64,000 bases of DNA, taken from positions 62,001-126,000 of the forward strand of contig JAPKAV010000001.1 in NCBI GenBank assembly GCA_028825115.1. Direction: 5' to 3'. The position numbers and the translations under genes are program-made. Source of the stretch: Candidatus Nanopelagicales bacterium. GTDB lineage: Bacteria > Actinomycetota > Actinomycetes > S36-B12. The notes under the pieces were generated by a model that was not told the DNA's origin, made no database searches, and saw nothing but the letters and a program-made list of their open reading frames with translations. Shown here one piece after another: positions 1 through 64,000 of this stretch. Each line of letters begins with the position of its first letter. Within the stretch, counting starts at the first letter, position 1.

Positions 1-1365
1 AAAGTCCCAGATGTCACTGCAACCACGGAGTCATGGAACGAGTACCTCAGTGATTTGAGGAGTGCGCTTTACGCGTCAGAGTCAATGCCACAGATATTTA
101 CTGAGATCCAACCGACGCACTGCCTTGTTTACAACCCGCTTTACCCGACCAATCGTGTTTTCACTGAATTGGCATTGAAAGACCCGCAAATCCAGTACGT
201 CGGTGTTAGTGCGCCCGGTTATGTGCCCGACCGGTATTCAACGATCGCCCTGTATCGCAGCATCAAATCAAGCCAAACTGTCGTGGACTCAAAAACACTT
301 ATCGAGTCAAGCTTGGATCCTTTGTCCAGGTTAGAAATCAAGTTGGTGGCTCGCCAAATGGGTCAACTTGTGCGAGGGAGTGATCCTTGGGTCTATTCAA
401 CCCCTTCTACGGGAAAGCCAACAGAGGAGATCAGGCAAATACTGGGAATAGAAAATGAACTACCAGTCTGCGTGGTGTTGATTGGTAGTCCTGATGAAAC
501 TCGTTCTTCAGCGCTGGTGGGAGCCGAGTACGAACGAATACCAATCGAAGAAATATCTAGCGTCCAAGAATTTATTGAACAAAGCCTTGAAGTGGCTGGG
601 AACTGTCCGGATATCAATTTTATTTTCCGCCTTCACCCCAGGCTGGCCCCAAATAAAAGAGAGTCGTTTCGCTCGCCTGATCTAGATGTAATTGAGGAGT
701 TGCTAGCGGGTCGTCCGAGTAATGTGATTGTTAACTTTCCGAATGATGGAATTGGGCTCTATGACGTGGCGCGGATCGCAAACTTTGGCATCAATCATGC
801 TTCAAGTGCGGGGCTGGAATTTCTTGCATTAGGAATTCCAGTAATCCATTACGATCCACCGAGACTGAATGCCTACCCGCCCAGTCTTGGGTTTGAAGTA
901 CCCAGACTCGATCAAAATAGTTTCCACAAGGCAATAACACAGGCGCGATTAAAGCCAATATCTGCAGAGAACGCAGTCTTGGCGTGGCGCTGGTATGCGG
1001 TCACGCTCCTTAGAGCCGTGACCCACAAGTCTTGGACAAATCAACCACCTAATGTGCAACACCAAAAAATTCCAAGACTGCAGTGGCTAAGGCAGTTGTT
1101 ACCGGACGGATTTAGGGAGCGAGTATCCCGAATTCGCTCAGAAAATAGACGCGCCAAAGAATTAGACACCAAGTCAACTTCCACTATCTCGCTCCCGTGG
1201 ATTGACGAATGTATCATGCGAATAGTTGATTTTGACGACTCGATAATCTGGAACCCAAAGGCAATAATGCGTGGAGATTCACTCAATATTGCAGAGGAAG
1301 TCGAGCAGGTTTCATACGAAGTTCAACGAATATGCGAAATAATTGGGTCCGGAAGAGCGACGTGA
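1..1365 (+). CDS. Capsule polysaccharide/surface carbohydrate biosynthesis-like protein (partial, 5' end outside window)
   Basis: Frame is open from base 1 through the listed ORF (55..1365). C-terminal half has FGINHASSAGLEFLALGIPVIHYDPPR, resembling the nucleotide-binding end of capsule-type glycosyltransferases. Confidence 0.5.
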   Translation, partial: KVPDVTATTESWNEYLSDLRSALYASESMPQIFTEIQPTHCLVYNPLYPTNRVFTELALKDPQIQYVGVSAPGYVPDRYSTIALYRSIKSSQTVVDSKTLIESSLDPLSRLEIKLVARQMGQLVRGSDPWVYSTPSTGKPTEEIRQILGIENELPVCVVLIGSPDETRSSALVGAEYERIPIEEISSVQEFIEQSLEVAGNCPDINFIFRLHPRLAPNKRESFRSPDLDVIEELLAGRPSNVIVNFPNDGIGLYDVARIANFGINHASSAGLEFLALGIPVIHYDPPRLNAYPPSLGFEVPRLDQNSFHKAITQARLKPISAENAVLAWRWYAVTLLRAVTHKSWTNQPPNVQHQKIPRLQWLRQLLPDGFRERVSRIRSENRRAKELDTKSTSTISLPWIDECIMRIVDFDDSIIWNPKAIMRGDSLNIAEEVEQVSYEVQRICEIIGSGRAT

Positions 1366-1408
1366 CGTTTCTCCATCTGAGAGAGGCGACACGGCGTGAA
1401 GAAATGTC

Positions 1409-3502
1409 GTGGCAAAATTGGAGGATCGTCGAATTGTTGGACCGGTGAGTAGCTTTAAACCTGTCAGTTGGCGAACGGATATTCAAGGACTTCGTGGCCT
1501 GGCGGTATTACTTGTTGTTCTTTTTCACGCGAACTTGCCGGTTTCGGGGGGCTTTATTGGCGTTGATGTTTTTTTTGTCATATCAGGATACGTAATTACG
1601 CAGAATATCGTGAGACGGATCAACGGCAATTCCTTCAGCTTCAAAGAGTTCTACTGGAGCAGATTTCGTCGACTTGTCCCCGCATTAAGTGCGCTGGTCG
1701 TTATAGTTCTAGTGAGTTCGATTTTTTTTCAATCACCTTTGTTTGACCAAGAATCAACTGGCAAGATGGGTCTGGCATCCATGTTCGCGGTCTCCAATCT
1801 AGTGGCCTATAAGGCACCAAATGGATACTTCGAACAAGGCATTACGCCAAACCCCCTAATAAATACTTGGTCGTTAAGTGTTGAAGAGCAGTTTTATATT
1901 GGATTCACGTTAATTATCTTTCTCACTTTTTTATTCAGGCGCAGCAAAAGAAATGGGGGCATCAGGACGTATCTGATTGTCGGGCTTAGCGCAGTTGCAT
2001 TGCTTTCATTCGTCTTTTGCATCGTGGCTTCGTACCGTACACCTGGAACTTTGCTCTTCATTCCAGAATTGATTAATCCGAGTTTTGCGTTTTTCAGCGC
2101 TGTGACTCGAGCATGGGAATTTTGTGCGGGTGCACTTCTCGCGTTACTCCCGTGGAGAGTTCACCACCACATCCTTGCGCACGTATTCCGTGCTGTTGGA
2201 ATTACTCTAATTTTAAGCTCAGCGGTTCTTATAACTGAAGCGGTGACTTTTCCAGGGATTGTTGTAGTGGTTCCGGTTTTTGGTACTTTTATAGTAATTC
2301 TTGCTGGTAACTCTGAAAGCGGACTTAATTCGTGGGGACTGCGTGGTCGAACACTTAATCGTCTGGGTGATGTGTCCTACTCCTGGTACTTGTGGCACTG
2401 GCCAATGATTGTTTTTGCAGTTGCAATCTTTGGGCGAAGTCAGTGGGTAACGGTCCCCACCGCGACCTTATCGCTAGCAGTAGCCTTTCTGAGCTTGCGA
2501 TTCATTGAAAATCCCAACCGAAAAATCGAACTCTCCGACATTAGGACTTCTATACGGAGGCTGGCACAATGGTTTTTACCACCGATTGTTTTGGCGCTCT
2601 GTTTGCTCTTTATTTCAACTAATTTGTGGTTTAGTGATTCTATAAGGAGTTTTTCCGCTCAAACTCGATTCGAACCAGGGTGGGGTGAAGACTGCACCAT
2701 CGAGATAGCTGATTTTGGGATTGGAAGTCGAGTGTGCACGTGGCCATCAGAATCAGAAGCAAACCCTGTGTATCTGGTTGGAGACTCCGTTGCCGGTCGA
2801 TACCGAGACGAGATTTACGAAATCACATCGAAAGAAAATCGACCGTTAACTGTCGCGGAACATCCTGGTTGCCCATACCTAGGTGTCAAATTGTTTTACT
2901 TCGATGGCCACTCAGCGACCCCCGCAAAGGAATGTCAGCAGGCCAACACCGAGTTCACTAAAGTTTTGTCCCAAGCACCTCCTGGGCTGGTTCTCTTAGC
3001 ATCATCGTCGGTTCCCTTCTATTCCGCTGACACTGCAATCTCGTTTGATGGAATGTCACCGACGGAAGTCCCTGCAGAAAAGAGCGCAATGCTGGATTTA
3101 GGTTTGGTGAAACTGATATCCGTGCTCAAAAAAATGGGCCACTCGGTGGCGCTCGTCCAGAGCCCCCCGGCATTTTTTTCACGGTTGACGTACTTTGAAC
3201 CCCAAGATCAGTGGAGACCCAGTAAATGTACCGGAGTTAACCTTTTAAACGTTGCTGAGAAATGTGGAATGGAACTTTCATTTGATGAACTGGATCAATA
3301 TCAGGGCCTAGTCCGAGATGTCATCCAAAAGGTAGCAAACAACACGCAGTCCCAACTTTTAGATCCACGGGAGTCACTTTGTGCAAAAGCAACTTGCTCA
3401 ACTAATAATGGAGAAACTTGGAAGTACACAGATGGTGTTCACTTGAACGTATTTGGAGCCAAATTGGTCCGCACTCAACTCGAACAAGTAGTAAGAAAAT
3501 GA
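1409..3502 (+). CDS. Acyltransferase-3 family (OafA/YrhL-like) membrane protein with C-terminal SGNH domain
   Basis: DIQGLRGLAVLLVVLFHANLPVSGGFIGVDVFFVISGY; WSLSVEEQFY; C-terminal VGDSVAGRY and DGVHLN SGNH-type motifs. Confidence 0.93.
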   Translation: MAKLEDRRIVGPVSSFKPVSWRTDIQGLRGLAVLLVVLFHANLPVSGGFIGVDVFFVISGYVITQNIVRRINGNSFSFKEFYWSRFRRLVPALSALVVIVLVSSIFFQSPLFDQESTGKMGLASMFAVSNLVAYKAPNGYFEQGITPNPLINTWSLSVEEQFYIGFTLIIFLTFLFRRSKRNGGIRTYLIVGLSAVALLSFVFCIVASYRTPGTLLFIPELINPSFAFFSAVTRAWEFCAGALLALLPWRVHHHILAHVFRAVGITLILSSAVLITEAVTFPGIVVVVPVFGTFIVILAGNSESGLNSWGLRGRTLNRLGDVSYSWYLWHWPMIVFAVAIFGRSQWVTVPTATLSLAVAFLSLRFIENPNRKIELSDIRTSIRRLAQWFLPPIVLALCLLFISTNLWFSDSIRSFSAQTRFEPGWGEDCTIEIADFGIGSRVCTWPSESEANPVYLVGDSVAGRYRDEIYEITSKENRPLTVAEHPGCPYLGVKLFYFDGHSATPAKECQQANTEFTKVLSQAPPGLVLLASSSVPFYSADTAISFDGMSPTEVPAEKSAMLDLGLVKLISVLKKMGHSVALVQSPPAFFSRLTYFEPQDQWRPSKCTGVNLLNVAEKCGMELSFDELDQYQGLVRDVIQKVANNTQSQLLDPRESLCAKATCSTNNGETWKYTDGVHLNVFGAKLVRTQLEQVVRK

Positions 3503-3544
3503 GAGGGCGAATTTCGCGTCGAGATCTGTTAATACCGAGTCAGA

Positions 3545-4597
3545 TTAAGTCAGAAATTCGAGTGACAATGGAGTCCCAGCGCTAATAGCTGTGCTAAATT
3601 TTTTCCCCAGAACCAGTGGAAAGTCCTTTGGCGGTAGGCCATTGTTAGGTCGAATTGAACGAACATTTTCAGGCGTCAATGCCTCACCTGCTTTTACATC
3701 TTGGACGACAAACAGAGACCGTGAGAATCTCCGGCTGCTTTCGCCTGATTCACTCAACTCAAATGTTGAGATCCCGAGTGCATTTTCAGTTTCCCGGATT
3801 TGTTGCACTAAGTTTTTGAACTCAGATGCTGATGTACTGAATCCGGCATCGAGCCCACCGGCTTCACGGTCAAGAGTGATGTGACGTTCTATCACCCGCG
3901 CGCCCAATGTAACCGCGGCAATAGCAGCAGTCGAAGTCATGGTGTGGTCGGAGTAGCCAGGAATAACATCAAACTGGCTTGCAATAGTGGGAATTGTTAA
4001 CAGGTTCAATTCGGATGCTGGTGCTGGATAAGCCGAGGTGCATTTAAGGACAACAATCTGGTTATTTCCTTCTTCACGGCAAGCGGTAACAGCAGCAACG
4101 ACGTCCTCCTCACGAGCTATACCTGTTGAAATCAATACCGGCTTACCTTGGTGGGCAACGTATCGAATCAATGGAATGTCGACTATCTCAAAGGATGCAA
4201 TTTTGAAAGCTGGAACATCAAGACCCGCCAAGTACTCGACCGCACTCGGATCAAACGGAGAAGAAAAAGCTGCCATTCCCAGTGATTTGGCAAGATCAAA
4301 TAACTCTGCATGCCACTCCCACGGCATGTAGCCTTCAGAATAAATTGAGTGAAGCGTTCTGCCGTCCCAAGCGGTTCCATGGTTAATTTGAAAGATTTCC
4401 GAAGTGGAATTGAAGGTTAACGTGTCGGGGGTGTAAGTCTGAAACTTGACCGCATCTACACCTGCTCCAGCCGCCGCAACGACAGTCTGTCGAGCAATAT
4501 CAATATCTTGATTGTGGTTCGCTGAGACCTCAGCAATGATGTAGGAGGGGAATCCCTCACCTATTTTTTTCCCAGAAATCGTGATGAACTCAGACAT
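3545..4597 (-). CDS. pseI: N-acetylneuraminate synthase family; probable pseudaminic acid synthase
   Basis: IIAEVSANHNQDIDIARQ, AAGVDAVKFQTYTPDTLT, GYSDHT, VIERHITLDREAGGLDAGFS, C-terminal SAF-like RSLFVVQDVKAGEALTPENVRSIRP; adjacent to PseB/C/F genes. Confidence 0.9.
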   Translation of the reverse strand: MSEFITISGKKIGEGFPSYIIAEVSANHNQDIDIARQTVVAAAGAGVDAVKFQTYTPDTLTFNSTSEIFQINHGTAWDGRTLHSIYSEGYMPWEWHAELFDLAKSLGMAAFSSPFDPSAVEYLAGLDVPAFKIASFEIVDIPLIRYVAHQGKPVLISTGIAREEDVVAAVTACREEGNNQIVVLKCTSAYPAPASELNLLTIPTIASQFDVIPGYSDHTMTSTAAIAAVTLGARVIERHITLDREAGGLDAGFSTSASEFKNLVQQIRETENALGISTFELSESGESSRRFSRSLFVVQDVKAGEALTPENVRSIRPNNGLPPKDFPLVLGKKFSTAISAGTPLSLEFLT

Positions 4598-5081
4598 GCA
4601 TCTCCTTTATCCACCATCGGCCATCCGTTTTTGGACATTGCTCCATGGTATATCCGGCATTCTCAAAAAGACGCTCGGAAACCTTGTTGTCTTTGTCAAC
4701 ACAGGCATGTAATTGGACGGAGCCATGCGTGTCCAAGAAGTACTTCTCAGCCACCGTTAACAGTCGGCGGGCAAGTCCCTGACCGCGTGCTTCTGGAGAT
4801 ACGGTAATTGAGACTTCGAAAGAATTAGATCCTGTCGTCCTGCGGTCAAATCGAACTTGGCCGAACGGCTCACCGTGAGCATTTTCTCCGATTACAAGGA
4901 CACTCATGGGGTTACGCAGTACCTCGTCGAACCACGCAAGATGATCCTCGATCGAGATGATTTCGCTATCACGGGAGTTTCTGCGTGAATCCGGATCGTT
5001 GCGCCACCGCAAAACTTCAAGGGAATCTGCGGAAGTTGCGGGACGTATCCGTACCGGATCACTTCTCAACGGTGAGGGCAA
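4590..5081 (-). CDS. GNAT N-acetyltransferase, PseH-like
   Basis: RIRPATSADSLEVLRWRNDPDSRRNSRDSEIISIEDHLAWF; VSPEARGQGLARRLL; overlaps the start of pseI. Confidence 0.8.
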   Translation of the reverse strand: MPSPLRSDPVRIRPATSADSLEVLRWRNDPDSRRNSRDSEIISIEDHLAWFDEVLRNPMSVLVIGENAHGEPFGQVRFDRRTTGSNSFEVSITVSPEARGQGLARRLLTVAEKYFLDTHGSVQLHACVDKDNKVSERLFENAGYTMEQCPKTDGRWWIKEMHV

Positions 5082-5435
5082 TCTCTCGAAAGAGGGGTAA
5101 AGCCGAATTGTTACCCCAGAAATACAAAGTACGGCGTTGTGGTTGGGCCGTTTTTTGAACGTGAACGAACCTGAAGTGCGGCTTTCGGAATCGCGCTAGA
5201 ACTGACTTGTCGCCTTTCCATTCCACTTGTGATCGCACCTTATGGGCTGCTGCGGTCGCTTTGCGGCTTACCCCGCCCAGGCCACGAGCAAAGGCAACCA
5301 AAGGAAATGTTCGCTTCGCTTTAGTCAACCGTCTGTCTTCACCGTTTCTCTCGTGATCGTGGCTCACCCGCTTGTACCCCTTAGCTTTTTGGAATACCCA
5401 TCTGACTTCGCTAGTCTAGGCGGGAGACAATAATT

Positions 5436-6749
5436 GTGAAAGCGATGTACCGAGACTGCTTTCATGGCGTCATCATGAATCATGTGATCAGAGAGAGAGC
5501 CGAAACTGTGGCAAAATTGAAGAACTGTCGGGTCTGCGGCACTACCGACCTCATTGAAGTCCTCAATTTTGGTGACCTCGCGCTAACCGGAGTGTTCCCA
5601 GCCACTCGTGAAGAACAGATCTCCTCCGGTGAAGTCCGACTATTGGTGTGCAATGACTGTGGCCTAGTTCAACTCGGAGATACTTTCCCGCCGGAGGAAA
5701 TGTACGGGGACAATTATGGCTACCGCAGCGGACTAAATGCATCCATGGTTTCCCACCTCAAACGGATTGCCAGTCGCTTAGAAATCCGCTCAAACTTGAA
5801 ACCTACCCAGACAGTCCTAGATATCGGTGCCAATGACGGAACGTTGCTCCGAAGTTACGGTGTGGAAGGGATCAACAGAATCGGCATCGATCCAACAATT
5901 GCCAAATTCAGTGAGTTTTACGAACAAGATAACGAAACCAGCTCGGTAAAAACTGTCGCGGACTTTTTCAGTGCAAATAATTTTGATGCGGTCAGCGAAG
6001 ACCGAGCCAGCATCGTCACTTCAATTGCCATGTTTTACGACCTTGATAACCCGGTTGCTTTCGCAAAAGACGTGAAACATTGCCTCACGCCAGAAGGAAT
6101 TTGGTATTTCGAGCAGAGCTACATGCCCTGGATGCTGCGCAGCGGCGCTTACGACACGATCTGTCATGAGCACTTGGAGTACTACTCTTTGACAACAATT
6201 AGGCGAATCCTTGATGATGCCGGACTCTATTTGATCGATGCTGCCACCAACGCGGTCAATGGCGGATCCATTTCCGTCCTCGCCTCTCCGTCACCCGGAG
6301 CGGGAGTCTCTGTGTACGCCCAATGGCTCCTTGAGCAAGAAGCTGAGGCAAAGGTCCACGAACCAGCAACCTGGGTTGAGTTCCGAAACCGGGTCGAGCA
6401 GCGGCAACACGACCTCAAATCTTTGCTCGAACGGCTAAAGGACTCTGGCGCGTCGGTGATGGGTCTGGGTGCCTCAACCAAAGGCAATGTGTTGGTCATG
6501 ACTACCCCGGTCACCGAGGAGCTCGTCTCCAAAGTCGGTGACGTGAATCCATACAAATACGGAAGATTCCTACCCGGCTCACACATCCCGATCGTCAGCG
6601 AGGAAGAAGTACTCGCGGAGAATCCCGACTACCTTCTCATTTTACCGTGGCATTTTCGAGAAACCTTTATGGAAAGGCTGCAGCCGTACCTTGCCGGCGG
6701 CGGTCGCCTTATCTTCCCGCTCCCAGATCTAGAAGTAGTTGGCTACTAA
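5436..6749 (+). CDS. Class I SAM-dependent C-methyltransferase (NDP-hexose C-methyltransferase-like)
   Basis: N-terminal zinc-type CRVCGTTDLIEVLNFGDLALTGVFP ... LLVCNDCGLVQL; VLDIGANDGTLL; YDTICHEHLEYYSL; C-terminal GLGASTKGNVLV. Start may be 5475. Confidence 0.9.
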   Translation: MKAMYRDCFHGVIMNHVIRERAETVAKLKNCRVCGTTDLIEVLNFGDLALTGVFPATREEQISSGEVRLLVCNDCGLVQLGDTFPPEEMYGDNYGYRSGLNASMVSHLKRIASRLEIRSNLKPTQTVLDIGANDGTLLRSYGVEGINRIGIDPTIAKFSEFYEQDNETSSVKTVADFFSANNFDAVSEDRASIVTSIAMFYDLDNPVAFAKDVKHCLTPEGIWYFEQSYMPWMLRSGAYDTICHEHLEYYSLTTIRRILDDAGLYLIDAATNAVNGGSISVLASPSPGAGVSVYAQWLLEQEAEAKVHEPATWVEFRNRVEQRQHDLKSLLERLKDSGASVMGLGASTKGNVLVMTTPVTEELVSKVGDVNPYKYGRFLPGSHIPIVSEEEVLAENPDYLLILPWHFRETFMERLQPYLAGGGRLIFPLPDLEVVGY

Positions 6750-6758
6750 GTAATAACA

Positions 6759-7685
6759 ATGCGGAATTTTGGGGTAATGCTTAAGTCGTATCTACCGGAT
6801 ATTGACTACACCAAAAGGTTTCTTGAATCGTTCAAAAAGTTCGCTACGGAACCAATCCCACTCTATGTAGTTGTGCCTGACTCAGATGTGCAAGTATTTG
6901 AAAAAATTGTTGGCGCAACAGGTGAAGTCTTGCCCGAATCACTGTGGCGTGATCACTTAGTTGACTACCGAATTCATGGAAACGCTCCTGGTTATATAAA
7001 CCAAGAAATTATTAAACTCGCATTCGCTGAAAAAGGTTTGTTAGCGAACTATCTCTGCGCAGACTCAGAGGCCGTATTCATCAGGCCTTTCAGCAGCGCA
7101 GACTTTATGGCAGATCCTTCCACCCCATTTACATTTGTCACCGAAGATCATGAACTTCAAGTAGATCCGATTTATTACGAACACTATGGAGAAACCCGTG
7201 ACCGCTCTCTTATCGGTCTGCGCAATTTTCTCAACTTGGCTAATGATCAATTTAAAACTTGTCACGGTTTTGGGGTCTTTTCCTCGCAGGTTCTTGAATC
7301 CCTCAGAGAGTTCATGTACACAGAAAAACTTAACTATGCGGACCTCTTGCAGATCTCACCCTATGAATTCAGCTGGTACAACTTTTGGCTAGAGAAAACA
7401 AAAGTGATACCAAGAGTTACAAGAGAACCAGTGTTTGAAACTATTCACATGCAACACCAACATTTGGGATATGTGCTTAAACGAGTAGGGATTCAAGACC
7501 TAGCACGTGGATATGTCGGGGTAGTTGTGAATTCTGGCCATTCCAGAGAGCACGGGGTGTTGGATTTTGAGACGGATTTCGTTGATACCTTGTCTCAAAA
7601 TTTAGGTTACGGTCAGATTGTTTCTGCGATCGTTGAAAAGACTTTTCAGCGCATGCCCAGAGTGCGGAAGATTTTCACAGGATAA
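6759..7685 (+). CDS. DUF6492-type putative glycosyltransferase
   Basis: GYINQEIIKLAF, NYLCADSEAVFIRPF (DxE/DxD-like); clear paralogue of 13183..14181. Confidence 0.7.
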   Translation: MRNFGVMLKSYLPDIDYTKRFLESFKKFATEPIPLYVVVPDSDVQVFEKIVGATGEVLPESLWRDHLVDYRIHGNAPGYINQEIIKLAFAEKGLLANYLCADSEAVFIRPFSSADFMADPSTPFTFVTEDHELQVDPIYYEHYGETRDRSLIGLRNFLNLANDQFKTCHGFGVFSSQVLESLREFMYTEKLNYADLLQISPYEFSWYNFWLEKTKVIPRVTREPVFETIHMQHQHLGYVLKRVGIQDLARGYVGVVVNSGHSREHGVLDFETDFVDTLSQNLGYGQIVSAIVEKTFQRMPRVRKIFTG

Positions 7686-8241
7686 GTGCGTGAATGTGGG
7701 AGTTTGTAAACCTTGCATTTACAAAGTGGTGGTCGTGTAGTACACCATCTTCAACGAAACCATTGGCCTCCAAAATCGGGATAAGGGTCTGTCTGAACGA
7801 GTAGGTTTCAGTGGTCAGTTTGTGCAGGCCAATGTTTTTAGCAGTCAATCTGATAAGCGAAAGATAGTTATGCCAATCACTTTCAAAAGTGGTTGGATCT
7901 TGACGATCAGGTGGTGTGAGAAAGGAAACTTCAGCGCGGTGATCTCCCCAGTGAATATGGACGAGAGCTCCATATCCGATTAACTCCATTCCCTTAAAAA
8001 AGGTGAACATGAACTGGTCAGGAAATTCCTGAGCAAACTGGGGTCGAACAACCTCCGCGAAATAGTCGTCTTGTTGTGACTGACTTAACGGCTCGATCTG
8101 GCGAAGCACCTCTAGCTGGGAGTTTCTCCACTGTCGAATCGGATTCCGAGCCTCCCAAGTCACGGGACGCAATGAGTAGTCTGTTGATGCAACCCCAAGA
8201 ATCAGATCGGGATAGAAAGTGTATTTCTCTGGCCAATCCAT
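7675..8241 (-). CDS. GNAT family N-acetyltransferase
   Basis: YSLRPVTWEARNPIRQWRNSQLEVLRQIEPLSQSQQDDYF and C-terminal IGLHKLTTETYSFRQTLIPILEANGFVEDG; abuts PseC. Confidence 0.75.
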   Translation of the reverse strand: MDWPEKYTFYPDLILGVASTDYSLRPVTWEARNPIRQWRNSQLEVLRQIEPLSQSQQDDYFAEVVRPQFAQEFPDQFMFTFFKGMELIGYGALVHIHWGDHRAEVSFLTPPDRQDPTTFESDWHNYLSLIRLTAKNIGLHKLTTETYSFRQTLIPILEANGFVEDGVLHDHHFVNARFTNSHIHALIL

Positions 8242-9326
8242 TATTTGACCACAGTTTTGCGGATCTCACGAACTACAGTGTCCTGATCTTTACGAGAGAG
8301 ACCAGGGTGAATTGGAATGCTGATGAGGCCTTCATAAACCTGTTCACAATTCGGTAGGCCTCCGGGTGGCAATTCAATGTCCGTACTGATGCCGTGATGG
8401 TGAACGGGAACGTAATGGACCTGAACACCAATCCCAGCCTGACGCAGTTCGCGGAACACCCTCGCCCGTTCGGCAACATGGATGGCAAACAGGTGATAGC
8501 CGTGTAATGCCCCACTCGGTGCTGCGGGTGGGAGAGTGACCGGCAGGTCAGCAAGTAATTCACGGTAGCGTTCCGCTATCTCGTTGCGTTGGGAGATAAA
8601 GGAATCGAGTCGGTGGAGTTGACTGAGTCCTAATGCCGCTTGAATGTCGGTTAACCGGTAGTTGTAACCCAAGGTTTCAGCGTTATACAGCCAAGTGTTG
8701 GGATCAGGGTCGCGAACTATTCCGTGCGAGCGAAGTAGCCGAAGTTTCTCAGCAAGTTCAGCACTGTTGGTTGTGACCATGCCACCCTCACCAGTGGTGA
8801 TTGGCTTCACCGGATGAAACGAGAAAACACACATGTCACTATGCGTGAGTGCACCAACTTTTTCAGTGGTTGAGCGGGCACCTAGCGCATGCGACGCATC
8901 TTCGATCACCCAGCGACCTTCACGTGAAAAATTAGAAAGCTCAACAGGTAAACCTGCGTAGTGGACCGGAATTACCGCACGAGCATCAATGGAAACAAGA
9001 TCAAGATTGATGTTGTAAGTATGTGGATCAATATCGGCTAGCCCCGGTTGCGCCCCCACGTACCGAGCACAGTTAGCAGATGCAATAAACGACAGTGGGC
9101 TGGTAACAACGGTGTCGGTTGCCGTGAGATCAATTACGGCGCAGGCGGCATGCAGTGCGGCGGTGGCGGACGTGAATGAAACAGCAAACTTGGCTCCGAC
9201 GTAGTCGGCAACTCCTTCTTCAAAATCTGTTACAGCAGGACCCGAAGTGAGATAGTTACTGGCAAGGACTTTCTCAACGGCCGCAATGTCACTTGCGTCA
9301 ATGCTCTGTCGTCCGTAAGGAATCAT
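8241..9326 (-). CDS. pseC: UDP-4-amino-4,6-dideoxy-N-acetyl-beta-L-altrosamine transaminase (DegT/DnrJ family)
   Basis: [74 protein letters not shown]. Confidence 0.93.
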   Translation of the reverse strand: MIPYGRQSIDASDIAAVEKVLASNYLTSGPAVTDFEEGVADYVGAKFAVSFTSATAALHAACAVIDLTATDTVVTSPLSFIASANCARYVGAQPGLADIDPHTYNINLDLVSIDARAVIPVHYAGLPVELSNFSREGRWVIEDASHALGARSTTEKVGALTHSDMCVFSFHPVKPITTGEGGMVTTNSAELAEKLRLLRSHGIVRDPDPNTWLYNAETLGYNYRLTDIQAALGLSQLHRLDSFISQRNEIAERYRELLADLPVTLPPAAPSGALHGYHLFAIHVAERARVFRELRQAGIGVQVHYVPVHHHGISTDIELPPGGLPNCEQVYEGLISIPIHPGLSRKDQDTVVREIRKTVVK

Positions 9327-9331
9327 AATTG

Positions 9332-10324
9332 CTAGTTGAGCTCGATCAAGTCACGTAATTCCTGAACACTGAGCCATTGGTCATTCGTGTTGGAACTGTA
9401 GGAAAAACCGTGAGGCACGGAATCACCGACCGATTCCTTGAACCACCATTCTTTAATGGTGGGTTGAACAACAAAGCGATCGTCTTGGCGGATTGTCCGA
9501 TAACTGTCGTCCGCAGCAATCATTTCCTCGTGGAGCTTTTCCCCGGGCCGAACTCCTACCTCGTAGGTATCTGAACCCGGTGCTATTGCCTCGACTAAGT
9601 CAGTGATTTTCATGCTGGGAATTCGAGGGACGTACAGTTCGCCGCCCTGCATAGTGTCAAATGAATTAATCACGAATTTGACTGCTTGGGGCAGGGTGAT
9701 CCAGAAGCGGGTCATGCGTGGATCAGTGATGGGGAGTGGCTTATCCTCAGCGACCAGGCGACGGAAGAAAGGAATGACCGAACCGCGGCTACCCATCACA
9801 TTTCCGTAGCGAACAACAGACATTGTGGTCCCAAAACTGTAGCTGTAATTATTTGCAGTGACGAAAAGTTTGTCGGCGGTTAGCTTGGTAGCTCCATAAA
9901 GGTTGATGGGTGAAGAAGCTTTGTCAGTTGACAGTGCCACAACTTTCTTGACACCGGTTTCAATCGCAGCGTCAATAACATTCTGACTTCCCAAGATATT
10001 TGTCTTGACGAATTCAAATGGGTTGTATTCGGCTGTATCTACTTGCTTAAGCGCAGCCGCATGAACAACGTAATCAACCCCGTGAAATGCGCGAATAAGC
10101 CGGTCTTTGTCGCGAATGTCCCCGAGGAACCAGCGCAGCCGTGGGTCTGAACCTCCCAGTTCCTCAGCAAACTCGGCTCGCATCTCTGACTGCTTGAGCT
10201 CATCTCGGGAGATGATCGCTATTCGGCGTGGATCGTGGTGGGCAATGATCTCACGAATAAATGCCTTGCCGAATGATCCGGTGCCACCGGTTACGAGAAT
10301 GGACGAGTTCTCAAGGATTGACAT
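9332..10324 (-). CDS. pseB: UDP-N-acetylglucosamine 4,6-dehydratase (inverting)
   Basis: ILVTGGTGSFGKAFIREI; HAAALKQVDTAEYNPFEFVKTNILGSQNVIDAA; LSTDKASSPINLYGATKL. Confidence 0.95.
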   Translation of the reverse strand: MSILENSSILVTGGTGSFGKAFIREIIAHHDPRRIAIISRDELKQSEMRAEFAEELGGSDPRLRWFLGDIRDKDRLIRAFHGVDYVVHAAALKQVDTAEYNPFEFVKTNILGSQNVIDAAIETGVKKVVALSTDKASSPINLYGATKLTADKLFVTANNYSYSFGTTMSVVRYGNVMGSRGSVIPFFRRLVAEDKPLPITDPRMTRFWITLPQAVKFVINSFDTMQGGELYVPRIPSMKITDLVEAIAPGSDTYEVGVRPGEKLHEEMIAADDSYRTIRQDDRFVVQPTIKEWWFKESVGDSVPHGFSYSSNTNDQWLSVQELRDLIELN

Positions 10325-10333
10325 TGTTCAAGG

Positions 10334-11056
10334 TTACCCTTGCTGGCCTTGGAGTTCGCTAATGACCACTTCTGCGCGTGACCAGTCACTTTCGGTATCA
10401 AGGTCAACGCTGCGCCAGGCCGGCAAAACGCAGCCCTGCGCTCGAGTGAGGACCGGCTGTGGGCTGTACCAGTCTTGAGCAAATCCCCAGATAAAAGCCC
10501 CGGCATCAAAGTAGTGAACGGGTAAATCTTGGGTCCTGGTGGATGCGAATTGGGGTGAAACGGACAGGAGTTGAGAGTTTTTGGTAAGACTCAGGGCCCG
10601 CTCAATGGGGTGCGGGTACTCAACGACCCCGGTTACCAATCTGGAGGTGTTTTCAGCCGAGGAGTCAATCAATTGACTAAAGCCCCGCGCGAAATCTGCT
10701 GGATCAAGCGTCACCGCGGTTGCGTACAGGCAGGCAAAAGGGGTGGAGCCTTGAATTAGCCCAAGTTCGTGCAAGTGCGCCAAAGCATGCTTAATCACTG
10801 GCAAAAGGGGCGTATGGTCGTCCGCTAGGTCATTAGGTCGATCAATGACCTGGACCCCGAGTGAGCGAGCTAGGGTGGCGATTTCTGCCGAGTCGGTGCT
10901 CACGAAGATGTGCCCGCCCACTTTGCTGGCCCTGGCAATCGCAATTGTCCGTTCCAGTACGGGGATTCCGGCTAGAAGTCGGGTGTTTTTACCAGGGATC
11001 CGTTTGGAGCCGCCCCGGGCTGGGATTACGACTGTTGGCTCCGTTGGCTCTGACAC
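10334..11056 (-). CDS. pseF: Pseudaminic acid cytidylyltransferase (CMP-nonulosonate synthase)
   Basis: VVIPARGGSKRIPGKNTRLLAGIPVLERTIAIA; YATAVTLDPADF; adjacent to pseB and pseC. Confidence 0.92.
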   Translation of the reverse strand: MSEPTEPTVVIPARGGSKRIPGKNTRLLAGIPVLERTIAIARASKVGGHIFVSTDSAEIATLARSLGVQVIDRPNDLADDHTPLLPVIKHALAHLHELGLIQGSTPFACLYATAVTLDPADFARGFSQLIDSSAENTSRLVTGVVEYPHPIERALSLTKNSQLLSVSPQFASTRTQDLPVHYFDAGAFIWGFAQDWYSPQPVLTRAQGCVLPAWRSVDLDTESDWSRAEVVISELQGQQG

Positions 11057-11095
11057 GGGCCTAGCCTACGCTGACGATGACGCTAACCTGAGCTA

Positions 11096-12259
11096 GTGGA
11101 GGAAGAAGCTCAGTTGGCCAGTGGCTTCAATCCCCCTGAGCAGCACCGCTTGTGGCGTGACGTTTTACTGCCTCGATCCGTTATTCCGCTCTATTGGTTC
11201 TACAAAACGGCACTTCTGCCTTCATTCCTGCTGGGAAAAAAACCAAGGGTGATTGAAAGTGTCGCAATTGAGTCCGGAAAAGTTGGCTGGACCCACGTCT
11301 ACTACGAAGAACTTGAAGGAGCTGCGGGGGACTTTTTTGGTCCAGATCACGTAATACGACAGGTAATTGACCGGGATATTTCCTACTTCCCACAGTTCAG
11401 GGCACATCAACGGCATCAAAATCCAAGCCTGCTCATCATTGATGTTCGGACTCCAACCCAAAGTTGGCGAGCTGCTCTGCTGGAAACCTTCCGTATGACG
11501 CACTTGCTGCTGCGACAAGGGATTACGCCACTGGTGGTTTTAACCGATGCTTATTACAGGAGGCACCGCTGGCAGGCAGCTGTCCTCACCGCCTATCGCG
11601 GGAGCGTGGTGACATTTTCAGCCAAGGAGATCGTGCAGAAGATATTCCCACACGATCGAATTGCTGGAGCGCTGTTTATGCCAATTAGTAAAAAGCGCTT
11701 GAACTGGTTAAAAGAACAGAAAAGTCAAAGAACAAAGACGACGCCAATACCAAAGATCACATTTATTGGTTCCATGTACTCGCCTAGAGAAGAATTTCTG
11801 GACTTGGTAAAAACTCGGTTAGCGAATGAGGGAATTGATCTCGAAATTAATGGCGACAAGGCTGGCACCAGCAATGATCGGTATTGGGCTAAATTGCTCG
11901 ATGCAGACATTATTTTGACAACCACCTTGCAAGGTCCACAACGGTCCTATATGGATTGGGTTTGGGTGAGACAAGCAGTATTTCGATACTCCGAAACGCT
12001 CGCTGCTGGCACCGCCCTAGTTGCCGGGCCGGTTGATGGTGGATATACATATTTTGACAAATTCCGAGACTTCCTTGAGTATCAAAGCGTAGATGACTGC
12101 GTGGACGCGTTGCTTCAACTTGCAAGGGATCCAGAGCTATTGGAGGCGGTCAGTTCACAAGGACACAAGACAGTCAGCGGGTATGTAAACACTGGTAGAT
12201 TCTGGCGTGATGTGTTAACTCAAAACTCTCTCCCACCTAAGCCAATGTCAGCGGAATAG
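11096..12259 (+). CDS. Putative glycosyltransferase (GT1/CgeB-like)
   Basis: IPKITFIGSMYSPREEFLDLV, AVFRYSETLAAGTALVAGPVDGG, C-terminal LLQLARDPELLEAVSSQGHKTVSGYVN. Confidence 0.6.
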   Translation: MEEEAQLASGFNPPEQHRLWRDVLLPRSVIPLYWFYKTALLPSFLLGKKPRVIESVAIESGKVGWTHVYYEELEGAAGDFFGPDHVIRQVIDRDISYFPQFRAHQRHQNPSLLIIDVRTPTQSWRAALLETFRMTHLLLRQGITPLVVLTDAYYRRHRWQAAVLTAYRGSVVTFSAKEIVQKIFPHDRIAGALFMPISKKRLNWLKEQKSQRTKTTPIPKITFIGSMYSPREEFLDLVKTRLANEGIDLEINGDKAGTSNDRYWAKLLDADIILTTTLQGPQRSYMDWVWVRQAVFRYSETLAAGTALVAGPVDGGYTYFDKFRDFLEYQSVDDCVDALLQLARDPELLEAVSSQGHKTVSGYVNTGRFWRDVLTQNSLPPKPMSAE

Positions 12260-13100
12260 TAGACAGCGAAACACCAATGCCAGCACCGGGGTACCAGTGA
12301 TTTGCGGGAACTTCACCAAAAAATAAATAGGAACGTCCGTGTTGCCGAGAAAAATCATTGAGTTTCGTATTTGTATGACTGTTATCACCAAGGATTATTG
12401 AACTTCTCGCTAGCAGTGGCAAAATGGTTTCGTATTCCCGGGATTCATACTCAGCGCTGTGATCACTGTCGTTGATAAAGAAATCAATTGGTGTAGAAAT
12501 TTTGCTCAGAGTGGTGATCGAATCACCATAAGCAATTTCACCTTCTTGCGCGTACCGGCCAGTAAAAAGGACCCCGGCCCCAGGATCAATATCCGTGCCC
12601 AAATAACGACCAGGTGATCCGTCAACTCGGTTGCGAATTAGGGCGCTTGTGAGCACGCATGCTCCAACACCATGGTGCACCCCAGTTTCAACAATCATCT
12701 TGGGCTTGAGTATTCGCACCAGTGCGTACCAACCGATCCGCCGTCCGTAGGCCAATTTGGCGTCTCGCATTTTGGGGTTGACCGCCCAAGTGTGTGCAAG
12801 GTGCTCGCGCAGATGGGAATCTGTGTGAATTTCCTCTAGGTATTCGTCAATCAACGCAGGAGAAGCACCGCTAATTGCGGCGATTAAGGAACCGAGCTCT
12901 TGTAGATTGTCAGGCGTTAAGTCGTAATAAAAGTTATCTGACTCCGTGTGTTGCCCGATCCAATCTCTGGCCAGTCGTTGTCTGGGCTGTAAGTAGGGAT
13001 CCACAATTTTACGTCTAGCTCGCTTGTGATTGATGGGTAATGCCTCCCATTTCTGGTAGGCGCGCCTGGCAAGTGGTCGAAATCGCGAATCAAAACTCAT
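12237..13100 (-). CDS. Class I SAM-dependent methyltransferase (Methyltransf_24-like)
   Basis: PKMIVETGVHHGVGACVLTSAL; YLGTDIDPGAGVLF; IDFFINDSDHSAEYESREYETILPLL. Confidence 0.8.
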   Translation of the reverse strand: MSFDSRFRPLARRAYQKWEALPINHKRARRKIVDPYLQPRQRLARDWIGQHTESDNFYYDLTPDNLQELGSLIAAISGASPALIDEYLEEIHTDSHLREHLAHTWAVNPKMRDAKLAYGRRIGWYALVRILKPKMIVETGVHHGVGACVLTSALIRNRVDGSPGRYLGTDIDPGAGVLFTGRYAQEGEIAYGDSITTLSKISTPIDFFINDSDHSAEYESREYETILPLLARSSIILGDNSHTNTKLNDFSRQHGRSYLFFGEVPANHWYPGAGIGVSLSTIPLTLA

Positions 13101-13182
13101 GTATCCACCAACTCATTTTTTTAGTGTGTTATTCAAAAAAACCGCAGTGTGGAAAGGTTACATCACAAAAACCTGATGACCC

Positions 13183-14181
13183 TTACGGCACCCGATTCAC
13201 AAGTGCTCGCAACACCGGGAGTTTTAGCAGTTGGGCCCCTATCCACACCCGCATCGATCGCAAAGGACGTTTTTCAACCAAAACGCGTTGCGTGAAGCGC
13301 CGAGCGAACGCTGTGAACAGGTCACCAAAGCTTATGTAGGAAGCTAGCAGCTGGGTAGGCGAAGTATTCGTAGAAAGGACCCCATCGCCGCGAGAATAGT
13401 TCGAATTCACCACCACCGCGACGTAACCACGAGCGATATCTTCAGTTTTGACTTCACGCAGTAGGTAGTCCAAATGTTGCGTTGAATTGTGAAAAGTCTT
13501 CACAATCGGCTCGCGAGGAACAATTTCAATCACGCCGGTATGCAGGAGCCACGTGTTGTACCAAGTCGGTTCGTAAGGCGAAATGGCGAGGGCATCCTGG
13601 TAACCCCAGCCACGTGGCCGCAAAAAATCTGTGACGAAAGACTGAAGAACCTGAGCTGAAAAAACTGCATGGCCATGTACGGTTAGCAACCAACGGCCCC
13701 GATAGCCAATTTCGCGTTTGATCTTTTCCAAAGACTTGATGCGGCTTTGCCACGTGTCAACAAAGTAACCGGGTTCAGACTGAAGCTCGCGGTCTTCGGT
13801 GAGAAAAGTGAAGGGAACCCCGGGCAGCGCCATGAAGTCAGTTCTACCAAAATCTCTAATGAACTCAGCGTCTGAATCAACACATAAGTAGTTGTCGCAC
13901 ACACCAAGTTCCCAGAATGCAAGTTTGATTATTTCTTGGTTAATGTAGCCGGGGCTGAAACCAGCTGTGTCCTGGTGAACCAGATGCTCTGCGAACAGGT
14001 TCTCGCTCAGAATCTTGATGTGGTCGCTGTTGTTCTGACTGAATTGAGGTAAATCTACTTCAGGTACTACAACGTAGACTGGCAGTAAGTCCACGTTGTG
14101 AACGTTTATTGACGCAATAAGGCGTTGGGCATACTCGAAGTCACCTGAGTAACTCTTGACGAGTATGCCGAGTTCAGTCAT
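13183..14181 (-). CDS. DUF6492-type putative glycosyltransferase (paralogue of 6759..7685)
   Basis: GYINQEIIKLAFWELGVCDNYLCVDSDAEFIRDFGRTDFMALPGVPFTFLTEDRELQ; ARGYVAVVVNSNYSRGDGVL. Confidence 0.72.
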   Translation of the reverse strand: MTELGILVKSYSGDFEYAQRLIASINVHNVDLLPVYVVVPEVDLPQFSQNNSDHIKILSENLFAEHLVHQDTAGFSPGYINQEIIKLAFWELGVCDNYLCVDSDAEFIRDFGRTDFMALPGVPFTFLTEDRELQSEPGYFVDTWQSRIKSLEKIKREIGYRGRWLLTVHGHAVFSAQVLQSFVTDFLRPRGWGYQDALAISPYEPTWYNTWLLHTGVIEIVPREPIVKTFHNSTQHLDYLLREVKTEDIARGYVAVVVNSNYSRGDGVLSTNTSPTQLLASYISFGDLFTAFARRFTQRVLVEKRPLRSMRVWIGAQLLKLPVLRALVNRVP

Positions 14182-14992
14182 GATTTTTCCGCCGCGCTAT
14201 TAAGCCATCCCAGGAAAAGTGAACACCCTTTTTCGTGTTCCCCTCGGGTTCGATCCCGGCAAACTCAGAAACGATCTCCCAGCCGGCAAGTTGATCGCGT
14301 AACCAGGGTCGTGAAAAAATCCAGGATGGGTAGCTGCTCGAGTAAATATGCTTAGGTACGACCTGCAAAGCGGCAATATTTGCGTGCAAGTCACTCATGG
14401 GAGTTCGGTCAATAATCAGATAATTCGCTGGGGTTGCCAGTAATTCTTGCAAAGTCTGTTCAGCATTTGGCAAGTACTGCAAGACACTAGATAGCAGAAT
14501 TACATTGGGAGAAGCGGACTCTAGATATTGAGTGACGTTGGGAAAGAAGTCAACGCAGTCCTGATTCAGACTATTTCCAACAGCAACGAACGCTGGCTGC
14601 TCAATCACGCTCCATGAAACTTTTCCACCGGAAAGAAACTCGCGGTGTTGCCAATAAAGGGATCCGAGTGAGCCACCAAAATCTAGCACTCTCAATTCTC
14701 CTTCACGGGCAGCAACTTCCAGCAATCCCGCTAGTACGGGCCAGCGATATTGCGGGGCAGTGAATACAACACCGTCACGCTCAAAAGCCGCTTCCCCACT
14801 CAATACGGCGGCGGTGCTCGCCTGAACCCGAGTAAGAATTTCACCAGCACCGTATCCGGAACCCTGAGTTGCAGCGTTCTCCCACGACGGGAAGGTGTCG
14901 TCAAATTGAGTCCGATGACGACTTCGCCGATTCGCCCAGTCACTCACACCTGCAGGTACCAGCCAGGATCGCCAGTTCACTTTATCCGTCAT
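14174..14992 (-). CDS. Putative methyltransferase, TIGR04325 (LIC12133)-like
   Basis: YGAGEILTRV, RVLDFGGSLGSLYWQHREFL, WSVIEQPAFVAVG, LLSSVLQYLPNAEQTLQELL, IIDRTP. Start taken as internal Met at 14992, avoiding overlap with the upstream gene. Confidence 0.8.
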   Translation of the reverse strand: MTDKVNWRSWLVPAGVSDWANRRSRHRTQFDDTFPSWENAATQGSGYGAGEILTRVQASTAAVLSGEAAFERDGVVFTAPQYRWPVLAGLLEVAAREGELRVLDFGGSLGSLYWQHREFLSGGKVSWSVIEQPAFVAVGNSLNQDCVDFFPNVTQYLESASPNVILLSSVLQYLPNAEQTLQELLATPANYLIIDRTPMSDLHANIAALQVVPKHIYSSSYPSWIFSRPWLRDQLAGWEIVSEFAGIEPEGNTKKGVHFSWDGLIARRKNHD

Positions 14993-15008
14993 GCTGCTTT
15001 CATCAACT

Positions 15009-16937
15009 TCATTGTTCCAAAGGTGGAAAACGACTGAGTAGGCCGCCAAGGGAATCAAGGCCTACTACCTGGCGATCCGCATCCAACAGGATCAGCGCAC
15101 GGCCTTGGATTTCCGGGCTTAGGGAACTGAACTGGGGGTGAACTTCGTTCCACATGCTCCGGTTTTGCAACCACTCATCTAACTCCCATCTCACAATCGG
15201 TGCCGCTAGAGTCTCCACGCTAGCAACACCGGCCAGCAATCTGGTGCAGGTGTAAATCAATTGTCCTTGTGGTAAGACGGTTGGAGCGGCTGCTCCGCGT
15301 GGCAGGGATACACAACCAATGGGAGTGCTTGACAGAGACTGATCTCCAGTGTCACGCACTTCAGCCGGGTACCAGTAAGGCGAGCCAGAGACATTGGGCC
15401 AGTTGGCGGGCTTGAGCTGTAGTACCGCCCGTGGGAAAAGTGTGTCCAGTGTCAACATGACAACAACAAGAACAACGGCGCTTACGCCCAGGAAGTTGAC
15501 CTTTGCCGAACCACGGTGAAAAATCATGAGTGCAAAGGGAAGGGAGCACACCAAAATGGGGAGGAATACGGCAAAACTAATTTTTAGGGACCCGTAGTTT
15601 GGTCCATCACCTACAGCCCAGAAATCCATAAAGGCTATGGCTAAAGAGTAGCCACCGGCTAAAACAATTGGAAGGAATGGAACAGCCCGACTGCGAGTGA
15701 ACAGGTTTTGCCCGACTCGTACCCAGACGAGTCCCAGAAGTGAAACTAACGCTAAAACAAGCAGCACGGTCGTTGTCTGTTCGGTGCCGCCTACGGCGCC
15801 AAAGAGAGGCAATGTTGGCGCTGTGATGGAGCGCACCGCAGCGACAACTCCACCGACGTTACCGCCAGCAGGAGTGGCGCTCACGCTGTCGACGCCAAGT
15901 GAATAGCGCAAAGCGCTATTCACAAATTGAATTGTTAAAATTCCGAAACTGAAACTAATCAGGAACCCAATCATGGAATCCTTGCGAGCCTTCCCGGTAC
16001 TGCGCAACACTCCTTGAGCGAAGTAAACCAGCGCACCTATCAAGGTCACTAGTGAAAGACCAGCGAGGGGGAACCACACCATGGCTGTTGCGACAACAGC
16101 CATGGTGGTGAGTAGGCGTGCTGGGAAACGCGAGATAGGAGCAAGGAACGCGCCGATCCACAAAACTAAGGCAATCAAGGTGAATTGAAGTGTGATGTGT
16201 CCGTAAGTCAGAAGAACCGCGCTGCTCGCGGTTAGAATCACAATGCTTAGTAGCGAGTAGAGCTTGGGAAGCTGGGCACCGCCCGTGATCTTGCGGTAAG
16301 TCTTCTCGGCTATGGGGGCTAAGGCGAATGGCGCAATAACTACGAAAAAGATTTGCGTGAAGATCATTGATCCAGCAGAAACCGCTACTTCGTTAACCGA
16401 GCCATACAGCAAGAAAGAAAGAGCGCCGATCAAAGTGGCGGCCAGTGACATGACGAGCAGCAGTGGTCCACCAACGTTGGCCCACGTGTCGATCACGCTC
16501 CCGTTAGCAAGCTGTGAAGTTGCATTGAGCCACTTAGCATTGTCTTCGGCTGCTGCCTTTTGGAAAAAATACCCCACGGAACTCAGGGGTGCTAAATCTC
16601 CGGGAGCAAGTAGCCGTGAAGCAAGAAATGCCACAGTGATCAAACTGGAGCCGCCGATCAATATCAAATTACTAGCCCGACTCCACAACGCCGAATCTCC
16701 TGCGAATCGACCGTAATAGAAGGAAATCCCCACCAACAGCAGTGCTGTTACTAAGAGCCACCATTGAGTCAAACCCAACGTGACCGACAGGGAATGATCG
16801 CTGAGAAACTGCAAAAAAGCCCCAGAAACTGTGACCGTAAACAGCGTGATAATAGCAAAACGAGCCATGGAGCGACTAGCAATAATTGCAAACGCGATAA
16901 GAGCAATAAAGCTAATGCCAAAGAGTAGATTGCTCAT
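15009..16937 (-). CDS. Large polytopic membrane protein (unknown; GT-C-like)
   Basis: Long hydrophobic ORF with many predicted TM segments; start taken at internal Met MSNLLFG. Confidence 0.6.
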   Translation of the reverse strand: MSNLLFGISFIALIAFAIIASRSMARFAIITLFTVTVSGAFLQFLSDHSLSVTLGLTQWWLLVTALLLVGISFYYGRFAGDSALWSRASNLILIGGSSLITVAFLASRLLAPGDLAPLSSVGYFFQKAAAEDNAKWLNATSQLANGSVIDTWANVGGPLLLVMSLAATLIGALSFLLYGSVNEVAVSAGSMIFTQIFFVVIAPFALAPIAEKTYRKITGGAQLPKLYSLLSIVILTASSAVLLTYGHITLQFTLIALVLWIGAFLAPISRFPARLLTTMAVVATAMVWFPLAGLSLVTLIGALVYFAQGVLRSTGKARKDSMIGFLISFSFGILTIQFVNSALRYSLGVDSVSATPAGGNVGGVVAAVRSITAPTLPLFGAVGGTEQTTTVLLVLALVSLLGLVWVRVGQNLFTRSRAVPFLPIVLAGGYSLAIAFMDFWAVGDGPNYGSLKISFAVFLPILVCSLPFALMIFHRGSAKVNFLGVSAVVLVVVMLTLDTLFPRAVLQLKPANWPNVSGSPYWYPAEVRDTGDQSLSSTPIGCVSLPRGAAAPTVLPQGQLIYTCTRLLAGVASVETLAAPIVRWELDEWLQNRSMWNEVHPQFSSLSPEIQGRALILLDADRQVVGLDSLGGLLSRFPPLEQ

Positions 16938-16996
16938 AAGTCGCGCCTTTCTTTGACCCGGATTTCGAAGGTTAGTTCCTGAAAGCGTACTCGTAG

Positions 16997-17812
16997 ATGG
17001 CATTCGACTACAATTCCCATGTGGCCAGCGAGGTGTTAATTGTTATTCCGACCTTGGGCCAGCGAGTCGACTTCCTCCGGCAGACTCTTGAATCGATCCG
17101 AAATCAAAGCGTTGAAGCGGATATCACGATTGTGACTCCTGAAACTGCCCAAGAAGCGAGGGGCTTGGCGCAGGAGTTCACGGCCAACGTCCTCGACGAC
17201 CCAGGGTCACTCCCTGCAGCAATCAATCTAGGGGTCTCCCAAGCACTGCCGCATCACCGTTATGTGAATTGGTTAGGAGACGACGACCTCCTAACAAAAG
17301 ACTCCCTGCAGGTTTGTGTGACAGCAATGTCAGCGCACCCCCGCGGTGCCCTGGTGTACGGAGCATGTCGCTATATCGACAACGCGGGTGGGGAACTGTG
17401 GGTCAGTAAGGCTGGCAAGTGGGCTGACCGAATACTTACTTGGGGACCGGACTTAATTCCTCAACCAGGAATGCTCATTAAAAAAAGTGCCTGGGACTCT
17501 GTGGGGGGAGTGGACGAAACTCTCAGCCATGCCTTTGATTTGGATTTGCTACTAAAACTGCGCAAGTTAGGGGACTTTGTGTCGGTGGGCACCATTGTTT
17601 CTTGTTTTCGCTGGCACCCTGATTCACTCACGGTGAGTGACCGCGGCAAATCATTGAATGAAAGTGAGGCGATTAAGCGCCGTTATTTGTCAGCCAGGCA
17701 GAACAAGTTCAAGTGGGTCTGGGAGCAACCGGTGCGAATTTCCACGAAGATTGCTGCTCAGCGATTGAACAAACGTGCCTATCGGCTGAGTGCGGCAAAA
17801 ACCGCAGGGTGA
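16997..17812 (+). CDS. Family 2 glycosyltransferase
   Basis: VLIVIPTLGQRVDFLRQTLESIRNQSVEADITIV; NWLGDDDLLTKDSL; GGVDETLSHAFDLDLLLKL. Confidence 0.88.
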   Translation: MAFDYNSHVASEVLIVIPTLGQRVDFLRQTLESIRNQSVEADITIVTPETAQEARGLAQEFTANVLDDPGSLPAAINLGVSQALPHHRYVNWLGDDDLLTKDSLQVCVTAMSAHPRGALVYGACRYIDNAGGELWVSKAGKWADRILTWGPDLIPQPGMLIKKSAWDSVGGVDETLSHAFDLDLLLKLRKLGDFVSVGTIVSCFRWHPDSLTVSDRGKSLNESEAIKRRYLSARQNKFKWVWEQPVRISTKIAAQRLNKRAYRLSAAKTAG

Positions 17813-18825
17813 CTTTCTTTCATCGCATTCCAATACTCATCTTGGTAGTTGTCGAGTGGGACAGTCGCTAAGAATGGTTCGGCTCCGAAAAGAGTCTGGG
17901 CGTATTCAAATTGCAGCATTAATCGGTGATCACGCTTCAGGGATATCCCTTTGTGTAACCCACGAGTGTCCTCGAGCAAGATAGTACCTGCCGGTGCAAC
18001 CATTGTCTTCCACTGACTTTCCGGATGGTGGGCTGCAACTTCATGGTCCTCGAGGCGCGCGTAACCCTTTGCTAAAAGGTCGGGGGAAATACCACCGTCT
18101 CGCTGTGTGCCCGGAATGTAGACATGGGCTCCAGTTTCAATGGTCTGATCGGTGAGCAGGAAGAAGGCTTTTAGCCAGCGGACTCGATCAAGGTCAAAAT
18201 GGAAAAGTTGTGCCGCCTCGTGGCTCGGATTTGCCGAGGGAAATGAGTACCAAGCGGTCACAATGTCAACGATCGGAGTTGAACCCAAGTACTCCTGAGC
18301 GACCTGGAGGAGCCCACGGTCAAGAAGCATTTTACGGACGGTGGCATTGAGCAAGACGGCATTTGTGTCGACCGAGTACTTCACGGCAATTGGGTTTTCC
18401 ATGTCGACAACGACGCGGTCTTCGAGAGCCATGTTCAACTCTTGGTCCGAAGTCAAGGTGCAGGGGGCAGAGGCAAAGTACGAAGCCAAATCGGCGACTA
18501 TTTCGGGACTGATCTTGGTGTCTAAAATCGCGTAACCGTCAGTGTTGAGTTGGTCTAAGGTGCCTTTCATGGAACCAGGTTCGTGCCACAGGCCGAGAAA
18601 ATCTTGTGCGTCAGCGAAATCAGAGCGACCATTGCGTTTTGCAACGTCCTGCGAACCCTGCGTCAACCACAGACCAGCTGACTTAAGAAATGCGTCCGTG
18701 AGGATTTCTCCGTCGCCTTTTACCACCTCGCCGGTTGAAGAGTACCTATTCAAACGATTGCGAAAGTTGTTCTTGGTAATACGACCACCTGTGGCTCGAT
18801 CACCTATTTGGCGAATGACTGACAT
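17779..18825 (-). CDS. Phytanoyl-CoA dioxygenase (PhyH)-like Fe(II)/2-oxoglutarate oxygenase
   Basis: GYAILDTKISPEIVADLA; HFD (QLFHFDLDRVRWLKAFFLLTD) plus distal His GLHKG; ETGAHVYIPGT. Start taken at MSVIRQIGDR. Confidence 0.78.
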   Translation of the reverse strand: MSVIRQIGDRATGGRITKNNFRNRLNRYSSTGEVVKGDGEILTDAFLKSAGLWLTQGSQDVAKRNGRSDFADAQDFLGLWHEPGSMKGTLDQLNTDGYAILDTKISPEIVADLASYFASAPCTLTSDQELNMALEDRVVVDMENPIAVKYSVDTNAVLLNATVRKMLLDRGLLQVAQEYLGSTPIVDIVTAWYSFPSANPSHEAAQLFHFDLDRVRWLKAFFLLTDQTIETGAHVYIPGTQRDGGISPDLLAKGYARLEDHEVAAHHPESQWKTMVAPAGTILLEDTRGLHKGISLKRDHRLMLQFEYAQTLFGAEPFLATVPLDNYQDEYWNAMKESHPAVFAALSR

Positions 18826-18868
18826 GGCAACCTCCCAGTTGTTCTGAACGACAGAGTACTCTGACGAA

Positions 18869-20206
18869 GTGGGGGGAACCAAGTCGAGAGCGCTACAAGT
18901 CGGTGTTCTGGCTGTGGGATCGCTTACTTTTCTTACCATCGTCCTGAATCAGTCACGGTCTCTGTTTTTTGTGTGGGAAGAATGGACCCAATTACTCGAC
19001 GCTGCTGACACTCCGCTGTGGGGGATCTTTCAAAGTCACTATGGATACGTGGCGCCACTTTCTCGGCTGTTTTTTGGGATTGAAGCCAAAATTTTTGGCG
19101 ATTGGTACAGCGGCTATGTGGTTGTTAACGTGATGCTAGTTTTGGCTTTCATTTGGCTGGCATGGTGGAAACTCCCGATACGTTCGCAACCCAGTACGTG
19201 GTTTTTAACAGCAGGGTTGATCACATTCCTTTTTTCAGCGGGCGTTCTTTTCGCAACCAACTTCGCTGCCATGAATGGCTATTTTCTCTGCTGGGTTTTT
19301 GCAATGGTCGCGATTATCTCGGCCAACTCTAAAAGGTGGTTCATTGCAACAATTGCCCTTGCACTTTCAGCACTGTCAAACAATTTGATGAACGTGACCA
19401 CCACCTTCGTGGTGATCGCTACTCTTTTTGCAGTGGTTAGCCGAGGTGAAAACACTCAATCGGCCAGAAGGGATCGAATCAAAATTGCGTTACTAGCAAC
19501 GATCAGTTTTCTGATGAGCGGAACTCTCCTGTTTATTGGCCGCTTTTTCCCGGCGGCGGATACTTCGATTGGGACAGGACAGTCTGTTGCGCTACCTGAC
19601 AGCACTCAGATATTTGACCAGATGAATCAATTTTTTTCACTCTTCACAGTATGGCTGGGTTCCCCATTTGTTCCCTTAGTTGCAATTAATCAGTCTTTGT
19701 ATCAACGCTCGGTTATCTTCCTAATGGATTACCACTTAGTTTTGATCATTAGCTTGGTCACACTCGTCGGATTGTTTTATCTTTGTGTACGAGTTGGGCG
19801 TAACTCCAGTTTTTTGTGGTTGCTCGTGCCACTGGTTGCGTTTGCAGCCCAAGTCGTTCTGTTTCGAGGGACCCAAGGATTTGAAGCACGATATACCTTG
19901 ATGTGGTTTCCCGCGGCCGTAGTTCTCTGGGCGCTTTGGTTTGAGCAATTACGAGGGTTGACCTGGCTTCGAATAACTGGACTCACACTTGCTGGCTTTA
20001 CGGCCGTGACCGCGGTGATCGCAAGCCCACAATTTATTTCGGAATCGGTAAACCTAGTTAGGCCAAGAACAGAACTCTCAGTTGAACTTCGTGAACAAAT
20101 GCTGCGGTGCGGGGCAGCCAATGACTCGGAAGCGTTCATGCAACTTGCACCGAGCATGACTTGGGAAGAGGTCTGCCGGGCTCACGATTTCGTGGGATTG
20201 GATTGA
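18869..20206 (+). CDS. Polytopic membrane protein (GT-C-like, unknown)
   Basis: Multiple hydrophobic segments; long ORF ending exactly at the convergent neighbour's stop. Confidence 0.6.
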   Translation: MGGTKSRALQVGVLAVGSLTFLTIVLNQSRSLFFVWEEWTQLLDAADTPLWGIFQSHYGYVAPLSRLFFGIEAKIFGDWYSGYVVVNVMLVLAFIWLAWWKLPIRSQPSTWFLTAGLITFLFSAGVLFATNFAAMNGYFLCWVFAMVAIISANSKRWFIATIALALSALSNNLMNVTTTFVVIATLFAVVSRGENTQSARRDRIKIALLATISFLMSGTLLFIGRFFPAADTSIGTGQSVALPDSTQIFDQMNQFFSLFTVWLGSPFVPLVAINQSLYQRSVIFLMDYHLVLIISLVTLVGLFYLCVRVGRNSSFLWLLVPLVAFAAQVVLFRGTQGFEARYTLMWFPAAVVLWALWFEQLRGLTWLRITGLTLAGFTAVTAVIASPQFISESVNLVRPRTELSVELREQMLRCGAANDSEAFMQLAPSMTWEEVCRAHDFVGLD

Positions 20207-22318
20207 TCAGCTCAATAAACATTGCGTTTCGAGTGGATAGATCGAGATCGAATCATTTGAATAGACGGGTTTGATCACACCAATATCTAATGCGCCTTCA
20301 AGCCACACATAAGCCACGCCTGCCTGACAAAGGTGTTGGATAGTTGCATCTGTGAGACCAGCATTAATCGCTGCAACGTCAATGACGGCAGAAAGTTCAG
20401 CTCGCCGTAACGCCTCCCCCACTTGCGAAGCATCACCCAAACCTGCCTGATAGCGAAACCCAGCCAAAAACATTTGATTACCTGTTAGCGCAGGAATGAA
20501 TGCAGACCAGGCTGAATTGGTGGCAATTTGGTCTCGCCGGGCTGTATTGGCAGAAACCCAATCCGCTGCAGAAAGTGAGTCGGAAAAAAGTGATCCACTA
20601 CCTGCCAGTGATGCAATTCCAGACCCGATCTCGGTACTTGGGGAGACCACGCCAATATCTGTCATCAGCGGCCGAGACTCTGTCCACAGGACAGCAGGAC
20701 GGGTGAACACCGAAGCGAAAACTAAAGCGCTAATACTTAGAGCAAATACTGCAGTGAGTTTCCCAGCTGGGGCAGTCAACCATGAACCCAATACGACCAA
20801 TAACCAGACACTGGTAACTGAAAACCAGAAGAAAATGCCTGGCCACAGAAAAAAGTCACTGGGGGGGGAATCAAATTGCCAGTTCAGACTAAGAGCCAGA
20901 GACAGAAGAGAAGCAAGAATTGCAATCACAACGGAGTAGAGCAGCGCTCGCGGCACCCGCAGATTTAGCCAAGACTGGGCCTGACCAACACCATAAGCCG
21001 AAACGACTGCAAGTGGAGCTGACGCTGCCAACAGAAACCACAATTCATTTATTCCACCGCGAAGGAGAAACAGTGCGCAAGTTCCAACCGCCAGTGAACC
21101 AAGGGCAAACAAAAACTCCGGTGAAGTGCGACCTGTTCTATTTCTTGCCAACCAGGCGACTCCACTAACTCGAGTGATTGCAGCGAGAAGAAGTGCCAGA
21201 GTTCCCAAGAGCGGTCCCCATCTGCCGACAACTGGGTCTAGTCCCTGCCAAGTCGACGCACGGACAGCCGCGCTTTCGGCGAGGTTCCCTTGAATCCCAA
21301 CACCTGAAAGCACCCACACATACACGAGCAAGGCACCAATCATTGCTGCTGCGAATAACACGAAAGCGCGTCGCCACCAAGCCGGACGAAGGATCAGACC
21401 AATCAGGGTTATTAGCGCGAAACCACCAACAGCGACCGCAACATGGCTTGCTTTTCCACCTGTGGATGCTCCGGCCAAAAGTAAAACCAAAGCAGAATAA
21501 AACAACACACCATGGCGCGTGACCGACCGTAGTCCGCGCAGGAAAAGCATGACGAGGGCAAGTAGCCAAACGGTGGTGAGTGCTTGCGAAGGAGAGTCAA
21601 AGTTCAACACAATGCCGTAGAGAGCGCCCGTGTATCCGGCAAAAACAATCAGGATCACTGCGAGAGTGGGCACCCACCAAGGTGACGCCGACCCCTTACC
21701 AATTCGAATACTCCCCGCCCAGGCTGTAGCCAACAAAACCACACCGATCAAAGCGACGGCAGGAAGTATGCGGGTTAGTGCAACAAATGAGTCCAAGTTT
21801 GCTATTTGACCCAATTCACCGGCCCAGCCGTAGGCGAACCAGTGGTAGCGTAATGACCCGCCCGACATCAGGATGCTCTCGGAAGCACCGAATTCACTGA
21901 CCCCTTTGGCAAGAGCTTCAAAGAAATACATGTCCAATGATCCGCCGGCTCGAATTGTGCTCAATGGCACTCGAATCCAGTTGATCACCAGTAAAGCGAA
22001 ACCAATCAGTAACCCGACGATGATCGCGATACCTTCATTACGTGGCACGGTTATTTCGCGAACGCGGATTCGGATAAGTCTAAGTTTCACAAGAGTTGAT
22101 ATAAAAATAACGGCACTGGGCAGCGCCCAAGCCATGGAACTAAGAGAAGTGTTAACAAAGATTGTAGAACTCAGCAGGGAAAGAAAAGTCCCGAGAGCAA
22201 GCCCGAGTCCTATAACTTCAGACTTGCTTTTAATTCGAGAAGAAGGGATCAGCAGAATTAATAAAGATCCGGTCACTACTTGTAGCAGGACAATAAGGGA
22301 GGCGACCAGTATTGACAT
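20207..22318 (-). CDS. Large polytopic membrane protein (GT-C-like, unknown)
   Basis: 703 aa with many TM segments; GGSLRYHWFAYGWAGELG loop. Confidence 0.6.
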   Translation of the reverse strand: MSILVASLIVLLQVVTGSLLILLIPSSRIKSKSEVIGLGLALGTFLSLLSSTIFVNTSLSSMAWALPSAVIFISTLVKLRLIRIRVREITVPRNEGIAIIVGLLIGFALLVINWIRVPLSTIRAGGSLDMYFFEALAKGVSEFGASESILMSGGSLRYHWFAYGWAGELGQIANLDSFVALTRILPAVALIGVVLLATAWAGSIRIGKGSASPWWVPTLAVILIVFAGYTGALYGIVLNFDSPSQALTTVWLLALVMLFLRGLRSVTRHGVLFYSALVLLLAGASTGGKASHVAVAVGGFALITLIGLILRPAWWRRAFVLFAAAMIGALLVYVWVLSGVGIQGNLAESAAVRASTWQGLDPVVGRWGPLLGTLALLLAAITRVSGVAWLARNRTGRTSPEFLFALGSLAVGTCALFLLRGGINELWFLLAASAPLAVVSAYGVGQAQSWLNLRVPRALLYSVVIAILASLLSLALSLNWQFDSPPSDFFLWPGIFFWFSVTSVWLLVVLGSWLTAPAGKLTAVFALSISALVFASVFTRPAVLWTESRPLMTDIGVVSPSTEIGSGIASLAGSGSLFSDSLSAADWVSANTARRDQIATNSAWSAFIPALTGNQMFLAGFRYQAGLGDASQVGEALRRAELSAVIDVAAINAGLTDATIQHLCQAGVAYVWLEGALDIGVIKPVYSNDSISIYPLETQCLLS

Positions 22319-22329
22319 GTAGCCCGTCT

Positions 22330-24246
22330 TTACAGTCCCAGTAGGTGAGCTTGGCGTTCAAAGTCAGGTGTGCTGGCCCGAACTTCCTCGAAAGTTCCGC
22401 GCGATTCGATCACACCGTGACGCATGAACACCACCTGGTCAGCGAAACGAATTGTTGCTAGTCGGTGCGCAATAGTGATCGTGGTTACCTGACCTTCAAG
22501 TTCACGCAAAGTCTCGGTGATTGCCTGTTCTGTCTCAGCGTCGAGGGCACTTGTTGCCTCGTCGAGCACCAAGAGTCGCGGGCGCGTGTAAAGCGCGCGA
22601 GCGATACCTAAGCGTTGACGTTGCCCACCACTAAGGCGAACTCCACGCTCACCCACAATTGTGTCCAAGCCCTCCCGTGTATCTCTCAAGAAATCAGCTA
22701 AATGTGCGCGTTCCAGAGCTTGCCACACCATTGAGTCTTCAATCGATAAATCAGGGAGACCCAACGCAACATTTTCACGGATTGTTCCCTCGGTGAGTCC
22801 GACGGTCTGGGGTATGTAGGCAACGGCTCCGGGCCAAGTGCTTACCGCTTCACGTGGACTAACTCCGCTAATGGTCACAGATCCCGAATCAGGATCAACT
22901 ACGCCTAAAATCACGTCTGCCAATGTGGACTTACCTGCTCCCGTACTACCGACCAGGGCTAGTGACTTCCCGAGTGAGACGGAAACATTTGCGTCAATAA
23001 CTGCTGGGCGATCTGCACCGGGGTAGGTGACTGATACACCCGACACTTCTACATGAGCGAAAAAATCACCATGTCCGGCAGCGATACGTTCTTTGACCGC
23101 CAATGCTTGTTTCTTAGAAATCCGATTCCCGCGCTCACCACTACCGTCCCGCAACTGGAACCAAAACGCCAATTCGTAAGTTTTGCGGGCCGAGGCGGCC
23201 GCAGAGCGAATTGTAATTCCTGCCCCTTGCAGTCTCAGCAAAGCAGGAATAATTCGGAAACCGGCCGCGAGGAACAGGCCAACAGTCGCTGCTGCAGCGG
23301 CAAGGTCTTTAGTGAGAAATTGAACGATTGCGAGTGTGAAGCCACCAAGTACGAGTGCAGATTCCAAAACGTATTTGGGGATCTCAGCCAGGAAAGAATT
23401 TGTTGCCCCAGCATTTGCTGACTCCCGGGCAAGTCGATCAAATCGATCAACATAAAAATCGCGACGATGCAAAACGGTAGTCTCGCGGTAGGTCGTGAGG
23501 GCTTCTGAAACTGTCGTGATTGTTGACATCCCACGGTTTGCCTGGATAGTTGAGTTCTTTGCGGAGGCACGACCCAACCAGATCTGCAAGAAGTAAACGA
23601 CAAGCGCGAAGAATAATGCCGCGACGATTGTGAGGATCGGGTCAACAATGAGTAGTCCGACACCAATCACAATAAACAGGAAAGACTCAGTGACAATAAT
23701 GAGAGCAGCCGCCAGTAGGCTGGTGATGGCCGCAGACACGCCACCGGTCAATGCGTAAAGCACTTCGGCGGTGCTCCAGCGCTGCACCTCGAGTAGTTGA
23801 CGACTCAAAATAGTGCGGGCCATGCGGGCTGATACGTCGGCTTGTCGGTTGGCGAGGAAATAGAGCATTCGACGAGTGATAAGCGCTGACAAGACGGTTT
23901 TCAAAAGTAAGAGAAAAACGGCAGTAGTAGCAAGTAGGCCAATCAACTGCGAAGCGGTTAACGCACTTAACCCAAAGCGGTCCTTCCATTGGTCCAGCGG
24001 ACCGGGAAGTGCATTGGGATCGATGCCTGAGACAGCCACAGCTCCTATCGCACCTATAAGGGCAATGCCAGCCAAATCCAACACGCTCAGGGACATCTGG
24101 GCAAGGGAAGCGAGGCGAAAAAGTCGGCGATCACGTTTGGTCAGTAATGACAGGGAAGCTCGAACTGATTCAATAACGGTGCGGTCTCGGAGCGCTTGGC
24201 CGGCAGGAGTGCCCGTCACGGGATCGGCGTGAGGTTCCTCACTCAT
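22330..24246 (-). CDS. ABC transporter, fused permease/ATPase (MsbA/PglK-type)
   Basis: Walker A GSTGAGKST; LSGGQRQRLGIARALYTRPRLLVLDEATSALD; six-TM N-terminal region. Confidence 0.93.
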   Translation of the reverse strand: MSEEPHADPVTGTPAGQALRDRTVIESVRASLSLLTKRDRRLFRLASLAQMSLSVLDLAGIALIGAIGAVAVSGIDPNALPGPLDQWKDRFGLSALTASQLIGLLATTAVFLLLLKTVLSALITRRMLYFLANRQADVSARMARTILSRQLLEVQRWSTAEVLYALTGGVSAAITSLLAAALIIVTESFLFIVIGVGLLIVDPILTIVAALFFALVVYFLQIWLGRASAKNSTIQANRGMSTITTVSEALTTYRETTVLHRRDFYVDRFDRLARESANAGATNSFLAEIPKYVLESALVLGGFTLAIVQFLTKDLAAAAATVGLFLAAGFRIIPALLRLQGAGITIRSAAASARKTYELAFWFQLRDGSGERGNRISKKQALAVKERIAAGHGDFFAHVEVSGVSVTYPGADRPAVIDANVSVSLGKSLALVGSTGAGKSTLADVILGVVDPDSGSVTISGVSPREAVSTWPGAVAYIPQTVGLTEGTIRENVALGLPDLSIEDSMVWQALERAHLADFLRDTREGLDTIVGERGVRLSGGQRQRLGIARALYTRPRLLVLDEATSALDAETEQAITETLRELEGQVTTITIAHRLATIRFADQVVFMRHGVIESRGTFEEVRASTPDFERQAHLLGL

Positions 24247-25274
24247 GCAGAACCCAATGAATTGAATTTGGAAATCTGAGCGGCCGTTAGATCTAAGGGA
24301 ATTTTACCAAAATCAGCGTCTTTGTACCAGTCGACCGTCCACTTAACAGCCGAAGCGAAATCAAGTCGGTCGTTCCATCCCAGTTCGCTGCGCGCTCGGG
24401 AAGCGTCAAGTGCTAACAAGCCAGCTTCGTGTGGGTGGTCTCCGCCCACATCTGACCAACTAGCTCCTGATCCCCAATAAGAGGCAGCCAAATCAGCGAC
24501 CTCAGACACGGTCTTAAAACTCTCCTGCCCCGGGCCAAAGTTCCAGTCGACAAATGGCAATGAGTTGGCCAGAGTGCGATCCATCAGCATCATGTATCCT
24601 CGTAGGCAATCAAGGACATGTTGCCAGGGCCGAACCGCTCCTGGGAAACGCAACGGCACCACAGAGCCGGAGGCAAATCCGGCCATTAGGTCTGGCAAGA
24701 GTCTGTCTTTGCACGCGTCTCCCCCGCCAATCACATTTCCCGCTCGAGCAATGCTGATGGGGATGCCAGGGAAACTGGATATCCATGACTGGGTCAAAAT
24801 ATCGGCCATGGCCTTTGAAGCGCTGTAGGGATCGTGACCGCCAAGGGCGTCTCCCTCTGAGTATCCGGCAACCTGATTCACATTGCGGTACACCTTATCC
24901 GTGGTCACAACCACCATGCCCCTGACAGAATCCACAGCCCGAGCAGCATCAATTACGTTCATGGTTCCCACAACATTGGTTTCCATGGTGACCCGAGGAG
25001 CCACATAAGACTCGCGAACTAATGGCTGCGCCGCTAAATGAAAGACAGCATCTGGGCGGACAGCGGCCATGGCCGAGTTCAATGACGCGAAATCGCGGAT
25101 ATCCCCGCGGATGTCTGAGGACAAATGAGCCGGTAATTCGGCTCGCTCAAAGTGAGATCCGGGTTCCGGATCCAACGAATAACCCGAAACCTTGTGACCG
25201 GCAGCACCCAGCATCAGTGTCAACCACGACCCTTTAAAGCCCGAGTGACCAGTTATCAATAAGTGCATACTCAT
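24243..25274 (-). CDS. rfbG: CDP-glucose 4,6-dehydratase
   Basis: LITGHSGFKGSWLTLML; FHLAAQPLVRESY; VVVTTDKVYRN; GHDPYSASKA; GGGDACKDRLLPDLM. Confidence 0.93.
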   Translation of the reverse strand: MSMHLLITGHSGFKGSWLTLMLGAAGHKVSGYSLDPEPGSHFERAELPAHLSSDIRGDIRDFASLNSAMAAVRPDAVFHLAAQPLVRESYVAPRVTMETNVVGTMNVIDAARAVDSVRGMVVVTTDKVYRNVNQVAGYSEGDALGGHDPYSASKAMADILTQSWISSFPGIPISIARAGNVIGGGDACKDRLLPDLMAGFASGSVVPLRFPGAVRPWQHVLDCLRGYMMLMDRTLANSLPFVDWNFGPGQESFKTVSEVADLAASYWGSGASWSDVGGDHPHEAGLLALDASRARSELGWNDRLDFASAVKWTVDWYKDADFGKIPLDLTAAQISKFNSLGSA

Positions 25275-25301
25275 AAGTCTAGGGGGAGTGAATCAGGGCC
25301 C

Positions 25302-26654
25302 CTACGCCTTGACGGCAGGGTTCTCCACAAATTCTTTAATGCTGTGGGCAATGTAGGCCAACATTGGCTCGGTCAAACCTGGATAAACCCCCACCCAGAA
25401 TGTCCGTCGCATCACAATGTCCGTGTTGGTGAGGTCTCCGACCACTCGAGCTTCAACACCCTGGTAGGCCGGTTGGCGCAAGATATTTCCAGCAAACATC
25501 AGTCGCGTGCCGATCTTGCGGGCGTCCAGGAAACGCATGAGCGCTTCTCGATCCACGTCAAGCTCGGGGTCCAAGGTGATGGGGAAACCGAACCAAGAAG
25601 GCTCAGAATGCTCAGTTGCCTGCGGCATGATCAGCCCGGAAACCCCCGAGAGTTTGGCATACAAGGAATCGAAGTTTTTCTTCCGAGCGGCTACAAATCC
25701 ATCGAGTTTCTTGAGCTGCGACAGACCCAGCGCCGCCTGCATGTCGGTGGCCTTGAGGTTGTAACCTATGTGACTGTAGATGTATTTGTGATCGTAGCCT
25801 TCCGGCAATTCACCCAGTTGCCATTCAAACCGCTTCAAACAGGTGTTGTCACACCCGGTTTCGCAGTAGCAGTCTCTGCCCCAATCACGGAAAGACTCAA
25901 TTTGCTTTGCTACTAACGGTGATTTGAAGAACACTGCACCACCTTCACCGGTCGTAATGTGGTGAGCAGGATAGAAGCTCGCTGTCGCGGTGTCACCGAA
26001 ACTTCCGGTGCGCTTTCCCCGATACTCGGAGCCCAGGGCGTCGCAGGAGTCTTCAATCAACCACAGACCGTGCTCTTTGCAGAGTTCCTGCACGGTATCT
26101 AAATCAAAAGGATTACCCAGTGCGTGCGCCATCATGATTGCACGGGTCTTAGGACCAACAGCCTCCCGCAGTCGATCCGCGATAGCGTCGTAGGTGCCTA
26201 AATTGACGTCCACCATGACCGGCTTCAAACCGTTCTGAATAATTGGATTGATCGTTGTCGGGAAACCCATAGCGACTGTCAGCACTTCGTCTCCTGGCTG
26301 TAAAGCCTTCTTACCCAACTTCGGGCTCGTCAATGCACTCAGCGCCACCAAATTCGCACTTGACCCACTGTTCACCATCAAAGCCCCACGAGAACCAACG
26401 TATCTGGCCAACTCGCGCTGGAACTGCTCGTGGAACCGACCAGCGGTCAACCACCCGTCCAAACTCGAGTCCACCAATGCAACCAAGTCTTCGGGGGCCA
26501 GTACTTTGCCGGACACCGGAACAACGGATTCCCCGGGAACAAATTCGCTGGTTTTCAGAGATTTTGAGGCGAATTTTGACACCAAGTCGAGAATTTCTAC
26601 TCGTGAAGAATCAAGTTCATCCAGGGGTTTAGATTGAGTCCCTTTTTTTGCCAC
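25302..26654 (-). CDS. rfbH: CDP-4-keto-6-deoxyglucose-3-dehydratase (RfbH/AscC-type)
   Basis: [58 protein letters not shown] (RfbH-type Cys cluster); [16 protein letters not shown] (His replacing PLP Lys). Confidence 0.95.
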
Positions 26655-26780
26655 TAGGGAAGCATAACGATTCTTCCACGCGTCACAACTCAGGTATCGC
26701 CCATGTAGCGCTATTGTTGAAGTGCAAATAAGGCCACAGCCAACAACAAAACCGCCACGCTGAGAACAAAGGATCAGAGT

Positions 26781-27569
26781 TTGCTTAATAGTGTCCTGCA
26801 GTCAATAGCACGACAATTCGGCTATGTCGTCATGTTCAAAGCGCTCCCTGATAAACCAGAGATGGAAATGCAAGGTTCAAAACTTGACTACGAGTATTTG
26901 GACCGCACAGCAACCTTGATTCAAGAATTCACCGGAACAACCCCGACTAATTTTTGTGAAGTGGGTGCGAATTTCGCCCAAGACGCTGCTTATTTGGCCG
27001 CTAAGTGGCAAATACGCCCCGAAAATATAGTGGTTTTTGAACCGCACCCCGATATTGTGGAAAAGATACGGGGCCACTACGACTTTGTAGTGGTACCAAA
27101 GGCTGTTTCAAACGTCAACAAGAAAATGCAATTCAACGCAGTAAAACTGGAAAACACCTCGAATAGTGGTATCTCTTCTCTGCGTCCTCACACGCTCAAT
27201 AACGTAGACGATAATGACTTAATAGAAGTGGAGGTTATCCGACTTGACGAATTTGCAGCAAAAAATGGCTTGAACAAAATTGATTTTCTTAAGATTGATG
27301 TTGAGGGATTAACTTTTGAAGTTTTGGAAGGACTAGGTGACTTCCTAAAAAATGTAAGTTGCATTCAAATAGAAACCGAATTCATTACAGTCTGGGAAGA
27401 TCAGCACACTCAGTTGGATGTCTATAAGTTACTGGAAGAGAATCACTTCCAGTTAATTGATCACTTAACTCAAATGGATGGTGTGCAAGCAGATTCACTG
27501 TGGATCCGCGAAGATCTCGTAGTACATAAAATCTATGATCTTAGTAATAAGCAATGGGTGAATAAGTAA
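26781..27569 (+). CDS. FkbM family methyltransferase
   Basis: [53 protein letters not shown]. Confidence 0.88.
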
Positions 27570-27633
27570 TGATTGACCCGCAGCGACACTGAGCAAAAGC
27601 GATAAGAAGGCTGTCGTAACACGAAGGAGTTCA

Positions 27634-28413
27634 ATGAAAGCCGTTTTACTAGCAGGTGGCCTGGGTACCCGCATCCGTGAGGAAAGCGAATTTCGCCCGA
27701 AACCCATGGTTGAAATTGGTGGGCGTCCAATTCTTTGGCATATCATGAAGCATCTAGCCAGTTTCGGTATAAAGGAATTTGTTATTGCTACTGGTTATAA
27801 GAGCAACATGATTAAGGAATATTTTCTTAATTATGAACCCTTGGGTAACGACTTCAGCATTTCACTGGGGGATCGCAATTCACTTCAAATTCATAGTGAG
27901 CACGACGAATCTGACTGGAATGTCACCGTTGCTTTCACGGGGGAAAAAACAGAGACGGGTGGACGGGTTTTCAAGGCAGCGAAGTACTTGGATCCGAATG
28001 AAGATTTCTTCTTGACTTATGGTGACGGGCTAGCCAATGTTGATATTGACGCATTACGTAAGCGACATGAGGAGTCAGGGAAGCAGGCAACGATTACAAC
28101 GGTGCAGCCAACAAGTCGCTTCGGTGTTATTAACCTAGATAACAACGGAGATGTCACTGCTTTTAAGGAAAAACCCAAGCTTGAAGGTTGGATAAATATT
28201 GGATTCATGATCTTGAACCCCAAGACTCTTGACTACTTCACCGACGACTGTGTACTCGAGTCAGGACCCCTTGCATCACTTGCACAAGACAACAAGCTGA
28301 GTTCTTTTAAGCATGAAGGTTTTTGGCAACCCATGGACACATTACGTGAATCAAAAATCCTTAATGATTTTTGGGAGAGCGGCGAAAAACCGTGGCTCAA
28401 AAAATCCAATTAG
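27634..28413 (+). CDS. rfbF: Glucose-1-phosphate cytidylyltransferase
   Basis: MKAVLLAGGLGTRIREESEFRPKPMVEIGGRPILWHIMKHLASFGIKEFVIATGYKSNMIKEYF. Confidence 0.96.
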   Translation: MKAVLLAGGLGTRIREESEFRPKPMVEIGGRPILWHIMKHLASFGIKEFVIATGYKSNMIKEYFLNYEPLGNDFSISLGDRNSLQIHSEHDESDWNVTVAFTGEKTETGGRVFKAAKYLDPNEDFFLTYGDGLANVDIDALRKRHEESGKQATITTVQPTSRFGVINLDNNGDVTAFKEKPKLEGWINIGFMILNPKTLDYFTDDCVLESGPLASLAQDNKLSSFKHEGFWQPMDTLRESKILNDFWESGEKPWLKKSN

Positions 28414-29330
28414 TTCCATCTCGGAACTGTTACCAAGGAGTCAAAAAGTCGTTTTATTCCCTCTGCCAGTGGGATAGGAGCGAACCTGTGGTTTCGTTCC
28501 TGCCAACTTGACTTCATGCGTAAATCTCGTGGTTGAAGCTTGGTTGATTCCAAGTAAGCCAAACTTATTGGCACCTTGCGGCGGGTAACATTGGTAACCG
28601 TTTTTATTACTTCACCTACCGAACTGTTCTCCCCAGAGCCAATGAGTGACAGCGACAGGCCAGACGCTGCAGTGGCAGATTCAAGTAGCAATAATTCAGC
28701 GGCGTCACTCACATAGATGTAGTCACGAACAGTGTCTAGTGGGACATAAATCTGAAGAGCCTTGCGAGTCGCAGCGGCAGTACACATTCGATTTATCAGT
28801 CCTTGACGTGGCCCAGGCCAGGGCCCGTACAGGTTGGTAATTCGGGCAATGTGAACATCAAACAGGGTTGCAAGTTCAGTTTTCATCATTGATTCAATGG
28901 CAATTTTGTTGGAACCATATTTGTTGCTAGCGGCAACAGGTGTTGCAATTGAAAACGGAGGATTTTTTGATGCGCTGTAAACACCTCCAGCACTTGAGCA
29001 AAGGACTACGCGAGCACCATGTAAGGAGCGGGCTGAGGAAATGGAGTGAACAAAATCGGTGAAGGATTCAACTTCCCCTTCCTGCTCTCGCTGCCCTACC
29101 CCGTCAGCTCCTGCTGCCCAAACAAGGGTCGGCCCACTATTAGCTGAAAATTCCCCAAACGCTCCCGCAAGTTGGGTCAGAGCACCTAATCGCTGTGCGG
29201 GTTCATTCCATGGGATTGAATTCGCTTCGAAAACGGAATAGCCATTGAGATTGGCGCTGCGTGCGATCGCATTTCCGAGAAAACCACCCTGACCCAATAT
29301 CCACAAGGGCCTGCGGCCTGAGCCTTGCAA
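28410..29330 (-). CDS. NAD-dependent epimerase/dehydratase (extended SDR)
   Basis: GQGGFLGNAIARSA; YGSNKIAIESMM; DYIYVSDAAELLLLES. Confidence 0.8.
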   Translation of the reverse strand: MQGSGRRPLWILGQGGFLGNAIARSANLNGYSVFEANSIPWNEPAQRLGALTQLAGAFGEFSANSGPTLVWAAGADGVGQREQEGEVESFTDFVHSISSARSLHGARVVLCSSAGGVYSASKNPPFSIATPVAASNKYGSNKIAIESMMKTELATLFDVHIARITNLYGPWPGPRQGLINRMCTAAATRKALQIYVPLDTVRDYIYVSDAAELLLLESATAASGLSLSLIGSGENSSVGEVIKTVTNVTRRKVPISLAYLESTKLQPRDLRMKSSWQERNHRFAPIPLAEGIKRLFDSLVTVPRWN

Positions 29331-29336
29331 GGTGTT

Positions 29337-30362
29337 CTAGTTTCTTGTCGCAGGATTTTGTGGGAAATGTTTGGTCGGATCTTCCACCACGACGTAAAGA
29401 GGCTTACCAAGTGACATATTTACAGCCGTTCGCAAGTATTGGGCAATAACTCCCAGTGAAAGCAAGGTGAGTCCACCAACAACAAGTGTCGCGACAAAGC
29501 TTGAAGTCCAACCTTGGGGAATGGAATCGGTGAAAAATCTCTGGAATAAGACCCAAACGGTAAAAATAATGCCAAGCATAAAGAAAACGAAGCCGATAAC
29601 GGAAACAATCACCAGCGGACGAGTCCCGGAAGAGATCACAAGCCGACCAAAATGGGCTAGTAGTTTCTTGAATGAATAATTACTTGCCTCACGTCCTTCA
29701 GATCGCATGGGAACTGGAGAAGTGGAACTTGTTGCTACGACCCATGACAGTGCCACGTCCAGATAAACCCCAGGCCCGGTGTAGGCGGCGGTTCCACGTG
29801 CTACCTCGCCGAGCATTAGTCGGTAGCTGTGGAACTGATCGATTTCACTTTCACCAACCAGTCGCTTAAACATCCAGCGGGCGCTAGCTGAACCCACGTT
29901 GCGCAAAAATCCGTGAGGTCGCCCATTTGTGGGAGCCGCGTAGACCAACTGCACCTGGTTCTTCAGTGCGCAGTCAAGGAGTTGTCCAATGTACGCCGGA
30001 TCGTGCTGACCGTCTTCATCCAATGTGACAACCCATTCGCCCGAGGTTGAAGACATACCGGCCAGAGTCGCTGCATGTTGACCAAAGTTGCGAGAAAGCC
30101 AGATTGGGCGCACCCACGAGTAAGCGGTCTCCAGTTCTCGCAATACGGCTGCAGATTGGGAGGAGCCGCCGTCCCATACGAGTAGGACTTCAGAAACGGC
30201 AAAGGAATTGCCGTCAGGAGTACGCACTACTTCTGTGAGGGTCTCGATTTCGGCCAGCAGAGCCGGCAAGGTCGCTCCACCGCTGTAGACGGGGACAACA
30301 ACACTGACCGCGTGGGTTTTTTGATTGAGCGAATCAACATTTCGCCCGGCGCTCTCACTCAC
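29337..30362 (-). CDS. Family 2 glycosyltransferase, polyprenyl-phosphate type (GtrB/ArnC-like)
   Basis: SVVVPVYSGGATLPALLAEIETL; VVTLDEDGQHDPAYI; C-terminal two-TM region. Confidence 0.88.
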   Translation of the reverse strand: MSESAGRNVDSLNQKTHAVSVVVPVYSGGATLPALLAEIETLTEVVRTPDGNSFAVSEVLLVWDGGSSQSAAVLRELETAYSWVRPIWLSRNFGQHAATLAGMSSTSGEWVVTLDEDGQHDPAYIGQLLDCALKNQVQLVYAAPTNGRPHGFLRNVGSASARWMFKRLVGESEIDQFHSYRLMLGEVARGTAAYTGPGVYLDVALSWVVATSSTSPVPMRSEGREASNYSFKKLLAHFGRLVISSGTRPLVIVSVIGFVFFMLGIIFTVWVLFQRFFTDSIPQGWTSSFVATLVVGGLTLLSLGVIAQYLRTAVNMSLGKPLYVVVEDPTKHFPQNPATRN

Positions 30363-30450
30363 AGGAACACCTTAGCGTCCCAATTCAAGTGAAATGAACA
30401 GCTGCATTGATATCCAAAAGTAAGTGCCAGTTAGCCAATAGGATTAAGGT

Positions 30451-31020
30451 ATGGATCAAATCTGGCAGGAACAGGTGATTCCTGGCCTTTACACCGTAGG
30501 AATGGACCCCTTAGAGGACTCACGAGGCGCATTTCACAAGATTCTAGCCCAGGCACCCGCAGGGTGCGATCCTTTGCTATTTGACGAGATCTACTGGTCA
30601 AACTCACAGGTGGGTGTGGCCCGAGGAATGCACTTTCAAGTGCCACCCCACCATGGCCGAAAGCTCGTCTTTGCCACGAGTGGTGAGGTTCTAGATCTAG
30701 TTATTGACCTTCGAGTGGGAAGCCCAACATTTCACCACCTTTGGGAGAAGCAATTAAGTCCCAGGTCGCAAGGAGTTCTCCTACCTACTGGCTGTGCTCA
30801 CGGCTTTCTGGTGACTAAATCCCCAGCGACCCTTGTCTATGCCCAAGAGGGTGCCTACGACAAGGCCTGCGACACGGGAGTGAGCCTTAAATCTCTGAAG
30901 ATCAGCCAAAGCGTAGATGCCCTTGAACTTTCAGAGCGCGACGAAGCATTGCTCCAACTCGCTGACTTCGCCTCTCCGTTTGTGTTTGATCCATCAAAGT
31001 ACGTGGGGTGGAACGAGTAG
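30451..31020 (+). CDS. dTDP-4-dehydrorhamnose 3,5-epimerase (RmlC)-family sugar epimerase
   Basis: DSRGAFHKIL; RGMHFQVPPHHGRKLVFATSGEVLDLVIDLR; PTGCAHGFLV. Confidence 0.88.
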   Translation: MDQIWQEQVIPGLYTVGMDPLEDSRGAFHKILAQAPAGCDPLLFDEIYWSNSQVGVARGMHFQVPPHHGRKLVFATSGEVLDLVIDLRVGSPTFHHLWEKQLSPRSQGVLLPTGCAHGFLVTKSPATLVYAQEGAYDKACDTGVSLKSLKISQSVDALELSERDEALLQLADFASPFVFDPSKYVGWNE

Positions 31021-31928
31021 AGATGACTGCTAATGATTCACAAACGTGGCGTAACAAAAAAGTTCTCGTCTCGGGTGCTACGGGTTTTATTGGTGCACGG
31101 GTTGCGGATTCATTGGCGCAACAGGGAGCACTCGTCACGGCACTTACTCGAATCAAACCCGCAAACGAAGTCCTCAACTGGATTGAGGTACCAGACTCAG
31201 CACTGTTTCCCAGCACTGAAGTCGAAGGCGAAAAACCCGAAGTCGTATTTCACTTGGCCACTCGGTTTCAAGCAACGCATGGCCCCAGTGACATAACCGC
31301 GCTGATCCAAAGCAATATCGAGTTTGGAGCGCAACTTCTCGAGTCAACCAAGAAATTGGGCGCAGAATTCGTCAATGTGAGTTCCGCGTGGCAACACTTC
31401 GAAGGAAAGCCCTATTCACCAGTTTCGCTCTACGCTGCAACCAAACAAGCATTTGCAGACATTGCTCTTTACTACTCGGAAACTGGTCTGGATTTTCGAG
31501 ACCTGGCAATTTATGACACTTATGGACCAACAGATCAACGAAATAAACTGATCCGCTTACTCCTGCAGGCAGCCAGTTCTGGTAACCCAATTGACATGGG
31601 TGAAGGAAACCAACTGATCAACCTTCTTTACATCTCAGATGTAGTGAAAGCGATCCTACAAATCGCCCAGGCCCCATCGGAGTCAAATCCAGGTGCCCAC
31701 AATTTCGTCGCTCGCGCTGAGCAATCAATTTCAATTAAGGAGCTAGCTCAAAGAATTGAACAAGTGACTGGCAAAACCATCAATGCCAATTGGGGTGCCC
31801 GCCCGCAGCGACCACGGGAAATGTTGACGGATTGGCAATTTGGACATGCTTTACCGGACTGGAGGCAAGAAGTCTCACTGAAAGAAGGTCTGACCCAATG
31901 TTGGCAGGTGCTCCATAGTGACTCCTAA
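31008..31928 (+). CDS. NAD-dependent epimerase/reductase (extended SDR; AscF/RfbJ-like candidate)
   Basis: VLVSGATGFIGARVADSL; SLYAATKQAF; LLYISDVVKAIL; overlaps the upstream epimerase ORF. Confidence 0.82.
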   Translation: MERVEMTANDSQTWRNKKVLVSGATGFIGARVADSLAQQGALVTALTRIKPANEVLNWIEVPDSALFPSTEVEGEKPEVVFHLATRFQATHGPSDITALIQSNIEFGAQLLESTKKLGAEFVNVSSAWQHFEGKPYSPVSLYAATKQAFADIALYYSETGLDFRDLAIYDTYGPTDQRNKLIRLLLQAASSGNPIDMGEGNQLINLLYISDVVKAILQIAQAPSESNPGAHNFVARAEQSISIKELAQRIEQVTGKTINANWGARPQRPREMLTDWQFGHALPDWRQEVSLKEGLTQCWQVLHSDS

Positions 31929-32766
31929 GGTGTCAATCGTTATTCCCTCACACAACGCAATGCCGTACCTAAAAGATGCGGTCGCATCAGCCCTTTCACA
32001 GCACTATGAAAACCTTGAAGTGGTTGTTGTTGAGAATGCCTCAACAGATAAAAGCGCCCAGTGGTTGCATACTCAATCAGATCCGCGCCTGTTAGTGGTC
32101 TATCGCACCGAACTGCAATCTGCGGCACTTAACTGGACTCAGGCTGTGCACGAGAGTTCAGGTGAATATGTAAAACTCCTGTGCGCCGACGACCTTTTAG
32201 ACCCCGAAATTGTTGCTGACCAGGTTGCCGCGCTGCAGGCACAACCAACCGCCGTGATGGTTGCAAGCAAGCGTCGGGTGATCGATTCACAAGGAGCGGT
32301 CCTTAAAAGGACCCACGGACTCAGCGGGCTCAAGCAATTAGAAGCTGGGCCCGCAGCCTTGAAAAGGTGCTTCCTAGCAGGAAGTAACCTGCTTGGCGAA
32401 CCAGCATCGATACTCTTTCGATCAACCGAGATCAAAGCCGTTATGCCGTGGCACGCAACGTGGCCTTATGTAACAGATGTCGCAACTTACGCGCAAATTC
32501 TCCGGCGAGGTGATGTGGCCACGATAAACAAAGTTCAGGCATCTTTTCGAATTGCAACGACTTCGTGGAGCGCTTCACTCGTTGGGCAGCAGGAAGGTCA
32601 GTTCGCGCACTGGCAGCGAAGTGAAATCGAAACTGGGTTTGTGAGCCTCACTTCTGTTGAGAACATCAGATCTAGGATCAACCTCAAGCTCAGGACTTTT
32701 GCGCGCAGAGTCTTCTTTGCTCGCGAAACTCGCAAATCACAATCAAAAAATTTTCCAAAGGATTAG
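31918..32766 (+). CDS. Family 2 glycosyltransferase
   Basis: VSIVIPSHNAMPYLKDAVASALSQHYENLEVVVVENASTDKS; LLCADDLLDPEIVADQV. Confidence 0.92.
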   Translation: MTPKVSIVIPSHNAMPYLKDAVASALSQHYENLEVVVVENASTDKSAQWLHTQSDPRLLVVYRTELQSAALNWTQAVHESSGEYVKLLCADDLLDPEIVADQVAALQAQPTAVMVASKRRVIDSQGAVLKRTHGLSGLKQLEAGPAALKRCFLAGSNLLGEPASILFRSTEIKAVMPWHATWPYVTDVATYAQILRRGDVATINKVQASFRIATTSWSASLVGQQEGQFAHWQRSEIETGFVSLTSVENIRSRINLKLRTFARRVFFARETRKSQSKNFPKD

Positions 32767-34608
32767 TTGTCTAGCGCTAACTCTGTTGGAAAGATTCAGA
32801 TTGAGTCTTTCCAACAAAGTTAGGTGTCTAGTATCCTTAACAAGATAGTTAATCCGGTCGACTTCCGAGACACCCATTTTCATTGAAGAGCCCCACGCGG
32901 TTGGACAATTGGAGTCCGTGAGGAGATAAGAAACCCCCGCCGATTGCATCAGGTTTATGTCCAATACACCTGCTTCCCCCGCTTTAAATACGGCGTCAAT
33001 CTCTGCCTTATTCTCTGGCCATGCCAAGCCCAGATTGTAGTAAGCAACAGGAACACCCGTGACTACTTTCACGTGAAGTGGATCCATGCACGGCTCAACT
33101 GTGAGTAATCCTTCGGCCGGAGTGTTCTCAGAGACTAGTTGCGAGATCGCTTGTAATTGGGTTGAATTGAAATTAATGTCCTTAACATTTTTAGAACTGA
33201 CATAGGAGCGAAAACCTCCGACATTCCAAAAAGACGCTGCAATGAGCACGATCGCCACAACGCTGAGAATTCGCGTCCCTTTACTCGAAAAATATGCGGA
33301 TGTTTCGGCACTGGGAAATGTTAACGCCGCGATGAAAACAAAAATGATCACCGAGGTGATCCAGAACCGGTAAGGCTCCTGGCTAAAGGCCCACGAGTCG
33401 TTAAAGGAGAGCAAAACAAATGCTACAAACCAACCGACGAGAAGTGCGATCTCTTTGGTTCCTTTGCGTATAATCTGAACGCGCAAGATGGCTACCCACG
33501 CGAAGAGAACGGGCGAACCAAAAACAATAAAGGCCCAAATAGGTATTCCCAGGTCACCGGACTGATCAACGCGGTAAGTCAGGAAAGGATCTTTATCTAG
33601 CGTGCCCAAGATCAACCAGATCACTTGAGGCGCAGCCCCGATCACAAAAAATACAAAGCCGGTTGCAGCCAGCGGGAGGCACAGTCGCGCGAACGCCCAA
33701 ATCCCCGGGAGGGTGGAGATCAGCATCAAGGCATAAACAGGCAAAGCTCCTACGGTTTCGCGAATTAACGTCCCGCCGATGAGTGCGAATGTCAGCAGGA
33801 CCGCGGAAATAATTAGGAGCTTGCGTGATTTGGCTTTGAGGAGCCCGCCAACAGCAATGATCCAAAGAGTGACCGCCGTCAGGGTCAAAAATGAATACGT
33901 TTGGAAATTAGCAACGACGCCAAGAATCAAACCAGAAAGACCAAGGCACGTAAAACGAGCAAGTCTGGGCCAAGCGGGTCGGGAAACCACCCAATACCCC
34001 AAAATCAAGGCAGATGAGCCCAAAGTAAGGCCGGCAGCCTCTCCATTGAGCGCATACAAGGCACCATAGGGCCCCCAAAGGACCGCATGTGAGTTCAAAT
34101 TTACTAACCACGTGTCAAAAAGTATTGAAGCAAGCGGACCGACCCACAGGAGTAAACCAATGACAATTGGAGCCCAGGGTTTCCCACTTAACCGCCATGC
34201 CGCACAACTAATAAAGACAATTGACCCCAGCACCATACTGAAACCAAGAATGGACCAAGCCGCAGGAACTTCTAACCCAGTAGCACCTGCAAAAAGCCCA
34301 ATGAACTTATACCACCAACTGGGATAGAAAGAGGATCCCGTTTGGGTGAAAGGTTCGACCAGTCCAATCTGACCAGCTTTTGCTGACGCCGCAATTCCTG
34401 CGTAGGAAAGTTGATCGGAGGAAAAATATCCACGGAAAACGTTGGAGAATGGATTGATATTCCCCGGTAACCGGAGCAAAGTCCACGCGGAGAAAAGACT
34501 AAAAACTAATGAAGGAACAAATGCACTCCAGGTGCCCTGCGATCTGAGTGATGCATTTTGCACCACTTCGAGAGAAGACTGCGTTTCTGACATGCCACTC
34601 ACCCGCAC
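32743..34608 (-). CDS. Large polytopic membrane protein (GT-C-like)
   Basis: 621 aa multi-TM ORF; 3' end overlaps the convergent GT2 gene and contains an 18-bp-stem hairpin. Confidence 0.6.
   Translation of the reverse strand: MRVSGMSETQSSLEVVQNASLRSQGTWSAFVPSLVFSLFSAWTLLRLPGNINPFSNVFRGYFSSDQLSYAGIAASAKAGQIGLVEPFTQTGSSFYPSWWYKFIGLFAGATGLEVPAAWSILGFSMVLGSIVFISCAAWRLSGKPWAPIVIGLLLWVGPLASILFDTWLVNLNSHAVLWGPYGALYALNGEAAGLTLGSSALILGYWVVSRPAWPRLARFTCLGLSGLILGVVANFQTYSFLTLTAVTLWIIAVGGLLKAKSRKLLIISAVLLTFALIGGTLIRETVGALPVYALMLISTLPGIWAFARLCLPLAATGFVFFVIGAAPQVIWLILGTLDKDPFLTYRVDQSGDLGIPIWAFIVFGSPVLFAWVAILRVQIIRKGTKEIALLVGWFVAFVLLSFNDSWAFSQEPYRFWITSVIIFVFIAALTFPSAETSAYFSSKGTRILSVVAIVLIAASFWNVGGFRSYVSSKNVKDINFNSTQLQAISQLVSENTPAEGLLTVEPCMDPLHVKVVTGVPVAYYNLGLAWPENKAEIDAVFKAGEAGVLDINLMQSAGVSYLLTDSNCPTAWGSSMKMGVSEVDRINYLVKDTRHLTLLERLNLNLSNRVSARQLILWKIF
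32777..32823. repeat. Inverted repeat/hairpin: CTAACTCTGTTGGAAAGA - 11 nt - TCTTTCCAACAAAGTTAG, flanked by direct repeats TGTCTAG
   Basis: 17 of 18 stem positions pair (one C/A mismatch); TGTCTAG at 32768-32774 and 32825-32831. Confidence 0.85.
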
Positions 34609-34669
34609 CTAATTAGTCATTTATTCTCAGCAGAGCATATCTTGACAGCGGGATCTTCTTTGCCTCAGA

Positions 34670-36178
34670 TCACTTCACGAGACTGGGGTCCACCGGGCCA
34701 ACTATCCGGTATATTCCTGGTGCCACTTGGGTGAATAGTGACCCCCCCGGTAGCACGGAAGCAGGATCTCCCTCACCCATGGAATAGTTCGCACCACAAA
34801 AGGCCAGATAGGTGAGTTCGTTGCCCACCCAGTCAACGGGTACGCCGTCGTAATACCAGCCGGGAATTGTCATGCCTCGGCGTTTCGCGTAATACAGCGG
34901 AGTGGGATCCCAGTCGCAACCCACCACAATTACTCCCGAATCGGCTGGTGTTGATTCTGCTATCACCCGAGAAATTTCAGGAAGATCTCCCTCGACTCCA
35001 ACCAACGCAGCGAGAATGCGTCCTTGCGTTGAAGTCCAAGCCAGAATGAGTAGCAGTGCACTCAGGGCTCCGGCAACAAAGAGTGAAATAACTCGCTGAG
35101 AAACGAGTGCAGAAACAGCAGCAACACCAATTCCAAGAATTGCTATAAAACTAGGATAGATAGCAATGGAGTAATAGGAGTGAACAACAAAAAGATTAAA
35201 GAAAGTGAGAACTGCGATCACTGGAACGCTAGCGAGGGCCATTAGGCGTAGGTCCAGTTTCAATTTCCATAAAGCGATTCCCAGCAACACCGCAAAGATC
35301 CATAGACTCGCACCCAAGGTTGGGAGCCTTTCAAAGATTCGGTCCCATTGATCTAGATTCCAGCGTTGCAATAGCGTTCCAAAATTCCATTGACGCAGTG
35401 CCTCGCTGGTGAGATAGGTGCCGATCGGGTTTTGTTCTTTCACTGAGTCCGCGTGCCGAGTCCAAGTAAGCCCCACGCCAAAAGCAATGACTAGGGGGCT
35501 GGCCCCAGTAACGATTGAACGCCAAGAAGGGACCTTTTGCCGAGTAAAACCCGTGGCAGCAACTATAAAAACTAGGGCCCAAGCAAGTGCCGTGGTTATC
35601 TTTACCGCGAAACCAAGAGTGAGAAGTCCGGTAGAAAGTAACAGGAGCAGCCAACTTTTGTTTTTCGAATAGGAATCAATAGCGACTATCGCCCCTAAGA
35701 CGAGAGCAGTCACAGCAAACTCGATCATGCTTGAACTTGCCCACTGCACACCAAAGGGCGTAACTTGAAAAAAGACTAGGGCGATCAGTGAGGCTCTCAC
35801 ACCAAACCAACGTCGAACCAAGATCGCCATCAGCCACCCGCTAGCGAGAAAAAAGACTAAGCCCGCAACCCTCCCGGCCGTATCAGCTGGGAGCCCCGAC
35901 ACGTTTCCTAGAATCGCCGCGATCCCCTGAAAAAGAGGGAACTCGTATGGATTAGTCCAAGGTGGCCCAAGTGATGGCATCGGAGTGTCAATTGACCAGT
36001 TTCCCGACATATATTCGCGGATAGTAAACGCCGTCTGCGTTTGCCGGAAACCGAAAAGGTCAATGAGATTAGGCCGTAAGGTCAGCAGTTGAAAGGCTGC
36101 ACCCACGACGGAGATAATTGACGAACTGATCCAAAAAACACGTGAAAGACCTAATGGATGTGAATCAGGTGTCCTCAC
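34670..36178 (-). CDS. Glycosyltransferase family 39/ArnT-like polytopic membrane protein
   Basis: GFRQTQTAFTIREYMSGNW loop followed by many TM segments; typical of dolichyl/polyprenyl-P sugar transferases. Confidence 0.68.
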   Translation of the reverse strand: MRTPDSHPLGLSRVFWISSSIISVVGAAFQLLTLRPNLIDLFGFRQTQTAFTIREYMSGNWSIDTPMPSLGPPWTNPYEFPLFQGIAAILGNVSGLPADTAGRVAGLVFFLASGWLMAILVRRWFGVRASLIALVFFQVTPFGVQWASSSMIEFAVTALVLGAIVAIDSYSKNKSWLLLLLSTGLLTLGFAVKITTALAWALVFIVAATGFTRQKVPSWRSIVTGASPLVIAFGVGLTWTRHADSVKEQNPIGTYLTSEALRQWNFGTLLQRWNLDQWDRIFERLPTLGASLWIFAVLLGIALWKLKLDLRLMALASVPVIAVLTFFNLFVVHSYYSIAIYPSFIAILGIGVAAVSALVSQRVISLFVAGALSALLLILAWTSTQGRILAALVGVEGDLPEISRVIAESTPADSGVIVVGCDWDPTPLYYAKRRGMTIPGWYYDGVPVDWVGNELTYLAFCGANYSMGEGDPASVLPGGSLFTQVAPGIYRIVGPVDPSLVK

Positions 36179-36330
36179 ATGGGCAGTCTACCGACAGCGA
36201 CTTTGCGTAAATCCTGAGTACACGGCGTGACCCCGAGGGTCGAATTGCTATCTTTATAGGGTTGTGCCTTTAAACCTGCAGTTAAATCTGAGCACTAGAC
36301 TTCACTGGTGTTGAAGGGAGTGGGTGATAC

Positions 36331-37053
36331 ATGTCCGTGACATTGTGCATAACCGCGTTCAACGAGCACGAAAATCTTTATGATTTAATCAAGGACTTGA
36401 CTTGGTTGCATGCTCAACAAATTGGTTTACAAGTTGTAATCGTCGATAATGGATCAACAGATGACACTTGGAGAACGTTGCAGGTTCAGTCTTTGGAGCA
36501 TGGGGAATGGCTTTCCATCGTTCGTCTGGGCGAAAATCGAGGATATGGTGGCGGGCTCCGGTCCGCTATTGAAGCGGCAGGTACGGAGACGGTTGCCCTA
36601 CTCTCTGCCGACCGTCAGTATCCGATTGAGGATGTCCTACAAGCAATCCGCGAGTTTCAATCCAGTGCTCAGGAAGAGAGTTCACGATTGATACTCGTTG
36701 GGAATCGCAAGGAAAGATACGACCCCAAATCTGCGAAATTTGTTAGCTGGTTTTACTCAAGAACAGTCAGATTGCTTTTGGGTACCGAACTGATGGATGT
36801 GAATAGTCAACCAAAAATATTTGGGCGCGAATTGTTAACTCAAAAAATTCCGTGGTCAGATTCCTTTTTTTTCGACGCCCAGTTGATTGCAGTTGCGCAA
36901 CAGCTTAATTTTAAACTTATTTCTTCTCCCGTTAGATTTGTCAATCGCAGGTACGGTAAAAGCTCGTGGAGTGGCCAACGTATAAAGGTGTACCGTGAGA
37001 CTCTTATTGAGATGTGGGGCTTTCGAAAATATCTGAACAAGATAGATTTATAA
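36331..37053 (+). CDS. Family 2 glycosyltransferase (DPM1-like)
   Basis: SVTLCITAFNEHENLYDLIKDL; VVIVDNGSTDDTW; LLSADRQYPIEDV. Confidence 0.9.
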   Translation: MSVTLCITAFNEHENLYDLIKDLTWLHAQQIGLQVVIVDNGSTDDTWRTLQVQSLEHGEWLSIVRLGENRGYGGGLRSAIEAAGTETVALLSADRQYPIEDVLQAIREFQSSAQEESSRLILVGNRKERYDPKSAKFVSWFYSRTVRLLLGTELMDVNSQPKIFGRELLTQKIPWSDSFFFDAQLIAVAQQLNFKLISSPVRFVNRRYGKSSWSGQRIKVYRETLIEMWGFRKYLNKIDL

Positions 37054-37054
37054 A

Positions 37055-39064
37055 ATGAGAGATCAGATAGATGAGTTAGACACTGACTCAACGGTGAGAT
37101 TGGAAAAGAGATTTTTTCTCTATGCCATCGTAATATTTTTACTGATGGTAACCCTAATTCCATGGCTCTACACCACCCTTGGAGGATTTCCTTCGGCCGG
37201 ACCAGATGAAGTTTCTAGTGCCCACGCGGCCCAAATATACTTGAACGTTAATCAACCTTCCCCGATTATCACGCCTGAAAATATCAAGCTCGTGGAACTA
37301 CCCGTCACTGAAAAATTTAATGCTCCAACACCGTTTGGTCAACTTGCATCAGGATCGTTAGCCCTTGTCGTCAAAGTCTTGATTCTGGTCGGTTTATCTG
37401 TGGCCCTCATTTCGTTAATTCCAAGGATCGCAAGAAAAAGATTAATGAGAGAAACCTGGGGGTGGCGGTTAACCCTTTCGTCCTGGATTTTATTTGGCGG
37501 GGCTAGCCTCATGGCTTTGGTTATTTCTATTCCGATGATGATTTGGGACGAGGCCTACGTTTTTGCCAGTGCCGCAAGGAACTTCGCGGAATCCGGGGTA
37601 CCTGGTGTTTTAATCACCGGACCAAGAGGTGTCGCTGAGAGTTCCGTTGATCTGTTGGTAATACTGGTTGCAGGCTTAATTAAAATAATTTTCAGGGTCA
37701 TAGAGGCCGACACATCCTTGATGATTTCTGCAATTTTATTGAGTTCTGTGGCATCGCTGATTGTTGCAGTCATAGCAAGAAACAAATTCGGATCCAGTCG
37801 CACCGTAAGTATCGGAATGGCTGTCATCTTGCTTCTAACCCCAGCGACTATCTCAACCTTATCGGGAGGAATGCCGACGGTAATTGGAACTGTTGCCTGG
37901 CCAATTTTGGGTCTGACGTTATATCTTGCGCTTTCTACGAAGTCGTACACTCCGCTTGTATTGACTTCAGTAGCCCTGCTTTTTGTTCGCTGGGACATGG
38001 GAACAATCGCTGTGGTGACTTGTGGAGTAATGCTCGCAGTTAAACTATTACGGCGACGCAAGCAGCAGACCAACGACGAGACATTGGATGCCAAATTTTC
38101 CTGGATTCTCTTGGTTCCGGTTGCCATTTTCGGAGCGGTGACGCTCATCAGGTTCGCCTTTTTTGGAAGTTTGGTTCCTTCGGGGCTGTTGGGAAAGAGT
38201 GTGGGAATTGATGGTGCATATTTGCAAAGTGGCGTGTCGTATTTTCGAGAGACACTCTTAGAAACTTTGTGGCTATTAGTCGTTTTAGTAATGGTGGCCG
38301 CTACTTTGATTTATTTGAAAAGCGACAGTAAGCGTCATTATGTCTTATCACTCGTAGTGGTTTCAATCCCGGCAATGGCCTACCTCCCGGGAGGAAGGGA
38401 TTGGTTCCCCACATTTTGGTCCCGCTACACGCTACCTAGTGTCGCGGCAGTACTGATTTTATCTCTTGCGCTACTCTCAAGTTCGACTTGGACAAGAAAA
38501 GCTACGAGGAAAACATGGGTGGGTTTGGTCACAATTTTGTTTGCCGTGCAAATTCCCGGCACGCTAGGCATCGTTCAAGGCTTGAACAAAGACAAGTCGG
38601 GAGTTTATCGAGTCGAATGTCTGGCTCAAGCGGGACAAAGCCTTCGCCGAGCCTTCCCTGATTTGACGAGCGTGGCTTCACCTGAAGTGAATACGGTTGC
38701 CTACTACGCCGATGCCCACTTGACTGATTTGATTGGAATTGTCGATCCACGGACGGCCTCAGTGCCAAAGTCCCCACTTGCTCCTGGCGATCCCATTCAC
38801 AGGCGAGCAAATCCAGACATAATCGCGACGGATCAGCCAGACGCGATTTATCTCTACGAAGGAGCGGACTGTATTACACCAAATACGAGTCTCGAAGACG
38901 AGGTGACCGCTTGGAATGAACTTCTCGGTTCAGATCTCAGTCGGTTCCGTGCAGGGAATTTAAACTCACTACTGGTGAATTACCAGCCAGTTACAATTCG
39001 GATCCCAGATCGGGTCGCCGTGCGTTTTCTGGTGAAAAATGATCTCGTTCAGAACCTGCCATGA
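37055..39064 (+). CDS. Large polytopic membrane protein (GT-C-like)
   Basis: 669 aa; FPSAGPDEVSSAHAAQIYLN; multiple TM segments. Confidence 0.58.
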   Translation: MRDQIDELDTDSTVRLEKRFFLYAIVIFLLMVTLIPWLYTTLGGFPSAGPDEVSSAHAAQIYLNVNQPSPIITPENIKLVELPVTEKFNAPTPFGQLASGSLALVVKVLILVGLSVALISLIPRIARKRLMRETWGWRLTLSSWILFGGASLMALVISIPMMIWDEAYVFASAARNFAESGVPGVLITGPRGVAESSVDLLVILVAGLIKIIFRVIEADTSLMISAILLSSVASLIVAVIARNKFGSSRTVSIGMAVILLLTPATISTLSGGMPTVIGTVAWPILGLTLYLALSTKSYTPLVLTSVALLFVRWDMGTIAVVTCGVMLAVKLLRRRKQQTNDETLDAKFSWILLVPVAIFGAVTLIRFAFFGSLVPSGLLGKSVGIDGAYLQSGVSYFRETLLETLWLLVVLVMVAATLIYLKSDSKRHYVLSLVVVSIPAMAYLPGGRDWFPTFWSRYTLPSVAAVLILSLALLSSSTWTRKATRKTWVGLVTILFAVQIPGTLGIVQGLNKDKSGVYRVECLAQAGQSLRRAFPDLTSVASPEVNTVAYYADAHLTDLIGIVDPRTASVPKSPLAPGDPIHRRANPDIIATDQPDAIYLYEGADCITPNTSLEDEVTAWNELLGSDLSRFRAGNLNSLLVNYQPVTIRIPDRVAVRFLVKNDLVQNLP

Positions 39065-39720
39065 GCAAGTTAATGCGGAACAACCAAAGGGTTCTGGCAC
39101 ATAGGGGCCTGTGGAATGAGTCAAGATCTCAAAATTCGATGGATGCGATTTCGGCCGCACTTGATTCGGGCTTTGGAATTGAAATTGACATCAGAGAATG
39201 GTCTGGTGAGTTGGTTCTTTCACACGGTTTCCCAAATAAGAGAAGCACGACATTCCAGCCGAAGCATCCTGTGTGGGAAAAACTGACCGAGGACACCCCG
39301 TTAGCCCTCAATATTAAGACTGATGGGCTTGGGGTCAAATTAGAAAGTTGTTTGAAAGATTTACCCCAACATAACGGATTCACTTTTGATATGTCTCTGC
39401 CGGAAGCCGTTTTTTATAATTCTTTGAATATTCCCATTGCCCAACGAGTGAGTGAGTATGAACCTATTAATCTGTCACGTGCCGCCTTTCGGGACGCATG
39501 GAGTCGGATTTGGCTCGACTGCTTTCATAGTGATTGGTGGCTTCATGCCAACGATTTTTCGGAGTCATTGAAAGGAAATCAAGTCTTTGTGGTGTCTCCA
39601 GAGCTTCATGGCAGGGATCCACAGAAAGTGTGGGACTGGTGCCAGCAGGAGCTTGAACAAGAATTAGACATCTATATATGCACTGACTATCCAGAAAAGG
39701 TGGCGGAGCAGTGGAGTTAG
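39061..39720 (+). CDS. Glycerophosphodiester phosphodiesterase-like protein
   Basis: RVLAHRGLWNESRSQNSMDAISAALDSGFGIEIDIREWSGELVLSHGFP: HRG, EIDI and H motifs of the GDPD TIM barrel. Confidence 0.72.
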   Translation: MSKLMRNNQRVLAHRGLWNESRSQNSMDAISAALDSGFGIEIDIREWSGELVLSHGFPNKRSTTFQPKHPVWEKLTEDTPLALNIKTDGLGVKLESCLKDLPQHNGFTFDMSLPEAVFYNSLNIPIAQRVSEYEPINLSRAAFRDAWSRIWLDCFHSDWWLHANDFSESLKGNQVFVVSPELHGRDPQKVWDWCQQELEQELDIYICTDYPEKVAEQWS

Positions 39721-40349
39721 ATAAACATAGCGGGTATCTGGCTGTTATTTTTGATATGGACGGCGTTCTCGTTGATGCCCGCGACTGGCACTATCGAGCG
39801 TTAAATGACGCACTCGAAATTTTTGACGCAAGAATTGACAGTGAAGAACATGAGGAACGCTTCAATGGTTTGCCAACTCGTGTGAAACTGCAAATGCTGA
39901 CAGAGGAGGGGCGAATCCCAGCCCATCTCCACACGTTGATTGATGAAGTGAAGCAGGAGCGAACATTGAGAGAGGCGGCTCAAAGGTGCTTTCCTAGGGT
40001 TGAGCATCTGTTAATGATGGAATGGCTGAGGCGCCGAGATATTAAAGTGGGATTAGCAACGAATTCAATCCGTCGGACAACTATGACAATGTTGGATTTT
40101 GCCGGTTTGACGGGCTACATCGACGTCGTATTGACCAATGAAGATGTGAAGCAAGCGAAACCTTCACCGGAAATCTACATTGAGTGTGCACAGCGGCTCG
40201 GAGTATCCCCGAGCCAGTCCTTGGTGGTCGAGGACAGTGAATACGGGGTTGAGTCGGCTACTCGGGCAGGGTGCACCGTTATTGCAGTGAGTGGAGTAGA
40301 AGATGTATCCGAAGAACTACTGCGACCTTACTTGGAGCAAATAAGATGA
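39711..40349 (+). CDS. HAD-family hydrolase (beta-phosphoglucomutase-like)
   Basis: VIFDMDGVLVDARDWHYRALNDAL; GLATNSIRRT; KPSPEIYIECAQRLGVSPSQSLVVEDSEYGVESATRAGC. Confidence 0.92.
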   Translation: MELDKHSGYLAVIFDMDGVLVDARDWHYRALNDALEIFDARIDSEEHEERFNGLPTRVKLQMLTEEGRIPAHLHTLIDEVKQERTLREAAQRCFPRVEHLLMMEWLRRRDIKVGLATNSIRRTTMTMLDFAGLTGYIDVVLTNEDVKQAKPSPEIYIECAQRLGVSPSQSLVVEDSEYGVESATRAGCTVIAVSGVEDVSEELLRPYLEQIR

Positions 40350-41086
40350 GTGTGCAACACGTTCAATCAGTAATCACCGCTGCTGGAGATTCGCGTCCGC
40401 TCTTTCTTCCAAGCGGTTTCGGTTCACCGAAAGGTTTGGTTCTATGGCATGACCAAGAAGTGATTATCAATGCCCTCGAGAGTTACGTGATTAATCTCGA
40501 CCGTGCTTGCGTCGCGGTGCACAAGGAGGAGGACACTGAGTGGGGGATCTCGAGCGTGATCTCGAGAAAGTTTCCAGCGGTCCGAATAGTCAAGATCCGC
40601 CCTGGAACCTTGGGGGCCCTCGCTTCGGCTCTGGTTGCAATGGAAGGCGTGGACCCTGACATCCCACTCGTGGTGGCGGCAGGGGATTCAGTTGTCAAGG
40701 GCGGGATTTCCGGCCAGATTAAAAAATTTCAAGCCATGAATGTGGATGCTGCCACGATCGCATTTCAATCACAGAATCCGCGCTGGTCCTACCTTTCTGT
40801 TGACCCCTATGGCGCAGTGCGCCAAGTTCAAGAGAAAAGAGTTATTGGCCCCCTCGCGACAACTGGCGTATTCTACTTTCGAACGGCAAGACAGTTTCTG
40901 TCCGCTGCTCAGTGGGTTTTGGTGAATAATGCCATGAACAATGGTGTTTATTATGTATCAACTACTCTCAATTACATGATCTCGCAGGGTTTAAATGTTT
41001 ACTACAGCACCATCCCTCGAGACCAATATGCATCTTTTTCTCTTCCGTCAGATTTTCGACCTGAAAGGACTGACTCCCTTGATTAA
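40346..41086 (+). CDS. Divergent sugar nucleotidyltransferase-like protein
   Basis: ITAAGDSRPLFLPSGFGSPKGLV (divergent signature); VVAAGDSVVKGG; WSYLSVDPYGAVRQVQEKRVI aligns with the 41402 paralogue. Start at internal Met MSVQHV. Confidence 0.7.
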   Translation: MSVQHVQSVITAAGDSRPLFLPSGFGSPKGLVLWHDQEVIINALESYVINLDRACVAVHKEEDTEWGISSVISRKFPAVRIVKIRPGTLGALASALVAMEGVDPDIPLVVAAGDSVVKGGISGQIKKFQAMNVDAATIAFQSQNPRWSYLSVDPYGAVRQVQEKRVIGPLATTGVFYFRTARQFLSAAQWVLVNNAMNNGVYYVSTTLNYMISQGLNVYYSTIPRDQYASFSLPSDFRPERTDSLD

Positions 41087-41405
41087 GTCAAACTTGAATA
41101 AATTTCCTAAAGGCTGGTTTCTGGGAAATTTTGAGCCCTCCATGCTGAGGAACAGCGACTTCGAGGTCGCGGTAAAGCGCATGAAAGCGGGTACACGTGA
41201 ACCAATGCATTACCAAAAGGAGGCGGTTGAATTCACCGTTGTGATTTCAGGTAGATGCATATTAGGAGGAATTGAATGCAACCCTGATGACATTTTGCAA
41301 ATCGATCCTTGGGAAGCCGCTGAATTTGAGGCACTTGAGGATTGTGTATTACTGGCAGTAAAGTCACCCAGCATGCCGGCTGACAAGGTGGAAGGCAGCC
41401 CATGA
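41028..41405 (+). CDS. Cupin-fold protein
   Basis: GTREPMHYQKEAVEFTVVISGRCILGGIECNPDDILQIDPWEAAEFEALEDCVLLAVKSPS; start uncertain. Confidence 0.6.
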   Translation: MHLFLFRQIFDLKGLTPLIKSNLNKFPKGWFLGNFEPSMLRNSDFEVAVKRMKAGTREPMHYQKEAVEFTVVISGRCILGGIECNPDDILQIDPWEAAEFEALEDCVLLAVKSPSMPADKVEGSP

Positions 41406-42193
41406 GTAAGTTCCTCGGCAATCGAAGCATTCAAATCGTTCTTCCCATGGCGGGGTTGGGAACTCGGTTCGCTGAGGCTGGATACCAGGTCGCGAAGCCC
41501 TTACTCCCAATTCACGATCAACCCATGTTCAAGGTCGTGCTGGGAAACGTTCTTTCTCCGCAGGTAAAAAGGGTTGTGATTATTAGTCGTTTAGAGTGGA
41601 ATTTGACTTCAGAAATTGAGGAACTCAATAGCAATAGCGACATTGATTTTAAGCTGGTAGAAATAGATTACACGACAGAAGGCCCTGCTGACACCGTGGT
41701 GTTAGCAGCCCCCCATCTGGAACTTGACCTACCTGTTGTCACGGCGAATTCTGATCAGTACGTGTGCACGGCCATCAGTGATTTCTTTAGCGCCCTTCTC
41801 GCAGAGGGTGTCGCTGGCACGATCATGACCATGGAAGATGATGACCCCAAGTGGTCGTTTGTTCAAGTAGATTCCCGTGGAGACGTGGTCAACGTTCGAG
41901 AAAAAGAAGTGATTTCCCATCAGGCGACAGTCGGCATTTATGGATTCACAACCGCCTCAGTCTTGCTAGAGAGCATCAACAAAATGAAATTAGAAGGTGA
42001 CCGTGTAAATGGGGAATTTTACATCGCCCCCGTCTACAACTACATGATTCGCGACGGTCAAAGAGTCACCACATTCGAGACGGGGCCTGTCGAAGACGTG
42101 ATGTTTGGATTAGGTATCCCACAAGACTATGAAAATTTTATACGCCACCCAGAGTCAAAAGCGGCAGCCGTTTCGGTCAAATCTTTACATTGA
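41402..42193 (+). CDS. Sugar/polyol-phosphate nucleotidyltransferase
   Basis: IQIVLPMAGLGTRFAEAGYQVAKPLLPIHDQPMFKVVL; NSDQYV; GEFYIAPVYNYMI. Confidence 0.85.
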   Translation: MSKFLGNRSIQIVLPMAGLGTRFAEAGYQVAKPLLPIHDQPMFKVVLGNVLSPQVKRVVIISRLEWNLTSEIEELNSNSDIDFKLVEIDYTTEGPADTVVLAAPHLELDLPVVTANSDQYVCTAISDFFSALLAEGVAGTIMTMEDDDPKWSFVQVDSRGDVVNVREKEVISHQATVGIYGFTTASVLLESINKMKLEGDRVNGEFYIAPVYNYMIRDGQRVTTFETGPVEDVMFGLGIPQDYENFIRHPESKAAAVSVKSLH

Positions 42194-42214
42194 GCAGAGG
42201 AAAGTGGGAAACAA

Positions 42215-43798
42215 ATGGGGAGAAAAAAACTCGCTTCCGTTACGGCACTGAGTCTTTTGCTGCTGGGAATTGTATGGGCGTTTGCATCACCGCGCGGCTC
42301 TTCAGCGGATGAGGGATCCCATTTAACAAACACTTGGTGTGCCTGGGGTAACTCGGACTTGTGTCAAATTGGACCAGAGGCGGGGGTCATACTCGTGCCC
42401 GATTCCATCGCTAATTCAGCATGTTTTACCCTCTGGCCATCTCAGAACGGCGCTGGATGCCTCAAGGATTTGAGCATGGACCTCGTGCAGGTTGGACCAA
42501 CAATTAGAATTGTACCGGACGTCTATTCACTCGGTTTTTTCAAAACAATGAGAGTGTTCGCGGGAGAAAACATCGAAATCTCCGTGCAAATTATGCGGAC
42601 TTTCAACGTATTTCTCGCCAGTTTACTACTTCTTTGGGCTTTGCTTACAACAACAGGCCCTATTGCGCGCGCATTGGCCATTTCGTGGGGCGTGGCCATA
42701 ATCCCAATCGGAATCTTTTTCATCGCATCAGTGAATCCGAGCTCATGGGTAATTCTGGGGGTTGGTACTTTTTGGGCTTTCTTGGCCTCTGCCCTTGGAC
42801 CGGGAAAGAAAACCAAGACCCAACTATGGAGCCTGTGGCTCGGAGTAGCCGCAAGTTTCATCATTGCCACACTGGGGAGAAGCGATGCCGGTATTTACCT
42901 AACCGCGACCATGGGAGCAATTCTAATATGGCGGTGGAAGTCATTCAAGATAACGGCGTCTCGAAGGACGGCGTTTATTTTTCTTGGGGGCCTCGTAGCC
43001 ATCGCCGTAGCCGCCACTCAGCTGCTCAGTAGATACAGTCAGGCTCAATTTTCTTTCCCGGGAGCTCAAACTTCTACTGATCAGCCCGTGCCACTTATAA
43101 AGAGTTTTCTTGAATGGCCCTCATTTCTGTACAGTCTTTTTGGTGGACAGTCGGCGAAGTTTGTAATCTCTGATTCAGAAGCTGCTCGTGGTCTAGACGG
43201 GTATCGGCCTTCTGGTTACCTTTTCGGCGTGGGCTGGACCGAATTCCCCCTCCCGTCACTAGTTGGCTTACTGATTGGTGCTGCCGTATTCGGCACTGTA
43301 GTCATCGGCTTTACAAGATATTCAAAGCCACGAGTGCTCGCGGTCACATTCCTCGTCCTTGCATTTGTGGCTCAAGTTGTGCTGATGCGAGCCAGCGTAG
43401 ACTTCGGGAGAGCAATCCTGCAGCCACGCTACTTCTTCCCTTATGCGCTGGTCATCCTAGGGCTCACGGCAACAATTTCCGTTAAGCGCGGTCACTTTTT
43501 CTCAAGGGTTCAACTTCTCTTAAGTTCAATCCCTATCTTAATTTCTGGATCGCTAGCTTGGCTTGCAACTGCAACTCGCTATGCGGTAAGTCCATCCGCG
43601 GCATATACAAACTTCGGTCAGCCATTGGATTGGTGGTGGGATTTCGGCCCCGGAAGACTCACATGGTTTATGGTCGTGATACTCGCATCAGGCCTATGGG
43701 TGGCCGTCACACTCGGACTTTGGGGATGCAGTTCTTCAATGCGTGATCGTGATGGCAGCGAAAATACCGCCAATAAGAAAAGGGGATCTTTTCTCTAA
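42215..43798 (+). CDS. DUF2142-like polytopic membrane protein
   Basis: SPRGSSADEGSHLTNTWCAWG; FIASVNPSSWVILGV; many TM segments. Confidence 0.75.
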   Translation: MGRKKLASVTALSLLLLGIVWAFASPRGSSADEGSHLTNTWCAWGNSDLCQIGPEAGVILVPDSIANSACFTLWPSQNGAGCLKDLSMDLVQVGPTIRIVPDVYSLGFFKTMRVFAGENIEISVQIMRTFNVFLASLLLLWALLTTTGPIARALAISWGVAIIPIGIFFIASVNPSSWVILGVGTFWAFLASALGPGKKTKTQLWSLWLGVAASFIIATLGRSDAGIYLTATMGAILIWRWKSFKITASRRTAFIFLGGLVAIAVAATQLLSRYSQAQFSFPGAQTSTDQPVPLIKSFLEWPSFLYSLFGGQSAKFVISDSEAARGLDGYRPSGYLFGVGWTEFPLPSLVGLLIGAAVFGTVVIGFTRYSKPRVLAVTFLVLAFVAQVVLMRASVDFGRAILQPRYFFPYALVILGLTATISVKRGHFFSRVQLLLSSIPILISGSLAWLATATRYAVSPSAAYTNFGQPLDWWWDFGPGRLTWFMVVILASGLWVAVTLGLWGCSSSMRDRDGSENTANKKRGSFL

Positions 43799-44029
43799 AA
43801 GCTTGCTATCTTTTTTGTCATTCCCAAGAAGTTGACTAGGCTCTAGCGGGACTCTTTTGCAGTGGGACCGAGTATCCAGGTCCTACGAAGCGGGCGAACA
43901 TGTATTTGAAGACGTTGTTCTTACCCGGACGGGCCTTTTGTTTCATCTCAGGATTTCAACGCCTAGTTGGGGGATCGTTTGGGCGGGTTCGCCAATAAAC
44001 GTACCCCACGGAGCACCGCGTGATCCTTC

Positions 44030-44558
44030 CGAGCATGGGAAAATGCATTGCCTTCAACACGCATGATCGCTGATGCGTATGTGAGGCATGTGATCCGAGC
44101 GACGAAGGGCACCACGAAAGGCTTGCGCGGGCGGCGGAAAATGACACCCCTTCTTCAACGCACCGGTCTCGCGGTGAGCATTGGAACCATTGATCAGCTT
44201 ATGCGCGTTAAGGGCTTAAGCGGTGTTTTGCGCGGTAAGGATCATCGATGTACTTTCACGCAAGACTGCGAGTTGGCACGGCATGACGGCCAGACCAACC
44301 GAACTCGTGACGGTTCCCTTTACGCATGGCGCTATGGAATCGCAGTCATGAAGGCACTAACATTCTCCACGCTTTTCCCCATCATTCTGATACTGGGTCT
44401 TAATACTTTTTCCTGAAATTTTCCGAAAAACTCACGCTCGAAGGAATCTTGGCCTCATTTGGAAGTGTCTGGGATGCCCACGCTAATTCCCTAACCGAAT
44501 CCACAATCGGCTTATTCAAAATCGAAGCAATGAGACATAGAAATCCATTCCATAAGTG
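44030..44558 (+). pseudogene. Degenerate IS3-family transposase (orfB) remnant
   Basis: LPSTRMIADAYVRHVIRATKGTTKGLRGRRKMTPLLQRTGLAVSIGTIDQLMRVKGLSGVLRGKDHRCT; then in other frames PLRMALWNRSHEGT, HHSDTGS*YFFLKFSEKLTLEGILASFGSVWDAHANSLTESTIGLFKIEAMRHRNPF. In-frame stop, frameshifts and missing core. Confidence 0.85.
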
Positions 44559-44673
44559 AAGGCAACTAATAGGGGTCGCTGCCGCGCGCTGATCGGATCG
44601 TGGCGAAGTAGTAGTGGCTAATCCTCGCCCCTGCGAAAGTTCAGTACGCTTGTCACATGAATGGATTTTACCG

Positions 44674-46527
44674 ATGACAGCTCGTGAAGCCTTAAAGGCC
44701 AGTTGGAAACTTTTGACTAGCCGTGACCGCCGACTTCTTGCACTTATCACGGTTGCCCAAATGTCAACTTCCATTCTTGATCTGGTCGGTGTCCTACTGA
44801 TCGGGCTAGTCACTGCCTTATCGCTGTCGGTCATGAGTGCGGCACCGAAACCAGCGATGGTGGAGAACGTACTAGAATTTTTGGGATTGAGTAATAATGA
44901 TCCAGTAACTGTGGCCCTCACGCTTGCGGCCGTCGCGGGATTCTTACTAATTTTGAAGAGTGTCGCAAACTTGTTGCTCACCAGGCGAATCCTGCGGTTC
45001 CTTGCCAACAGGCAGGCTTTGGTGTCAGGACGTCTCGCCGCCGGCTTGCTCTCCAGACCACTCCTGCAAGTGCAAAAGCAGTCAAGCCAACAGACCGTCT
45101 ACAGCTTGACGAGTGGAGTAGCTAGTGCAACGGTCACAATCTTGGGCCAGGGCACAATAGCGTTGACTGAAACTGCTCTCCTCATCGTTCTGGCCTTGGG
45201 CGTGTTGGCTCTAAGTCCAGTCGTGACAGCCTTCGCTATCGTTTTTTTCATGCTCATCAGCTTGGCCTTGCAACGAGCAATCGCGGTTAAAGCAGGAAGC
45301 CGGGGACTGAGTTCAGCACACCTCTCAGTTCAAAGCATACAGACCGTCCAGGAAGCTTTACGGACTTATCGTGAGGCCGTTGTTTCACAAAGAAGAGGCC
45401 TATACGTCCAACGTTTCCAAGATCTTTGCAGGAAATTAGCGATCAACTCGACGGACATACAATTTGCGGCCATGATCCCGAAGTACGTCCTTGAGATTGC
45501 TTTGGTTTGTGGCGCGGGACTTCTGGCGCTTTCTCAACTCCTCACCGAGGATCTCCCGTCAGCCGTCGCTATTATCGCAGTTTTCCTTGCGGCCGGTTCC
45601 CGTATTGTTCCCTCAATCTTGCGGCTTCAAAGTGCGTCCATATTGATTCGAACAGCGGCTGGTCAGGCTGCGCCCACATTCGAGCTCGCCCGAGAGCTCG
45701 ATCTGGAAAACTTGACGTCCGCCACTGCTGAGTCATTCGGCTCGATTAATCCCATGACCATCCGGGCCCACCTTGAAAAGGGGCATGACGGGTTTGACGG
45801 ATCTATCTCAATTTCTGACGCTAGCCTTTCCTACCCCGGTACTAATACCCCCGCGCTTACCGCCGTGTCTTTGGATCTACCTGCAGGAAAATCTTGCGCA
45901 ATCGTGGGGTCCACAGGGGCAGGCAAGTCCACTCTTGCCGACCTGATTCTGGGAGTGCTCATCCCAGATTCAGGCGTAACTCTGATCGGCGAGTTGATTC
46001 CTGCCGAAGCGTTGGCGGCCTGGCCCGGGGCGGTGGCTTATGTTCCCCAAGATGTTGCCATGGCAAACGGTACAGTCCGAGAAAACGTGGCCCTAGGTCT
46101 CCCCGCTGAAATTATTGATGATGATTGGGTGTGGGACGCCTTAAATAGGGCACATCTTGGGGAGTTTCTTCGAGACTCCCGCGAAGGACTCGACACCGTG
46201 ATCGGTGAACACGGCATCAAACTCAGTGGTGGCCAGCGCCAGCGTCTGGGTATTGCTAGAGCCCTCTATACGCGTCCCAAGCTCTTAGTACTTGATGAGG
46301 CCACCAGCGCCCTCGACGCCGAGACCGAACAGGCAATCGCCCAAACTTTACAAGAACTTGAAGGCACCGTTACCACGGTCACCATTGCTCACCGCTTGGC
46401 CACCATCAGGCACTGTGACCTTGTGGTATATCTGGAGAATGGTGCAGTACGGGCTCAAGGAAGTTTTAGTGAAGTGAGAGCAATAGCACCGCAGTTTGAC
46501 AGACAAGCACAATTGCTGGGACTTTAA
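44674..46527 (+). CDS. ABC transporter, fused permease/ATPase (MsbA/PglK-type), paralogue of 22330..24246
   Basis: GSTGAGKSTLADLILGV; KLSGGQRQRLGIARALYTRPKLLVLDEATSALDAETEQAI; start at MTAREALKASWKLL. Confidence 0.93.
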   Translation: MTAREALKASWKLLTSRDRRLLALITVAQMSTSILDLVGVLLIGLVTALSLSVMSAAPKPAMVENVLEFLGLSNNDPVTVALTLAAVAGFLLILKSVANLLLTRRILRFLANRQALVSGRLAAGLLSRPLLQVQKQSSQQTVYSLTSGVASATVTILGQGTIALTETALLIVLALGVLALSPVVTAFAIVFFMLISLALQRAIAVKAGSRGLSSAHLSVQSIQTVQEALRTYREAVVSQRRGLYVQRFQDLCRKLAINSTDIQFAAMIPKYVLEIALVCGAGLLALSQLLTEDLPSAVAIIAVFLAAGSRIVPSILRLQSASILIRTAAGQAAPTFELARELDLENLTSATAESFGSINPMTIRAHLEKGHDGFDGSISISDASLSYPGTNTPALTAVSLDLPAGKSCAIVGSTGAGKSTLADLILGVLIPDSGVTLIGELIPAEALAAWPGAVAYVPQDVAMANGTVRENVALGLPAEIIDDDWVWDALNRAHLGEFLRDSREGLDTVIGEHGIKLSGGQRQRLGIARALYTRPKLLVLDEATSALDAETEQAIAQTLQELEGTVTTVTIAHRLATIRHCDLVVYLENGAVRAQGSFSEVRAIAPQFDRQAQLLGL

Positions 46528-47129
46528 ACGTGTGAGACAAAAGTTGTTACCGTCTCAATGTCACGAAGATCATCACGAAGTCCGCGCAATGGGTGGTACC
46601 TCTAAGTTGCTTAACGAAACAGAGCCTAAACGTTTACTTACACCTGTGGGATAAGATTAAATACGATAGCCATCCGGTACGGCGGTTGGAACCGCCCGCG
46701 TCTCTTTCTTGTTCCTTTATTGCGGAGGGGATGGTTTCGTTGCCCAGGCAATACCCAACAGGCGGGTTTGGATTATGAGCGAGGAGCGCAGGGCCTAAAG
46801 TCATGACTGTCTTAAACTTCTCGTACCGCAAAGATACGTCCCGAAGGTGGCTTTCATCCAAGTGACTTTAATGGCCATGACCTCACATCACGCGAACGTG
46901 TATCACCCCCGGACCAGTTGCTGGGGCCCATCTAAGCTTGGTTCAGAGCTTTTCTTTATCAATCTTTCCTGACCTACGCCCTCCTACTAATGTACGAGGC
47001 ATTCGGCGAACAGGTTTCGCAATCTTTGTGTCTTTATACCATGCAGTCTTGATATTTCTCCCATTTCGAATTCACGGCCAAGATGGTGATTTGCCATACG
47101 CACAGTCCTTCAATCCTCAGTATATTTAT

Positions 47130-48299
47130 CTAGTCTTTAGATCCTACGTAGAAATGTTGTACTGCGGTCACTACCCTAACTAGTCCCGGTGTAACGTCAA
47201 TCAAATCCGCTGAGGGGCGTCTTCCAGCGCGTGTGGCTGTCGGCACCACCGTTAAGCCCCGACTTCTGGTCTTCGGTGAAAGTAGGTCAGTAGCCAATTG
47301 AAGGCCAACCCTGAATTTGGCGCGAAATTTAGCGGATCGGCTAGCAAGAGAATTATGTTTCGCTGATATGAGATTGAATTTTTGCATATCTGTTGTTGCG
47401 AATTGATTCAACTCCTGAACCATGAGTGGCGTCAGCGTAGCGGTTGTGTCTGGCGCTAGGGCGCTGAGTGCCCGTACGTAGTCCTCATTTTCAAGACAAT
47501 ATTTTTCATCCAGCCACCAAGTGTGGAAATACAAGCTGCGTGAATGCCCAGCATCGTCCTCAGGAGGATTCTCCTGGCTACGAAGCACCGTCAGGTTAGG
47601 AATGTTGGTCGTAGGCCCAAGGACGGCCAGACCCATTTCGAGTCCTATTTCACATGCATAAGCGCAAGCCGTCTCCTCGGAGACATCCGCTACCATTGTC
47701 ATTATCAGACGGAACACTTCTCGTCGCTGAACCGCGTACCACCCAGTTACGCCGTATGGGTTGAACTTACGAGAAACCCGATCCTCGATATCTGGTGAGT
47801 TATGCCTGAACTTTAAATACTGACTGTCAGGCGCATGCAAAATCACGCGCCCTTTCCAGAAACGAAACGAACACATCTTCCCCGAGACAGCAATTAGATC
47901 AGAGTGGCTCTCAAGTTCACGGATGCAGGCTTCCAGCCCTTCGTCTATGAGGAAGTTGTCATCGTCGATCAAGATCGCATACTCAGTTTTAACCAGCTCT
48001 CCCGACTGCCGTAGCTGCCGGTAGTAGCCACCCGCGTCATGCAAATAATGAACATCGTCACTTAGGCCAGTCAAAATATTATCGCTCCAAGCTTCTAGCC
48101 CATTGTCCAGAATCAATACTGTGGGCCCGCGCCCCTCCCAGAACTCCGCCTGTCGTCGAGCGTATGCCGGACGACTGCGCGTGAAAACTACAATGGTGAT
48201 CTTTTTCAAGAGACTGTAACTGCACGCATCACTCTGCCGATTACATGAATCAATTAAATCACTGTTCATGCCTCCGCCTTTTATATGTATTCCATTCAC
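47130..48299 (-). CDS. TIGR00180-like glycosyltransferase
   Basis: ITIVVFTRSRPAYARRQAEFW; YAILIDDDNFLIDEGLEACIRELE; NPYGVTGWYAVQRREVFRLI. Confidence 0.72.
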   Translation of the reverse strand: MNGIHIKGGGMNSDLIDSCNRQSDACSYSLLKKITIVVFTRSRPAYARRQAEFWEGRGPTVLILDNGLEAWSDNILTGLSDDVHYLHDAGGYYRQLRQSGELVKTEYAILIDDDNFLIDEGLEACIRELESHSDLIAVSGKMCSFRFWKGRVILHAPDSQYLKFRHNSPDIEDRVSRKFNPYGVTGWYAVQRREVFRLIMTMVADVSEETACAYACEIGLEMGLAVLGPTTNIPNLTVLRSQENPPEDDAGHSRSLYFHTWWLDEKYCLENEDYVRALSALAPDTTATLTPLMVQELNQFATTDMQKFNLISAKHNSLASRSAKFRAKFRVGLQLATDLLSPKTRSRGLTVVPTATRAGRRPSADLIDVTPGLVRVVTAVQHFYVGSKD

Positions 48300-49423
48300 A
48301 AAACCATAGAATTATATCAGCGTGGATCTCAGGGGATCATGTCAACCCGCCAACCGATCTTTAGCCATCCTCAATAACAACACAAGTGGACTGGACATCA
48401 AAGATGGACTCGTGGCTATCAATCGAGACTGATTGAACTTTCCCTCAAATTGAAACTCCGCAGTCGGCATAACTCCTAACTACGAGTCCGGGTTGTGGTG
48501 TGACCCGTAAAGTGATCGATGTTTATGGAAGCTAAGGCAGGCTAATTTAAAGGATGATAACCATGCCACGTGCACATTCGACTGACTCCAGAATGAAATG
48601 GTCCTCCGAATGCCTGCGGATGAAACACTTTTAGAATTTTTTACAGCAGGAGTCCCCGTTGAATACGCAACTGTGGGCTAGGTCACGTGGTGCAAGAGCC
48701 ACTGACTTCATTTAACCCGTAATCAGGTTTCATCCATCGCATTCGAAGTCATTCGTGACCCTACATCGCAAGCATTGCGCTCGGTTAAGTGACACACATA
48801 GCAACGACACGCAAATTAAGGTGGATCAAGCCAAGTATTGCCCCATCTCACTCGCACCACGGAATCTCAAACTTGGTGTCGGAAGGAACTTCTGAATTGT
48901 GGGGATCCGGATTCCCCTCATTGAGTCCGCACCCAGTAACCTCACCTTCTGTAGCGGCCGTCGTCAACGATCACCTAGTGATGGAACTAGAAGACCAATT
49001 TATTTACCACCGCCATGGCCGAATTGGGTCGGCTTCATCCGAGACCCGCAAAAGTATTCGCAAGACGTATGGTGACCGAGTGAGATCGCGTTCATTGGCC
49101 CGCTCTTCCCGCTGCTGATCGTCTCACAGCCACTTGGACACACCAAAAATTGTTCATCAAGGGTAAGGTGAGATTGATTAAAAATTTGAGAATAAGATGA
49201 AATGTGAGAGCAGACATTTCCGGTGTCGCAGTCGAGTCTATCTGGCCCTATCCCTCACATAACCGTTAAAGAGCTCACGCTAACCTTGCGTTTATGAAAA
49301 GGGGACTAACTTCTTCGCCAGCCATTCGGGACGGCATCCACGGGTATTGCAGGAGTTTAATTTCCCAGGATGAATTAGTCGGAAACGCCGCTAATGCATC
49401 CATTTATTTAGACAGGGGTAAGA

Positions 49424-50158
49424 ATGTCTTGGGATCGTAAGCAACTCGAGTCTGACCGAACAACAAAATTAGTACGTCAAAGCGCTGACGAAGATTTAAA
49501 ATCCTTGTCATTGGACTTCCTCAAGAAGAGTTACCAATTTGACTACTGTTACCAATGGAATTGGGCCGGGTTTCCGATTCTTAACATGCCCGAAGACATC
49601 GTTGCATATCAAGAAATTCTATTCCGTTGCAAACCAACAGTGGTAATCGAAACAGGTGTTGCCTGGGGTGGGAGTATTGCCCTTGCAGCATCGATAATGT
49701 CGTTGTATGAGCCCACGGGTCAGGTTCTTGGCATCGATAAGAATCTAGATGAGGCGTTACTCTTTCAATTGCGCGACCTTAATCTATCGGTCAGAATTGA
49801 TCTCTTGCAGTCCAATTCCACAGAAGAATCGGCGCTTGACTGGGTGGCTGAAAGGCTGACTGAGTCTGACAAAGTGATGGTGGTCTTAGATTCGCACCAT
49901 ACTCATGATCACGTTCTATCAGAATTGCGCGTTTTTTCATCGTTTGTCACTAGTGGCCAATTCTTGATTGTCGGTGATACCATTGTGAAAGATTTGGCCA
50001 ATGACACTGACCGAGTTCGCCCATGGTCTCACAAGCAAAACCCGCACTCTGCCTTAGAAGAATTTCTTTCTGAATCATCTGACTTCGTCCGTGATGATCA
50101 AGTCAACAGAAAACTCTTGACTTCATTTCACCCAGGTGGTTATCTACGAAAGGTTTGA
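49424..50158 (+). CDS. CmcI/rhamnosyl O-methyltransferase-family protein
   Basis: PEDIVAYQEILFRCKPTVVIETGVAWGGSIALAASIM; VMVVLDSHHTHDHVLSELRVFSSFV; HPGGYLRKV. Confidence 0.92.
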   Translation: MSWDRKQLESDRTTKLVRQSADEDLKSLSLDFLKKSYQFDYCYQWNWAGFPILNMPEDIVAYQEILFRCKPTVVIETGVAWGGSIALAASIMSLYEPTGQVLGIDKNLDEALLFQLRDLNLSVRIDLLQSNSTEESALDWVAERLTESDKVMVVLDSHHTHDHVLSELRVFSSFVTSGQFLIVGDTIVKDLANDTDRVRPWSHKQNPHSALEEFLSESSDFVRDDQVNRKLLTSFHPGGYLRKV

Positions 50159-50300
50159 CGTTGAGGTTTTGCCTCTTCAACGCCCCTCAGAAGTAACGTG
50201 TAAGTTACAACCTCTAGGCCCATTAGGCAGGGGCTTCGCTACGGAGGCATCCTTGGCTCCCTGAACGAAATTATTAGCCCGCCATCGGTATACTTCAGAC

Positions 50301-50720
50301 ATGGCCTTGCCTTACCGCGTTCCTCTGAATCTTCACGTTGAATCCAATGGGTCACTGGCTGTAATTGAAGAGAGTTCTTCTTTTTTTCCACTGCGACGGG
50401 TCTTTGTCGTGACCGCTGACGTGGGCCAGGTAAGAGGTCACCATGCGCACAAAACCTGTTCTCAATTATTGGTAGTTCTTCGAGGACAGGTACTCGTGTC
50501 GGTTGATGGCGGAAATGGCCCCCAGGATTTTTTGGTGTCTCAACTGGACCAGGGATTACTGATTCCACCCATGAACTGGGCTACTCAAAAGTATATGAAC
50601 GAGGAAACAATCCTGATGGTCGTCTGTGATGAACTGTTTGATGAAAAAGATTATATTCGAGAGTATGAAGAGTTCAATATTGCTCTGCATTTAATAGAAG
50701 ATGAAAATAATACCTCTTAA
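50301..50720 (+). CDS. FdtA/QdtA-type sugar 3,4-ketoisomerase (cupin)
   Basis: RRVFVVTADVGQVRGHHAHKTCSQLLVVLRGQVLVSVDGG; LIPPMNWATQKYMNEETILMVVCDELFDEKDYIREYEEF. Confidence 0.9.
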   Translation: MALPYRVPLNLHVESNGSLAVIEESSSFFPLRRVFVVTADVGQVRGHHAHKTCSQLLVVLRGQVLVSVDGGNGPQDFLVSQLDQGLLIPPMNWATQKYMNEETILMVVCDELFDEKDYIREYEEFNIALHLIEDENNTS

Positions 50721-50740
50721 CAGTAGAAGTGATATTTGAT

Positions 50741-51682
50741 TCAAGAAGTGCTTATTGTTTCAATAAGCGTGCGTCTGAGGCCATCCTTGAGTTTTACCTG
50801 GGGCTGCCAAAATGTCCGTTCCGTAAACCGAACGCTATCCACTATGGCGTTTCTTTTCTCTATCTCGTACATCTCCAAGGGCGAGGATGCAGGAACTAGA
50901 CGCACGCACGTGTGGGTAAGGCTTTCGGCTTGTCGAGCAATCTCCGCCAGAACGTCTCGAATCCGGGTACCAATTCCGGTCCCAATAACAAAAGTTTCAC
51001 CAACTACGTCTGCTCGATGATTCATCGCACTCAACATCGCGGTAACGGCGTCATCGACATGTAAGAAATCTCGAATGTATTCTCCATCGGAGTAGTACCG
51101 AAGATCCTCTCCTAAAAGTGCGCGGCGAATAGATAGATTGAGAAATCCCCGCTCGTTAGATGCATCCTCACTAGTTCCCCCATAAACATTCGGAAGTCGA
51201 ATTGTGGTCCCTTCAAACCAACCTTCCGAACTGCACTGCCTGAGGTAGAGACGTTGAGAAATCTTTCCAACGTCATAAAAAGTCATAGGGTCATCAGGAT
51301 CCGAGTCGCTAATTACTGCATTTTTAGTAATGCCGACCTCGGTTGCGGCTCCCGACAAAATAACGTGCGGAAAAGCTTCAGTTTGCCGCAAGACATCCAG
51401 AAGTCTGACGAAGCCCAGCACATTCGTTGTGGCGTCAGCGGGTAAATCTTGACGGGCTTGATAAGCGCTTGTCTGAGCTGCTAAGTGAAAGACGACAGCA
51501 GGCGGCTCCAAATTTCGAAAGTCGAATGAGCCGCATGACATATCCCATTGCACCCATTGACATTCAGATGGCTTGTCAAAGGTCCCCCGAGAAAAAGCAG
51601 TTACTCCATGGCCTGCACGCTGAAGCTCAAAACAGAGCTTGCGTCCAATCTGGCCGGTAGCACCGGTTACCCATGCGTGCAC
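50741..51682 (-). CDS. NAD-dependent epimerase/dehydratase (extended SDR)
   Basis: AWVTGATGQIGRKLCFELQRAG; VVFHLAAQTSAYQA; YDVGKISQRLYL; RDFLHVDDAVTAML. Confidence 0.88.
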   Translation of the reverse strand: MHAWVTGATGQIGRKLCFELQRAGHGVTAFSRGTFDKPSECQWVQWDMSCGSFDFRNLEPPAVVFHLAAQTSAYQARQDLPADATTNVLGFVRLLDVLRQTEAFPHVILSGAATEVGITKNAVISDSDPDDPMTFYDVGKISQRLYLRQCSSEGWFEGTTIRLPNVYGGTSEDASNERGFLNLSIRRALLGEDLRYYSDGEYIRDFLHVDDAVTAMLSAMNHRADVVGETFVIGTGIGTRIRDVLAEIARQAESLTHTCVRLVPASSPLEMYEIEKRNAIVDSVRFTERTFWQPQVKLKDGLRRTLIETISTS

Positions 51683-52443
51683 TACGTGGCCTCAACGAGA
51701 ATAGATCTTGGCGAACCAATGTCGTGCAGTGTGTCTGTCCTTTTGCTCAGCGAGTGCTCCCAAGGGCCACCGATGGAAGCAGGGTAATTCCAGTTTCCTT
51801 TCAACGCGTAGCCCATTTGTTGAAGTTCTCTCACAAGTTTCTTGACGTCACAGAACCGGCACGGGATCTCGGTCCCGTAGTAGTGCTGCGTAGAGAAGAA
51901 CTCGCCTCCCATTGACGTCTGAATGTCGTCAAGAAGAATCCACTTTGGAGTACACATGACTATCAATTCGGCCAGGAATTTGTTGTCAGGAAAGTATTGC
52001 AATGCACTGTTTGAATAAAGCACATCTACTGAATTCAACCAATCATGACGCACTGTTTCACTAGCGAAAAACTGAACTCGGTCATCTCCGATAAATCTGG
52101 GAGCAAAGGCGTCAACCGAATTTTGTCGCTCAATGATTACATACTTTTGGATCGCCATGGTGTTGTTGTGACAGACAAGTTCAAAGGTCCAGCCGCTCCC
52201 GCCTCCTAGATCAACTACCGATCGCGCACCGGAGACACCGATAAGGATTGGAAGATTTGTGAACCGAGGTGATACTCCCGAACTAGCAGACGTGAGCATA
52301 GATTCCTGATTATCCATCCAAATTTCTGCATCAAATACCTGAGAGGTGCCCTTACTGATTGAGCCTGCTGCACTTACTGCTTCATCCCAGGTGTCAAACA
52401 CTCCGCTCCAGATACTGGGGCGACCACTCATTGAAGGCACCAT
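51682..52443 (-). CDS. Putative methyltransferase, TIGR04325-like (paralogue of 14174..14992)
   Basis: SVVDLGGGSGWTFELVCHN; YVIIERQNSVDAF; VDVLYSNSALQYFPDNKFLAEL; ILLDDIQTSMGGEFFSTQHYYGTEIPCRF. Confidence 0.8.
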   Translation of the reverse strand: MVPSMSGRPSIWSGVFDTWDEAVSAAGSISKGTSQVFDAEIWMDNQESMLTSASSGVSPRFTNLPILIGVSGARSVVDLGGGSGWTFELVCHNNTMAIQKYVIIERQNSVDAFAPRFIGDDRVQFFASETVRHDWLNSVDVLYSNSALQYFPDNKFLAELIVMCTPKWILLDDIQTSMGGEFFSTQHYYGTEIPCRFCDVKKLVRELQQMGYALKGNWNYPASIGGPWEHSLSKRTDTLHDIGSPRSILVEAT

Positions 52444-52509
52444 AAGTATCCATTTGGATTCATTCTCATGGTTTCAGGTTACAGGAAACTCGAATTGGGC
52501 GAATACCGG

Positions 52510-53270
52510 CTATCGCGCTTCAATGCCGATTCCGGGAATAAGATCTGAATCTCCAGAGGAGAGTCCAGAAAAAACAGGGAATGAAAGGGTGCATCCAACA
52601 ACGCGATCCGTGATTGACATTGATGAAGCTCGTCTTACTCGCTCCAAATAGACGGGCTGACGATCTATCGGTAATGGATAGTGGATTCCTGTTTGGAGAC
52701 CAGATGTGGAAAGTGAGTCACGAAAAGCATGTCGGTCAGGTACCTGTGCAACGTACAAGTCGAAAACGCGTTGAGCCTCTATCCTTGACTGCGGGGCTTC
52801 GAGCTTTACCCGCGGACACGATCGGCTAAAGCGGGATCGTTTGTGACAACAAGCCCGCCATCGCCTAGTGCGCCGCAGTTCTTCGTTGGTTCGCAACTGA
52901 AAAGAAGTCCTGAATTTCGTGGATAGCTGCGGCCTGTCCATAAAGGTGCACGAGGACGACGGCTCGCGTCCGGTCCGTGATTGCCTGTCCAAGTAGGAAC
53001 GGATCAAGAGTTAAAAACTCTTGATCAACATTAACGAGAAATGGCGTTGCACCCACCCGCTCTATCGCAGCAACCGTGTCCACCGCAGTGTGTGTAACTG
53101 TGATCACTTAGTCGCCTGCACCAAGATCAAAAGCGCCAAGAGCGAGGGATAGGGCGTCTGTTTCGCTAGCGACTCTCATGGCAAAATGAGGTCCAACATG
53201 CTCTATGAGCCTCATTTTTAAAGGCCTTCACCTCTTGTTGGAGAATGTCATAGCCGCTATCCGGCACACG
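52510..53270 (-). pseudogene. Degenerate DegT/DnrJ/EryC1 (FdtB/QdtB-type) sugar aminotransferase
   Basis: Homologous blocks in several frames: SGYDILQQEVKAFKNE; HVGPHFAMRVASETDALSLALGAFDLGAGD*VITVTHTAVDTVAAIERVGATPFLVNVD; VVLVHLYGQAAAIHEI; PTKNCGALGDGGLVVTNDPALADRVR; QRVFDLYVAQVPDRHAFRDSLSTSGLQTGIHYPLPIDRQPVYL. Internal TAA at 53110-53108, frameshifts and two internal deletions. Confidence 0.9.
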
Positions 53271-53346
53271 TCAAATAGTAACTTCTACGTCTTCGTGCAA
53301 ACATCCAAGCTATACCCTGGCCTCGGTTTCTGGAATCATGAAACGC

Positions 53347-54642
53347 TTAGTCAAGGATGTGAACGTCCGGAACGTGAGTAATCCATCGGCCACCAGCGTC
53401 CTCGAATGCCTTGTTATGTTGTCGTAACTCCTTTTCATGATTCCAGGCGGCAAGGAAGGCATATTCAGGTGGGTGGCTACGGAAGTGTTCCTCCGCGAAG
53501 ATCGGGATGTGAACACCGGGGCTGAACTTCCCTTGCTTTAGCGGGGTGTTGTCGCAGATGTAGTCAATCAGATCAGGACCTATACCGGCGTAGTTGTAGA
53601 TCGTCGTGCTTTTGGACGTAGCGCCGTATGCAGCAATCGTCTTTCTTTGACTACGCAACTGTTGCATCTTGCTGCGCAACCTCTCGCCGGATTCCCTCAC
53701 CCGGAGTGCGAATTGAATGAAGGTTTCTGTTTTGTCAAGGCCCTGAGCAAGCTCCTGATCGAGGATAACTTGGACCGTCGGCGAGATGGCGCGCCGACCA
53801 GACTTTGCAAGTGTGTAGCGCATTGAACCACCGTGGGTTAATTGTGGTTGAAGATCGATTAACTCCATCCCGACGGCACTGAAGATGCTCTGCACGGAAA
53901 GTGCCGAGAACAGGAAGACGTGCTCGTCGTAGATCTGGTCGTAGGAGGTTAATCGAATAATGTCCCCCAAATAGGGGTCCTCAAAAATGAGGACGCCGTC
54001 CTCTTTGAGCAGGAGCGAGATTCCTTGAGCAAGTTCATTAATACCTGGGATGTGGCACATGACGTTGGCTGCGGAGATCACATCTGCCTGTCCATGCTCG
54101 TCGCGGATACGACGGGAGAGATTAGTGTCAAAGAACTCTCGAGTGACGGTAATTCCCTGCGACTCAGCCACATCGGCCACGGCTCCTGAGGGCTCAACGC
54201 CCAAATGCGGAATACCCTTCTGGGCGAAGTGTGAGAGAAATATTCCATCGTTTGACCCCAATTCAACGATGAAGGATGAGTCATCCGTGATGAACCCTTT
54301 CCCAATGACGTCACTGGCAAAATCAGCAAAGTGCTGCTTCATGTGTCGGGACGTCCCTGAAAAAAAGGCGTAGTCCTGATGGAACATCCGCTCAGGGGCA
54401 GGCTGCTCCATTAACTGAAAAAGTCGACTAGCCTCAGAGAATCCACACTGTAGAGAGAAAAAGTACTCGTCGGAGAACTCGTCTGGGAGCAGGAAACCGT
54501 TGCCCAACGGTTGCTGTCCTAAGTCCAGCACAACTTCGAGAGGAGATCCACTCAATCGGCAGGCGGAGGTACGAGTCACAAAGTTCCTTTCGTCTGGCGA
54601 AACACAGCACGAGTTCGTTAGATTCTTTCTCGGATACGCCAC
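53347..54642 (-). CDS. Class I SAM-dependent C-methyltransferase (paralogue of 5436..6749)
   Basis: CRLSGSPLEVVLDLGQQPLGNGFL; IVELGSNDGIFLSHF; SYDQIYDEHVFLFSALS; AYGATSKSTTIYNYAGI. Start may be 54579 (GTG). Confidence 0.9.
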   Translation of the reverse strand: MAYPRKNLTNSCCVSPDERNFVTRTSACRLSGSPLEVVLDLGQQPLGNGFLLPDEFSDEYFFSLQCGFSEASRLFQLMEQPAPERMFHQDYAFFSGTSRHMKQHFADFASDVIGKGFITDDSSFIVELGSNDGIFLSHFAQKGIPHLGVEPSGAVADVAESQGITVTREFFDTNLSRRIRDEHGQADVISAANVMCHIPGINELAQGISLLLKEDGVLIFEDPYLGDIIRLTSYDQIYDEHVFLFSALSVQSIFSAVGMELIDLQPQLTHGGSMRYTLAKSGRRAISPTVQVILDQELAQGLDKTETFIQFALRVRESGERLRSKMQQLRSQRKTIAAYGATSKSTTIYNYAGIGPDLIDYICDNTPLKQGKFSPGVHIPIFAEEHFRSHPPEYAFLAAWNHEKELRQHNKAFEDAGGRWITHVPDVHILD

Positions 54643-54704
54643 CTTAGCAGTGAATGGGAATGTAAGTCACGAGAAACTTTCGATGTACGATGTAGAGTGC
54701 TGCC

Positions 54705-55658
54705 ATGGCTTCTACCGAAAATTCACCAGATGGCAGATCTGCACTTTGGGCTGACATCGCTCCTAAAATTTCCTTGGCGGCATCCTCACTGCAAAACTTT
54801 AGGTCTGAGAGTGGAGTGAATTCTCGTCTGGCTCATTGGGCCCCTGCAGAAAAATCGCTTCGATGGTTTAAATCGTTCGTTCAGTTGGCAGCGGCCACGA
54901 CGCCTGGACGGGAGATAAAGATTCTGCAAATGCTCGGGGACACGAACCTTGGAGAACCAGTCACGGCAACGATTGAGTTTCCACATACAGAAAGCATGCC
55001 GACATCAGAGCGCCAATATCTCGAAGTAAATCTAGATTATCTCTACGCTGCAGAGGAGACAGCATTTATCGAAACAGCCCTACAAATTGAGTCGATCAGT
55101 ACGGTCGTCGAATTAGGGGGCGGATTTGGACGGACGGCTCATACTGTACTACGAACGCATCCAACAATATCCCATTACGTAATTGTCGACTTATCTGAAA
55201 CACTCAACCTTAGTTCGAAATATCTCAAGCAGGTACTTCCTGAAAAGGATTTTGCCAAGTTAAAGTTCATGACTCCTGACGCGATGTCGGTTATCGATCA
55301 CACCTTTGACCTTTTGATTCAGATCGATGGTTTCCAGGAGATGGATAGTGAGGTCATAGATATTTATTACGCCAACCTGATCCCTCGCTGCACATGGCTC
55401 TACATGTCGAATCCTGTAGGAAAGTACCTGCCTGAGACGGCGGGCTTGAGTGGTGCTAGTCCTGAATTGATTGAGACCGTCATGACACTCGGCCGGTCTC
55501 AATTATTAGTCGATCCATGGGATGAAAAAACCCTAGAGCCAGCTCGCCCCAAACACGTCGACGCTTATCACCCGGATGGTTTTAGACTTTTAACCTCCAG
55601 ACCTAGCCGGCTCAGATCTTTCTACCAGAACGTGATTTACGAGTCAACCAGAATTTGA
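54705..55658 (+). CDS. Putative sugar O-methyltransferase
   Basis: TVVELGGGFGRTAHTVLRTHPTISHYVIVDLSETLNLSSKYLKQVLP; LLIQIDGFQEMDSEVIDIYYANLIPR. Confidence 0.8.
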   Translation: MASTENSPDGRSALWADIAPKISLAASSLQNFRSESGVNSRLAHWAPAEKSLRWFKSFVQLAAATTPGREIKILQMLGDTNLGEPVTATIEFPHTESMPTSERQYLEVNLDYLYAAEETAFIETALQIESISTVVELGGGFGRTAHTVLRTHPTISHYVIVDLSETLNLSSKYLKQVLPEKDFAKLKFMTPDAMSVIDHTFDLLIQIDGFQEMDSEVIDIYYANLIPRCTWLYMSNPVGKYLPETAGLSGASPELIETVMTLGRSQLLVDPWDEKTLEPARPKHVDAYHPDGFRLLTSRPSRLRSFYQNVIYESTRI

Positions 55659-55699
55659 GATCAACAAACTTTCCAGATTTAGAAACTAGGACTCAACCA

Positions 55700-56632
55700 T
55701 TAATCCCGCAGCACCATTAGCCCTCTCAACAACTTGAGTGTGTTAAAGACCTCGCGTTGGAGGTTTCCTTCGAACGAGAAACCAAGGCTTTTTGCTTTCT
55801 CTACGCTCGTTCGGAACGAAAGGTTATTCATTACGGGGCTGTCAACCATACGCACATCTGTCGTACAGCCGAATTCCGAAATTGCAGTGAGGACATCACG
55901 AACGGTTGCGTTACACGTGACCGCATTGACGATCTCTCCAGGATAGATGTGTTCTAAAACGGTTTTACTGAGCGCAGCCGTAGCGTCTTCAAGAGCCAGG
56001 TACGGACGGAGTTGGTCCATTGCGGTTGACCAGACTTCGATGGGCTGCCCACAAGCGGCTTGCCAGCAAAATTTGTTAACTGCTGTGTGAAATCGCATAC
56101 CAGGAGAAGCCCCAAAAATGGTGCCCAGTCGAAAGACAGCCGATTTTGTTTCGCGCGTCGCATCCAGAACGTATGCCTCCTCCTGTAACTTGCATAGCGC
56201 GTAGGGGCTGGTCGGAACCAAGTCTGAACATCTTTCATCAACTGTGGCATCTGTGCTTGTATAAACGCTGGTTGTAGAAACAAAAACAAGCGGAGTTTTG
56301 GTTGCCTCACATGTATCCGCAATGTGTTTTGTGATTCGCAAGTTGTTATCAAATAGCCAGTTCGGGTTGGAAACGCTGGCTAAAGGATCAGTGATGCCGG
56401 CAAGATGGATTACCGCATCCACAGATTCCGACAAAGTAACCGATAATTCTTGGGCAACGTCACCCTGTAAGAGCGTGTACTTAACCCCTGGAGGTAGATT
56501 GAATAGGCTTCCAAATTTGTGGGTGGATAAGTCGTCAATGAGTACAATCTCGTGGCATGCATCAATTAAAGTTGGGTTTCTGATCAGTTCGGATCCAATA
56601 TGTCCCAGAGCACCTGTAACAACGATTCTCAC
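55700..56632 (-). CDS. NAD-dependent epimerase/dehydratase (extended SDR)
   Basis: MRIVVTGALGHIGSELIRN; IVLIDDLSTHKFGSLFN; VIHLAGITDPLASV; SPYALCKLQEEAYVL. Confidence 0.9.
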   Translation of the reverse strand: MRIVVTGALGHIGSELIRNPTLIDACHEIVLIDDLSTHKFGSLFNLPPGVKYTLLQGDVAQELSVTLSESVDAVIHLAGITDPLASVSNPNWLFDNNLRITKHIADTCEATKTPLVFVSTTSVYTSTDATVDERCSDLVPTSPYALCKLQEEAYVLDATRETKSAVFRLGTIFGASPGMRFHTAVNKFCWQAACGQPIEVWSTAMDQLRPYLALEDATAALSKTVLEHIYPGEIVNAVTCNATVRDVLTAISEFGCTTDVRMVDSPVMNNLSFRTSVEKAKSLGFSFEGNLQREVFNTLKLLRGLMVLRD

Positions 56633-56652
56633 AATATTAATCCCGTCAGCGA

Positions 56653-56742
56653 TTAGAAGTTACTTGCGCTACTTTGAGCATTATCGCTCACCTCACCAAA
56701 CGTTGGCGCACAGGACTCTCTCGAGGTTGGAACTGTCCTAGG
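56653..56742 (+). pseudogene. Possible C-terminal remnant of an IS481/integrase-core transposase
   Basis: YLRYFEHYRSPHQTLAHRTLSRLEL* resembles the (F/Y)xxHYNxxRPHxxLGxRxPxSRL tail of integrase-core transposases; no upstream body left. Confidence 0.3.
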
Positions 56743-57164
56743 GCGCTTGGAAAGAATCTAGATCGACTATTTCTACGGTCAGCACCGTCATGTAGTACCG
56801 CACGACCCGTCAAGCACCGTCAAAACTCGGTTAATAAGTATTCTAAGATAAACTATAAGACACGAAGTTTCTGCCAGTTACAATTCAACCTAACTCTTAC
56901 ACAAGAGGCAACCGCCGCCCAAAAAGAAAATGAACAGGACCCAACCCAGAGAAAGTTTTTTATCAGGTGTCAATCTTGGGCTCTGATAAAAGGCTAAGTT
57001 CATGCCGCGTGCCTACGCTTAGCAGGTCCCAAAGTACCGTTTCAATGATTCAAGCAGGTAAAACGGTGAAGAAGACTGCGTGTGATTTGACGTGAGTTGC
57101 GCGGTCCTCGATCGCCAGGCCGTACGCCCAAAATTGGTGAGCCTCATGTTCGACCAGCGCGAAG

Positions 57165-58109
57165 TTACGATTTGTAATTCGCGATTTTGAAATAGGTATC
57201 CATGTTCTTGACATGTTCTTCAATGGAACAAAGTTGCGAGTGTTCCTCGTTAAGGAAAGCTTCCATTTGGCGGAAAAAGCCCGGCTTGAAGTCAACGTCA
57301 AGTGAATCATCAAGATCAACTTCCTCCACATCAAATGAACCATGGCGCATCACGTTAAGCTTCTCCATGGGGCGAAGAATCAATCTGTGATTCACGGTCA
57401 TAATTTCAATTCCCCAACGGCCGGGGGCTTCCCAATCAGACAGGTAGGAAAACAAAGCCCCTGAATCAAGTGTCCCTGCTCCAGCGAACCGTGATGAGGT
57501 TTGATGCCCGGTCGGCGCACCGCTAGACCATGATCGCCAATCCGTTGGATGCCCGCATAGATGGAAGACTAGATCGACCACGTGTGTGGAATTGGCCACG
57601 AACCACCTTTGCCGAACCTCTTCGGGGTAAGAATCAGATTGCAGTAGCTTCTTGGGCTCGTTGAACTCAAAAAAAACACTGGTGACACCGCCGTCAACTT
57701 TTATAATCTGACTCAGCTCCCATGTCGATTCGTAGAAGCGCCTGTTGTAGGCAATCCACACGAGACATCCACTCGCCACTGCGGACTCCCTGATATCTTT
57801 CAGCGCCTCGATAGACAAAGACCCGGGCTTTTCAATAAGAAGATGCTGCACGCCGACTTTGATTAGTGAAAGGGCCGCATCTGCAAGGTCCGTTATAGGT
57901 ATTGCTAGCACAGCAACCTGAGGGGGAATTTTATTTTCGAGAGCGTTTGCCAGGCCACCCGTTTCGACCGGTATTCCAGTCGTCTTGGTGAACTCGTGAG
58001 CGGACCGCTCTCCGAGCCCGATTACAGTGAAATCTACGCTGAGTGCAGCCATGGCTCTCGCATGTTCGACAGCGATTAAACCTGCGCCAATAAGCCAAAT
58101 ATTATTCAT
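57165..58109 (-). CDS. Gfo/Idh/MocA-family oxidoreductase
   Basis: IWLIGAGLIAVEHARAMAAL; HLLIEKPGSLSIEALKDIRESA; VWIAYNRRFYESTWEL. Confidence 0.88.
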   Translation of the reverse strand: MNNIWLIGAGLIAVEHARAMAALSVDFTVIGLGERSAHEFTKTTGIPVETGGLANALENKIPPQVAVLAIPITDLADAALSLIKVGVQHLLIEKPGSLSIEALKDIRESAVASGCLVWIAYNRRFYESTWELSQIIKVDGGVTSVFFEFNEPKKLLQSDSYPEEVRQRWFVANSTHVVDLVFHLCGHPTDWRSWSSGAPTGHQTSSRFAGAGTLDSGALFSYLSDWEAPGRWGIEIMTVNHRLILRPMEKLNVMRHGSFDVEEVDLDDSLDVDFKPGFFRQMEAFLNEEHSQLCSIEEHVKNMDTYFKIANYKS

Positions 58110-59107
58110 TACGTAATCCTGACAGTCTGCGAAAAGTTGAGATGGAATCTTCGTTGGTAGGCTAGTAACTTATTCAAATACGTTGCGTGATCTTCTTGGA
58201 CATCTCGAAATGTTGGAAGCCTGCATTGGCCTGTTTCCAATATTTCTCCCACAAGGTCGGACGTCAGTTCACTTTGGTGCCAATATTTCCCTTGCAGGTC
58301 CTCTTTGAGTAACGATCCCTCTACAGTGCCCGCTCCCTCATCAATCACTACATCACCAAGTGAGGATCGAATACTTATCTTGAGTGGACAGAGGGGCTCA
58401 TTTTCCGCTACCGGCCTAGATTCCATGACGAGTTTGCTACCTTTAGAGTAATGACACGTCAATGTACCCGTGAATTCCAAGTATCCCGATCGTTTTGAGT
58501 TTTGCCACTCACGCTCGACCAGGGAGCAATCTAAGTCAACTAAATGTTCGTCTGTCAACCACCGGGCGAGATCGATATAATGGCTGCTATTCGAAGCTAA
58601 GTTCCACTGTGTTCCTTCAACTATTATTTCCATGCGACCGACCGTATGAAGTTTAGTTTTTAATTGCTGATAATGCGGAAACAACCGAAAAGAGTGGTTA
58701 ACCCAGCACTCTTTACCCAATTGAGCTATCTGCGCTAGGCCTTCTAAATCCTCGAGTCGAGTTGTGAGTAACTTCTCAAGGATCAAGTAGTCGAAAGTCT
58801 TTCCATTGAGAAAAACATCGAGGCTCTCGTATCTAACGTCCGCGGTCGTTGCACTGATAACGAGGCTTAAATGATCTGGCGATTTATGGGAATTAGTGGA
58901 GAATTTCACAGAATGGTGGCCAGTGTTTATTCCGTAAATTTTTCTCCATGAGTCAAATTGTGACTCGGAATTGATCGCAGGGTCCTGAAGCCAGATATCT
59001 AATGGTTCAGTTCCGGTCAGCAGGCCCTGTACGTAGCGCGATCCCAATTGACCGACGCCTAAAACCGCGATTTGTGGAGCTGCTTGCTTGGGCTTCACAA
59101 CCAGCAA
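58109..59107 (-). CDS. Gfo/Idh/MocA-family oxidoreductase-like protein
   Basis: IAVLGVGQLGSRYVQGL; YLILEKLLTTRLEDLEGLAQIAQ; CWVNHSFRLFPHYQQL; HYIDLARWLT. Confidence 0.75.
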   Translation of the reverse strand: MLVVKPKQAAPQIAVLGVGQLGSRYVQGLLTGTEPLDIWLQDPAINSESQFDSWRKIYGINTGHHSVKFSTNSHKSPDHLSLVISATTADVRYESLDVFLNGKTFDYLILEKLLTTRLEDLEGLAQIAQLGKECWVNHSFRLFPHYQQLKTKLHTVGRMEIIVEGTQWNLASNSSHYIDLARWLTDEHLVDLDCSLVEREWQNSKRSGYLEFTGTLTCHYSKGSKLVMESRPVAENEPLCPLKISIRSSLGDVVIDEGAGTVEGSLLKEDLQGKYWHQSELTSDLVGEILETGQCRLPTFRDVQEDHATYLNKLLAYQRRFHLNFSQTVRIT

Positions 59108-59354
59108 CTCCTCTGTAAAGCTAAGTCTTTATCGGTCAGGGATCCAGCGCTAAGAGTAACAAGTCTCGTGTGCAAGGTCAGTGGCCGCCAGAAGTGCGTC
59201 GAGAAAGGGTCTTAATCAATTGGGTTCTCACTCAACGAGTCTGAGTTAAGGAGGCTCATTTTTAAGTTTTGTTATGCGCCCACTGGCCTCAACTCACACT
59301 GACACGTAGAGTTTAGGTGAGATTTTGCTACCAAATTCAAAAGAATAAAGTCAT

Positions 59355-59383
59355 TTGACTAGGCTCTGTCGTAACGTTGTAAC
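59355..59383 (+). promoter_or_regulatory. Possible sigma-70-type promoter: TTGACT - 17 nt - TGTAAC upstream of GTG 59400
   Basis: -35-like box 5/6 and -10-like box 4/6 matches with 17-nt spacing, overlapping the TTG listed as the ORF start. Confidence 0.25.
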
Positions 59384-60449
59384 TAACACTGGAGCTTGTG
59401 TGACCTTGCTAGTGACCTTCAATGCCGATTCGGCTTCAATTAGAGACGCCATGGCGGCCATCGCATGTGGCACAGCAAGCGCTGCTTTCGCAGTGACTAC
59501 TGATGGTTTACTAATTGGTGTAGTCACCGATGGAGATATTCGTCGGGCGTTGCTTGATGGGGCGGCGCTGTCTGACCCAGTAAAACCCTTCATTGGAAGC
59601 ACCCCCATTGTGGCAAAAGCGACAGATTCGAGAGCCACGGTCCTCGACATGATGCAAGCGAGGGCCATCTCACAAGTTCCAATTGTGAACGATGCGGGCC
59701 AACTAGTCGCGGTTCACCTTTTGCGAGAGCTACTGGGTCGGATTGATCGGCCAAACATGGCACTGATCCTTGCAGGCGGGAAAGGAACCCGGCTTCTGCC
59801 GGTTACCAATGCAATCCCAAAACCGATGGTCCCGGTGGCTGGGAAGCCAATTTTAGAACGGCTTGTTAACCATCTATCGGGCTTTGGCATAAGCCAGATC
59901 GTTATTTCAGTAGGTCACTTGGGGGAAGTGATCGAGGGCCACTTTGGCGACGGTTCCCAGTTTGGATGCGAGATCACTTACTTGCGGGAAGACCCAGTCA
60001 ACCCCTTGGGAACAGGAGGGCCTTTGGGGAGTCTCTCGAGGCTGTTCCCTGAACTCTCGGAGCCCGCGCTTGTCTTGAATGGTGACCTAGTGACACAGTT
60101 TGATGTGGCAGCGTTACTCGATCACCACGAGCAGGCAGGCTCGGTAGCGACGGTGGGCGCATTCACTTACACCCACGAGGTTCCCTACGGTGTGCTCCAA
60201 TTAAATAATGTCGGCTATGTTGAATCGATCGTAGAGAAGCCGCTGCGGCAAGAACTTGTCAGTGGTGGAATTTACGTGTTCGATCCCAGTGTCTTACGCA
60301 AAGTGCCAACGGACGCCTTTTTTCCGATGACCCAGGTTCTCACCGACTGCATCGATGGTGGAGACAAAGTCTCGGTTTGGTCGCTTAATGAGGACTGGAT
60401 TGATGTCGGCCGCCCGCAAGACTTGGCAAAGGCACGAGGTCTTGATTGA
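59355..60449 (+). CDS. CBS-domain sugar-phosphate nucleotidyltransferase (PtmE-like)
   Basis: CBS pair with GVVTDGDIRRALLDG, then ALILAGGKGTRLLPVTNAIPKPMVPVAGKPILERLVNHL; EDWIDVGRPQDLAKA. True start may be GTG 59400. Confidence 0.92.
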   Translation: MTRLCRNVVTNTGACVTLLVTFNADSASIRDAMAAIACGTASAAFAVTTDGLLIGVVTDGDIRRALLDGAALSDPVKPFIGSTPIVAKATDSRATVLDMMQARAISQVPIVNDAGQLVAVHLLRELLGRIDRPNMALILAGGKGTRLLPVTNAIPKPMVPVAGKPILERLVNHLSGFGISQIVISVGHLGEVIEGHFGDGSQFGCEITYLREDPVNPLGTGGPLGSLSRLFPELSEPALVLNGDLVTQFDVAALLDHHEQAGSVATVGAFTYTHEVPYGVLQLNNVGYVESIVEKPLRQELVSGGIYVFDPSVLRKVPTDAFFPMTQVLTDCIDGGDKVSVWSLNEDWIDVGRPQDLAKARGLD

Positions 60450-60461
60450 GAAACCCTGGCG

Positions 60462-61130
60462 CTAGTGCCTTTCTTTCAGCAGCATGAACGCCTCTGCGGC
60501 CGAAAAGCCTGACGCGGCTCCGCGCACCTGCCCTAATGCTCGAACAGCCTTTTCACTGCGCGGGAATGGAAACTTCCCGAGTTCTGATTTATAGAAGTTT
60601 ATAATCCTAATTTTATCTTCCAGCCATTCTGAAATATCGATGAACACGTTCGGGTCAAAAGCATTATTCCGACCAATCGACGAGTCAGTTTCGGAGAGTG
60701 TTTCGTACGCGAGAACCCTTTTGACAGCTGGATAGCGAAACCACTTTGTGCATGCGGCAACCGCGTCGAAAACAATTCGGTGGTCGGTGTGCGCATCTCC
60801 CCAAAAAGGTACAAGGACTTCCTCTGGTTGAAAATCCTGCATGATCTGGGAAATAGCAGCGACTAGTTCACCCATCGGGACGGTATCTAGCCGCGTCGTT
60901 GGGTAATTCAAGAACCAGGCGTGCTCAGTGTTGATGCCCAAGGCTAAACGGACGTTTTCAATTTCTAACCCACGGGCTTTTTTTCTTTCCCGATCTGATT
61001 TATCTGAAGATGTCAACGCAGTCACCACGAGCCAGCCCACTGTCCCGCCTTCTGATTGGCGCCTCAAGAGTGTGCCGCCGGGACCAATTATCTCATCATC
61101 TGGATGCGGGGCGACAACTAAGGTTTTCAT
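60462..61130 (-). CDS. PIG-L/LmbE-family deacetylase
   Basis: MKTLVVAPHPDDEIIGPGGTLLRRQSEGG; VLVPFWGDAHTDHRIVFDAV. Confidence 0.93.
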   Translation of the reverse strand: MKTLVVAPHPDDEIIGPGGTLLRRQSEGGTVGWLVVTALTSSDKSDRERKKARGLEIENVRLALGINTEHAWFLNYPTTRLDTVPMGELVAAISQIMQDFQPEEVLVPFWGDAHTDHRIVFDAVAACTKWFRYPAVKRVLAYETLSETDSSIGRNNAFDPNVFIDISEWLEDKIRIINFYKSELGKFPFPRSEKAVRALGQVRGAASGFSAAEAFMLLKERH

Positions 61131-62008
61131 AAGTAATCCCCAATCCTAAGCCCTACGAGAGGACCAATATCCAATAGTTTAATCGCTCCGGTTCCAGTCT
61201 TAATAGTCAAACTTTGAGGACCTATCTCAACAACTGTTCCTGGCTCCAAATTAGATTGATGATTCTTAACTAACTCTGACCGAAAGACCTTCACTTGTTC
61301 ACCTTGGTGCTCAAAATGGGCACCAAGATAGGGGTGGGTTAGTGCCCGGACAAGATTATGAATCGAAGTATTTGACATGCGCCAATCTATCCGACCATCT
61401 TCAATGGTTCGTTTGCGCCAGTAGTTTGCCTTGGTTGGGTCCTGAGTTTCCCGAAGCAGGTTTCCGTGAATTAATTTTGGAATGATCTCTTGGATCTGGG
61501 ATACGGCAGTTGAGGTGATTTTGTCGTAGAGAGTCCCTGCCCCGTCTTCTTCACCGATGCTAACTGACTTTTGGGAAACGATGTCTCCGGAATCTGCACC
61601 ATTATCCATAAAGAAGAAAGTTGATGCCGTGTCGGTTAAGCCAAGAGCCAATGCCCAGATGAGCGGGTGGCGACCTCTGTTGGCTGGCAACGCCGCTGGG
61701 TGATATCCAAGTACGCCCAAGGGCGGAATCCTTAACAGGCCCGCACTCAATAGTTGAGACCAGCCAAAGCAACAGATAAGATCGGGCATCAAGCCAGCGA
61801 TCCATTTTAGGTTTTCAGAATCGTTGATGTCATTGACATGCTTAACGGGAATCCCATTTTCGATGGCGATAGGTCCAAGGTCTAGCTCATCCGAAGCCAT
61901 CTGCCGTGGGCTTTTTGTGCACACGCCTACGATGTCTACGGGTAGGTTAAGGAGCTGTTTTAGCATTATGGCTGAGAATTGCACCCCACCGATTAGGACA
62001 ACCTTCAC
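61127..62008 (-). CDS. Formyltransferase (methionyl-tRNA/sugar formyltransferase family)
   Basis: GVLGYHPAALPANRGRHPLIWALALGLTDTASTFFFMDNGADSGDIVSQ; C-terminal domain with RALTHPYLGAHFEHQGEQVKVFRSE. Confidence 0.9.
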   Translation of the reverse strand: MKVVLIGGVQFSAIMLKQLLNLPVDIVGVCTKSPRQMASDELDLGPIAIENGIPVKHVNDINDSENLKWIAGLMPDLICCFGWSQLLSAGLLRIPPLGVLGYHPAALPANRGRHPLIWALALGLTDTASTFFFMDNGADSGDIVSQKSVSIGEEDGAGTLYDKITSTAVSQIQEIIPKLIHGNLLRETQDPTKANYWRKRTIEDGRIDWRMSNTSIHNLVRALTHPYLGAHFEHQGEQVKVFRSELVKNHQSNLEPGTVVEIGPQSLTIKTGTGAIKLLDIGPLVGLRIGDYL

Positions 62009-63165
62009 GATGGTTCCTGGTCGTGAAAGCGTTTCATCAGAATGTCTTCAAGTGGCGCGCTCTCAAGAATCTCTACCACTTTGACGCTGCCACCCGGCAC
62101 ACCATAAGGGTTGATAATGCTTGTGAGCCTCGATTGAAATTCATCGGAATAAAGAGATTGGATGGCTTCGATGATCGAGTCAGTTTTCGGATCGCAGTCG
62201 ATCACACTCATTGCCTTCAAACGTCCGCCTTGGCGCAATCCGATATTCACGGTGGGCTTGTGCATGGCCGGGGCCTCAATCAGCCCACTTGATGAATTGC
62301 CAACTACTCCATCAACGTAATACATTAGTGAGTGATAGCGGGCTTGACCCAAGGATGTGAAAGAGGCTGACCTTGGTGTGCGAGCTACGTATTCGTGAAT
62401 GATACCGGTGATTTCTTTTCCTTCCATGTCTGAATTTGGCAACGTGATGAAGGTGTGGACATCGGGAAAGGCATCCAGTGCGAATAAGAGTGATTTGATC
62501 TGGACGCTTGCTGACCCAGGTTCCAGAGTCACCGGGTGAAAAGTGATGAGTAGGTTGTGCTTTCCTAACTCAACACCAAGGGAAGATTGGAGTTCGTTAA
62601 TGTCCATAAGGGGCTCTTGAGCAACACTGTCCAATCCAACAGCCCCGACAGTAAATACGCACTCCGGCGCCTCTCCTAATTGGGTGACACGCTGAGCGAA
62701 TTCCGGCGCTGCCACAAAGTGCAGGTGGGCCATCTTTGTGAGTCCGTGTCGGATGGCTTCGTCGATTGCGCCTTCCGTCGATTCGCCACCATGAATGTGC
62801 GCTATTGGAATTCGCGCGACGGTAGCTGCTGCGCCAGCCGCCCACATTTCGTAGCGGTCTCCTAGGAGCAGGACGATATCGGGCTGGAGGGTTTGGTACG
62901 CCTCTGCTAGTCCTGCGACCGCTAATCCTATGGACTTGGAGACGCCCACTGCCGTATCTGAACTAAGCAACATCTCGACCTTGGCGTCAATTGTAAATCC
63001 GTCTGCTTCTATGTCCAGATAGGTTAGCCCGAATTCAGGAGATAGGTGCGCACCCGTGACCACCAGTTGAAGTTCGAGTAGCTCGGAGTCGCGGATTCCC
63101 TCCATGACCCATCGAAGGAGTCCGTATTCAGACCTGGTCCCCGTGACAACACACACTTTTCTCAC
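62005..63165 (-). CDS. UDP-N-acetylglucosamine 2-epimerase, hydrolysing (NeuC/LegG-like)
   Basis: VCVVTGTRSEYGLLRWVME; DIVLLLGDRYEMWAAGAAA; IAHIHGGESTEGAIDEAIRHGLTKMAHLHFVA; GNSSSGLIEAP. Confidence 0.95.
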   Translation of the reverse strand: MRKVCVVTGTRSEYGLLRWVMEGIRDSELLELQLVVTGAHLSPEFGLTYLDIEADGFTIDAKVEMLLSSDTAVGVSKSIGLAVAGLAEAYQTLQPDIVLLLGDRYEMWAAGAAATVARIPIAHIHGGESTEGAIDEAIRHGLTKMAHLHFVAAPEFAQRVTQLGEAPECVFTVGAVGLDSVAQEPLMDINELQSSLGVELGKHNLLITFHPVTLEPGSASVQIKSLLFALDAFPDVHTFITLPNSDMEGKEITGIIHEYVARTPRSASFTSLGQARYHSLMYYVDGVVGNSSSGLIEAPAMHKPTVNIGLRQGGRLKAMSVIDCDPKTDSIIEAIQSLYSDEFQSRLTSIINPYGVPGGSVKVVEILESAPLEDILMKRFHDQEPS

Positions 63166-64000
63166 AGTTCAATCATCTCATTCGGTGCATATTCGCGTGT
63201 CGCCGTTTGGCCCAGTACTTCATCCCAAAGCATGGGCGATAGACCAGATCCGGGGCGTTTGGCCGAGATATTCATTGAGGTGAACGCCTCACCCTCCTGA
63301 ATGCGTCCGGAGGCTACGAGTGACTTTCTAGCTACGGCCATGTTTGCAAATTCACTTGACCGCGGTCTCTTAATTCCATCTCCCAATGCGATTTCAATAT
63401 TGCGAATCGCGCGAACCATATTGGCGAATTCCGCCGGCTCGAGACTTGCTGCATGATCGGGGCCAGCATATTTCCTATCAAGCGTGAGATGCTTTTCGAT
63501 TACGACTGCGCCGAGGGCAACGGCCGCAACGGCCACCTCATGCCCTAGGGTGTGATCAGAGTAACCGACTTCAACACCGAAAGCGTCTCGCATGGTCACC
63601 ATGGCTTGCAAGTTGACGTCTCCCATCGCTGCCGGGTAGTCCGTCGTGCAGTGAAGAATAGTTACATCACTCTTAGATGAGCCGCAGGCCAGCAAAACAT
63701 CTATCGCATTACAGACCTCTTCCAGATCCGCCATCCCGGTCGACAGAATTATCGGAAGGCCAAGGCCACCGATATGGCGAAGATACGGCAGGTTGGTGAT
63801 CTCACCTGAAGGGATCTTGATTCGATCCATTCCAAGACCCACAAGCATGTCAACGTTGCCAATATCGAAACCGGTGGAAAGGAATCCGATGCCTCGTTCC
63901 TGACAGCGCTCGATGATGGCAAGATGATCATTGTGGCTTAACTCAAGCTTGCGGAGCATCTCAAACTGCGTCTCCGTGTTGCTCGTCTTTGCTTTCTGGT
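63162..64000 (-). CDS. N-acetylneuraminate/legionaminate synthase family (partial, runs off window)
   Basis: FLSTGFDIGNVDMLVGLGMDRIKIPSGEITNLPYLRHI; HCTTDYPA; GYSDHTLGHEVAVAAVALGAVVIEKHLTLDRKYAGPDHAASL; frame stays open to base 64000 (QKAKTSNTETQFEMLRKLELS). Confidence 0.93.
   Translation of the reverse strand, partial: QKAKTSNTETQFEMLRKLELSHNDHLAIIERCQERGIGFLSTGFDIGNVDMLVGLGMDRIKIPSGEITNLPYLRHIGGLGLPIILSTGMADLEEVCNAIDVLLACGSSKSDVTILHCTTDYPAAMGDVNLQAMVTMRDAFGVEVGYSDHTLGHEVAVAAVALGAVVIEKHLTLDRKYAGPDHAASLEPAEFANMVRAIRNIEIALGDGIKRPRSSEFANMAVARKSLVASGRIQEGEAFTSMNISAKRPGSGLSPMLWDEVLGQTATREYAPNEMIEL

Follow-up and report, generated by a model that had tools for sequence, protein, structure and literature searches.

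A conserved five-gene cassette with two nucleotidyltransferase paralogues in a Candidatus Nanopelagicales bacterium, probably a biosynthetic unit for a surface glycan

The DNA analysed here (the window) is a stretch of 64,000 nucleotides from contig JAPKAV010000001.1 of a Candidatus Nanopelagicales bacterium (assembly GCA_028825115.1, positions 62,001 to 126,000). Between positions 39061 and 42193 its plus strand carries five intact open reading frames, which confirms the arrangement first described from the sequence alone: a GDPD-like protein with the fold of glycerophosphodiester phosphodiesterases (219 aa; 39061..39720), a HAD protein of the beta-phosphoglucomutase/sugar-phosphatase type (212 aa; 39711..40349), a divergent nucleotidyltransferase or NT1 (246 aa; 40346..41086), a small cupin (108 aa; 41079..41405) and a canonical sugar-1-phosphate nucleotidyltransferase or NT2 (263 aa; 41402..42193). 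The proposal that these frames form one unit is strengthened by the finding that all five overlap and that their composition is conserved across loci. The GDPD ATG at 39061, the NT1 ATG at 40346 and the NT2 ATG at 41402 each overlap the stop codon of the preceding gene (ATGA), the GDPD and HAD frames share 10 nt (HAD start GTG, 39711) and NT1 and the cupin share 8 nt. This last overlap takes into account a corrected cupin start: the frame opening at 40995 is too long, since relatives start about 28 residues later, at a TTG (41079) preceded by GAAAGGA. The cupin lies between the two nucleotidyltransferases, as had been noted.

The unit is larger than first described. A family 2 glycosyltransferase (GT2; 36331..37053, plus strand) resembling polyprenyl-phosphate sugar synthases (ArnC 2.5e-7, DPM synthase 3.4e-7) and a GT-C-like membrane protein (669 aa, about 12 transmembrane segments; 37055..39064, plus strand), whose gene overlaps the cassette start by 4 nt, lead straight into the cassette and are its probable partners, the GT2 as user of its product. 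A DUF2142 membrane protein (42215..43798, plus strand; DUF2142 2.6e-19) begins 21 nt downstream and is possibly encoded on the same transcript; homologues of it were absent from the other cassette loci. Farther downstream lies a transposase-like fragment (44048-44416), and the numbers of predicted promoters and terminators showed no excess over the chance level.

The conservation of this arrangement was assessed by a genome scan anchored on the GDPD-like gene alone, so that the other four genes were not selected for. Among 63 loci with full flanks, HAD was present in 61, NT2 in 60, NT1 in 59 and the cupin in 53; the complete set, for which the sequence-only reading had suggested a gene-neighbourhood search, occurred in 50 (in exactly the order of the window in 25), and NT1 and the cupin, whose absence from most loci would have counted against that reading, proved to be present in most of them. 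Culturable environmental carriers of all five genes include Ruegeria (L018) and Algibacter (L029). A third nucleotidyltransferase (NT3) replaces the cupin in 11 loci, and HAD, NT1 and NT2 with either the cupin or NT3 were found together in 57 of the 63. The loci cover about a dozen bacterial phyla, the arrangement is far beyond chance expectation and gene distances are correlated in each of the ten pairwise comparisons (r 0.65-0.83, p 0.001), partly through host phylogeny. Judged by these comparisons, the five genes are one real, ancient and conserved unit. NT1 and the cupin are not strictly essential parts of it, because versions of the cassette in large phages lack NT1 (present in 0 of 80) and the 11 loci mentioned exchange the cupin for NT3. 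In the phages the cassette consists of NT2, a short GDPD and the same cupin, and HAD is frequently fused to NT2.

Most cassette loci are situated within surface-glycan loci (glycosyltransferases, epimerases, O-antigen ligase, ABC exporters) and 32 of the 63 have a WavE gene nearby. WavE (PF07507) is absent from the window, which therefore falls outside the WavE-associated variant; a scan of the organism's own genome was empty as well, though its positive controls also went undetected. At this locus the GT2 and the GT-C-like protein occupy the position that a WavE transferase commonly has. Homologues of the GT2 adjoin the cassette in three other loci (L048, L049 and L086), and in L048 a homologue of the GT-C-like protein (25% over 515 aa) adjoins it on the opposite strand. 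Of the earlier suggestion that the set makes and attaches its product, the single unit and the surface-glycan context are borne out; a phospho-polyol as the product and attachment by the set itself are unsupported. With WavE, its usual neighbour, lacking at this locus, attachment would be left to the GT2 and the GT-C-like protein encoded upstream of the five. A link to erythritol was considered for L013, where the cassette lies downstream of seemingly erythritol-type genes, and was rejected as probably due to chance since L078, L089, L111, L112 and L113 do not share it.

Co-conservation, signatures, gene fusions, glycan context and folds are the observed basis of the model that we consider probable, namely that the cassette is a conserved biosynthetic unit for a nucleotide-activated block, presumably a sugar or sugar phosphate, destined for a surface glycan, with NT1 as a non-catalytic partner. 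The HAD protein would prepare or remove a sugar phosphate and NT2 would activate it as the catalytic nucleotidyltransferase, with NT1 as its partner or regulator, comparable to GMPPA in relation to GMPPB. The GDPD-like enzyme would form or cleave a phosphodiester involving the sugar, acting on the activated sugar or on a sugar phosphodiester, and the cupin would bind or act on a sugar intermediate. In this organism the GT2 would then load the product onto polyprenyl phosphate and the GT-C-like protein would pass it to the outside glycan, a place that WavE-type transferases would take in many Gram-negatives. The order of steps, the regulation by NT1, the reactions of the GDPD-like protein and the cupin and the role of the transferases are what we infer from that basis; we know of no measured activity for any cassette member.

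The HAD protein is assigned by HAD_2 (8e-35) and its catalytic residues D15, D17, K150, E174 and D175 are conserved (the D-x-D-G-V, Lys and Glu-Asp set). With the HADs 1lvh and 3kbb it shares the DxD, Lys and Glu-Asp motifs and an equivalent of His20, whereas its cap loop GLPT-x-KL differs from both; it reaches 96 bits against the beta-phosphoglucomutase equivalog cut-off of 189.4 and scores below the cut-offs of the listed NCBIfam equivalogs. The cupin scores under the Pfam cut-off. The window protein departs from cupin motif 1, G(x)5HxH(x)4E(x)6G, by reading HYQ, with Gln at position 46 in place of the second metal His, which is present in 97% of the family (66 of 68 sequences), and the metal His of motif 2 is replaced by Phe83 in all 68. 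Among the 18 genomes that gave a match, 17 have a single copy of the family, located in the cassette, which makes the cupin family cassette-specific.

The GDPD-like protein has no Pfam match; it was placed by its profile against GDPDs of the PDB (E 1.6e-6) and by an AF2 model (pLDDT 93.8) with a predicted TIM-barrel GDPD fold (Foldseek: 1o1z, 1zcc, 4oec; TM 0.65-0.70). The window protein has H14, R15, E41, D43, H55 and K86, residues that are at least 95% conserved among 87 relatives, so that the HR(G) and E-x-D elements, the catalytic second His and the Lys of 1o1z and 1zcc are all retained. Unlike in those ordinary GDPDs, the third metal-ligand Glu (E-x-K) is replaced by Asn84, invariant in 61 sequences, in a register (aligned to 1o1z NIEIK) that depends on a weak HMMER stretch, and the C-terminal pocket (VSPELH, W191) is distinct. 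Retention of the acid-base and two metal residues together with the invariant Asn and the conserved new pocket is consistent with a synthetase resembling AvrBs2 and agrocinopine synthase, for which a conversion of UDP-galactose into a sugar phosphodiester by a GDPD fold, with an NDP-sugar as donor, has been described (PMC12807533). In that case the NDP-sugar made by NT2 would be converted into a sugar phosphodiester as the end product, whether free, cyclic or attached to the glycan. The almost invariable linkage of the GDPD-like gene to a nucleotidyltransferase would also fit, as would the stand-alone modules of some rhizobia (L112), which have no adjoining transferase or other glycan genes and for which a soluble product is therefore possible. 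However, the family is short, its sequence and fold matches are ordinary hydrolytic GDPDs, and AvrBs2 and agrocinopine synthases, compared here by published description only, have an additional family-specific motif in their catalytic centre and are not reported within cassettes of nucleotidyltransferase, HAD and cupin genes. We regard a synthetase of this kind as a tentative possibility.

The claim that NT1 and NT2 are paralogous is upheld, and they are ancient paralogues. Both find 4evw as best sequence match (NT2: NTP_transferase 3e-9, 4evw E 5.8e-17; NT1 scores under the Pfam cut-off). 4evw, a nucleoside-diphosphate-sugar pyrophosphorylase structure from Vibrio cholerae (PF00483 group), is also the structure whose fold an NT1-NT2 fusion matches best; it is a structural-genomics entry in which the sugar is unnamed and no cassette is described, and its signature loop has been lost in NT1. 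In the window the signatures, including the changed metal region, read as stated earlier, AGLGTR...K and NSDQ in NT2 against AAGDSR...PK and AAGDS in NT1. The GxGxR signature occurs in 82 of 82 members of the NT2 clade (window included), in which G18, G20, R22, K32, N116, D118, Q119, E167 and K168, among them the metal Asp and the Glu-Lys pair, are invariant; in the NT1 clade it has been lost throughout (0 of 76, none of which keeps G.[GS].R). Fusions of NT1 to NT2, seen in nine loci (such as L078, 11413-12936), favour the reading of NT1 as a conserved pseudo-nucleotidyltransferase that partners NT2, an enzyme look-alike devoid of the active-site signature. The pairing is likened to the non-catalytic and catalytic GDP-mannose pyrophosphorylase paralogues GMPPA and GMPPB (PMC11228364) on the basis of these fusions only; the latter are also fold matches, but NT1 and NT2 are much shorter (246-263 aa), are encoded in a bacterial operon that also includes the genes for GDPD, HAD and cupin, and are not members of that family. 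An AlphaFold model of the fusion had a low pTM (0.54) from which no interface is derivable, and a joint alignment of NT1 and NT2 onto it was left unused as NT1 was seemingly misplaced.

Of the two roles proposed earlier for NT1, regulatory or alternative-substrate subunit, the former (or that of a partner) is plausible for what is a conserved special member. Since Lys29 (82%), the metal Asp114 (74%) and Glu163-Lys164 (99%) are largely retained, NT1 may bind a ligand or keep an altered activity. It might even be catalytically active, as a nucleotidyltransferase or as a GT-A transferase of other chemistry, so that the cassette would yield two activated sugars, and its presence in 59 of 63 loci is much for a scaffold; we consider this unlikely, given that the phosphate-binding loop is missing in 76 of 76 sequences and that NT1 is dispensable, as seen from a shortened remnant in Scandinavium and from the phages and few bacteria that lack it.

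A cassette devoted to salvage only is more doubtful still. GDPD would release a sugar phosphate from glycerophosphodiesters or old glycan, HAD would dephosphorylate or isomerise it and NT2 would re-activate it, a natural order where a HAD comes after a GDPD fold that has the catalytic residues of a hydrolase, and ubiquitous glycerophosphodiesters would suit the wide host range. However, the neighbours of the cassette are glycan synthesis genes, with no uptake genes standing out among them, and the phage copies sit inside glycan gene islands. That the window copy is a decaying, non-working relic might be suggested by an identity to the family that is below average for each of the five proteins, by odd residues at several conserved NT1 positions, by cupin Gln46 and by the transposase-like fragment downstream. 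It is very improbable in view of five open frames with clean coupled junctions and intact catalytic residues in GDPD, HAD and NT2.

The cassette was probably acquired laterally, because it is absent from congeners: searches of 146 relatives with NT1, and of 397 genomes of the phylum and 166 of the order with GDPD (single protein and profile), gave weak partial matches only and no other cassette. Contamination of the assembled genome was ruled out (the contig start is up to 94-96% identical to congeners, and three WhiB genes are present in the genome). One query found no carriers among E. coli.

The view that no named pathway has exactly this composition holds for the pathway models and literature searched (Pfam, NCBIfam and open-access papers, with subscription papers outside the scope). 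BcbE of the Pasteurella capsule, a name also used in a Vibrio paper, is at most a putative named relative. The wide spread and fixed composition of a unit with no assigned reaction point to a glycan building block probably not yet tied to genes, and with the cassette as a guide surface-glycan loci of many genomes could receive more specific annotations than "glycosyltransferase family 2" or "hypothetical protein". With its natural fusions and natural deletions (phages without NT1) it may serve as a bacterial model for control by a pseudo-nucleotidyltransferase. A wider and rather speculative reading is that, in bacteria and large phages, such a protein controls the active enzyme while a GDPD-derived enzyme builds a phosphodiester-containing glycan from an NDP-sugar; if true, this would represent an undescribed nucleotide-sugar system and a so far unknown surface glycan common to many phyla and large phages. 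Window proteins match PHROGs 24762 (cupin, 3.5e-27), 35688 (GDPD, 2.9e-23) and 3980 (nucleotidyltransferase, 6.6e-51), all listed as unknown function and with no description of the five-gene bacterial unit. When phages were searched by tblastn with bacterial GDPD queries one weak match or none was returned, and the phage forms were detected with profile and cupin anchors.

The five overlapping plus-strand ORFs described at 39061-42193 in the sequence-only reading, which encode a GDPD-like protein, a HAD protein, a divergent nucleotidyltransferase (NT1), a cupin and a canonical nucleotidyltransferase (NT2), are all intact in the window; the sole correction to the earlier gene calls is the cupin start, now placed at a TTG at 41079 instead of 40995. 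Directly upstream, and abutting or overlapping the cassette, lie a GT2 gene (36331-37053) and the gene of a GT-C-like protein of 669 aa with about 12 TM (37055-39064). Since, in addition, a DUF2142 protein gene follows the cassette after 21 nt, the transcript may be longer than five genes. Surface-polysaccharide genes elsewhere in the window include glycosyltransferases, sugar dehydratases/epimerases, a DegT aminotransferase, methyltransferases and an ABC transporter. A group at 24243-31928 resembles a deoxysugar pathway, with a 4,6-dehydratase (24243), DegT aminotransferase (25302), nucleotidyltransferase (27634), RmlC-like protein (30451) and epimerases (28410 and 31008). Downstream of the cassette, a short ORF (44048-44416) resembles a transposase fragment (HTH_21 match, E 2e-5, below cut-off).

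The same gene order, followed by a gene of the WavE transferase family (PF07507), was first sighted by tblastn of plasmids in Ruegeria and Roseinatronobacter. With the GDPD-like protein as anchor, a genome scan turned up 275 relatives, of which the 80 best loci were examined. Among the 63 of these with enough flank, HAD occurs in 61, NT1 in 59, NT2 in 60, the cupin in 53 and the complete set in 50; the combination thus recurs across hosts, and neither the cupin nor NT1 is missing from most loci. The exact order GDPD-HAD-NT1-cupin-NT2 is found in 25/63 and GDPD-HAD-NT1-NT2-cupin in 13/63. By record title the hosts belong to Pseudomonadota, Campylobacterota, Bacteroidota, Bacillota, Cyanobacteriota, Planctomycetota, Elusimicrobia, Nitrospira, Armatimonadota-type, Spirochaetes, Margulisbacteria, Verrucomicrobia-type and Desulfuromonadales, some contigs carrying partial sets (the Armatimonadota-type one, GDPD alone). 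When the five proteins are compared by distance matrix, every pair correlates at 0.65-0.83 (Mantel test, 60 loci, each p 0.001), a correlation to which common host ancestry contributes. The cassette is rare: the anchor genome is the sole carrier among 321 genomes of one class, and no carriers other than the window were found in its own order and in a phylum sample. The contig is genuine, and three WhiB genes mark its host as actinobacterial, so the cassette was probably acquired laterally. The earlier observation is sound, and wider in scope than sequence alone could show.

NT1 (76 sequences) and NT2 (82) form separate deep clades, and NT3 (11) a third. The contrast drawn earlier between a divergent and a canonical enzyme holds clade-wide: the GxGxR loop occurs in none of the 76 NT1 members, in which Glu-Lys (99%), Lys29 (82%) and the metal Asp (74%) are often left, whereas all 82 NT2 members keep the catalytic residues. 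The window NT1 is itself a diverged member and differs from the consensus of its clade at several sites that are conserved elsewhere. Signature loss and NT1-NT2 fusions in nine loci, mostly alphaproteobacterial by title, fit the partner role implied by the suggestion of a regulatory subunit; binding and regulation are what we infer. NT1 would then be a pseudoenzyme partner of NT2, much as GMPPA, the non-catalytic paralogue, stands beside active GMPPB, a precedent for such pairs (PMC11228364). In Scandinavium, a 141-aa ORF after and coupled to the HAD gene (L014:8264-8686; weak NT1 profile match, 5e-4) is likely a shrunken NT1 remnant.

PHROG matches of window proteins led to viral contigs, 471 of which encode the cupin family. 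Among the best 80 of these (IMG/VR), NT2 is found within 4.5 kb in 63; in 51 there is, also within 4.5 kb, a short ORF of GDPD type, mostly of 140-160 aa. HAD and NT2 are fused in 22, and NT1 occurs in none. All 49 aligned short phage GDPDs retain the residues H, R, E, D and H. That parts of this version are truly viral is confirmed by isolated cyanophages: Synechococcus phage S-CAM9 (NC_031922) encodes a HAD-NT2 fusion, and Synechococcus phage Bellamy (NC_047838) an NT-containing protein adjoining the cupin, a double NT protein and a short GDPD, all within about 7 kb inside a glycan gene island. The full set of HAD-NT2, cupin and GDPD was seen in no single phage isolate and is known from metagenomic contigs (e.g., L127, L131). 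The phage version, carried by large phages, is a natural NT1 deletion; the core seems to consist of HAD, NT2, cupin and GDPD, with NT1 apparently added in bacteria.

The GDPD-like protein (AlphaFold model, pLDDT 93.8) has the fold of GDPDs (TM 0.65-0.70). Its catalytic His, Glu, Asp, His and Lys residues are conserved, but an invariant Asn appears to stand in the position of the third metal ligand. A synthetic role is possible by analogy with a GDPD-derived enzyme that converts UDP-galactose into a sugar phosphodiester (PMC12807533). HAD, with a mean identity of 62% the best conserved cassette protein, is a putative mutase or phosphatase, its nearest relatives being a sugar phosphatase and beta-phosphoglucomutases. 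The cupin family (one copy in 17 of the 18 genomes with a match, two in the other) has a site of two His and one Glu, with Phe where the last His would usually stand; in the window cupin, one His is also changed to Gln. In the 73 loci that have both NT1 and NT2, the cupin is missing from all 11 NT3 loci (L013, L017, L020, L022, L023, L037, L047, L048, L078, L083, L089) and present in 59 of the 62 others (Fisher 1e-10, in a test that ignores phylogeny), so NT3, which also lacks GxGxR, seems to take its place. In eight loci (e.g., L027:10720-11052, L038:10340-10687), a SnoaL/NTF2-like gene either adjoins the cupin or separates it from NT1; a ninth locus has this gene fused to NT1 (L052:11243-12325).

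In this conserved cassette, with its glycan context, one signature-bearing and one signature-less nucleotidyltransferase, and NT1-NT2 and HAD-NT2 fusions, HAD would provide or edit a sugar phosphate, NT2 activate it under modulation by NT1, the cupin act on the sugar and the GDPD-like protein form or cleave a phosphodiester, before a transferase attaches the product. WavE may be that transferase in the 32/63 full-flank loci that carry it. It is absent from the window, where the GT2, similar to ArnC and dolichol-phosphate mannose synthase, and the GT-C-like protein could replace it via a polyprenyl-phosphate sugar; homologues of both adjoin the cassette in L048. In some rhizobia (e.g., L112) the module stands alone, which makes a soluble product possible. 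Nucleotide-sugar cassettes of surface-glycan loci are an already known kind; new are the composition, with a pseudo-nucleotidyltransferase and a GDPD-like enzyme, and the phage version. As anticipated, no named pathway of this composition was found in the family libraries or in the open-access papers searched.

On a Rhizobium plasmid (L013:657-6157), the region upstream of the cassette encodes a carbohydrate kinase, glycerol-3-phosphate dehydrogenase, triose-phosphate isomerase and RpiB, a set found at none of the other rhizobial cassettes examined. A protein of 570-600 aa, whose L069 copy has no Pfam family above cut-off, recurs near the cassette in L014, L016, L021, L023 and L069, and alignment hints at a GT2-like domain.
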